35,848 nucleotides of DNA, taken from contig WFXC01000039.1 of NCBI GenBank assembly GCA_015490805.1, forward strand, positions 1 to 35,848, given 5' to 3'. The notes below the pieces were generated by a model. The model was not told the DNA's origin. It searched no databases and worked only from the letters and a program-made list of their open reading frames with translations. Source of the DNA: Candidatus Kapaibacterium sp. (GTDB taxonomy: Bacteria > Bacteroidota > Ignavibacteria > Kapaibacteriales > WFXC01). Positions 1-35,848 of this stretch are shown here, one piece after another; the first letter of the stretch is position 1; each line of letters begins with the position of its first letter. The position numbers were made by a program, and so were the translations under genes.

Positions 1-401
1 TCGACAAACAACACGACCGTCTTTCCCGGTTGTTTCAACGCCGAATCAAGATGCCCTTTTACTGCTCTCTGCAAATTCTGTGTCCCTTTGATTATCTGCT
101 TAATCTCCAGAATCTCCTTAATCCTGCCACCTTCTTCCCGCCATCCATCTGCGTGCTTATATTCCGCATACGCCCCCGGCTCCCGCAGGACAATGTGCCA
201 GCCGGTTATGCGCGCGATCTCCTTTGCTGCCTCCAGCTCTGGCATTAACTTCTTCTCCCACAACCGCCGCCGCATCTTCTCTGCCTGCTCCTGCACGTCC
301 CGCCGGATCACCTTCTCAAGAAGCGCCTGCTTCATCGCTTCGATTCCCGCCGGCGTCATCTCCGCTTCCCGTGCCAACTGCTCCGCTCGCCGTTTGGGCA
401 T
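1..401 (-). CDS. PD-(D/E)XK / CdiA-C-like nuclease domain protein, 3' end outside window
   Basis: The reading frame opens at the ATG at 399-401 and stays open for 133 codons to the window edge, so the C-terminus is missing. The first 60 residues are charged and helical (Arg, Glu, Lys, Ala rich). Residues 60-133 look like a small alpha/beta nuclease fold: a helix ending ITGW, then ADG with Asp85, a strand ILEIK holding Glu99 and Lys101, a helix ending ALKQ (Gln124), and a final strand VVLFV. The order Asp, Glu-x-Lys, then a Gln-containing helix and a hydrophobic strand is the pattern of CdiA C-terminal tRNase domains and related PD-(D/E)XK nucleases. There is no signal peptide and no obvious immunity gene in view. 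Codons are strongly G-ended and the coding strand is purine-rich, like the gene at the right edge. The ribosome site is weak. The frame is likely real; the function is an inference from motif order. Confidence 0.6.
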   Translation of the reverse strand, partial: MPKRRAEQLAREAEMTPAGIEAMKQALLEKVIRRDVQEQAEKMRRRLWEKKLMPELEAAKEIARITGWHIVLREPGAYAEYKHADGWREEGGRIKEILEIKQIIKGTQNLQRAVKGHLDSALKQPGKTVVLFV

Positions 402-419
402 TCTGCCACTACATTCTAC

Positions 420-616
420 TGGGAGCGCACCCTTTAGGGTGCAACGTTGCCGACTAAAGTCGGCGCTCCCAGCCGGCACAACCCGACCGGTCGCCCACCG
501 GGAGCGCACACTTCAGTGTGCATCCACTGGGAGCGCACGCTTCAGCGTGCATCTTTCCATCTTTTGCCGACTGAAGTCGGCGCTCCCAGTGTCGGCGCTC
601 CCAGCCGGCGCTCCCA
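420..616. repeat. REP/BIME-like cluster of covarying palindromes
   Basis: Five perfect 16-bp palindromes lie at 427-442, 449-464, 506-521, 535-550 and 566-581. Each is joined to a GGGAGC box (421-426, 500-505, 529-534) or its complement GCTCCC (465-470, 582-587). Two further truncated copies (GCTCCC at 597-602 and 610-615) end the cluster. Read in one orientation, every unit is a GGGAGC box, then a stem, then CTTCAG or CTTTAG, then the matching stem. The stem bases differ between copies but stay paired: GCACC, GCCGA, GCACA, GCACG and GCCGA. Copies occur in both orientations, and 421-470 forms a larger inverted pair. A separate 7-bp inverted repeat lies at 621-627/644-650. The cluster sits just beyond the stop codon of the giant minus-strand gene, the usual place for REP elements. 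No RAYT transposase is in the window. A translated frame across it (454-663) is an artefact. Confidence 0.85.
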
Positions 617-672
617 GATCTTGCCAGCAAAAGCCGGCACGTTCTGGCAAAGGTGTTGTGCAATGTTCCGGG

Positions 673-3600
673 CTACCGAACTATGAGAAACTGGCGGTAG
701 TATACCTGCTCCCCTATCCGGAATCGCAGCATATAGAGACCGGCTGCTTCTTCTCTCACCGGGACGTTTACGTGTTGCTCGCCGGATAGCACCGCCGGAC
801 CAAGAATGGTTCGCAGCTTTCGCCCATTGGCAGTGTACAATTTCACGGTCGTTTCCGTTGCGGCGGGAACTGTGAAGCTCACTGTTACCTGTTCAGACGC
901 CGGTTGCGGCGCCAGGTGAACCTGAAACTTCGAGGCAATGGACGACCGTTGCCGCACGCCGGTAACCACCACCGAATCTTCCGGAAGATCCGTTACCGAC
1001 AGCAGCTCATCCAGGCGAAACGTTCGCAGGACCAGGTTCATATTCCGATTGCCCCATCGAATTCCGTACTGGATTGTATCGCCAACTGCGGTGGCGTTGT
1101 TTTCGTGCGCAAATAAATTGATGGTCTGTGGCGTTTGAAAATCGAAATCAAAACTGTAAATCTGCATTGCCGTATCGCAGACGTATGGCGAAGCCATTAT
1201 ATGCCTTTGTTGCTGCCGTTTCGGATCAATCGCGACTAAATCGATCTGACTCCGGTGTTCGCCAAAGATCTTCGAGGTCCACGCACGGCGGTATCCAGCC
1301 AGTATTACGCCATTGTCGTTTACTGCCACGCGGGGCAGGGTACAATAGGAGAGGGAATCGCGCCATTCAAAAAGCGGCATCCGATCCCACCGACCAGCAG
1401 TGGTATCCCATTGGAGAAGGCGAATGACTGTCTCTTTCGTCACTGTATCAACCGAAATCTGGAGCAATGCCCCTGCTCCTGTATGGTTAAATCCCTGGGC
1501 AATATCGACAATATGCTCCGTGCTCTCTCCGCTATGGAGTAGCGTTTCGGGCGTCTTCCAGCTACCATAATAAACGCGGCTGCGCACCCGACTGACCACG
1601 CGCCCCTGTTGTCGATCCCGCTCAATCCAGCTTAGCACGGCAGCATTGTTCCCAATGCGATTGAGCACCATTTCGTGATCCTGGAACTGTGTTGCCAGTA
1701 ACACCGGTGGCATCTGCACTTCCCACACACCGTCCGAATTTCGATCAATCGTCACCGCCAGGAGATCGGAGGATTGACCGTATCGCACATGCCAGACCAT
1801 GAGAATCTCTTCATCATTGAGCACCGTAGCTGCGGGTTTTCCCTCGATCCTGCCTGAACGGAGACTGTCAAGATTATCCGGGACCATTCCAACCGCTTCA
1901 ACCTGCCGTGTCCTGACATTGTAGATCGCATACCAGATATCCTCGGATTCCAGAAAGGTGATTGGTCCGAGTTCACGAGGCACGGTTTCCGGTGTATACC
2001 GCGACTGCATCCAGGTCACTACAGCATACGGTCCACCACTATAGCTGAGTTGCGGATATGTCGGCGCATTCCGGTTGGTTACAATGGTTACAGGCGCTGC
2101 AAAATGCTTTTGTCCCAGATGTCGCTGGCTCAGCACAATGCTGCGAGTGTCATCGAAGGACTCTTCGATCCAGGTAATCAGGAACACCGAATCCGCCGAT
2201 GCAACCGACGGCTGTGGGAATAACATCGGCGTGATACGGTTGACCTGACTGGATAGCTCATCTGTCCCGAAAAGTGTGCCAGCCTGCCGCTTCGGTGCCA
2301 GTGTCCACGATGGCGATCCCCTTTTTTGCGAACTCAATCGAGACTTCAGCAAACCAAAAATTCCGTGTCCCTGGTTGGGGAATAATTCCGGGAACGCATA
2401 GCCTTCGGTCAGGTGCAGAAACATTTTGGGACCGTATAGGGTTTTGCTGAACAGGAAGAGGTAATGAGCCACCACCTTCCCATACAACTGGAGCGTAATG
2501 GAGGGTAACAGTGGCGATTTCCACCGATCGGGCACCGTCTTCCATTGATGTCCTAGGCCGCCAAGCATTCGCCCGGTGATATCCAGCGAAAGTCCTGCCA
2601 ATCCCCCGGCAACCGAAACGCCGACTGAGAGTGTCAATCCTCCCCCCATCTGGAACACTTCATAACCTGCCCACTGCGTAACATCCACGGTATCGGGGTC
2701 CGGTTCCGGTTCCGGATAGGGCAAAGGCTCGCGCACAAAGCCAAGTCGGCTCTTTGTAAATGCCCGGACTCCTTTCGCTCCATAGCGGTGTTTTTCTGCA
2801 TCATACCCCAGATTATGGTGGACATACTGCGCAAAGGCAAAATTAAAGCCGATAGTTACGTACGGCTCGATGGTTGCATCACCATCTTTTTCCAGTTTCT
2901 CCAATACCCCAATAGCCTGCAAAAATCCCTGCATTGCTCGAATTGTTGGCAAATCCTGCTGGAAAGCGAAGGAAAATAGCTGCTGTGCCAGCAGATTCTG
3001 ATTGCTATCCAGCAGATAAAATGCTTTTCCGTCGCGCTCTTTCCAGGAAAAATGCCGGGTAATCGGAATACCAAAAATGTTCAAGGTCATCGTTGTGCGA
3101 GGCGTGGAGATCAACGCCAGTGCTTTTCTGGACTTTGCATACCGGCATCGGACTTCAAAACTATTGGATGGAAAACCCAGTGGTTTGCCCTTAAAAATCG
3201 GGACGCCTGAACCCAGTAGATAAGTCGCTGATGGATTTACAAGCGCTGTTAAAACTGCTGGATTTACCGTCCAGATTTGCGGTTCCACCGGAGCATTATA
3301 GGGCACTTTTACGGTAAAGTCTACCGTTGTCGTGGTTTCACTCACATTATCGAAGCGTGCGGCACTGAACCAATCCGGTCGAGTTCGGCGGATAGTGATG
3401 GGTTTCGTAGTACTGCGCAACAAATCACCAGAGCGCGAGTTGTAGGTTTTCAAAACCAGATTGGTCGTCGGCGGCTCCAGGCTTCCCATCGGGGTGGTAA
3501 GGAGCCAGAGGGAATCATTGCCCGCCACCTTTCGGGCAGTGTCCCGGCGGATCAGAATGCCACGCTGATCGTAATATTCGGCGATCATTCGCACTTCATC

Positions 3601-6600
3601 TGCAAATTCAATGATCCGGAACGTCTGGAGTTGTTCCATTGAACCTGGAGCAATTGCCTGGTCGAAAGGTCCGAAATCTCCTTCAATCTTTGGCGGCACC
3701 AGTGGTAGCACCTTGAGGAAAAAGGGTGTGACCCGCCGCACTTCCGGATTATCAACTTCTTCAACCGACAGTTCCAGATATGACCCCGGTTCTGCCTCGC
3801 CCACATCCAGTGCAACTCCGTACGGCGATTGCCACGTGAAGGTCCGGGTATAGGAATGCGACGCCAACTGCTCACCGTTCGACTTGCGAAGCACAACCCG
3901 GCGCACCGACCAGGGATGGAGCATTCCTCGAAAAGCAAAGCGGACAGGATCCTGACTGGCTTCAAAAAACGGACCGAACCCATCATCGGCATAAGCCGCA
4001 ATAGGAGTCCAATTTCGAATCGTATCTCTGTTCTGCCCTCCTTCTCGCGCAAAGGCAAGTGCCCGAACAGACAGCGGATAGCGATACACAACGCCCGTAT
4101 CCGGTCCAGCACCGCGGTAAAAAACCCGAACGCTCAACTGATACGTCTGCGGCAATCCACTTGAAATCTGCGGCAACAGCATTCCAAAATTGCGCTGATA
4201 GGTTGCCCAATGCACCGTGCCGGTGTGCTGTCGGCGATGCATTCCACCATACACCGCATTCTGCTGGTGGGTTTTCCGATCATACAATGCGGCACTGCTG
4301 GTGTCCGCGCAGGAGAGTGAATGCTGCAAAGCGGAAAATTCCAGCGGCGGCGTGCGATACATCAATGCGGTACTCTCTCTGCCGCTCAATGCAGCGGAAT
4401 ACACTCCGATTTCTGTGATCGAGCCCTCCATTGCCCGGTTCTGCGAGGGAGCGTCGGGCCACCCCTGAATCCGCCCTCGTCCGATGCGCCAATAGCCATT
4501 GTAAGTCGAACCATCAATCCACACTTCCTGCTCATCGATGCTGACCCCATCAACGAAAATCCGCATGATCCCTTTGTGCGTTCCTGTTGGCTCGAAAGAA
4601 GCTGCTACGTGATGCCACTGCCCGTCGTTATATCGGTGTTGAGTGGAAAGCACCTGCGCGCCGTGGCTGTGGGACCAGATACCAAAATGCAAGCGTCCAT
4701 CAGTGCTCATATACAGATGCCGATCATAGTCACGGCTGTTGAGCCCCGGAGCAGCCGTGCTTTCAAAGCCCAGGATTTTGCCACCTTCCCGGCTGGTTGT
4801 CTTGATCCAGCACAGAACAGTAAATGGACCGGTTGGCGCCGCATACGGGGCACCACTTCCTCCCCGTTGCAGTGACACCGCCGTATTCGGTGTTATTTGA
4901 ACCGAATACGCAGATGGGATAGCCGGACCCCGGATCGTATCTGCCCAGCGAGGACGATGCAATCGAGCCGCAGGACTATGCACAATAAAGCTTTGCCGAC
5001 CAAATAAACGCCCATTGTGCAGAATTTCCGGACATTTCCCCGTCAGTTCCTCGCACGGATGGAAATTCAGGGGGAAATAAAACCGCAAAGCCTCATCCTC
5101 CTGCCACTGCCGCTGTACGATCGGATCCATCAGATTGACCGATGGCAACTGCTGAATCCGCTCCGCGGATAGGGCTTTCTGGAAAATGGTCACTTCCGCC
5201 ACATTCCCCGGTATGTCCCCTGGCGACACCTGGATCGAGTTTGGGGGAGATTCCAGTGGCAATGCAGAGGAATACGTTGCCGTTGGCGCATTCTCACCAC
5301 TCGTTGCTCCATCCACACTGGCATAGAGTTTCAATTTCCCGTCAACAAATTTCGCCACAAATACCACGTGGCGCCACGGATTCTTTTCAATATCCGACCG
5401 AATCTCAAATTCTGTACTGATTGGCACCTTTATAATAGCCGTTCGTATCGAGCCATCGCCACTGTGCCGGTACTCCCTCTTAAAAACGGCATTAGCCACA
5501 CTATAGAAAAAATTCTCTCCCCGCTTTTTCCGCTCTTTCTCAACGCTCACCGTCCAGTTGACGCCCAGAACATCCGGAACAGCGGAAATAATCTCGCTTT
5601 CTTCTTCGACCAGGGCATTCAGGCGAATCCAGAAAGAAATCGTCAATTCCGTTACTTCCCCTCCTGTCCAGCGATCCGAAGCACCATTAAACAGAAAGCC
5701 CCCCGTCCGGTAGAGCCCATAGGAACGCTGTGCTGGTCCTTCTACATTGATGACGAGGCTATCCACTTCCATCGGGAATTGCACCAGATGGATGGGAATC
5801 TGCCACATCTGTCCGGACACCAGCGAATCCAGCGGAATGGGAGAACGGAGCACGGGCGATCCCGGATAAATCCGCAACGTTTTTTCTACCGTTAGCGGTT
5901 CTACCAGCGCCGGGGAAGGAATAACCGCTCGCACTTTTATGCAGGTCGGCGGCAGGCTTGCAAGATCAAATTCGATAGTAGCCTGGCGAACCACGGTAAA
6001 AAAGCCCGGGTTGTGCGGAACGGTAATCGCCCGGAAATGTCCCGAAACGCTTTTAATCCTGTGCCCTGCGCTGTCCAGAAATTCCAGCCGAACAGCACTG
6101 GAAGTGTTATCCAGCCAATCAGTTCTGATGATGAACTTTCTGACGACCGTATGATGATCAGCAGTATCAAATGGATTGCGAGCGTAGACTGGCGTTGTCG
6201 TCTTCCACGGTCGGTTCTGTTCATCCACCACCTGCATTTGCGGTTCGGGCGGTACAACAATCAACGACCGTCGCTGCACAATGCCGGTATCAGCAGAACC
6301 AGAAGCAAACACCCGCACCTGGATCCATCGAACCGAAACCGGCAATTGCGCCATATCAAAAGCGCTGGATTCGACAGAGTGATCCGCAAATACCTGTTCA
6401 ACATTGGCAACAGAATGCTCACTCTGTTCGAGGATATTCCCTGTGCTATCAACAATCTCAAACCGAACCCTGGTGGTATACCGTGGCAGATGATGGACAG
6501 TAAACCGCACCGGTGTTGGGGGAATCGGACGCGTATTGTGACGAAATCTCCGATAATTATTGGTCTGAAACGGACCAAAATGATCAGAGGAACGGATGGT

Positions 6601-8325
6601 AAAACGGGTGGGCAACACATCCATTCCTACCTGATAGGTCGTTCCTTCAGGATATCCATCGGTGTGATACACCGTAACCTTCAGCAACGGCGAAAGTGGA
6701 AGCTGGAGTTCTCCGAGGCGCACCGTGTAGGAAACGGAATCCAGAAAGCCAGAACCGGCAGCAATTGCAACTGAATCTCTGTGGCGAACACCGTTGGAAT
6801 CCAGATACTCCACGGTTTTGCCATTACTGTGGGCAAAGCGCAATACCACGCGTGTCGTGTGGGGTGGAAGATCCGTTATCGTAAAAATCACCATTGTATC
6901 CAGATCGGCGAAAAACGGCAAGAAGTTGAACGAAGACCGGATCACAGGATGCGGCACCGCAATGCTGATGGGCTGGAAAATCTGGTATCCCTGCGCTGGA
7001 AAATTTGAATCTCCCGTGACGCGCACGTGTACATAGGCGCCAACGGGCAAGCGCCCCATATCGACATTTGACCACTGCTGCGCCGATGATACCTGCTGCT
7101 GCAACACGGCGCTGTCACTTCGGAGCTGAAAAACAAGCGTGTCTGCACCTACAGGAAGTGAATCCAACTGGTAGGTTGTGTAATGTTTGTACCCCTGCAT
7201 AAAAGGACCAAAGCCACTGGAGGATTGGAGCTGTATGCTCGCAATCGGCTTTACCGACCGGGCAAATCGGACATACATCGTATCCGCAAAAAAGGGCAAC
7301 TGTGGGATGGAGAAGGTCCGGTGGGAGCGATCTACCGTACCAATGATAACAACAGGATTGGCAAACTGCGGTGTCCGGTCTACCAGAAAACACGCCTGCG
7401 CGTTCACCCACTGAGGCAGCAGCTCAAGCTGGAGCGACAATGGACGCTTCAACCCTTTGCTCACAATACCCCAATACCCCTTTGTCTGCCGTTCGATCCC
7501 GGCAATCTCACTGGCTTCCAACAGCGACACGTTGCCAGTATAACCAATCACCGCAATTTGTTCTGCATCCGTAAAAGCTGCGGAAATCTGGAGATTCCCA
7601 CTGCGGGCGTGCGGTCGTTCCTTCCACGCTACGGCTGTTTCGGTCAAAAAGGAAACGACCGGCACAGCGCGATGCTCCACAGCCGCACCGTTGCGTAGCA
7701 ACAATTTCCGATTTCCCGCCGCGGCTTCGACCGTATCACCAGAAACGGAGCGAAAATCAAAGGTAGCAAGCGTTCCGCTGACACTGGAAAGATGAAGGCT
7801 GCTACGGATTTCTTCTTCCGATCGTACTCGATTCCAGAATCGCAACTGTGTTATCGCGCCCCGGAAAAAGACAGTATCGTGTGAAGCAGGATCAAAATAC
7901 CGTCCAATGTCTGAAATCCGAAAACTGCCAAACTGCCCCGTCCGATTGCCACGGAAAACACCATTCAGGTAGAGCAGTGCGTGATCAGCCCTGACGACAA
8001 TTGCCACGTGGTTCCATCCTTCGTGAAACGGATACGACGGCGAATGCAGTCCTCCCTGCGTCAATCTTATTTCCCGACCATTGACAATGGTAACCGCCAT
8101 TTGCGTTGTATCCGCCTGATTATCTGCTAAAATGGCGCGAACCACGTGATCATCAGCGGTAAAACTCTGGATCCAGAACTCGATCGTGTACGGTGGTTGC
8201 AAACGGATCGGGGCATCCAGCGTGGCGTATTGTTGTGGTGAATCCAGATGCAACACTGGCACCTGTCCCCATCCATTCAGCACGCTAACGAAGTAAAGAA
8301 TTACACTGAGCCATCGAAACCGCAT
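673..8325 (-). CDS. Giant secreted LamG / beta-sandwich repeat protein with T9SS sorting domain (2550 aa)
   Basis: I start it at the ATG at 8323-8325, because AAGGGGAG lies 7 bases upstream; a TTG 33 bases earlier has no such site. Residues 1-21 are a signal peptide ending NGWGQ. Three LamG/concanavalin-type modules are visible at about 35-195, 890-1065 and 1150-1325, with WNHV, WRHV and WHHV motifs. Around them are about seven beta-sandwich units; several open with FGPF (near 372, 583, 1450 and 1570) and most contain an LPxxT-like turn. A unique middle region (about 1690-1990) includes an acidic proline stretch and a glycine-rich patch. Residues about 2000-2440 repeat a SWIE/TWIE/VWHV pattern, suggesting a beta-propeller. 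The last 80 residues form a T9SS type A-like sorting domain (PQPA, LYTANG, GLYMLRF). This is probably a surface-attached or released adhesin or structural protein. The ligand is unknown, and no catalytic motif was recognised. Confidence 0.9.
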   Translation of the reverse strand: MRFRWLSVILYFVSVLNGWGQVPVLHLDSPQQYATLDAPIRLQPPYTIEFWIQSFTADDHVVRAILADNQADTTQMAVTIVNGREIRLTQGGLHSPSYPFHEGWNHVAIVVRADHALLYLNGVFRGNRTGQFGSFRISDIGRYFDPASHDTVFFRGAITQLRFWNRVRSEEEIRSSLHLSSVSGTLATFDFRSVSGDTVEAAAGNRKLLLRNGAAVEHRAVPVVSFLTETAVAWKERPHARSGNLQISAAFTDAEQIAVIGYTGNVSLLEASEIAGIERQTKGYWGIVSKGLKRPLSLQLELLPQWVNAQACFLVDRTPQFANPVVIIGTVDRSHRTFSIPQLPFFADTMYVRFARSVKPIASIQLQSSSGFGPFMQGYKHYTTYQLDSLPVGADTLVFQLRSDSAVLQQQVSSAQQWSNVDMGRLPVGAYVHVRVTGDSNFPAQGYQIFQPISIAVPHPVIRSSFNFLPFFADLDTMVIFTITDLPPHTTRVVLRFAHSNGKTVEYLDSNGVRHRDSVAIAAGSGFLDSVSYTVRLGELQLPLSPLLKVTVYHTDGYPEGTTYQVGMDVLPTRFTIRSSDHFGPFQTNNYRRFRHNTRPIPPTPVRFTVHHLPRYTTRVRFEIVDSTGNILEQSEHSVANVEQVFADHSVESSAFDMAQLPVSVRWIQVRVFASGSADTGIVQRRSLIVVPPEPQMQVVDEQNRPWKTTTPVYARNPFDTADHHTVVRKFIIRTDWLDNTSSAVRLEFLDSAGHRIKSVSGHFRAITVPHNPGFFTVVRQATIEFDLASLPPTCIKVRAVIPSPALVEPLTVEKTLRIYPGSPVLRSPIPLDSLVSGQMWQIPIHLVQFPMEVDSLVINVEGPAQRSYGLYRTGGFLFNGASDRWTGGEVTELTISFWIRLNALVEEESEIISAVPDVLGVNWTVSVEKERKKRGENFFYSVANAVFKREYRHSGDGSIRTAIIKVPISTEFEIRSDIEKNPWRHVVFVAKFVDGKLKLYASVDGATSGENAPTATYSSALPLESPPNSIQVSPGDIPGNVAEVTIFQKALSAERIQQLPSVNLMDPIVQRQWQEDEALRFYFPLNFHPCEELTGKCPEILHNGRLFGRQSFIVHSPAARLHRPRWADTIRGPAIPSAYSVQITPNTAVSLQRGGSGAPYAAPTGPFTVLCWIKTTSREGGKILGFESTAAPGLNSRDYDRHLYMSTDGRLHFGIWSHSHGAQVLSTQHRYNDGQWHHVAASFEPTGTHKGIMRIFVDGVSIDEQEVWIDGSTYNGYWRIGRGRIQGWPDAPSQNRAMEGSITEIGVYSAALSGRESTALMYRTPPLEFSALQHSLSCADTSSAALYDRKTHQQNAVYGGMHRRQHTGTVHWATYQRNFGMLLPQISSGLPQTYQLSVRVFYRGAGPDTGVVYRYPLSVRALAFAREGGQNRDTIRNWTPIAAYADDGFGPFFEASQDPVRFAFRGMLHPWSVRRVVLRKSNGEQLASHSYTRTFTWQSPYGVALDVGEAEPGSYLELSVEEVDNPEVRRVTPFFLKVLPLVPPKIEGDFGPFDQAIAPGSMEQLQTFRIIEFADEVRMIAEYYDQRGILIRRDTARKVAGNDSLWLLTTPMGSLEPPTTNLVLKTYNSRSGDLLRSTTKPITIRRTRPDWFSAARFDNVSETTTTVDFTVKVPYNAPVEPQIWTVNPAVLTALVNPSATYLLGSGVPIFKGKPLGFPSNSFEVRCRYAKSRKALALISTPRTTMTLNIFGIPITRHFSWKERDGKAFYLLDSNQNLLAQQLFSFAFQQDLPTIRAMQGFLQAIGVLEKLEKDGDATIEPYVTIGFNFAFAQYVHHNLGYDAEKHRYGAKGVRAFTKSRLGFVREPLPYPEPEPDPDTVDVTQWAGYEVFQMGGGLTLSVGVSVAGGLAGLSLDITGRMLGGLGHQWKTVPDRWKSPLLPSITLQLYGKVVAHYLFLFSKTLYGPKMFLHLTEGYAFPELFPNQGHGIFGLLKSRLSSQKRGSPSWTLAPKRQAGTLFGTDELSSQVNRITPMLFPQPSVASADSVFLITWIEESFDDTRSIVLSQRHLGQKHFAAPVTIVTNRNAPTYPQLSYSGGPYAVVTWMQSRYTPETVPRELGPITFLESEDIWYAIYNVRTRQVEAVGMVPDNLDSLRSGRIEGKPAATVLNDEEILMVWHVRYGQSSDLLAVTIDRNSDGVWEVQMPPVLLATQFQDHEMVLNRIGNNAAVLSWIERDRQQGRVVSRVRSRVYYGSWKTPETLLHSGESTEHIVDIAQGFNHTGAGALLQISVDTVTKETVIRLLQWDTTAGRWDRMPLFEWRDSLSYCTLPRVAVNDNGVILAGYRRAWTSKIFGEHRSQIDLVAIDPKRQQQRHIMASPYVCDTAMQIYSFDFDFQTPQTINLFAHENNATAVGDTIQYGIRWGNRNMNLVLRTFRLDELLSVTDLPEDSVVVTGVRQRSSIASKFQVHLAPQPASEQVTVSFTVPAATETTVKLYTANGRKLRTILGPAVLSGEQHVNVPVREEAAGLYMLRFRIGEQVYYRQFLIVR

Positions 8326-8622
8326 TGGCATACTCCCCTTGGATGAACAAATCGTCAAGAGCAGTCAAATGCTTTGAGAGTAAAGGAAGGAAGGCAGTAG
8401 ATCAAAGCAAATTTCACTCCTCTTTGCCTCCAGCAACGTTTCAGCGCGCAGATTATTACCAAGGAACTCCATTTTTGCGGTTTGAGCACCGTAAATTCTG
8501 ACACCGGGGCGGCTGCACAAGCTCAACAATTCCGGCAAACCATCGCTGCGTCTCCTCCCCCTCGAATGATCCGGAAAGCATACCTCCGCACTGAGCGATG
8601 CGCCTGAATGGGAAGTATTTCA
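8326..8622. other. Intergenic region upstream of the giant secreted protein gene
   Basis: This 297-base spacer separates the kinase stop from the giant gene's start, both on the minus strand. The best promoter-like match on the minus strand is TTGATC (8405 down to 8400), 17 bases, then TACTCT (8382 down to 8377), about 50 bases before the start codon. The -10 box is poor, so this is tentative. A 55-codon frame overlapping the kinase stop (8456-8623) has no recognisable features. I see no clear terminator, repeat or RNA gene. Confidence 0.3.
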
Positions 8623-10227
8623 TCAAAGAGCTTCGGCACGCTCCTGTATTTGCCGTTCCACCAACTGCTGGAAACACTGCCGCAGGGTTTCCTCCACCGG
8701 CTGATCCGTCGACAGCGTAATTACGTCCGGCTCATCCGATTGTGGCGGTTCAAAAAATGGGGTGAGTGATTCAAATTCTGCCAGCCGAGCATCCGAAACG
8801 ACCGGCTGTGAACGGCGAACTTCCAGCCGTTGCCGGATATTTTCCTCAGAAGCGGTGAGATGCAGGAAAACCGGCGTAATGCCATAGCGGCGGAGATACG
8901 AACGTGCTTCGGCGCGAGCGCGACGCTGGCTAAAGGTGCCTTCCACAATCGCCCCATTCTCCCATCGCGTCGCCTGTGCTGCTCGCCAGAGCAACTGGCG
9001 ATAGACGCGGGCGGACACAGAACGACGATAGATACGGGTACGAACCTCAGGCGGTGGCAACTCCAGCAATGGCAATCCCCGCATTTCTTTCCGGACTGCA
9101 TCGGAGGAAAAGTGGTGCCATCCCAGTTCCTGGCTGAGTGCGGATGCAAAGGTCGTTTTTCCGCTACCAATTTTCCCCATCACAATTACCACGGTTGGCT
9201 CAATGCCAAACAGCGCCGTTCGGAGCGCAATACGGAAAAAGCGGCGGGCACGCCCCTGCACCTCTGAGCGCTCTTCTTCTGGCAATTCCAGCTCTCGACT
9301 TTTCAAACACTCCACTTTTGCCCGCACCCACGCCCGGTATACCAGGTAGAACGGCAGAATGGTTCGCAACTCTGCATCGTCCAGCAAGTGCTGCATCCGG
9401 TGAAGAAAGAAATGCCCATAGCGAGGGGATTGGTGATAGAAAAAATCCATTACCAAAAAGGCAATATCGGCAGCAACATCAATCCATCGAAGTCGCTCAT
9501 TGAACTCGATGCAGTCATAAATGCAAACGGCATCATCCTCAATGTAAATATGCTCCAGCCGTAAATCCCCGTGGCAATCACGAATCCACCCACCGGCAAT
9601 GCGACGATCAAACAATGGCGCAAGCCGGGAATACCATTGTTGGGTATACGCGGTAAGCACATCGAAACTCAAAGCAGTCAAAATTTTTCCTGCAAATTCG
9701 CGTGTCTGCTCGATATTCTCATCGGTACTGATCTTCACCTTCTCCGGCTTTCCCCATTCCGCAATCTCAGCGGATCGATCTGCTTGCTGGTAGAAGTGCG
9801 CCAGCCGCCGGGCGATCATTTCCAGATGCCACCGCTGCAATGTGCCATTGTCCAGCCGCACATTCGCAAATCCTTCAGGAGGCAGATAATGCATCACGAC
9901 GGCATAATCGATAACGCTGCCACGTCCCGACCACTGCCATCGCCCATCTGCTTCTTCGGTCAACGGCAAAACACCGATGTACAAGCCGGGACAGAGGCGG
10001 CGATTGAGGCGTACCTCCTCAGAGCAATAAAACCGGCGTTTTTCCAGGCTGGAAAAATCCAGGAAGCCAAAATTCACCGGCTTTTTCACTTTGAAAACAT
10101 ACGGTGGTACCAGCGCCACAATGGAAGCGTGGGTCTGCACAATCCGCACTTCATCCGGTCGATGAGGATAGGAAGCGGGATCGCTGAGAAACTGCAGCAA
10201 CCGCTTCACTGACTGATCAGAGTTCAT
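8623..10227 (-). CDS. Two-domain kinase: APH-like phosphotransferase plus P-loop kinase
   Basis: The 534-residue protein starts at the ATG whose ATGA overlaps the stop of gmhA, which implies translational coupling. An in-frame start 16 codons upstream would lie deeper inside gmhA. The N-terminal half resembles the aminoglycoside-phosphotransferase/kinase-like fold of COG2187. It has VFKVKK as the likely nucleotide-binding lysine strand, CHGDLRLEHI (HGD at 219-221) as the catalytic loop and YDCIEF as the metal-binding strand. The C-terminal third (from about 345) is a P-loop kinase domain like COG0645, with Walker A GKIGSGKTT at 351-359 and an Asp-containing strand FSSDAVRKEM. This fused architecture is known but its substrate is not established in general. 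Here its coupling to a sugar-phosphate isomerase suggests a small sugar or sugar-like substrate, but that is inference. It is likely cytoplasmic. Confidence 0.85.
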   Translation of the reverse strand: MNSDQSVKRLLQFLSDPASYPHRPDEVRIVQTHASIVALVPPYVFKVKKPVNFGFLDFSSLEKRRFYCSEEVRLNRRLCPGLYIGVLPLTEEADGRWQWSGRGSVIDYAVVMHYLPPEGFANVRLDNGTLQRWHLEMIARRLAHFYQQADRSAEIAEWGKPEKVKISTDENIEQTREFAGKILTALSFDVLTAYTQQWYSRLAPLFDRRIAGGWIRDCHGDLRLEHIYIEDDAVCIYDCIEFNERLRWIDVAADIAFLVMDFFYHQSPRYGHFFLHRMQHLLDDAELRTILPFYLVYRAWVRAKVECLKSRELELPEEERSEVQGRARRFFRIALRTALFGIEPTVVIVMGKIGSGKTTFASALSQELGWHHFSSDAVRKEMRGLPLLELPPPEVRTRIYRRSVSARVYRQLLWRAAQATRWENGAIVEGTFSQRRARAEARSYLRRYGITPVFLHLTASEENIRQRLEVRRSQPVVSDARLAEFESLTPFFEPPQSDEPDVITLSTDQPVEETLRQCFQQLVERQIQERAEAL

Positions 10228-10817
10228 GGTCGGGACGCTGATTGAGCGAACAGTGCTTCCTCGATCAGTTCGCACCAGATGTGCCCAATCAGAATGTGGG
10301 ATTCCTGAATGCGGGCAGTGACGGTCGAAGGTACAATGACTGCCGCATCACACAGTGGCGCAATGGTGCCGCCATCTCCTCCTAGCAAGCCGACCACAGT
10401 CATATCCGCCACCTTTGCCTCTTCGGCTGCCCGCCGCACATTCTCGGATCGCCCACTGGTTGAAATGCAGACCAGACAGTGCAAGGGATTGGCAAATGCC
10501 TGCACCTGCCGGGCAAAAACTTCTTCAAACGAGTAGTCGTTGGGGGCTGCAGTGAGCAGTGAGGTATCGGTGGTCAATGCCAGCGCCGGCAGCGCCCGTC
10601 GTTCAACTGAACTGCGGTATCGGACAACCAACTCTGTTGCAATATGCTGTGCATCCGCTGCACTTCCCCCATTGCCACAGAGGAGAATCATTCCCTCGTG
10701 TTGCAAGGTGCGGATCAATAATTTTGCCGTCTCAGCAATAGCATCGGCACATTCGGTCAGCAGTCGTTGCTTCGTTGCTATTGACTCTTCAATGCTCTGC
10801 CGGATTCGCTTTTCCAT
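10224..10817 (-). CDS. gmhA: D-sedoheptulose-7-phosphate isomerase (GmhA)
   Basis: This is a SIS-domain protein of 197 residues, the normal length for GmhA. GmhA converts sedoheptulose 7-phosphate to D-glycero-D-manno-heptose 7-phosphate, the first step towards ADP-heptose for the LPS core. Family motifs are CGNGGSAADAQH at 47-58, then the TEL segment with Glu62, STSGRSEN at 120-126 for phosphate binding, and TARIQESHILIGH at 167-179. Glu62 and the second histidine (179) occupy the places of the catalytic Glu65 and His180 of the E. coli enzyme. The start is the ATG at 10815-10817. Its stop overlaps the start of the downstream two-domain kinase. No hldE or gmhB gene is in the window, so the rest of the heptose pathway must be elsewhere. 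Confidence 0.92.
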   Translation of the reverse strand: MEKRIRQSIEESIATKQRLLTECADAIAETAKLLIRTLQHEGMILLCGNGGSAADAQHIATELVVRYRSSVERRALPALALTTDTSLLTAAPNDYSFEEVFARQVQAFANPLHCLVCISTSGRSENVRRAAEEAKVADMTVVGLLGGDGGTIAPLCDAAVIVPSTVTARIQESHILIGHIWCELIEEALFAQSASRP

Positions 10818-11171
10818 TCACCTACGTTCCTTCGTCTGCTTTCAACCACAAAGAGTTCAAAATTACGACGTTTCGGCATAACAGAAAATAGCTGAAAGCT
10901 GTTGGTTCGCCCCCGCTCTGAAAAGTCTTCCTGGCAACGGAAAGCTCCATCAGGGTCGCTTTGCCTGCGTCGTCCGCACCTTTCTCCGTTCCTGACTTCA
11001 CCGATGCGAACAATCATCTGCGGCACCTGTGCTCCATTTGCAACCCGGAGCATCGGCACATTCACGTCCTGCTCCGAATGGAGCAACGCAAAGGAGCACC
11101 TCCTTCAGCTTACACAGGAATTTCTGCTCTTACCGCTTGCTGCAAACACCCCAATGCAAAAGTGCCGATTC
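10818..11171. other. 354-base intergenic region with repeated GCTCC/GGAGC hairpins
   Basis: No convincing gene lies between the E1 stop and the gmhA start. The part nearest E1 carries a run of complementary boxes: TGCTCC at 11030-11035 and 11070-11075, and GGAGCA at 11047-11052, 11080-11085 and 11093-11098. The tightest hairpin is 11070-11085, with a 6-bp stem and a four-base GAAT loop. These could form the 3' end structure of the E1 transcript or a leader of the gmhA transcript. There is no strong T tract. Minus-strand frames here (for example 10778-11086, TTG start) run into gmhA and look like shadows. I could not assign a promoter for gmhA. Confidence 0.4.
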
Positions 11172-13394
11172 TCAGTATCGCACAACCCGAAGCACCGTTT
11201 CCTTAATATCGTGTGGCTGCACAAGGATTGCGTTCTCCAGGGTTTTAGCAAAGCCAATGGGACAGTCCTTAGATGCCACCCGTAGCACAGGAGCATCCAG
11301 ATACTGAAACATTTCCTCGCTAATGGCTGAGGCAATTTCTCCACCCCAACCACCGGTGTAAGGATGTTCGTGGGCAATCACCACGCGATTGGTTTTCTGT
11401 ACCGAAGCATAAACGGTCTTCTTATCCCATGGGCGCAGTGACCGCAGATCGATCACTTCGACCGAAATCCCTTCTTCCTTTTCCAGTTCCTCTGCAACTT
11501 GAAGACTCCAGATCAAGGTAGTCCCATAGCTGATCAGGGTTACATCCGTGCCAGGACGTCGAATTTTTGCTTTGCCAAACGGGATCAGCACATCCTTATG
11601 CGGAACCTTCGCCTCCGTGGCGCGATGATTGTACAGGAACTTCGGTTCCAGATACACCGTCACACCGCGAGCGCGCATCGCGTGTCGCATCAACCCGATG
11701 GCATCATCAGCGAAGGTCGGATACACCACGCGCGCACCGGGGAGATGAGTAAAAATTGCGTCCAGACTCTGAGAATGGTACAACCCTCCCTGGATATAGC
11801 CGCCGCTTGCCAGCCGAATTACCACATTTGGAACGTACTGTCCTTTTGTTCGCCAGTATTCGTGGGTGCATTCAATGTACTGCTCCATTGCGGGCCAGAA
11901 GTAATCGGCGAACTGTGCTCCTTCGATCACCACGTGAATGTCCTCTCGATACCGGCACATCCCATTTGCTGTTCCAACAATGGTATCTTCAGCGATGGGT
12001 GCATTGAAGACCCGTTCCGGACCAAATTCATCCAGCATTCCCTCGCAAACCTTGAAAATCCCCTGCTTTTTCTTCGACGCTACATCCTGTCCCCACAAAA
12101 ATGTGTTAGGATTGCGTCGAAACTCCTCTTTCATTGCCCAGTTGATCCCCTGCCGCAGCCGCAGTACCGGTGCATCTGGATCGGGCTGCAACCGGTATTC
12201 CGAATCATCTTCGTACGGCACCACATCTTCCGGGATAATGAATTCTTTCCACGACTCCGGCGCCGGATCCGGCATCTTCTCTACTTTCGCCGCCGTTTCC
12301 TCAATCAGCTTGAGATTTTCCTGTTCGATTTGCTCCAGCTCTTCCTCTGTGAAAATTTCGTACGCCAGCATTGTAGCTCGAAAGCGTGCGACCGGATCGC
12401 GCCGTTTCATTTCTTCAATTTCTTCAGGCGTCCGGTACAACAGATGATCATCGGAATTTGAATGCGATCCCTGTCGATCACACTCTGCATGCACCATCGC
12501 CGGACCACGCCCGGAGAGCACGTACTCACGTGCTTTCTGCATCGCCCGATAGGAATCAAACGGATCGCGACCATCGCAATCAATGACCATCAAATGCCGA
12601 AATGAACGGAATTTACTGGCAACGTTCGGTGAGGGGCTTTGCACCTCAACTGGCACCGAAATCCCAAAGTGGTTGTTTTGAATCACAAAAATCACCGGCA
12701 ACACTTCCGTACACGCAGCATTCACGGCTTCGTAGAAGTACCCTTCTGCCGTACCAGACTCCCCACTGGAATAAATTGCAATCTCATCGCCCCCGTACTT
12801 CTTAATGGCTCGCGCAACACCGACGGCGTGCAACCCGTGGTTTGCGACACAGGAAGAAACGTTCTGAATCCGAATCGAAGGCTTTGCAAAATGGTTACTC
12901 ATATGCCGCCCGCCACCGGCAACATCAGCATCTTTACTGAGTCCATTGAGCAAAATTTCTTCAACGGTAATACCGCCAGCCAGACAGGTCAACATATCTC
13001 GATAGTAAGGGAACAGGAAATCTTTTTTCGGTCGGAAAGTCAATCCGATCGCTAACTGAATCCCATCGTGTCCGGCATACGGAGCATGGTAGGACCATCC
13101 CATCGCTTTTTTCAAGTAGGTCGCTGCTCGCTCATCCAGCTTGCGTCCCAGATGCAGCAATCGATACCATTTTGCCAGTGTCTCTTTATCAAACCCCGTA
13201 GGATCAAACAACCCCACTAAATGCGAAAATTGCGCAGCAATTTTTTTGTTTAGTTTGTACACTGGTCCTTCTGTCTTCCTTGGTTCCTGCGCTTTTTTCG
13301 CTACCGACCGCTTTTGCTTTCCCTGCGCTGCTTGTTTCTTCGGTTTTGCCTGCTTCCTCGCCGCTTTCTGCTGCTTTTTCGCTGTCCTTGCCAT
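11172..13394 (-). CDS. Fused 2-oxoacid dehydrogenase E1 component, alpha and beta (740 aa)
   Basis: This is a thiamine-diphosphate enzyme joining the E1 alpha domain (about 60-400) to the E1 beta domain (about 420-740) in one chain. Such enzymes decarboxylate a branched-chain 2-oxoacid or pyruvate and pass the acyl group to a lipoyl E2. Alpha features are GHDGIQLAIG, FPYYRDM, GGGRHMSNHF and a ThDP segment SGESGTAEGYFYEAVNAA ending in IQNN; the usual GDG is changed to SGE. Beta features are GQDVASKKKQGIF, APIAEDTIVGTANGM with the expected glutamate, and a C-terminal transketolase domain with PIGFAKTLENAIL. The first 40 residues are an unusual Lys/Ala/Gln-rich tail. AAAGGG precedes the ATG at 13392-13394. 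No E2 or E3 gene is adjacent, so substrate preference cannot be read from context; a branched-chain substrate is a guess. Confidence 0.9.
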   Translation of the reverse strand: MARTAKKQQKAARKQAKPKKQAAQGKQKRSVAKKAQEPRKTEGPVYKLNKKIAAQFSHLVGLFDPTGFDKETLAKWYRLLHLGRKLDERAATYLKKAMGWSYHAPYAGHDGIQLAIGLTFRPKKDFLFPYYRDMLTCLAGGITVEEILLNGLSKDADVAGGGRHMSNHFAKPSIRIQNVSSCVANHGLHAVGVARAIKKYGGDEIAIYSSGESGTAEGYFYEAVNAACTEVLPVIFVIQNNHFGISVPVEVQSPSPNVASKFRSFRHLMVIDCDGRDPFDSYRAMQKAREYVLSGRGPAMVHAECDRQGSHSNSDDHLLYRTPEEIEEMKRRDPVARFRATMLAYEIFTEEELEQIEQENLKLIEETAAKVEKMPDPAPESWKEFIIPEDVVPYEDDSEYRLQPDPDAPVLRLRQGINWAMKEEFRRNPNTFLWGQDVASKKKQGIFKVCEGMLDEFGPERVFNAPIAEDTIVGTANGMCRYREDIHVVIEGAQFADYFWPAMEQYIECTHEYWRTKGQYVPNVVIRLASGGYIQGGLYHSQSLDAIFTHLPGARVVYPTFADDAIGLMRHAMRARGVTVYLEPKFLYNHRATEAKVPHKDVLIPFGKAKIRRPGTDVTLISYGTTLIWSLQVAEELEKEEGISVEVIDLRSLRPWDKKTVYASVQKTNRVVIAHEHPYTGGWGGEIASAISEEMFQYLDAPVLRVASKDCPIGFAKTLENAILVQPHDIKETVLRVVRY

Positions 13395-13596
13395 CGTTAT
13401 CCCTTTCTACTCTATGGAACTCTCACTTACCCCATTTGGCATTTTGCAAAGTTACGGCAATTTCCGGAAACGATCAGTGCACGGTTTTGTTTCCCCCTTC
13501 CCACAGCCTTTGCCATGGTTCCCTGAGCTCCTTCCAAAAGTTTTCGCTCAGTTTCCGAGACTTCCCTAAATTCGCAAGAAACCGAAGGGAGAACCG

Positions 13597-15153
13597 ATGG
13601 CAAAAGTGTCGTTTTTTGATCGATTGGGCTTGTACCCGAAGGAACAGCGGGAAGATTTCGCCCAGCAGTTCCTACCCGGCACGAAAAAACGTCAAATCGT
13701 GGACTATCTCCTGCATCTGTTAGATCAGAAAGAAGCATACTCGCATCGTAAAGCAGTTGAGCACATTTATGGTCTCACCGCCTCGGATCCCTCTTACCGT
13801 CGGTGCTATCAATCCTACATTCACCTGCTCAAAAGTATTGAGCAGCGATTTGAGGACTGGGAAAACTGGGGAAAGGGCAACCGAATAGCCAATGCGCACG
13901 ATACACAACTGCCGTGGGAGAAATTGCTCAGCGAAGAAGAGCGCCTGTTTTACCAGGCACGGTACTGGTACTCACAAGGCAATGTGGAACAAGCCCTGCA
14001 ATTGCTGGAGCCACTGCTGCTCAAAGCCGCAACCGAGAAAGAACCGGTCGATGAATTGTTGTTTGGCGCAGCGTATGAACTCTACCTGATGCTGTTCGAC
14101 AGTCGCCAGGGCGGAATGGTACGGGAGCGACCGCTTTTTATCGAAAAAGGGGAATTTCTGACCCGACTGTTACTGCGTTCACTCTGGATTTTTGTTTACG
14201 AAAACGCGATTCGTCTGCGCTTCCGCCCGACAGAAAAGCACCTGCAAGCAGTACTAACTGAAATGGAGCATTTTGCCCAATTACCCCGCTTTGCTAAATG
14301 GCAACCCGTCGTTCGCTATTTCCAGCGACTGCTGAATGCCATTGCTGCTTTTTCGAGAATGGAAAGATCTAAAATTGCAGAAAATTATCAAACACCTTTG
14401 CCTCATCCTGAACAACTTTCCACTCCCCATCCCCTGAGCTTTTTTTCCGCCTCACCCAATGATCCTGCCACCGTATACCAGAACTTTTTAGATCGTGCTC
14501 AGGATGCGCTGCACAGCGATCTGGCGCTGGAAGCGTACGAACTCTTTCATCAAGCGATCACCTTTATGCCACCAACAGTCGATCCTGGCGTTCTCCTCTA
14601 TGCCTACGCTCAACTTATCCGGACGATGTTTTCGACATTGCGGTTCCACGAACTGACTGACTGCATTGCACAGTATCGACAACTGGCACATCAATATCAT
14701 CATCCTTTTCACCAGGCACTGGCGGATGTCTATGAAGTCCGCTATGCACTGTTCCAGCCCGACCCACAGCTTTCTGCTGCTGAAATGCTTCAGCGATTAG
14801 AACAAATGAGCGTTGTATTGGGGAAAAACTTTCAGGGGCAGCTCAGCTTGCTCCGGATTCAGGCAAAAGTGGCTTTCCGATTTGAAGATGCGCAACTGCT
14901 GGAAACGATCTTTGAACAGGTGCAGGATCGACGGTTCCGGATCATCCATCACAAAATTGTTAAAGACTTCATTCGCCTCCTCTACTACGCCTATCAACAA
15001 CTCCACTATTCGCAGCAGCGCCGCAGCGCTTACGTCCGCAAACTCTGGAGATCTTTCCGAACGATTAACATCGGAGAATCGCAGTTTAAGTCCTTTTTAA
15101 TCGAATGGATCGAGCGCTTCGTTCCTGCTCATATTTTGGGTAACAACCAATAA
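13597..15153 (+). CDS. Hypothetical alpha-helical protein, TPR-like (518 aa)
   Basis: I do not recognise this family. The start is supported by AGGGAG six bases before the ATG. It is transcribed divergently from E1 across a 202-base spacer. The protein has no signal peptide or membrane segment and is almost entirely helical, rich in Leu, Gln, Tyr, Phe and Arg. Parts such as ARYWYSQGNVEQALQLLEPL (about 128-147) and ALEAYELFHQAITFM (about 309-323) have the small-large residue spacing of TPR helices. A proline/serine-rich linker at about 265-290 separates two helical halves. It is probably a cytoplasmic scaffold or interaction protein of the TPR or SEL1 type. No catalytic motif is visible. Confidence 0.75.
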   Translation: MAKVSFFDRLGLYPKEQREDFAQQFLPGTKKRQIVDYLLHLLDQKEAYSHRKAVEHIYGLTASDPSYRRCYQSYIHLLKSIEQRFEDWENWGKGNRIANAHDTQLPWEKLLSEEERLFYQARYWYSQGNVEQALQLLEPLLLKAATEKEPVDELLFGAAYELYLMLFDSRQGGMVRERPLFIEKGEFLTRLLLRSLWIFVYENAIRLRFRPTEKHLQAVLTEMEHFAQLPRFAKWQPVVRYFQRLLNAIAAFSRMERSKIAENYQTPLPHPEQLSTPHPLSFFSASPNDPATVYQNFLDRAQDALHSDLALEAYELFHQAITFMPPTVDPGVLLYAYAQLIRTMFSTLRFHELTDCIAQYRQLAHQYHHPFHQALADVYEVRYALFQPDPQLSAAEMLQRLEQMSVVLGKNFQGQLSLLRIQAKVAFRFEDAQLLETIFEQVQDRRFRIIHHKIVKDFIRLLYYAYQQLHYSQQRRSAYVRKLWRSFRTINIGESQFKSFLIEWIERFVPAHILGNNQ

Positions 15154-15157
15154 CCTC

Positions 15158-15174
15158 GCATCCTTATTGGATGC
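15158..15174 (+). terminator. Possible weak hairpin after the helical protein gene
   Basis: GCATCC at 15158-15163 pairs perfectly with GGATGC at 15169-15174 across a five-base TTATT loop, five bases after the stop codon. There is no following T tract, so any termination would be weak or factor-dependent. The position right behind a stop codon, in a convergent gene pair, is the main argument. Confidence 0.3.
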
Positions 15175-15289
15175 TACTGGGACAAGCCAATTTCCCATAC
15201 AGAGCGCACCACTTCGTGAATATCGCGCTGATCGTATACCTTGTTAAAAGATACAATCGCAATGAGCTTATGTCCTGTGTGCGACAAAC

Positions 15290-16282
15290 TCACTGTGACA
15301 ACGGAGCGGAAAACCGACCTCGGAGCTCTACCAATGCCGCATTAACAGCACCACTGGTGAGCTTACCAGAAACTACGCCTTCCACCAAATCTCCCAGATT
15401 GTCTCCCCAGCGCTCTACGACCGTCATCCCTTCCTGCGAACGCAGGAACACGGGCTCTCTGCCCGCGCGCGGTAGCAGCAAGAGGCGGAACGCCTGTGGT
15501 TGTTGCCACCAAACCGTGTCGATACTGGGATCGTAGGGCAATTGAAGCTGTACAATGGCTGATTGAAAATTGAGATTCTCGGTAAGTGGTCCGCCAATTG
15601 ATATGTACAGAGAATCCCCCACTTTCTGTGCTACTGCTTGCACACTATCAGGATCCAAACGCACCGTAACATTCTTCAAAGTCCCACCATTGAGCCACAG
15701 AACATTCTCCCCAATTTTGATCTGTTCACGTCCTTGCCCCCGGTCTGGCAGGCGCCATGCATTGGCACTTCCTGTTAACACCTGTACGATGTGGTCCGGC
15801 TGCGCCACATTCACGAACGTACCGGTAAAGGTTACTGTCACAAAATCCCCCGACCATCCATATTGAACAATACGCACGCTTCCATTGATCGCTCGGAACC
15901 AGAGCTTTCCTAAACTGTCCAGCATAAGAAACATCTGTACCTGCTCCGAACTTACCGCGTAATCCCCAGCCCCATTGCTATCAACTCTGATTACCACTGC
16001 TGGATAAGAAAGCGGCGGCGGTAAAGGGGGCCACTGCCACCACCGCACAAAACCTGTTGTATCTTGCGCCAGCAGGATCAACGTCTGATTGCTATCTCGA
16101 TGATACTGCGCCAGTGCAGTGAGGAAATCGATGGATTGACTCTCTCCTCCGTCCATCATCACTACTCTACCATTGCCAGGCAAAGCATCATTGCGGTTAT
16201 CCTCGGACGGCGCAGTACTCTTTTGACACGCCCCGATCACTACCACACCCACGATAAACAGAACAAGTTTCCGATTGAACAT
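15290..16282 (-). CDS. Putative outer-envelope lipoprotein (330 aa)
   Basis: I start it at the ATG at 16280-16282. That gives an ideal lipoprotein signal: two basic residues, a hydrophobic run and lipobox VIGAC with the lipidated Cys at position 19. An upstream in-frame ATG at 16351 has a better ribosome site (AAAGG, 7 bases) and would add 23 residues; longer frames run into the divergent neighbour. After the signal come a Ser/Asn/Asp linker and then mostly beta-strand sequence with a proline-rich WPPLPPPL segment and several Trp and Tyr residues. The repeated term VTVTFTG/VTVRLDPDSV suggests a metal- or polymer-associated beta protein, but I do not recognise a family. It is divergent from the O-antigen-ligase gene. 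Confidence 0.7.
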   Translation of the reverse strand: MFNRKLVLFIVGVVVIGACQKSTAPSEDNRNDALPGNGRVVMMDGGESQSIDFLTALAQYHRDSNQTLILLAQDTTGFVRWWQWPPLPPPLSYPAVVIRVDSNGAGDYAVSSEQVQMFLMLDSLGKLWFRAINGSVRIVQYGWSGDFVTVTFTGTFVNVAQPDHIVQVLTGSANAWRLPDRGQGREQIKIGENVLWLNGGTLKNVTVRLDPDSVQAVAQKVGDSLYISIGGPLTENLNFQSAIVQLQLPYDPSIDTVWWQQPQAFRLLLLPRAGREPVFLRSQEGMTVVERWGDNLGDLVEGVVSGKLTSGAVNAALVELRGRFSAPLSQ

Positions 16283-16509
16283 CGCTGCTGCCATTCCCGC
16301 ACTGATTCGCACAGTTCCACATTCTCCCCAAAGGTGCTCAAAGCGACGCATAATCAAGCCTTTCCATTGCACCATACTTCTGCCCGGCGCTACTCGATTC
16401 CCAGTCACGCCCGCTATTTTCTCCCTTTGAATTTTCCGGGCAAAGGGCGCTTGCTGTTCACCCACTTTTTGATATTTTCGCTGCTTTCTATGAACGGAGC
16501 CTGGCGCGT

Positions 16510-17919
16510 ATGAGCATAGCAATACTCTCGGGTCAACGTTTCCCTCTGGGCATTTCTGCACTGCTTCTCGCCAGCGTTGCAGTGCTGCTCATCTTCCTGC
16601 CTGCTCGCGATCTTCCCTTTGTGCTGGCTGCTATCGGTGGATGTGCCGTGGTCTGCCTGATGATCTGGAAACCTTCTGCCTGGGTCGTTGTCTTTGTCCT
16701 GTCTCTTCCGTACTGGCTGCTAACGGAAACAGATCCGGAACTTCGGATTGACGAAATCCTTGTTGCCGCTTTCTACCTCCTCAGTGTTCTGGTCTGGTTC
16801 GGTAAGGCGCTGATTGCCCGACAGCGGATTGTGCATAATGAAATCGACGCCGGAATCCTCCTGTTCTTTGCGTTCGCCACCCTGCCGAACTTCTTCATTG
16901 CCCTGCTCAATGACGTTGAACCACTCCGCTGGATCCGTACCTGGAGCCTGCTGGCAACGATGCTGCTGTATTTTCCCCTGAGAGACTTTCTGCGTACTTC
17001 CAGACAACGGCACTGGTTCCTTGTCGGCTTGCTGATCCTTGCCCTGATTGCCGCCGCAAAAACAGCGTATCAGTACTGGCTTGCAACCCAGAACATCGTG
17101 TACGCATACGAAGTGATTGCCTCACGCGTGGTGATCAACGCCTTCCTCTTCCTGGGTGCTTCGGTGTTAACCCTGACAGCGGCATTGCTCCTGGATCGCT
17201 GGAGTGCAAAAATTCCGCTCTTTCTTGCCCAGACTGTTTCTACTATGGCACTAATTGTCTCCTTTTTCCGGGGATTCTGGGTCGCCTTTTTCTTTACCGC
17301 GCTCCTGCTGTTCTGGTATCTGCCAAAGCGGCGCAAATGGCAGCTCATTGCTCTGAGCAGTCTGGCAGCGGTCATTGCTATCGCTATTTTTGCCCTGTTT
17401 TTCAAAAGCTATATGGATATTGCTCTCCAGATGCTGGAATATCGGTTTGCCAGTATCGGGAGCGGAACCCGGGACATTTCATTGCAAGCACGCCTGTCGG
17501 AAACAGCGGTGATTTTAGACCTGATCAGACAAAATCCTTTGGGCGGCTACGGACTGGGCTCCACGTTTACGTACTACTCTCCCATCCACCGATATCATCA
17601 GCACACTCCGTACATCCACAACACATACCTGTACCTCAGCTTTAAGTTCGGCATTCCCTTAGCTCTGGTGTTTGTGCTGACACTCCTCACCGCCATTCGC
17701 CGCGGGATTCAGTGGAGTAAACGACAGATTGCCACTGAAACCAGAATCTATCTGCTGGGTGGCAGCCTGCTTCTGTTTGGACTGATGATTACGGCTCTCA
17801 CTTTCTGCATCCTGTACCAGCGCGATTCTCTGTTGATGATTGCAACAGCGTTGCTCCTCCTATCGTGGGGGCTGGAGCAGGCAGGGTATCGCTGGACGCT
17901 GCGCAAACCGGTTTCTTAA
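16510..17919 (+). CDS. O-antigen ligase/polymerase-like membrane protein (469 aa)
   Basis: A polytopic inner-membrane protein with about 11-12 hydrophobic segments spread over the whole length. In the C-terminal half a large periplasmic loop holds QNPLGGYGLGSTF, then YHQHTPYIHNTYLYLSFKFG, ending in a new membrane helix. This loop with an xHNxYL signature is characteristic of the O-antigen ligase (WaaL)/Wzy_C family, which joins or polymerises undecaprenyl-linked glycans in the periplasm. Length and topology fit the family. The motif cannot separate ligase from polymerase. The ribosome site is weak (GGAG about 11 bases upstream). The gene stands alone, with no glycosyltransferases beside it; gmhA about 6 kb away is the only other LPS-related gene in view. 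Confidence 0.8.
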   Translation: MSIAILSGQRFPLGISALLLASVAVLLIFLPARDLPFVLAAIGGCAVVCLMIWKPSAWVVVFVLSLPYWLLTETDPELRIDEILVAAFYLLSVLVWFGKALIARQRIVHNEIDAGILLFFAFATLPNFFIALLNDVEPLRWIRTWSLLATMLLYFPLRDFLRTSRQRHWFLVGLLILALIAAAKTAYQYWLATQNIVYAYEVIASRVVINAFLFLGASVLTLTAALLLDRWSAKIPLFLAQTVSTMALIVSFFRGFWVAFFFTALLLFWYLPKRRKWQLIALSSLAAVIAIAIFALFFKSYMDIALQMLEYRFASIGSGTRDISLQARLSETAVILDLIRQNPLGGYGLGSTFTYYSPIHRYHQHTPYIHNTYLYLSFKFGIPLALVFVLTLLTAIRRGIQWSKRQIATETRIYLLGGSLLLFGLMITALTFCILYQRDSLLMIATALLLLSWGLEQAGYRWTLRKPVS

Positions 17920-18000
17920 ACTTCGCATCCACGTGTTTTTTCTCTGTCATTGTGAATTTTCTGCGCTCTTGCCGCTGTTCTGCCCATTTTTCGCCAAAAT

Positions 18001-18028
18001 TTGCCGACAATATAAAGCGGCATATTGT
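18001..18028 (+). promoter_or_regulatory. Candidate promoter and overlapping operator of the flagellar operon
   Basis: TTGCCG (18001-18006) and TATTGT (18023-18028), 16 bases apart, resemble -35 and -10 boxes, though each departs from consensus. A perfect 7-bp inverted repeat ACAATAT (18007-18013) / ATATTGT (18022-18028) with an 8-base spacer fills the space between them and overlaps the -10 box. It ends 26 bases before the first start codon of the operon. Such placement fits a repressor operator. I saw no sigma-28 type -35 at the right distance from GCCGACAA (18003-18010). Confidence 0.4.
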
Positions 18029-18054
18029 TTGCAGATAAAACGGGTGACAGGGCA

Positions 18055-18336
18055 ATGAAACGAAAAATTGCGGTTGGTCTCTCATACGATGCAGACAAAG
18101 ACCCGGCGCCGAAGATTGTTGCAAAAGGCTTCGGGGAGTTTGCAGAAAAAATTATTGCAGCAGCCCGAGATGCGGGCGTGCCGGTGGAAGAAAATGCGCA
18201 ACTGGCAGCACTACTGGCACGGGGAAACATTTTCGATTACATCCCGGCAACCGTTTTCGAAGCTGTTGCGGAAATCTTAGCGTACGTTTACCTGCTGGAT
18301 ACAGAACAGGAAGCACGAAAGGAGTCACAGTCATAG
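18055..18336 (+). CDS. FlhB C-terminal-domain-like protein (93 aa)
   Basis: This short protein matches the cytoplasmic C-terminal domain of the FlhB/YscU export switch: KIAVGLSYDADKDPAPKI, then KGFGEFAEKII, GVPVEENAQLAALL, and a final helix IPATVFEAVAEILAYVYLL. It lacks the membrane part and also the NPTH autocleavage site that would sit just before the conserved strand. It is therefore a stand-alone FlhB-like (FlhX/YlqH-type, COG2257) protein that may bind export substrates or swap with the FlhB C-domain. I prefer the ATG at 18055; an upstream TTG at 18025 would add 10 residues without homology. It is the first gene of the flagellar operon, 15 bases before flgF. Confidence 0.85.
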   Translation: MKRKIAVGLSYDADKDPAPKIVAKGFGEFAEKIIAAARDAGVPVEENAQLAALLARGNIFDYIPATVFEAVAEILAYVYLLDTEQEARKESQS

Positions 18337-18351
18337 AGCGAAGGGAATCGG

Positions 18352-19131
18352 ATGTTATGGACACTCTACACTGCTGCGCTGGGAATGCTGCCCCAGCAAA
18401 CTCGCTTAAAGATTCTGGCAAACAACATTGCCAACGCAGAAACGGCTGGCTATAAGCGCATAGGGACATTCCAGCACGCAGTGATTGAAGCACAGCAGAA
18501 TCTCCGGAATGTGCCAGGACAGGTAGAACCAGAAGATAATCTAATCAACCGCTACTACGATTTTACCATAGGTAATGCTCGGTATACTGGCAATCCCCTG
18601 GATCTGTATCTTAACACCGATGGTTTCTTCCAGGTGAGCGACGCCGAGGGAAACCTGTTCCTGACTCGATCCGGACGATTCACCATCGATGCAGAAGGGT
18701 ACTTGCGAACAGTGGATGGCAAATACGTAATGGGAAGGGGTGGGGCTATCCAGGTGCTTTCTGAAATTCCAGAGGTCCGTGCCGGGAGTAATTCGGAACT
18801 TTCCCGACGTATTCGCGTTACTCGATATGGCGAGATTTACCGAGGGGAAACTTTCATTGATGCGTTATCGATCATCAAAGTCGACAATCCTCAAACGCTC
18901 CAGCGCACCAGCGGCGTGCTTTTTCGCCCTACAGCAAATACGCAACTTCAGCAGCTTCCCAACGAAGATGTCCAGATTCAGCAAGGATTTATCGAGCGAT
19001 CGAATGTATCGCTGGTCGATGAAATGGTGGAACTGATTACCATCCAGCGAGCATTTGAACTGGGACAACGAGTGATCCGCTTGAACGATGCAACCTTAGG
19101 ACGAAGCATCGACATTTCAAGATTCCTGTAA
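18352..19131 (+). CDS. flgF: Flagellar basal-body rod protein FlgF
   Basis: At 259 residues it has the length of FlgF. The N-terminus carries the rod-protein signature: LYTAALGMLPQQTRLKILAN followed by NIANAETAGYKR. The middle has GNPLDLYLNTDGFFQV, and the C-terminus ends in the helical ERSNVSLVDEMVELITIQRA segment shared by rod, hook and hook-associated proteins. FlgF forms the proximal rod in the periplasm and is exported by the flagellar type III apparatus without a signal peptide. AAGGG lies 6 bases before the ATG. I call it FlgF rather than a second FlgG because it precedes a clear FlgG and is more divergent; the distinction is based on order and similarity of motifs. Confidence 0.88.
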   Translation: MLWTLYTAALGMLPQQTRLKILANNIANAETAGYKRIGTFQHAVIEAQQNLRNVPGQVEPEDNLINRYYDFTIGNARYTGNPLDLYLNTDGFFQVSDAEGNLFLTRSGRFTIDAEGYLRTVDGKYVMGRGGAIQVLSEIPEVRAGSNSELSRRIRVTRYGEIYRGETFIDALSIIKVDNPQTLQRTSGVLFRPTANTQLQQLPNEDVQIQQGFIERSNVSLVDEMVELITIQRAFELGQRVIRLNDATLGRSIDISRFL

Positions 19132-19158
19132 GCAATAAACAACCAAAGGAGAACAACG

Positions 19159-19947
19159 ATGGAACAGAGCTTACGTACTGCCGCAACAGGAATGGGTGGA
19201 CAACAACGGGTAATGGAAATTATCGCGCACAACATTGCCAACATCAACACGATCGGGTACAAGCGAGTACGCCCAGAGTTTCAGGATTTGCTCTACGAAA
19301 CGATCCGTCCTACCAGTGGACTGGTAGAAATTGGTACCGAACCTCAAAACCCCATTCAAATTGGACGCGGTACAACATTGACCGCAACGACGCGAGAGTT
19401 TATGCAAGGCGATCTGACAGAGACTGGCAACCCTTTTGATCTGGCGATCAATGGAGAAGGATTCTTTATGATTCGCCTCCCTGATAACACTATTGCCTAT
19501 ACGCGCGATGGCTCCTTTAAACTGGATGCCAACGGCAACCTCATTACCACGCAGGGATACATCGTGGAGCCAGGTATCGTCATCCCCGATGATGCGCAAG
19601 AAGTCCGCATTGGTCGAGACGGCGTGGTAAACATTCTTCGCTATGGCTCTACCGATTTTGAAGAAATTGGTCAATTAGAGCTGGCACGCTTTATCAATCC
19701 AGCAGGGCTAAAAGCCATTGGAGACAATCTCTTTATAGAAACTCCTGCTTCGGGACGCCCCATCATCGAACCTGCTAGCAGTGCCAATATGGGAAAAGTG
19801 CTTCAGGGATTTCTGGAAGAATCCAACGTCGAGCTGGTGGAAGAAATGATCAATATGATTCAATCGCAGCGTGGGTTTGAACTGAATGCAAAAGTCATCC
19901 GGACCACAGAAGATATGATCGCAACAGCCGTGAACCTCAAACGATAA
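19159..19947 (+). CDS. flgG: Flagellar distal rod protein FlgG
   Basis: 262 residues, the normal size for FlgG, which builds the distal rod through the P and L rings. The N-terminus has LRTAATGMGGQQRVMEIIAH and NIANINTIGYKR. The core has FMQGDLTETGNPFDLAING and GEGFFMI, and the C-terminus has ESNVELVEEMINMIQSQRGF and ends VNLKR. A strong ribosome site AAGGAG stands seven bases before the ATG. It lies 27 bases after flgF and 4 bases before flgA, so it is in the same transcript. Confidence 0.95.
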   Translation: MEQSLRTAATGMGGQQRVMEIIAHNIANINTIGYKRVRPEFQDLLYETIRPTSGLVEIGTEPQNPIQIGRGTTLTATTREFMQGDLTETGNPFDLAINGEGFFMIRLPDNTIAYTRDGSFKLDANGNLITTQGYIVEPGIVIPDDAQEVRIGRDGVVNILRYGSTDFEEIGQLELARFINPAGLKAIGDNLFIETPASGRPIIEPASSANMGKVLQGFLEESNVELVEEMINMIQSQRGFELNAKVIRTTEDMIATAVNLKR

Positions 19948-19951
19948 TCCA

Positions 19952-20647
19952 ATGCAACGTTTCTTTGTCATCGGGCTGTGCGTGATAACCTGGTGGAGTG
20001 CTGCTTTCGTTGCTTCCGCTCAGCAGGCAATTTTTTCCGCCGAACGGCTTGTAGCAGCCGCAACAGTGCATCTGCAAAGACAATTTCCCTTCCCCATTGT
20101 TGCCGAACCAACACAGCCTCTATCCGATGTGGAATTTCGCACAACGGCCGTACACGCAGAATTCGAGTATCTCCCCCGCTCAACCCGTCGTGCTTTCCAC
20201 ATGATCCGCATCACTTTTTTCTGCGATGGATCTCCTTGCCGGGAATTGCTTATTCCTTTCAAAGTTCAAAAAAAGATTGCTATTCCCAGAGCAAAGCGCG
20301 ATTTGTCCAGCGGCACGATCCTCCAGCCTGCCGATATTGAATGGGATACTGCTGTCGTCGCAGTGGACACGCCTGACTTATCTGCTGACGACGTGGTTGG
20401 CTACCGCTTAACCCGTTCCATTGCTGCTGGCAGCCGGATTAATACCAAAGATCTGCAACACCCAGAAACGCTGAGAGCGGGTTCAACGGTCCAGATTATT
20501 GTTCGAACTCCCCACGTTCTCATCCGAACAACCGGGAAGCTCCTTGAAGCAGCCGTGCCGGGCAAAGAGGTTCGGGTCGTTCCCAAAAGTGGACGCGCTG
20601 CCATACAGGGCATTTATAAAGGCAATGGTATCGTCGAAATACAATGA
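19952..20647 (+). CDS. flgA: Flagellar P-ring assembly chaperone FlgA
   Basis: A 231-residue periplasmic protein with a signal peptide (residues 1-24, ending VASAQ). The second half is a SAF/ChapFlgA domain: IPRAKRDLSSGTILQPADIE, a VVGYRLTRSIAAGSRI segment, AGSTVQIIVRTPHVLI and the closing GKEVRV...GRAAIQGIYKGNGIVEIQ. FlgA helps FlgI assemble into the P ring. Its position between flgG and flgH/flgI fits. The start lies 4 bases after the flgG stop, and its stop overlaps flgH by 4 bases. Confidence 0.92.
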   Translation: MQRFFVIGLCVITWWSAAFVASAQQAIFSAERLVAAATVHLQRQFPFPIVAEPTQPLSDVEFRTTAVHAEFEYLPRSTRRAFHMIRITFFCDGSPCRELLIPFKVQKKIAIPRAKRDLSSGTILQPADIEWDTAVVAVDTPDLSADDVVGYRLTRSIAAGSRINTKDLQHPETLRAGSTVQIIVRTPHVLIRTTGKLLEAAVPGKEVRVVPKSGRAAIQGIYKGNGIVEIQ

Positions 20648-21228
20648 GCGGAAAAATGAAACACTTTGTTGCTTTGTCGTTCGGACTTTTGTGCAGCTTT
20701 CTGCCGTTGACAGCACAAATGCAAACATATACCCAGCGTTCCCTATTTTCCGACTATAAAGCCTCAAAAGTCGGGGACATTGTCACCATCCTGATTGTTG
20801 AACAGGTGCAAGCTGCCAATGCAGCAAATACCCGGGAAGGGACCGATACGCAGATCGGAGCGTCAGCACAGGCAGGACTGACGGGCACAACTGTGCAGCC
20901 AACAGCAACGATTCGCACCGTGGATGAACTGACAGGAATTGGTGAAACCAATCGTCGCGAAACCATCCGTGCTCGCTTCTCTGCTCAGGTGATCGCCGTT
21001 GACAGCAACGGGAATTTGAAGATACAGGGAAAGCGGACGACGAAAATCAACGGCGAAACACAAACAATTACCATTACTGGCATTGTTCGCCCCGCGGATC
21101 TTTCCGCTGATAATACGGTCTACTCGACCAAAATTGCCAATATGGTGCTTACTATTGAAGGTGATGGCATTGTCAGCGAAACAAAAGAGCCGGGTTTGAT
21201 CACAAAGTTTCTTCGCATTTTGTTTTAA
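20644..21228 (+). CDS. flgH: Flagellar L-ring protein FlgH
   Basis: 194 residues; FlgH forms the outer-membrane L ring around the rod. Typical segments are SLFSDYKASKVGDIVTILIV, then ETNRRETIRARFSAQVIAVD, GNLKIQGKR and the C-terminal IVRPADLSADNTVYSTKIAN. The signal region is hydrophobic with Cys17 in GLLC, which does not fit a lipobox, because leucine at -1 is not accepted; cleavage after LTAQ (25) by signal peptidase I looks more likely. Most characterised FlgH proteins are lipoproteins. ATGA overlap with flgA indicates coupling; a second in-frame ATG follows four codons later. Confidence 0.93.
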   Translation: MSGKMKHFVALSFGLLCSFLPLTAQMQTYTQRSLFSDYKASKVGDIVTILIVEQVQAANAANTREGTDTQIGASAQAGLTGTTVQPTATIRTVDELTGIGETNRRETIRARFSAQVIAVDSNGNLKIQGKRTTKINGETQTITITGIVRPADLSADNTVYSTKIANMVLTIEGDGIVSETKEPGLITKFLRILF

Positions 21229-21231
21229 ACG

Positions 21232-22365
21232 ATGCTATGCACTGCTATGAAACAGCGATGGCTTTTCACACTGCTAACGGTAAATCTGGCACTCAGCAGT
21301 ATACTGCCGGGGTGGAGCTCGCGGATTAAAGATATTGCCCGGATTGAGCGACCTCGTAGCATCCAGATTATTGGCTATGGATTAGTGACTGGACTGAATA
21401 ATTCTGGAGACTCCCGCCGCTCAACTTTCACGCTTCAATCAGTTGTGAGTATGCTGAAACGCTTCGGCGTGACCGTTCCCCAAGTTAACCAGTTGAATCT
21501 ACGGCTACGCAACGTTGCTGCGGTGATGGTCACCGCGACGATCGATCCCTTTATGTCACCTGGCACTCGCTTTGATGTCCGGGTTTCTTCCCTTGGAGAT
21601 GCTCGATCGCTGCAAGGCGGCGTTCTGCTGCTCACACCACTGGTAGCGGAAGATGGAACGGTTTACGCTACTGCCCAAGGTCCACTCACTGTCGGAGGAT
21701 TTCAGATTGAAGCAGCAGGTTCAATGGTGGCAAAAAATATGGTCAATACCGCAATTGTTGTCAATGGTGGCATTCTGGAAAAAGCGCTGCCTGCCGATTT
21801 TGTAACAAACAACAAAGTACGCATCATTCTCAACGAACCGGACTTTACCACGGCTGCCCGAATTGCCGAGGTCATCAATGCAACGCCCAATTTCGCTGAT
21901 GCTGCTAATGCGATCGACGCGCGTACAGTCGAAGTGCACTTGCCCGACAATCTTTCGACCAATCAGATCATTGCCCGTATCGCCCAACTGGAATCGCTTC
22001 AGGTAACGCCCGATCCACCAGCTCGCGTCGTGATCAACGAACGCACTGGCACGGTTGTCGTCGGTGGCAACGTTCAATTACTGCCCGCTGTTATCGCACA
22101 CGGTGGACTGGAAATCCGGGTGCAGTTGGAACGAATTGCCGTTCCGCCTCCACCATTTACCATTGCAGAAACCAAAGTTTTAGAGCGGGCAACCCTCCAG
22201 GCACTGGAAGAGTATCGAGCAGCCACGCCAATTGAAGGAGCTGCCACTGTCCAGGAAATCGCCGATGCACTGAACAAGCTAAAAGTTACGCCGCGAGATC
22301 TTATCGCCATTTTTCAGGCACTCAAAAAAGCGGGCGTACTGCAAGCTGAACTCATCGTCGAATAA
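21232..22365 (+). CDS. flgI: Flagellar P-ring protein FlgI
   Basis: 377 residues, full length for FlgI, which forms the P ring in the periplasm. Family segments in order are RIKDIARIERPRSIQIIGYG, LVTGLNNSGDSRR, MLKRFGV, NVAAVMVTATIDPFMSPGTR, DVRVSSLGDARSLQGGVLLL, NERTGTVVVGGNVQLLP and a C-terminal LNKLKVTPRDLIAIFQALKK. A signal peptide precedes them. The ATG at 21232 follows flgH by 3 bases; the ATG at 21247 five codons later would give a cleaner basic start of the signal peptide. The stop overlaps the flgJ start by one base. Confidence 0.95.
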   Translation: MLCTAMKQRWLFTLLTVNLALSSILPGWSSRIKDIARIERPRSIQIIGYGLVTGLNNSGDSRRSTFTLQSVVSMLKRFGVTVPQVNQLNLRLRNVAAVMVTATIDPFMSPGTRFDVRVSSLGDARSLQGGVLLLTPLVAEDGTVYATAQGPLTVGGFQIEAAGSMVAKNMVNTAIVVNGGILEKALPADFVTNNKVRIILNEPDFTTAARIAEVINATPNFADAANAIDARTVEVHLPDNLSTNQIIARIAQLESLQVTPDPPARVVINERTGTVVVGGNVQLLPAVIAHGGLEIRVQLERIAVPPPPFTIAETKVLERATLQALEEYRAATPIEGAATVQEIADALNKLKVTPRDLIAIFQALKKAGVLQAELIVE

Positions 22366-23441
22366 TGGAAGCGGCTTTGCTCCATACCGCTGCCCTCTCC
22401 TCTATACCCGCAGCCTCACAACTTGAAACGCATCAATTGCAGCAATTGATCACGAAAAAATCTTCCCTTTCTCCAGAGGAAAAAGCAGCGTACTGGAAAA
22501 CGGCGCAGGGCTTTGAATCGATTTTTCTCTATATGCTTCTCAAAGAAATGCGCAAGACCGTCCCCACCTCCACTCCGCTGCTGGGTGGCGGCATTCTCAA
22601 CACGTTTGCTGACCTGCAACTTGCACAACAATTGGGTAAGGCGGGGCAATTTGGTATCGCTCCACTGGCGTATGAATATTTCGCCGGAGAACCTTACGAT
22701 CCTGCTACCATTACTCAGGCACTACAGCAGATCCAGCAGGCATCAGTAAAGCAATCTGCTCCCCGCTTGCAATCTGCTGCATCCTCATCGATGAAATTGT
22801 CGAATGCTACGGACACGCCAGAATCCGGAAAGCCTGACAGCGTCCCTCCTGCTGAGCCTGAGCCCATAGCTGGTAGACCGCCGCGACAATCTGTCGATGA
22901 CCGATCTTCTTCAGTTTCTCCGAACTCCTCTAGGCCATCTTCCCCTCTCGACGCTGCACTGTTTGCGAAGCTCCACGCTCCCGATGGCATCTCTCCCATT
23001 GCGCAAGAAGTGCTCCGCTATCACCAGCAGGTTGCGCCGTACCTTTCCATTATCCAGCGTGCGGCGCAGCGCTGGCGTTTCGATCCTGCGCTCCTCAAAG
23101 CCATCATCATTGCGGAATCCGGCGGCAATCCGCGTGCAATCTCACCGGCTGGCGCCAAAGGCCTTATGCAACTGATGGATGAAACGGCACAATTCCTTGG
23201 TGTCCAGGATCCTTTTGACCCAGAAGAAAACATTTTCGGCGGCACCCAATACCTTGCGCAGCTTCGGGATCGGTATGACAATCTGAAACTTGCGCTGGCT
23301 GCTTACAATGCTGGTCCAACGGCTGTCGACCGATATAGAGGAATCCCACCGTATCCGGAAACCCAACGCTATCTCCAGCGGGTCTCCCATATTGCTTCGC
23401 TTCTCGGATTTCCGCTTTCCGTCTCCTCCGTCGCCCTCTAA
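22365..23441 (+). CDS. flgJ: FlgJ-like rod-binding protein fused to a lytic transglycosylase
   Basis: 358 residues in two domains. Residues about 35-110 form the rod-binding domain of FlgJ (AAYWKTAQGFESIFLYMLLK, GGGILNTFADLQLAQQLG). A low-complexity Pro/Ser/Ala linker spans about 125-205. Residues about 210-350 are a soluble lytic transglycosylase (SLT) domain with AESGGNP holding catalytic Glu251, AGAKGLMQLM, FDPEENIFGGTQYL and ALAAYNAGPTAV. In E. coli FlgJ the second domain is instead a glucosaminidase; the role, opening peptidoglycan for the rod, would be the same. No signal peptide is present, as expected for export through the flagellar apparatus. It is the last gene of the operon; its ATG overlaps the flgI stop as TAATG. 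Confidence 0.92.
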   Translation: MEAALLHTAALSSIPAASQLETHQLQQLITKKSSLSPEEKAAYWKTAQGFESIFLYMLLKEMRKTVPTSTPLLGGGILNTFADLQLAQQLGKAGQFGIAPLAYEYFAGEPYDPATITQALQQIQQASVKQSAPRLQSAASSSMKLSNATDTPESGKPDSVPPAEPEPIAGRPPRQSVDDRSSSVSPNSSRPSSPLDAALFAKLHAPDGISPIAQEVLRYHQQVAPYLSIIQRAAQRWRFDPALLKAIIIAESGGNPRAISPAGAKGLMQLMDETAQFLGVQDPFDPEENIFGGTQYLAQLRDRYDNLKLALAAYNAGPTAVDRYRGIPPYPETQRYLQRVSHIASLLGFPLSVSSVAL

Positions 23442-23480
23442 CGCTCGCGTTTTGCACGCCTCCCGGAATTTTCTCTTCTT

Positions 23481-23496
23481 TGCTCTGTTCAGAGCA
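23481..23496. other. Perfect palindrome between convergent genes
   Basis: TGCTCTG (23481-23487) pairs with CAGAGCA (23490-23496) around two bases, 40 bases after the flgJ stop. It could be a transcript-end hairpin for the flagellar operon, but there is no T tract on either strand, so function is uncertain. Confidence 0.3.
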
Positions 23497-23579
23497 GAGC
23501 TAAAACAAATGGGGACATATGTCAGTGTCGGAAAACAAGCCTCGCTGCCCCCAGTGCTTCTGCTGAGTAACCCTCTTTG

Positions 23580-23668
23580 ATCAAATACCATTTCTCTGAT
23601 TGCTGCGATAGATAACGCAACTGTCGCTGCACACCAACCGCTTTAATCAGACACCATTTCTTTAATTG
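23580..23668. repeat. Pair of 23-base imperfect direct repeats, 66 bases apart
   Basis: Positions 23580-23602 and 23646-23668 match at 19 of 23 bases. The offset of 66 bases is a multiple of three. One minus-strand frame that runs past the stop of the large secreted protein stays open to 23522 and would encode two similar 9-residue pieces, QLKKWCLIK and QSEKWYLIK, 22 residues apart. No start codon serves this piece alone. It may be remnant coding sequence or a structured 3' untranslated region. Confidence 0.45.
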
Positions 23669-23669
23669 A

Positions 23670-26600
23670 TCAGGGCAACACAAAGAAAGGCAGGACGCTC
23701 TGATAAGGCAGTTGAATAACCCGCACCCAATATGCTCCAGCAGGGAATGCAGGAAGTGACAGATGGTGCCAGCCTGACTGTGTAGGTAACGCCCCCCGGT
23801 ACACCGTTGCACCGGCGGTATTGACCACGATAACCTCAGCGCGAGAGTCCAGCGGGAGAAAGAGTCGGAGTTGCTGCGGATGCTCCACACGGATCATGAT
23901 CCCTCCCGTTGATACCCACCCGATATCCTCTGGCTGCAATGCGCACGTATCCTCTAAGATGAATTCACCCGTCCCGGTGGCAAGCTGAAGCTGATAATTT
24001 CCACGCACCGCGATAAAGACCGAACTGCTGTCGATAGACAGCAATGTTCGACGTTGCGGTGAAAGTAAGGCTTTCGCGGTCACAACAGCTATTGTTCCGG
24101 CTGTATCAGTCAGTGGCGAACCGGACATCACAATGCGATAATACCCTGGCTGCTCCTCAACACCTTGCACACTCCAGGTCGGTGCCAAACTCCCCGGCTG
24201 GACGGCGGAAGGATAGAGCAACGTACCATCATATTCCAGTGCCAACGCGATCGAATCGATGCCCAGGGTATCCGCTCCAGCACCCCAGAAGGTGATCGGG
24301 ATAGCAATCTCCTGTTCAGGCTGTGCTCGTAACTGCGGCAATGACAGCGATAGGGGTATGGGCTGGGGCACAACGTTTGACTGTCCTTTGCCCCGAATCG
24401 ATACGGACGATGAGGTAATCGTACATCCAGTGGTGGGAAGTGCAACAGCAAAAATCGCTATCTGCCGGGTCGCCGTTGTCACTGCCTGAAACTGTATCTC
24501 GACCGCTATTTCTTCCTGCGGTTGTACAACGGCAGGCAGCGGTGGCGTCGTGGAGAGAATCGAAAAAGGTGGAACCACGCCGCCGATAGCAGTAACCGTC
24601 AGCGGTATATCTCCTGTGTTCCGGAATAACACCGTCGTTGTTTGTGCCTGGCCGATCGGTAAAGTTCCAAAATCAAAACTACTTGCCAGTGGCTGAATCG
24701 CTGCTTGTTTCGCCCGTCCCCGCAACACAACGGTGCGGATAATAGAACACGGTTGTACAAGAATCTGCACTGTATCTTCCCACTCCCCACTCCCTGGCGG
24801 CTGGAATGTAATCCGCACTGCTGCCGTTTCTCCCGGTGCCAGCGAAGCACCCGTCGGTGCGACAACGGTAAAAACTGAGGGCGATTGTGTCAGCGTCACC
24901 GAATGCAGTACCAGCGACGCCGACGTTCCACTACCAGCATTCTGGAGTTGTACGACCGTATCGACAATCGTCGGCTGGCACGGAAAGACAATGGTCGGAA
25001 ACTCGATCTCTGTAACCGAAACTCCCAGGCTGATTCCCTGCTTGACACCCCGCAACGGAATGCGAAGCTGTTGATGGCAGACTGTTTCGCTCACAACGAA
25101 CGTATCGACAAAAGTTCCTTCAGCCTGCGGTTGAAATACAATCCGTACTGTCCGCTCTTCTCCCGGCTGGAGCGTATCTGCCAGTGACGGAAAGACCTGG
25201 AAATGCGGCGTCTGCACCGTTGCGGTTATGTATAGCGGCACCCCACCTGCGTTCCGAACGGTTACCGCCGTATCAACAGAAGTCTCGCAGCCAGTTAGCA
25301 ACGGAAACTCCACGCCGTCCCACAGTGGGAGGATCTCTATCTGGGGTGTGACACTCCTTCCCGACACGGTCAACACCAGCGTTCCCTGACACTCGGCTGT
25401 TTCGTAGGCAATGCCAATGTCGCGGGTAAAGACTCCATCCGTAGTTGGTGCAAAACGAATACGCAGCACCAAGGAGTCGCCGGGAATGCGGAACTGCGGG
25501 AAAGTAGTAGGGCTGACTAATTGGAATGGATCTGCCAGCATAACGCTATCGAACCGTACAGTGGCGGTGCCATAGTTGTAAATCACGACCACCGTGTCGA
25601 CAAAGGGCTGCGCACACCGCGCCAATGGGGGGAACTGAATGGTGCTGGCTGAAAGCTGTAATTCGCTCTGCTCTTTTCGTCCCCTGACAATGAGTTGCTG
25701 CTGCACACCACACGGGGCCGCAACAAAAGTAATCGTATCCAGATACAGTCCCGCTGCCAGCGGTGCAAATCGAACCGTTATAACGGTATCTCTCCCTGGA
25801 GGAATCGCAACCACTGATGGAAGGATGGCAAAAGCAGATGGAACAATAGCAGTAACTGTGACCGTATCACTTCCGACGTTCTGCAACGCCACTGCTAAGG
25901 ACTTCTCAGATTCGCACTCACCCAATGCTCCAAAATCAATGGAATCCTGCGATAGCTGGTACTGTACATCCCAATACTGGGCTCGAACCACCTGACTCTG
26001 CCGCTGACATCCTTTATCTGAGGTCACTACTACCCAATAATCACCCGGCTGCGTAACAGACAGCCGTTGTGTCGTATCTCCTGTGTTCCATTGATAGCGG
26101 TATCCCTGCCCAGCCGGTGCTTCCAGCACCAGCGTATCACCGGGACAAAATGCTGTCTTCCCGCCAATGACTGTTACCGTAGTATCCGGCAGCGGATGGA
26201 CCACGACCTCAACCCAATCCGATGTATCCTGACATCCTGTTGTCTTGTTCCGCACGACAACACGATACCGTCCGGGCTGGAAAATCGTAATCTGTGAGCT
26301 CCGCGCACCACCGGGAATCCAGAAGTATTCGTACAGATCCTGATTCGATGTTGGCGACGCCTGAAGCTGGACCGATTCTCCATCGCAGAGCTCAACGATC
26401 CCATTCGGCGTAATACTGGCTTCCGGTAATGGAAATACAATCACTCGAATGGTATCCTCTGCTTCACATCCTTCAACGGTATCGCTTGCTGTAACCTTGA
26501 TCCGGTACGTGCCCGTTTTTCGGGCATAAAACCATGGTTCAAACGCCGTCGAATCGGAGAACCACGTTGGAGGCTCCCAACGGAAACGCAAATTACTGCC

Positions 26601-28286
26601 AGAAGCCTGAATTTCCATTTTGACCGAATCTCCCAGGCACAGTAGCAGCGGATCTTCCAACTTAATCTCAACTTCCGGTGATGCAATCACCCGGAACTGG
26701 ATCCTGGCAGTATCGCTCCAACAACCATCGCGCTCCACGACCAGTTTCACCTGCTTGATGCCCGGCGCACTGAACGTGATCCCTGAAGGCGCTGGAAGAG
26801 TACTGGTCGACACCGAAGCATCAGATCCAAAGAACCAACGGTACTGAATGTTGTCAGAGGGTGTCACAGTCGCGGTAAAATCATATCGATTGATATTGAA
26901 ACATTGGCTCTGGACAGGCTCGATCGTCACTGCCGGACGAGGTTTCACTGTGACTATCACCGATTCACTGGTATCCATACAGCCATTAGGGGCAATCACA
27001 ACAACTGAATAGTTGCCTGTCGTGGTGACAACAAAAGTTGGCTCCGTTGTCTGCTGCACCATCGCACCGTTGTGATACCACCGGTATTGATACCCCGTTC
27101 CTTGAGGCATAGCATTCAGCGTCGCGGTCTCGCCTTCGCAAATTTCCGTTGCGGTTGCCTGCAACTGTGCCGTTCCGGGAAATTGAGGGGTGACGAACTC
27201 TTCAGCAAATGCTGTTTCATTATACGCTCGCCCCCGCGCCCGATGGTATCCATTGCCATACCGCTGATCAGTGCCGAAACGATAAGCATATACTCGATAA
27301 AACAGGGTATCGCCGCACAACAGCGGCTGCGCAAGATGATCGGTGTAGCTGGTCTGTTGCGACGAATTGATGTTGGCAATCACTGTAGCATTTCCAATGG
27401 TATTCCCTACATCATACGTGCGTCCATCGCCGGGATGGGCAGTGATAGGCTGCTGACTGCGCAAAATAATGTATCCCTGAACACCATCGTTCGGATATGG
27501 ATCAACAGCAGCATTCCAGTTGAGCGTTACCTGGGTTGCCTGTGAGTTCAATTGCAGCGTTAAACTGGGATTATACCACTCCGGCTGGCGCAGTGACCGC
27601 CAGAACTGAAAATTCACTCCGTCGTTGTTTGGTAGTCCCTGCGTATCATTGAACGAGAACTGAGTTTTGCCAGCATTATGCCCGCCAGTAAAATCTGCCA
27701 GTGACCCGCCAGGACTGACAAAAATTCCCCCATTATTTACACAGGTACCCGGATGGTTAAGCTTCGGAAACGGCATCGACTGGAAATAGGACCCCGGATT
27801 GGGCTTATGTCCCAGCCCGTGCACATGATTGCCCTGTGCATCCAGGATTTCCAGAATATCGCCGGGATAGGCAATATTCAGTGCTACATTATCCCACGAA
27901 AAATTGTAATTGTACCGAACCGGTTCAAAATAATCACCAGCATTCGTATCAATCGCGCGAAGTTCTAAGAAGCCATCCGAGGCATCCACATCAACAGCAG
28001 AAGCATCTCGATGGTGAATGACGATAATGGTCCCACGCCGCACGTGCTGCCATAACGGCACATTCGCGAAACGAACTCCTCCCTGCCGCGCTGTCTGCCC
28101 TGCGTTGTTGTCCGTCAGCACATATCCTCGAAGATCAACGTTGTCCTGCACAACCAGCAATTCTGTCCACTCTTGCGCCGGTGTTGTTTTGTTTTTATAC
28201 TCACTGACAACTATCGTCTGAGCAGAAAGGATAGTCACCCACGAGAAAAGCAAAAACTGCCATACCCATAGGAACTGTTGCTGCAT
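23670..28286 (-). CDS. Secreted multidomain protein: lamin-tail, FN3, Ig-like, choice-of-anchor-D, cohesin-like, T9SS-type end (1538 aa)
   Basis: The ATG at 28286 gives a signal peptide (1-23, ending TILSAQ); a TTG 36 bases upstream nearly touches the tRNA and has no ribosome site. A lamin-tail domain spans about 24-200 (WTELLV, GYVLTDN, GDILEILDAQGN), and an FN3-like domain about 240-360. Five Ig/PKD-like repeats of the SprB type at about 370-770 each close with a GC or DGC motif. Five choice-of-anchor-D repeats at about 775-1300 carry IDFG/IQFP openings and ITVRFAP-like strands. A cohesin-like domain follows at about 1310-1425. The C-terminal 75 residues resemble a short T9SS sorting domain (VVNTAG, FPAGAYWVRV). 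Most repeats carry a cysteine pair. The protein is probably a surface or extracellular structural protein. It lies 39 bases downstream of tRNA-Arg and may share its transcript. Confidence 0.9.
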   Translation of the reverse strand: MQQQFLWVWQFLLFSWVTILSAQTIVVSEYKNKTTPAQEWTELLVVQDNVDLRGYVLTDNNAGQTARQGGVRFANVPLWQHVRRGTIIVIHHRDASAVDVDASDGFLELRAIDTNAGDYFEPVRYNYNFSWDNVALNIAYPGDILEILDAQGNHVHGLGHKPNPGSYFQSMPFPKLNHPGTCVNNGGIFVSPGGSLADFTGGHNAGKTQFSFNDTQGLPNNDGVNFQFWRSLRQPEWYNPSLTLQLNSQATQVTLNWNAAVDPYPNDGVQGYIILRSQQPITAHPGDGRTYDVGNTIGNATVIANINSSQQTSYTDHLAQPLLCGDTLFYRVYAYRFGTDQRYGNGYHRARGRAYNETAFAEEFVTPQFPGTAQLQATATEICEGETATLNAMPQGTGYQYRWYHNGAMVQQTTEPTFVVTTTGNYSVVVIAPNGCMDTSESVIVTVKPRPAVTIEPVQSQCFNINRYDFTATVTPSDNIQYRWFFGSDASVSTSTLPAPSGITFSAPGIKQVKLVVERDGCWSDTARIQFRVIASPEVEIKLEDPLLLCLGDSVKMEIQASGSNLRFRWEPPTWFSDSTAFEPWFYARKTGTYRIKVTASDTVEGCEAEDTIRVIVFPLPEASITPNGIVELCDGESVQLQASPTSNQDLYEYFWIPGGARSSQITIFQPGRYRVVVRNKTTGCQDTSDWVEVVVHPLPDTTVTVIGGKTAFCPGDTLVLEAPAGQGYRYQWNTGDTTQRLSVTQPGDYWVVVTSDKGCQRQSQVVRAQYWDVQYQLSQDSIDFGALGECESEKSLAVALQNVGSDTVTVTAIVPSAFAILPSVVAIPPGRDTVITVRFAPLAAGLYLDTITFVAAPCGVQQQLIVRGRKEQSELQLSASTIQFPPLARCAQPFVDTVVVIYNYGTATVRFDSVMLADPFQLVSPTTFPQFRIPGDSLVLRIRFAPTTDGVFTRDIGIAYETAECQGTLVLTVSGRSVTPQIEILPLWDGVEFPLLTGCETSVDTAVTVRNAGGVPLYITATVQTPHFQVFPSLADTLQPGEERTVRIVFQPQAEGTFVDTFVVSETVCHQQLRIPLRGVKQGISLGVSVTEIEFPTIVFPCQPTIVDTVVQLQNAGSGTSASLVLHSVTLTQSPSVFTVVAPTGASLAPGETAAVRITFQPPGSGEWEDTVQILVQPCSIIRTVVLRGRAKQAAIQPLASSFDFGTLPIGQAQTTTVLFRNTGDIPLTVTAIGGVVPPFSILSTTPPLPAVVQPQEEIAVEIQFQAVTTATRQIAIFAVALPTTGCTITSSSVSIRGKGQSNVVPQPIPLSLSLPQLRAQPEQEIAIPITFWGAGADTLGIDSIALALEYDGTLLYPSAVQPGSLAPTWSVQGVEEQPGYYRIVMSGSPLTDTAGTIAVVTAKALLSPQRRTLLSIDSSSVFIAVRGNYQLQLATGTGEFILEDTCALQPEDIGWVSTGGIMIRVEHPQQLRLFLPLDSRAEVIVVNTAGATVYRGALPTQSGWHHLSLPAFPAGAYWVRVIQLPYQSVLPFFVLP

Positions 28287-28325
28287 CGACTTCTGCGCCT
28301 CGCCAACGGTTTCTGATTTCAATAG

Positions 28326-28399
28326 CGCGCCCGGCAGGATTCGAACCTGCGACCTGCGGATTAGAAGTCCGCTGCTCTATCCTGCTGAGCTACGGGCGC
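28326..28399 (-). tRNA. tRNA-Arg (anticodon TCT)
   Basis: A 74-base cloverleaf on the minus strand. The acceptor stem GCGCCCG (28399-28393) pairs with CGGGCGC (28333-28327), with discriminator G at 28326. The anticodon stem GCGGA/TCCGC encloses loop CTTCTAA with anticodon TCT, reading AGA and AGG. The T arm has GCAGG, TTCGAAT and CCTGC. CCA is not encoded and must be added. The 5' end follows directly after the TAA stop of the upstream barrel gene (28400-28402), and the start codon of the next protein gene is 39 bases downstream. No separate promoter fits, so it is probably cut out of a longer messenger. Confidence 0.97.
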
Positions 28400-29063
28400 T
28401 TATTTTCCAAAAGCCAGACCAGCACTTAACGAAACAATGCTTTTTACTGGCTCATCTGACGAACGACCGATTAAATTTGATGCCCATACACCTAATCGGA
28501 TATCCACGATAAATAGTTTGACGTTCAAATCAACACCGATTCCTCCTCCCGCTCCAACACGGTTATACGTCGGCTCTGTATCGATAGGCAGCACCGGCGG
28601 CGTTCCCTCAATATCGAGCGCTATCTCCGTATTGGTAAACGTATAGGTGTAGAGCGCTTCAGCGTAAACGAATATACCCAGAATCTTCCGGAAAATGGTA
28701 ATACTCGACACCAAAGCCAACTGGAACGATATTGAGTACGGTGCGTAACTCACCAATCTGATTTCCCATAGGATCCAACAATGCTGTTGTTAAATCTGGG
28801 AAGCGATGTAATCCTCCAGTGGCAGTAAATTGAATCTCATCACTGAGACGAAGCCAGTAGCGAAGCTGCGCGTGATAGCCAGCAGACAATCCCTGCTCAA
28901 TTAAATCCTTAACTTCCGATCCTGTTTCTGGTATTCCCGATGGAAAAACATCGCTGACATTGTCATCAGGAACAGAAACCCCTCCGAAAAAGCCAACGCC
29001 CTGTGCCAGCATTAAAACAGGAAAGCTCCATATCCAGATTCCCAGCCACCACCCTCGTTTCAT
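28400..29063 (-). pseudogene. Outer-membrane beta-barrel protein gene with a single-base frameshift
   Basis: Two overlapping minus-strand frames make one protein. The 5' part (ATG at 29063, AAAGGA nine bases upstream) encodes a signal peptide ending LMLAQ and barrel strands to VEYYHFPEDSG, then stops at 28659. The 3' part continues in the next frame as IFVYAEALYTYTF to LSAGLAFGK and stops at 28400. Removing one base in the CCC run at 28677-28679 (GGG on the coding strand) joins them into 220 residues: alternating hydrophobic strands, a glycine-rich GAGGGIGVDL turn, and the length of a small 8-stranded barrel. The join is seamless, so the lesion is either very recent or an assembly error. It lies 19 bases after the sigma-factor gene. 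The family is not identified. Confidence 0.75.
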
Positions 29064-29082
29064 TGCTCTGGTCCTTTCCAGT

Positions 29083-29694
29083 TTATGAAGAGAATCCCTG
29101 CTTTCTTAACAATCGATATAGTTGGGCTCGAGCGCGAAACAACTGCGCCTTTACCGTTCCTAAGGGCAATTGTAACCGCTCAGCTATTTCCTGATATTCC
29201 AGCTCTTCAAAATGTCGTAGATAAATAACACGCCGATAGTGTTCTGGTAACTGCTCAATAGCTTTATGCAGCAATTGATGCCGCTCTTTGCGCTGCAGTT
29301 GCTCATCAGGACGGTATGAAGAATCCGGAATCTCATACCGTTGTGTTTCTCGATCCTCACCCGCATAAAATCGCTCCAGCGACTGTGTCGGCACCTGCCG
29401 CTTCCGCAATACGTCAATGCAATGGTTCGAAGCAATGCGATAAACCCAGGCAGCAAAGGGATGAGTTGGAGCATATCGCTTGAGCGACGTGAACACTTTG
29501 AGCAAAACATCCTGCAAAACATCCTCTTCGATATCCGGATTCCGCAGCATTTTGCGAATAACACGCCGAATCAGCGGAGCATACTGTTTCTGTAGCTCCG
29601 CATATGCTCGCTGATCACCTTCGATTGCCCGCTGCACTAAGACATAATCTTCAGTATGCTGCTGCTGTTCCGCATCCGCCATTGCATTCACCAT
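29083..29694 (-). CDS. ECF-type RNA polymerase sigma factor (203 aa)
   Basis: Residues about 17-100 form sigma region 2 (GDQRAYAELQKQYAPLIRRV, DIEEDVLQDVLLKVF, FAAWVYRIASNHCIDVLRKR). Residues about 140-195 form region 4 with the helix-turn-helix (LPEHYRRVIYLRHFEELEYQ, EIAERLQLPLGTVKAQLFRA). Only these two regions are present, as in ECF sigma factors. A short linker between them is rich in Glu, Arg and Tyr. The start overlaps the stop of the PorQ-like gene by 7 bases; an ATG four codons later is the alternative. No anti-sigma gene is adjacent: the next gene downstream encodes a beta-barrel. Its linkage to a T9SS-type barrel suggests control of envelope or secretion genes, which is inference. 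Confidence 0.93.
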   Translation of the reverse strand: MVNAMADAEQQQHTEDYVLVQRAIEGDQRAYAELQKQYAPLIRRVIRKMLRNPDIEEDVLQDVLLKVFTSLKRYAPTHPFAAWVYRIASNHCIDVLRKRQVPTQSLERFYAGEDRETQRYEIPDSSYRPDEQLQRKERHQLLHKAIEQLPEHYRRVIYLRHFEELEYQEIAERLQLPLGTVKAQLFRARAQLYRLLRKQGFSS

Positions 29695-30656
29695 TGAATT
29701 CCAACGCCCAGGCGGTGAACGAAAGATTGAACGCCAAACGCCAGAACTGCGTAATCAATGCGATATTGATCCCACTGGATGCCAAGACCACCAGAAAAAC
29801 CACTCCAGCCACTCCGACGCTCCAACCGCATATTAGTTCGCCGGAACTGGTTGTATCCGATTCGCAACCGCACCACTTTCCCAAAGTACCACTCGCCTCC
29901 AATAGCAATGCGATCGAACAGATCGCTGAACTTCTGATATGAATCCGCCAATTGAACCAACGCTATGTTCAGCAACAAAGGAAGTCCCCGGGGTTTATGG
30001 GATAGACCGATCCGAACATCGATCGGTAAGGATTCTTCAACTGTCCCTGTAGCCGAAAGCTGCATTCCAACATTCTGAATCGCGAGCCCGACTGTTGTCC
30101 GATGTTCCGGCACGAGGTAGAGCAACCCAACATCGGCAGCAATTGCTGTTGCAGCATATTGCTCCAGCGTCGAAGCAATGAATTTAAGACCAACTCCGTA
30201 ATAAAACAGTGTATCCACCTCATTGCTATACCGCAAGTGTAATGCCAGATGTGAAGCACGAAAGCTTCCAAGCGGATTGCCTGTTACATCGCTTCGCTCA
30301 AAAGTACCGTAATCTACATATTGCGCCCCAACACTTGCAATTCCTGAGACTGCTGAGAAGAGTTCCTGTACAGGGAATGCTGCCGCTATCAATCCTGCAT
30401 TTATATCCAGCAAATGCTTTTCAAATGTAAACTGTGCAGCTTTTTGTGGTACTGTGGATAAAATTGCTGGATTATAAAAGCTGTCTTCTATATTTTCAGT
30501 CAATGCTACGGCTGCTCCACCCAGCGCTGCTCCTCGAGTACCACTTTCTGCTCGAAGAAATGCGTAGAATGCCGGTGAAGAAGTTTGTCCTTCCAGACTT
30601 CCTGTGAGAACCAACACCATCCAGAAAGCAACCAAGGATCGACTAAACTGCTGCAT
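29688..30656 (-). CDS. PorQ-like (PorV/PorQ family) outer-membrane beta-barrel
   Basis: 322 residues from the ATG at 30656, preceded by GGAAAG seven bases upstream; an ATG 30 bases earlier has no ribosome site. Signal peptide 1-24 (ends GSLEGQ). The mature start FYAFLRAESGTRGAALGG, then SFYNPAIL and FTFEKHLLDINAGLIA, is the signature of the PorQ branch of the PorV/PorQ/FadL-like family that works with the type IX secretion system. The remainder is a run of amphipathic strands ending in HRLGVGIQW, a typical barrel C-terminus with an aromatic last residue. The start overlaps the thioesterase gene by 14 bases, and the 3' end overlaps the ECF sigma gene. Confidence 0.82.
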   Translation of the reverse strand: MQQFSRSLVAFWMVLVLTGSLEGQTSSPAFYAFLRAESGTRGAALGGAAVALTENIEDSFYNPAILSTVPQKAAQFTFEKHLLDINAGLIAAAFPVQELFSAVSGIASVGAQYVDYGTFERSDVTGNPLGSFRASHLALHLRYSNEVDTLFYYGVGLKFIASTLEQYAATAIAADVGLLYLVPEHRTTVGLAIQNVGMQLSATGTVEESLPIDVRIGLSHKPRGLPLLLNIALVQLADSYQKFSDLFDRIAIGGEWYFGKVVRLRIGYNQFRRTNMRLERRSGWSGFSGGLGIQWDQYRIDYAVLAFGVQSFVHRLGVGIQW

Positions 30657-31074
30657 GCTGACTTTCCAGCGCTTTTTGAACAGCATCCCAGAAAAACTGT
30701 GGAGGCTTCATCGCCCGACGCGCCTGTTTATCCACGAACAAATGCGTTGTAAATCCTTCTGCCAGGCGCTGCTGCTCTCGCCACACAACATAATCCAGCC
30801 GGAGCAATGCCCGCCGGCGGGGCTGATACCGCGCCTCTATCTCTAACTCGTCGTCATAATACGCTGGATGAAAAAATTTAACCCCCAATTCCATCACCGG
30901 CAACAAAATGCCCTGCTCTTCCAGCGCACGATAGGACACGCCAATGCTCCGCAGCAACTCCGTCCGAGCTGCCTCGAAATACACCGGATAAACAGAGTGA
31001 TGGATGTACTGCATCATATCGGTTTCTGCATAGCGCGTCCGGATTGGGAGGCGAACAACCAGTACCCGGGACAT
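30643..31074 (-). CDS. Acyl-CoA thioesterase, 4HBT/YbgC-like (143 aa)
   Basis: A hot-dog fold thioesterase of the 4-hydroxybenzoyl-CoA thioesterase family. RYAETDMMQYIHHSVYPVYF contains the conserved Asp19 of the catalytic loop, followed by a long helix (EAARTELLRSIG) and strands ELGVKFFHPAYYDDELEIEA, and RRALLRLDYVVW. The length is normal. The ATG overlaps the parB stop (TAATG), fixing the start; the longer open frame upstream is a shadow of parB. Members hydrolyse short- or medium-chain acyl-CoA thioesters; in Proteobacteria ybgC sits with tol-pal, but here it sits between parB and a PorQ-like gene. The substrate is unknown. Confidence 0.88.
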   Translation of the reverse strand: MSRVLVVRLPIRTRYAETDMMQYIHHSVYPVYFEAARTELLRSIGVSYRALEEQGILLPVMELGVKFFHPAYYDDELEIEARYQPRRRALLRLDYVVWREQQRLAEGFTTHLFVDKQARRAMKPPQFFWDAVQKALESQHAAV

Positions 31075-32048
31075 TAGCTGCTGTGCCCACTTTTTTCTAC
31101 AATGGCAAATAGCTCCAGCAATCGTTGCAAATCCTCCAGCGAGTAAAAAGAGATCTCGATACTTCCCCGGTCCTTGGAACGCAGATGAATCTTCACCTGT
31201 GTGCCCAATACCTGGCGCAATCGATCTTCGATTTCCTCTGCTGTTGCCTTGATCGTCGCATCCACCGATTGGCTGCGAGACATCTCCTTCTTTTTGCCCT
31301 TTGATCGCCCTAAAGGCGTATCGACCGTTGCTCCTTGCAACACCTGCCGCACTAACTGTTCCGTTTTCCGCACGGACAGTTCTTCCCGCAACACTCGCTG
31401 AAAAACCGCTAACTGTTGCTCTTTGTCCGGTAAAGAGAGAAGCGCTCGTGCGTGCCCCATCGATAATTTTCGACTGCGTAAAGCATCCAGAATTTCCGGT
31501 GGCAATTTCAGCAGTCGCAAAAAGTTCGCAACTGTTGCCCGATCTTTTCCTACTTTTTGAGCCACCTCTTCCTGCGTCAAATGGCATTCTTCAATCAGCG
31601 ATCGGTATCCCAATGCAATTTCCACAGGATTCAAGTTCTCTCGTTGGATATTCTCAATCAATGCCAGTTCCAGCATCTCATTGTCACTCTCCACATCGAT
31701 GATATACGCCGGGATCTTTTCCAGTCCCAGCTCAATGGATGCTCGCACCCGCCGCTCTCCCGAAATCAACTCATACCGATCCCCTTGACGACGCACGGTA
31801 ATTGGCTGGATAATTCCCTTTTCACGAATCGAATTTTTTAAATCCTCCAGTGATTCCCGGTCAAACTCCTGCCGCGGCTGGTACGGATTCGGCTGAATTT
31901 TTTTTAGTTCAATGAGCGCCGTAATGCCTGTTGATTGTCCATCATCTTCCTGGACCGCTGACTTTTCAGGCTGGAATACGTCGACCGGCAAGAGAGCGCC
32001 TAATCCCTTTCCCAGTCCTGTATGTCGCTTGGATTTTGCCATCTTCAT
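31074..32048 (-). CDS. parB: Chromosome-partitioning protein ParB
   Basis: 324 residues. After a basic N-terminus with the conserved GLGKGLGALLP motif comes the ParB/Spo0J CTPase domain: IQPNPYQPRQEFD, EKGIIQPITVRR, YELISGERRVRAS and LALIENIQRENLNPVE. The helix-turn-helix domain follows (LTQEEVAQKVGKDRATVANF), then SMGHARALLSLP, and a C-terminal dimerisation segment (IEDRLRQVLGTQVKIHLRSK onward). It binds parS sites and loads SMC complexes; it pairs with ParA, encoded 69 bases upstream on the same strand. The ATG at 32048 or the one two codons later could be the start. I saw no parS-like 16-mer near the genes. Confidence 0.96.
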   Translation of the reverse strand: MKMAKSKRHTGLGKGLGALLPVDVFQPEKSAVQEDDGQSTGITALIELKKIQPNPYQPRQEFDRESLEDLKNSIREKGIIQPITVRRQGDRYELISGERRVRASIELGLEKIPAYIIDVESDNEMLELALIENIQRENLNPVEIALGYRSLIEECHLTQEEVAQKVGKDRATVANFLRLLKLPPEILDALRSRKLSMGHARALLSLPDKEQQLAVFQRVLREELSVRKTEQLVRQVLQGATVDTPLGRSKGKKKEMSRSQSVDATIKATAEEIEDRLRQVLGTQVKIHLRSKDRGSIEISFYSLEDLQRLLELFAIVEKSGHSS

Positions 32049-32117
32049 CTATCGTCTCTATTCTGTCACTGCTCCTTGCTTCCATGAGCACGCACAATGT
32101 TTCAAAAATTTTGTTTT

Positions 32118-32942
32118 TCATTCGGTTACTGTCACGGCGGTCTCTGCCTGGCTCCGCTGCTGATGCTTCGCTATAATTTCGCTGGCTAACTCTAAATAGT
32201 CCCGCGCACCAACCGAAACAGCATCGTACAGGAGAACCGGTTTTCCATAGCTGGGAGCTTCCGAAAGTCGAACATTACGATGGATCACTGTCTGACACGT
32301 TTTGTCACCCAGGTGCTTTCTGACTTCCTCAACTACCTGTCGGCTCAGCCGTAGACGACTGTCGAACATCGTTAACAAAATTCCTTCAATTTCCAACCGG
32401 GGATTGAGATATTTGCGGACTATCGAGATTGTGTTGAGCAGCTGTCCTAACCCTTCTAAGGCATAATACTCACACTGAACCGGAATCAAAATGGAATCAG
32501 CCGCCGTAAGAGCATTGAGCGTTAGCAATCCCAGCGATGGTGGACAGTCAATGATCACGAAATCGTATTCAGCCTTCACCGGCTCCAAAGCCTTTTTCAA
32601 CTGCTGTTCCCGCTCTTCCAGATCGACCATTTCAATTTCTGTCCCCACCAGATTAATATGTGAGGGCACAACGTGCAACTGTGGCAGCTCGGTATCCAGA
32701 ATCGCCTGCGCAAGTAAACACTCACCAATGAAGACCTCGTACATCGTACACTCAACAGATCGAGTATCCACTCCTATGCCGGTGGAAGCATTAGCCTGAG
32801 GATCTATGTCAATAAGCAGTGTTTTTTTCTCTGCTGCTGCTAAGGATGCCGATAGGTTAATGGCAGTGGTCGTTTTTCCAACGCCACCCTTTTGATTGGC
32901 AATTGCAATAACCCGCGTTCGCCGTTGTTGCGTTTCCATCAT
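32118..32942 (-). CDS. parA: Chromosome-partitioning ATPase ParA (Soj family)
   Basis: 274 residues from the ATG at 32942, whose ATGA overlaps the NUDIX stop; the next codon is also ATG. Deviant Walker [21 protein letters not shown] near the N-terminus, the A' region [17 protein letters not shown] and Walker [21 protein letters not shown] are all intact. The short N-terminus (no DNA-binding extension) marks it as a chromosomal Soj-type protein rather than a plasmid ParA. It works with ParB in origin segregation. It is part of the run from NUDIX to thioesterase. Confidence 0.96.
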
Positions 32943-33493
32943 TTTGCACTTTCTTCTGCTCGACACTGAAAAAACCAAAAGGCAAAGGCTGTGATCATTA
33001 ACGAATGTCGAATTTGCCCATTACATACCAACTCCAGCACGCGCTCTCTGGGAATTTCCATAACTTCTATTTCTTCGTGTCGATCTAATTGTTGCGACTG
33101 CACGGGACGGCAGTTATTCCACACAAAGGTATAGCAGCGATTGTTCAAAAAAGCCGGGTTTGGCTCACAAATTCCCAATAACTGCGGTTCTCCTTCTCCT
33201 GCATAACCTGTCTCTTCCAGACATTCCCGCCGGGCTGCTACCACGGGTGTTTCTCCAGATTCAATGAGTCCACTGGGAATCTCCAGTGTAAATTCTCCAG
33301 TGCCATGCCGATATTGTCGAACAAAAACCACTTTATTCTCAGGAGTTACTGGAATGATGTGCACCCAGTTGGGCGAATCCAGTACCACAAAGGTCCCGGA
33401 TCCCAATTTAGGATGGGAACGTGTGACCTGATGCACTTTGAAAATGCGAGCATCGAAAACAACCTGATCCTGCTCTGTTTTCCACCGCTCCAT
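32939..33493 (-). CDS. NUDIX hydrolase, probable ADP-ribose pyrophosphatase (184 aa)
   Basis: The Nudix box is complete at residues 75-97, starting GLIESGE and ending RECLEETGY, preceded by the strand FTLEIPSG that is typical of ADP-sugar pyrophosphatases (ADPRase branch). FVRQYRHG, just before, is the usual substrate-pocket strand of that branch. Such enzymes hydrolyse ADP-ribose or related nucleoside diphosphate sugars. I use the ATG at 33493; a GTG one codon upstream is possible. Its stop overlaps parA. It is the first recognisable gene of the long minus-strand run. Confidence 0.88.
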
Positions 33494-33735
33494 CACATCC
33501 GCATCTGTTTTTCAAAAGCGAAATTTAAGTAAAAGCCAGCAAATGAGCAGTACAGCACGCATTGCTAATGCAGGGAACAAAGCTACGGGGGAGTTTCTCT
33601 CCTGCTGTAGCCTCACCCTTAAAGCATTGAGCTTACGCAAAGGATGGATACAAAAATATTCCTCCAAAGTGCCAACCTAATAGTCAGCTTCCCACGCACT
33701 GTTCAGCAGCAGCTAATGCCAACAACGGTAAGACC

Positions 33736-34341
33736 TCACCGAGAGCAGAAAGCGCTTTGCGCATCATAAAAACGGAGTAGCATCGACTGTGCACGCGAGA
33801 TGCCGATGCGGGGCGAACGTTTTACAACGGGGGCAGTACCTGGAGCATCTTGGAAAAATCGGTGTGGCTGCACGACCGGCTGAAAATTATCAGCTAACTG
33901 GAATCCGAAAGCCTTCGCGAAATTCGCCGGTCCCCGAAGCAATCGCCGGACATCCTGTATCTTCCGCCGTTGCTGCATCCGCTCCACACCCGCCAGAGGC
34001 TCCGCAGCTCGAATCAGGACAGCGGATCCTCTTCCTTCGGTTTCAGTGACAACATTGACACACAGGTGAATCCCGTAAATCTGGTACACGTACCAGACAC
34101 CGCCGTCTGCAAACATTGCAGCATTCCGTTGGGTACGTCCCCGATACGAATGACTGGCAGGATCTCCCGTTGCCAGATAGGCTTCTGTTTCGACAATGCG
34201 GGCTTTCAACACCACTCCATCAGGTTCAATGACAACGAGAATTTTTCCAATCAATTCCTGAGCGACAATTTCCGGCTGTCGTTGAAACCATTGCACCGGC
34301 AACGGCTGCTTCATCTCCAGTACAGCTTTTTCCACTCTCAA
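33736..34341 (-). CDS. mpg: 3-methyladenine DNA glycosylase (MPG/AAG family)
   Basis: 201 residues, normal for the bacterial AAG-type enzyme (distinct from AlkA and Tag), which removes alkylated purines from DNA. Conserved segments: ELIGKILVV, ARIVETEAYLATGDPASHSY (containing the catalytic glutamate of the VETEAY motif), RTQRNAAMFADGGVWYVYQI, YGIHLCVNVVTE, GSAVLIRAAEPL and LLRGPANFAKAFG. The start is uncertain: the frame begins with TTG at 34341 close to an AGGGA box, with GTG at 34335 (9 bases from that box) and ATG at 34314 as alternatives. It is divergent from pdxJ across a spacer of under 50 bases, so the two probably share a promoter region. Confidence 0.92.
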   Translation of the reverse strand: MRVEKAVLEMKQPLPVQWFQRQPEIVAQELIGKILVVIEPDGVVLKARIVETEAYLATGDPASHSYRGRTQRNAAMFADGGVWYVYQIYGIHLCVNVVTETEGRGSAVLIRAAEPLAGVERMQQRRKIQDVRRLLRGPANFAKAFGFQLADNFQPVVQPHRFFQDAPGTAPVVKRSPRIGISRAQSMLLRFYDAQSAFCSR

Positions 34342-34387
34342 TCGTCCCTAATCTGTGCAGGCATTATGAACGGCGGGAGACGTGAAA

Positions 34388-35146
34388 ATGGTTGAATTAT
34401 GGGTGAACGTGGATCACGTGGCAACGCTTCGGCAGGCACGTGGTGGAACTGAACCAGATCCTATCCTGGCGGCACTACAGGCGGAAATAGCAGGCGCAAA
34501 GGGTATCGTTTGTCACTTGCGCGAGGATCGCCGTCACATTCAGGATCGGGACGTTCGACTGCTGCGTCAGTTGCTCCAGACGCGCCTCAACCTGGAAATG
34601 GCAGCTACATCGGAAATGATCAACTTCGCTACGGAAATTCGCCCCGATGTAGTTACTCTTGTACCTGAACGGCGGCAGGAAAGAACGACCGAATCAGGAT
34701 TGGACGTCGCTGCCGATACAGGATTCTTCTCTGAAGTTGTTCAAATGCTGCAAGATGTGAACATTCGCGTCAGCCTGTTTATCGACCCCGTACCAGAACA
34801 GATCGAAGCAGCAGCAGAAACCGGCGCTGATATGGTGGAACTCCATACCGGTCCCTACGCTGACGCTCCTTCCATCGAACAACAACAAGAGGAACTCCAC
34901 CGTTTGCACGAAAGTGCCGCTTACGCTGCCTCTCTGTTGTTAGACGTTGCCGCTGGTCACGGACTTAACTATGATAACGTATCAGCACTGATCCGTACAA
35001 TTCCTCAGGTGCACGAAGTAAGCATCGGACACTCCATCGTCTCTCGGGCAATCTTTGTTGGCTTTCCCAAAGCCGTACAGGAAATGCTGGATATCATCCA
35101 GGACGCTGCTCTCCACCGTCATTTCGCCTTCCGAAACTCAGAATAA
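34388..35146 (+). CDS. pdxJ: Pyridoxine 5'-phosphate synthase PdxJ
   Basis: 252 residues; PdxJ condenses 1-deoxy-xylulose 5-phosphate with the PdxA product to form pyridoxine 5'-phosphate in the DXP-dependent vitamin B6 pathway. Hallmarks: [19 protein letters not shown] at the N-terminus, [55 protein letters not shown], and [10 protein letters not shown] near the C-terminus. The ATG at 34388 is chosen because GGGAG stands eight bases upstream; a GTG two codons earlier begins the open frame. The gene converges on the partial gene at the right edge with a shared terminator between them. Confidence 0.96.
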
Positions 35147-35204
35147 AGCCGGACAATTGTTTCAGGAAAAACGTTCCTTTCTTCTACCACTTCCGAGAAA
35201 CAAA

Positions 35205-35230
35205 AAAGGGGTGCCGAATGGCACCCCTTT
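35205..35230. terminator. Bidirectional intrinsic terminator
   Basis: A perfect 11-bp stem, AAAGGGGTGCC (35205-35215) and GGCACCCCTTT (35220-35230), with a GAAT loop lies between the convergent pdxJ and right-edge genes. On the minus strand the stem is followed by a run of six T; on the plus strand by TTT. It should stop both transcripts, best for the minus one. Confidence 0.9.
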
Positions 35231-35257
35231 CGCTCTATCCATACCTGCTCTGCTCCC

Positions 35258-35848
35258 TTACCTCACTACCTCTACCTTCACCCGCGCTTCCGCCTGCCCC
35301 TGCCGCAACACCACCACATACACCCCGCTGCTCAATCCAGCCCCGATCCGTACCCGATGCTCACCTCTTCCTACTTCTCCTTCACTCCACCGCTTCACCA
35401 CCTTCCCGCTCATATCATACACCTCCACCTCGACCTCTCCACTTCCTACTACCCGATACACGACCTCGCCTTCCCCTCTCACCGGCAAAGGCTCCACTCT
35501 CACCACCTCAATCCCGCTCCCTGCTTCCGCTCCGCCAATCACTACCTCTACTTCCCCGCCATTCCACCAGCTCCCATCCGCTTCCACTACCCGCAACCGA
35601 TACCGATACACTCCGCTGCCTTCCACCACATCCCTCACCTCATACTCCGTCCGCCCATCCGCTATCACCTCTCCTATCACTTTCCCTTCTCCCATCCGCT
35701 CTACCTCATACCTCACAATCTCCTGCTCATCAGCTACTTCCCATCTCAACACCACTTCCTCCCCTTCTTGCCATCCCTCAAACTTCACAATCTCCACCGG
35801 CGACACATTCCCCCCGACCTGATCAAAGTAATCCACCAGCGACCGCAA
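35258..35848 (-). CDS. C-terminal part of a secreted protein with FN3-like and T9SS sorting domains
   Basis: The frame is open to the right edge, so only the last 196 codons are seen; the N-terminus is missing. Residues about 14-105 (VEIVKFEGWQEGEEVVLRWE, DEQEIVRYEVER, GVYRYRLRVVEADG) form a fibronectin type III-like domain of the kind that often precedes a sorting domain. The last 80 residues are a T9SS type A-like sorting domain (VEPLPVRGEG, VEVYDMSGKVVKRW, LSSGVYVVVLRQG, ending VEVVR). The composition is extreme: Val, Glu, Gly and Arg dominate, most codons end in G, and on the plus strand C outnumbers G by about six to one over 35401-35520. It lies behind the terminator at 35205-35230. Confidence 0.85.
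   Translation of the reverse strand: MRSLVDYFDQVGGNVSPVEIVKFEGWQEGEEVVLRWEVADEQEIVRYEVERMGEGKVIGEVIADGRTEYEVRDVVEGSGVYRYRLRVVEADGSWWNGGEVEVVIGGAEAGSGIEVVRVEPLPVRGEGEVVYRVVGSGEVEVEVYDMSGKVVKRWSEGEVGRGEHRVRIGAGLSSGVYVVVLRQGQAEARVKVEVVR

Follow-up and report, generated by a model that had tools for sequence, protein, structure and literature searches.

A GGGAGC-tagged family of paired hairpin repeats in Candidatus Kapaibacterium, probably of RAYT type

The palindrome cluster near one end of the window (the whole 35,848-nt stretch of DNA analysed here, a contig from a Kapabacteria-order MAG) is very probably an array of a RAYT-type REP/BIME family that has GGGAGC as its tag, in place of GTAG or CGTC, and whose cognate RAYT has apparently been lost, or left unassembled, in the genus.

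An array of tagged hairpins

Five GGGAGC-tagged hairpins span positions 421–587, in the intergenic interval between two minus-strand genes (Table 1). In all five palindromes the 5′ foot is GGGAGC and the core is CTTTAG or CTTCAG, and each was found, with its arms, where the initial annotation had placed it; the five exact matches compare with 0.7 expected at three or fewer mismatches. Every 16-mer is paired at 7 of 8 positions, the arms being perfect and the central pair mismatched. The array has 5 palindromes in a 206-nt span, against a mean of 0.09 and a maximum of 2 in random spans of the same contig. The first two units face each other over a 6-nt gap to give a tags-outside heterodimer (421–470), which is predicted under RNA folding parameters to pair its two tags as a base stem beneath the two hairpins.

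The Laminin_G_3 protein encoded on one side of the array has a weak C-terminal sorting-domain match. On the other side, the first 390 nt of the window, which lie inside the flanking gene, recur on contig C12 (L051:192–581) with 93% identity, adjoining a related cluster, so this contig end may be a duplicated locus. Far from the array, positions 21232–23441 encode the flagellar P-ring protein FlgI and, after it, a transglycosylase whose rod-binding match is weak.

Table 1 Repeat units and genes in the window, with RAYT-like genes and GTAG-tagged heterodimers of the genus
Feature	Location	Strand	Palindrome (arm)	Description
Flanking gene	3..401	-		Start ~401, runs off contig; no Pfam match
A-type REP unit	421..442	+	427-442 (GCACC)	Tag GGGAGC and hairpin GCACC-CTTTAG-GGTGC; exact match; predicted hairpin with unpaired tag
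B-type REP unit	449..470	-	449-464 (GCCGA)	Tag GGGAGC and hairpin GCCGA-CTTTAG-TCGGC
A-type REP unit	500..521	+	506-521 (GCACA)	Core CTTCAG; opens 29-nt tandem step 500-528
A-type REP unit	529..550	+	535-550 (GCACG)	Core CTTCAG
B-type REP unit	566..587	-	566-581 (GCCGA)	Core CTTCAG; faces A unit 529..550 across 15 nt
Truncated B unit	592..602	-		Single arm TCGGC and tag GCTCCC (at 597), read from the sequence; additional to the initial annotation
Truncated B unit	605..615	-		Single arm CCGGC and tag GCTCCC (at 610), read from the sequence; additional to the initial annotation
Flanking gene	673..8358	-		2561-aa Laminin_G_3 protein; ends 57 nt from array
RAYT-like gene, G000:C44	L315:3310-4056			GTAG-type repeat inside reading frame
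RAYT-like gene, G001:C109	L317:3732-4412			GTAG-type repeat inside reading frame
RAYT-like frames, apparently decayed, G000:C38 and G001:C23	L316:1075-1971, L318:2012-2908			MSNHIH in L316; irregular N-terminus
GTAG heterodimer, G000	L063:12492-12544			
GTAG heterodimer, G000	L064:9495-9547			
GTAG heterodimer, G000	L050:9391-9442			

Copy number and distribution

The pattern is not confined to the array. Its exact form occurs 274 times (137 + 137) in the 2.67-Mb genome of the window (G000), where a reversed control gives 0, as expected of the REP-like family that the initial annotation had proposed. Two congeners, both 'Candidatus Kapaibacterium' MAGs, hold 113 and 212 copies; two further database entries (G312 and G313) were equated with these genomes (G002 and G001, respectively) from identical counts and coordinates. 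The window's genome is the sole match in a 296-genome sample of the phylum, the exact pattern being absent from the other 295. Outside the phylum, full-stem copies with this tag and core are present among the matches listed, which include chance matches, for MAGs of Verrucomicrobia, Planctomycetota and Acidobacteria, with at least 97 copies in a Planctomycetota genome (G305), at least 57 in G307 and at least 49 in the Acidobacteria genome S145_17 (G310). Where read, the copies in S145_17 (L133, L241–L250) form homodimers with 34-nt spacers; no clear cognate RAYT was found in that genome. Many of its contigs start less than about 130 nt from a repeat copy. Of the copies in the sampled stretches of the window's genome, 38/122 fall inside ORF calls, which are crude and possibly spurious; the window cluster itself is intergenic.

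Two unit classes on opposite strands

Dimer and flank statistics were taken from stretches chosen around copies (~0.52 Mb of G000 and ~0.62 Mb of G001). The unit consensus is AC(T/C)GGGAGC-GCnnn-CTTYAG-nnnGC-A, with A in 65%, C in 92% and T in 72% of copies at the three positions before GGGAGC. This 5′ flank matches neither the GT[AG]G tag of the GTAG REP superfamily nor the CGTC tag of the CGTC superfamily. As in REPs and REPINs generally, the family consists of short palindromes with a conserved foot at high copy number, arranged in inverted pairs and clusters.

The stems fall into two classes, A (GCACn) and B (GCCGr). Adjacent A and B units lie on opposite strands without exception (51/51 in G000 and 27/27 in G001), neighbours of one class mostly share a strand, and tags-outside is the commonest arrangement at spacings of 15 nt or less (18/30 and 15/22, respectively). 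The suggestion that copy units spread as pairs with a common core was not borne out, as the T/C core of one unit does not predict that of its partner in close A/B dimers (4 T/T, 3 C/C, 3 T/C and 6 C/T in G000, Fisher p = 1.0; both genomes pooled, p = 0.26). The pairing rule that holds is that an A-type unit faces a B-type unit, not that the two share a core.

RAYT genes beside the repeat in other genomes

In the Planctomycetota genome G305, the repeat of the window, with the same tag and core (GGGAGCGCAGG-CTTYAG), flanks a gene for a 216-aa RAYT (L255) on either side; its product scores 83.4 bits against the NCBIfam model REP_Tyr_transpos, passing the cut-off of 80. Relatives of this RAYT in several genomes have GGGAGC hairpins with other stems and loops within ~200 nt, and three such loci (L272, L276 and L282) have them on both sides; at many other relatives no GGGAGC hairpin was found within 700 nt. 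The paired GGGAGCGC motif was not found at the first 30 Y1 loci taken from genomes that bear the motif, the REPtron being among further loci.

The window's own order supplies a further case. G045, a complete one-contig genome, encodes a RAYT (52% identical, 97.5 bits) that adjoins two arrays of tandem A units and an inverted B unit (A-A-B) with CTGGGAGC tags, a layout like that in the window. Convincing copies in this genome are confined to a 15-kb stretch around the RAYT, of 395 kb sampled. In the tree, the RAYTs flanked by GGGAGC are not monophyletic (two changes), and a single origin of the GGGAGC tag is therefore not supported.

Stem covariation

Among copies picked by tag and core alone, 86 of 122 pair at all five arm positions, against a mean of 20.5 and a maximum of 33 in shuffles, and full pairing also exceeds within-class shuffles (A, 36 against a mean of 13.7; B, 50 against 25.5). 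The copies thus preserve pairing, and the earlier proposal that constraint acts on the hairpin and not on the sequence is supported. The accompanying claim of compensating changes stands in so far as pairing exceeds that of shuffles, but most copies belong to a few compensated stem types (ACC, ACA, ACG, CGA and CGG), so that only a handful of compensatory events is needed: the covariation is that of a few compensated subfamilies that were afterwards copied. Compensated stem subfamilies, together with compensatory changes in dimer spacers, have already been described in known REPs (PMC3733652; PMC3116915). Stem types and core variants go together here, ACC with CTTTAG and ACG with CTTCAG, for instance.

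Template-switch correction of quasi-palindromes during replication is a mechanism established in general, and it might keep the pairing neutrally, without selection on a recognised hairpin. One-step intermediates, which such correction can draw on for support, are present at the innermost pair (A-C 6 and G-T 3 in G000; G-T 10 and A-C 8 in G001). We consider this explanation unlikely, since it accounts for neither the A/B rule nor the copy number, and explains neither why tag and core stay constant nor why the repeats surround RAYT genes.

RAYT-like genes and turnover in the genus

A profile of 16 RAYTs found no cognate-group member in the three genomes of the genus (G000, G001 and G002), which are MAGs of 97–99% completeness. 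The Pfam model Y1_Tnp (PF01797), present in 208/296 phylum genomes, has no match in the genus, which is a false negative for RAYTs in general, the 16-sequence profile having picked up divergent RAYT-like genes (Table 1). Those in L315 and L317 fall below both the Pfam and the NCBIfam curated cut-offs. The link to a RAYT raised by the initial annotation is supported through other genomes, where the repeat flanks such a gene; no cognate enzyme was detected in the genus.

Could the divergent RAYT of the genus (G000:C44, G001:C109), whose repeats are GTAG-type, have mobilised the GGGAGC copies? The G000 gene retains an HIH motif and a tyrosine motif. In addition, a second repeat family in G000, comprising GTAG-tagged heterodimers in which a GTAGGGGCGAAGC hairpin faces a GTAGGGGCGACCC hairpin, is interleaved with GGGAGC units in the same clusters; these heterodimers are absent from the window itself. 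However, the repeats inside the gene are GTAG-type, the nearest GGGAGC-type unit in L315 is ~3.4 kb away, the GGGAGC-flanked RAYTs are separated in the tree from the genus RAYT-like genes, which sit on a very long branch, and in published work each RAYT is tied to a REP family of its own (PMC6006769), which together make mobilisation by this enzyme improbable.

The repeat thus looks orphaned in the window's genome. This may reflect true loss or poor MAG assembly of a repeat-flanked gene, and the present data fit both. As the cognate RAYT appears to be lost or unassembled, the GGGAGC copies in the genus are likely to be relics or to have been mobilised in trans.

Comparison of congeners points to turnover of the arrays. 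Loci of G000 and G001 that are ~90% identical differ by whole mosaic blocks, in which a CCCTCTCCC-type repeat accompanies GGGAGC and GTAG units. G001 also has a 29-nt A step that the related locus on C12 of G000 lacks. None of the compared loci showed a clean empty site for a single unit. Judged from these alignments, the block differences appear to be turnover and not clean unit insertion. A third repeat type, CCCTCACCC...CTCTCCC...GGGAGAGGG, is inserted in inter-unit spacers (L049 ~9890 and L065 ~11922).

Transcript-level and insertion-sequence alternatives

The hairpins are predicted to be stable and, by crude gene calls, clusters occupy 11/49 convergent against 6/52 divergent gaps in G000, as might be seen if they were terminators or mRNA 3′-end stabilisers kept by selection on transcripts. 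The same crude calls give an inconsistent strand in tandem gaps (A units, 6 same and 10 opposite, and B units, 17 same and 6 opposite, in G000, and a nearly even split in G001), the window hairpins are not followed by a T-run, and such a role does not predict the opposite-strand A/B rule; we regard selection at the RNA level as very improbable. A terminator role in particular was set aside as weak on the strand and gap statistics of these crude gene calls. That the units are MITE-like ends of an unrelated DDE insertion sequence is scarcely credible: the outer ends of the dimers are inverted repeats (CTGGGAGC), but no larger element with such ends was noticed on unsystematic reading of stretches, and in other genomes it is a Y1 transposase that lies between copies.

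Discussion

We favour a RAYT-type REP/BIME origin for the array. Each unit would fold in single-stranded DNA as a hairpin (6-bp stem, 4-nt loop) whose 5′ tag, of consensus ACYGGGAGC, stays unpaired, and A and B units joined tags-outside would form heterodimers that can fold with their tags paired as a base stem. A RAYT (a Y1/HUH single-strand transposase) of the group flanked by GGGAGC hairpins would have cut at the tagged hairpins and copied units or dimers. Local 29-nt tandem steps and deletions may afterwards have reshaped the arrays, and the cognate RAYT would have been lost, or escaped assembly, in the genus. Counted against this reading are the missing cognate RAYT in the genus, a tag other than GT[AG]G, the non-monophyly of the flanked RAYTs, the many relatives of the G305 RAYT with no GGGAGC hairpin in the 700 nt around them, the confinement of convincing G045 copies to the RAYT stretch of the 395 kb sampled, and the lack of a clean empty site.

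A broader proposal is that GGGAGC is the guide of a separate RAYT–REP lineage spread over Planctomycetota, Verrucomicrobiota, Acidobacteria and the Kapabacteria order, acting through A/B heterodimers, with repeats that outlasted their transposase in one genus; we consider the case for and against it evenly balanced. A literature text search for GGGAGCGC found no such bacterial repeats among the titles and abstracts listed. Published REP classifications are mainly built on GTAG and CGTC tags, and GGGAGC would be a third tag with its own RAYTs, which would make guide recognition testable by comparison of enzymes. A genus with many repeats and no cognate RAYT detected is also a natural test of REP persistence without a transposase.

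In E. coli BIMEs, two unit classes alternate in orientation within mosaic clusters, as they do in the GGGAGC arrays. The Y and Z2 REP units of these BIMEs (PMC6006769) have a different tag, stem and loop, the repeat described here having a 6-bp stem without a bulge. TnpAREP genes with internal REPs (subclass 2.4, PMC6006769) resemble in pattern the genus RAYT-like genes, which hold GTAG-type repeats between the HUH and Y motifs; this likeness concerns the second repeat family of the genus and not the GGGAGC repeat. GTAG-superfamily REPs with their RAYTs (REPtrons and REPINs; Di Nocera 2013, PMC3733652; Bertels and Rainey 2011, PMC3116915) share with the GGGAGC family a short hairpin with a constant unpaired foot, subfamilies with complementary stem residues, tags-outside dimers, heterodimers, clusters and repeat-flanked RAYT genes, whereas the tag here is GGGAGC (ACYGGGAGC) and not GTAG or GTGG, and the genus yielded no cognate RAYT. 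CGTC REPs (PMC3733652) are similarly palindromic, often heterodimeric and found in hosts without a dedicated transposase, but they have a different tag, and the GGGAGC repeat, unlike them, flanks a transposase in other genomes.
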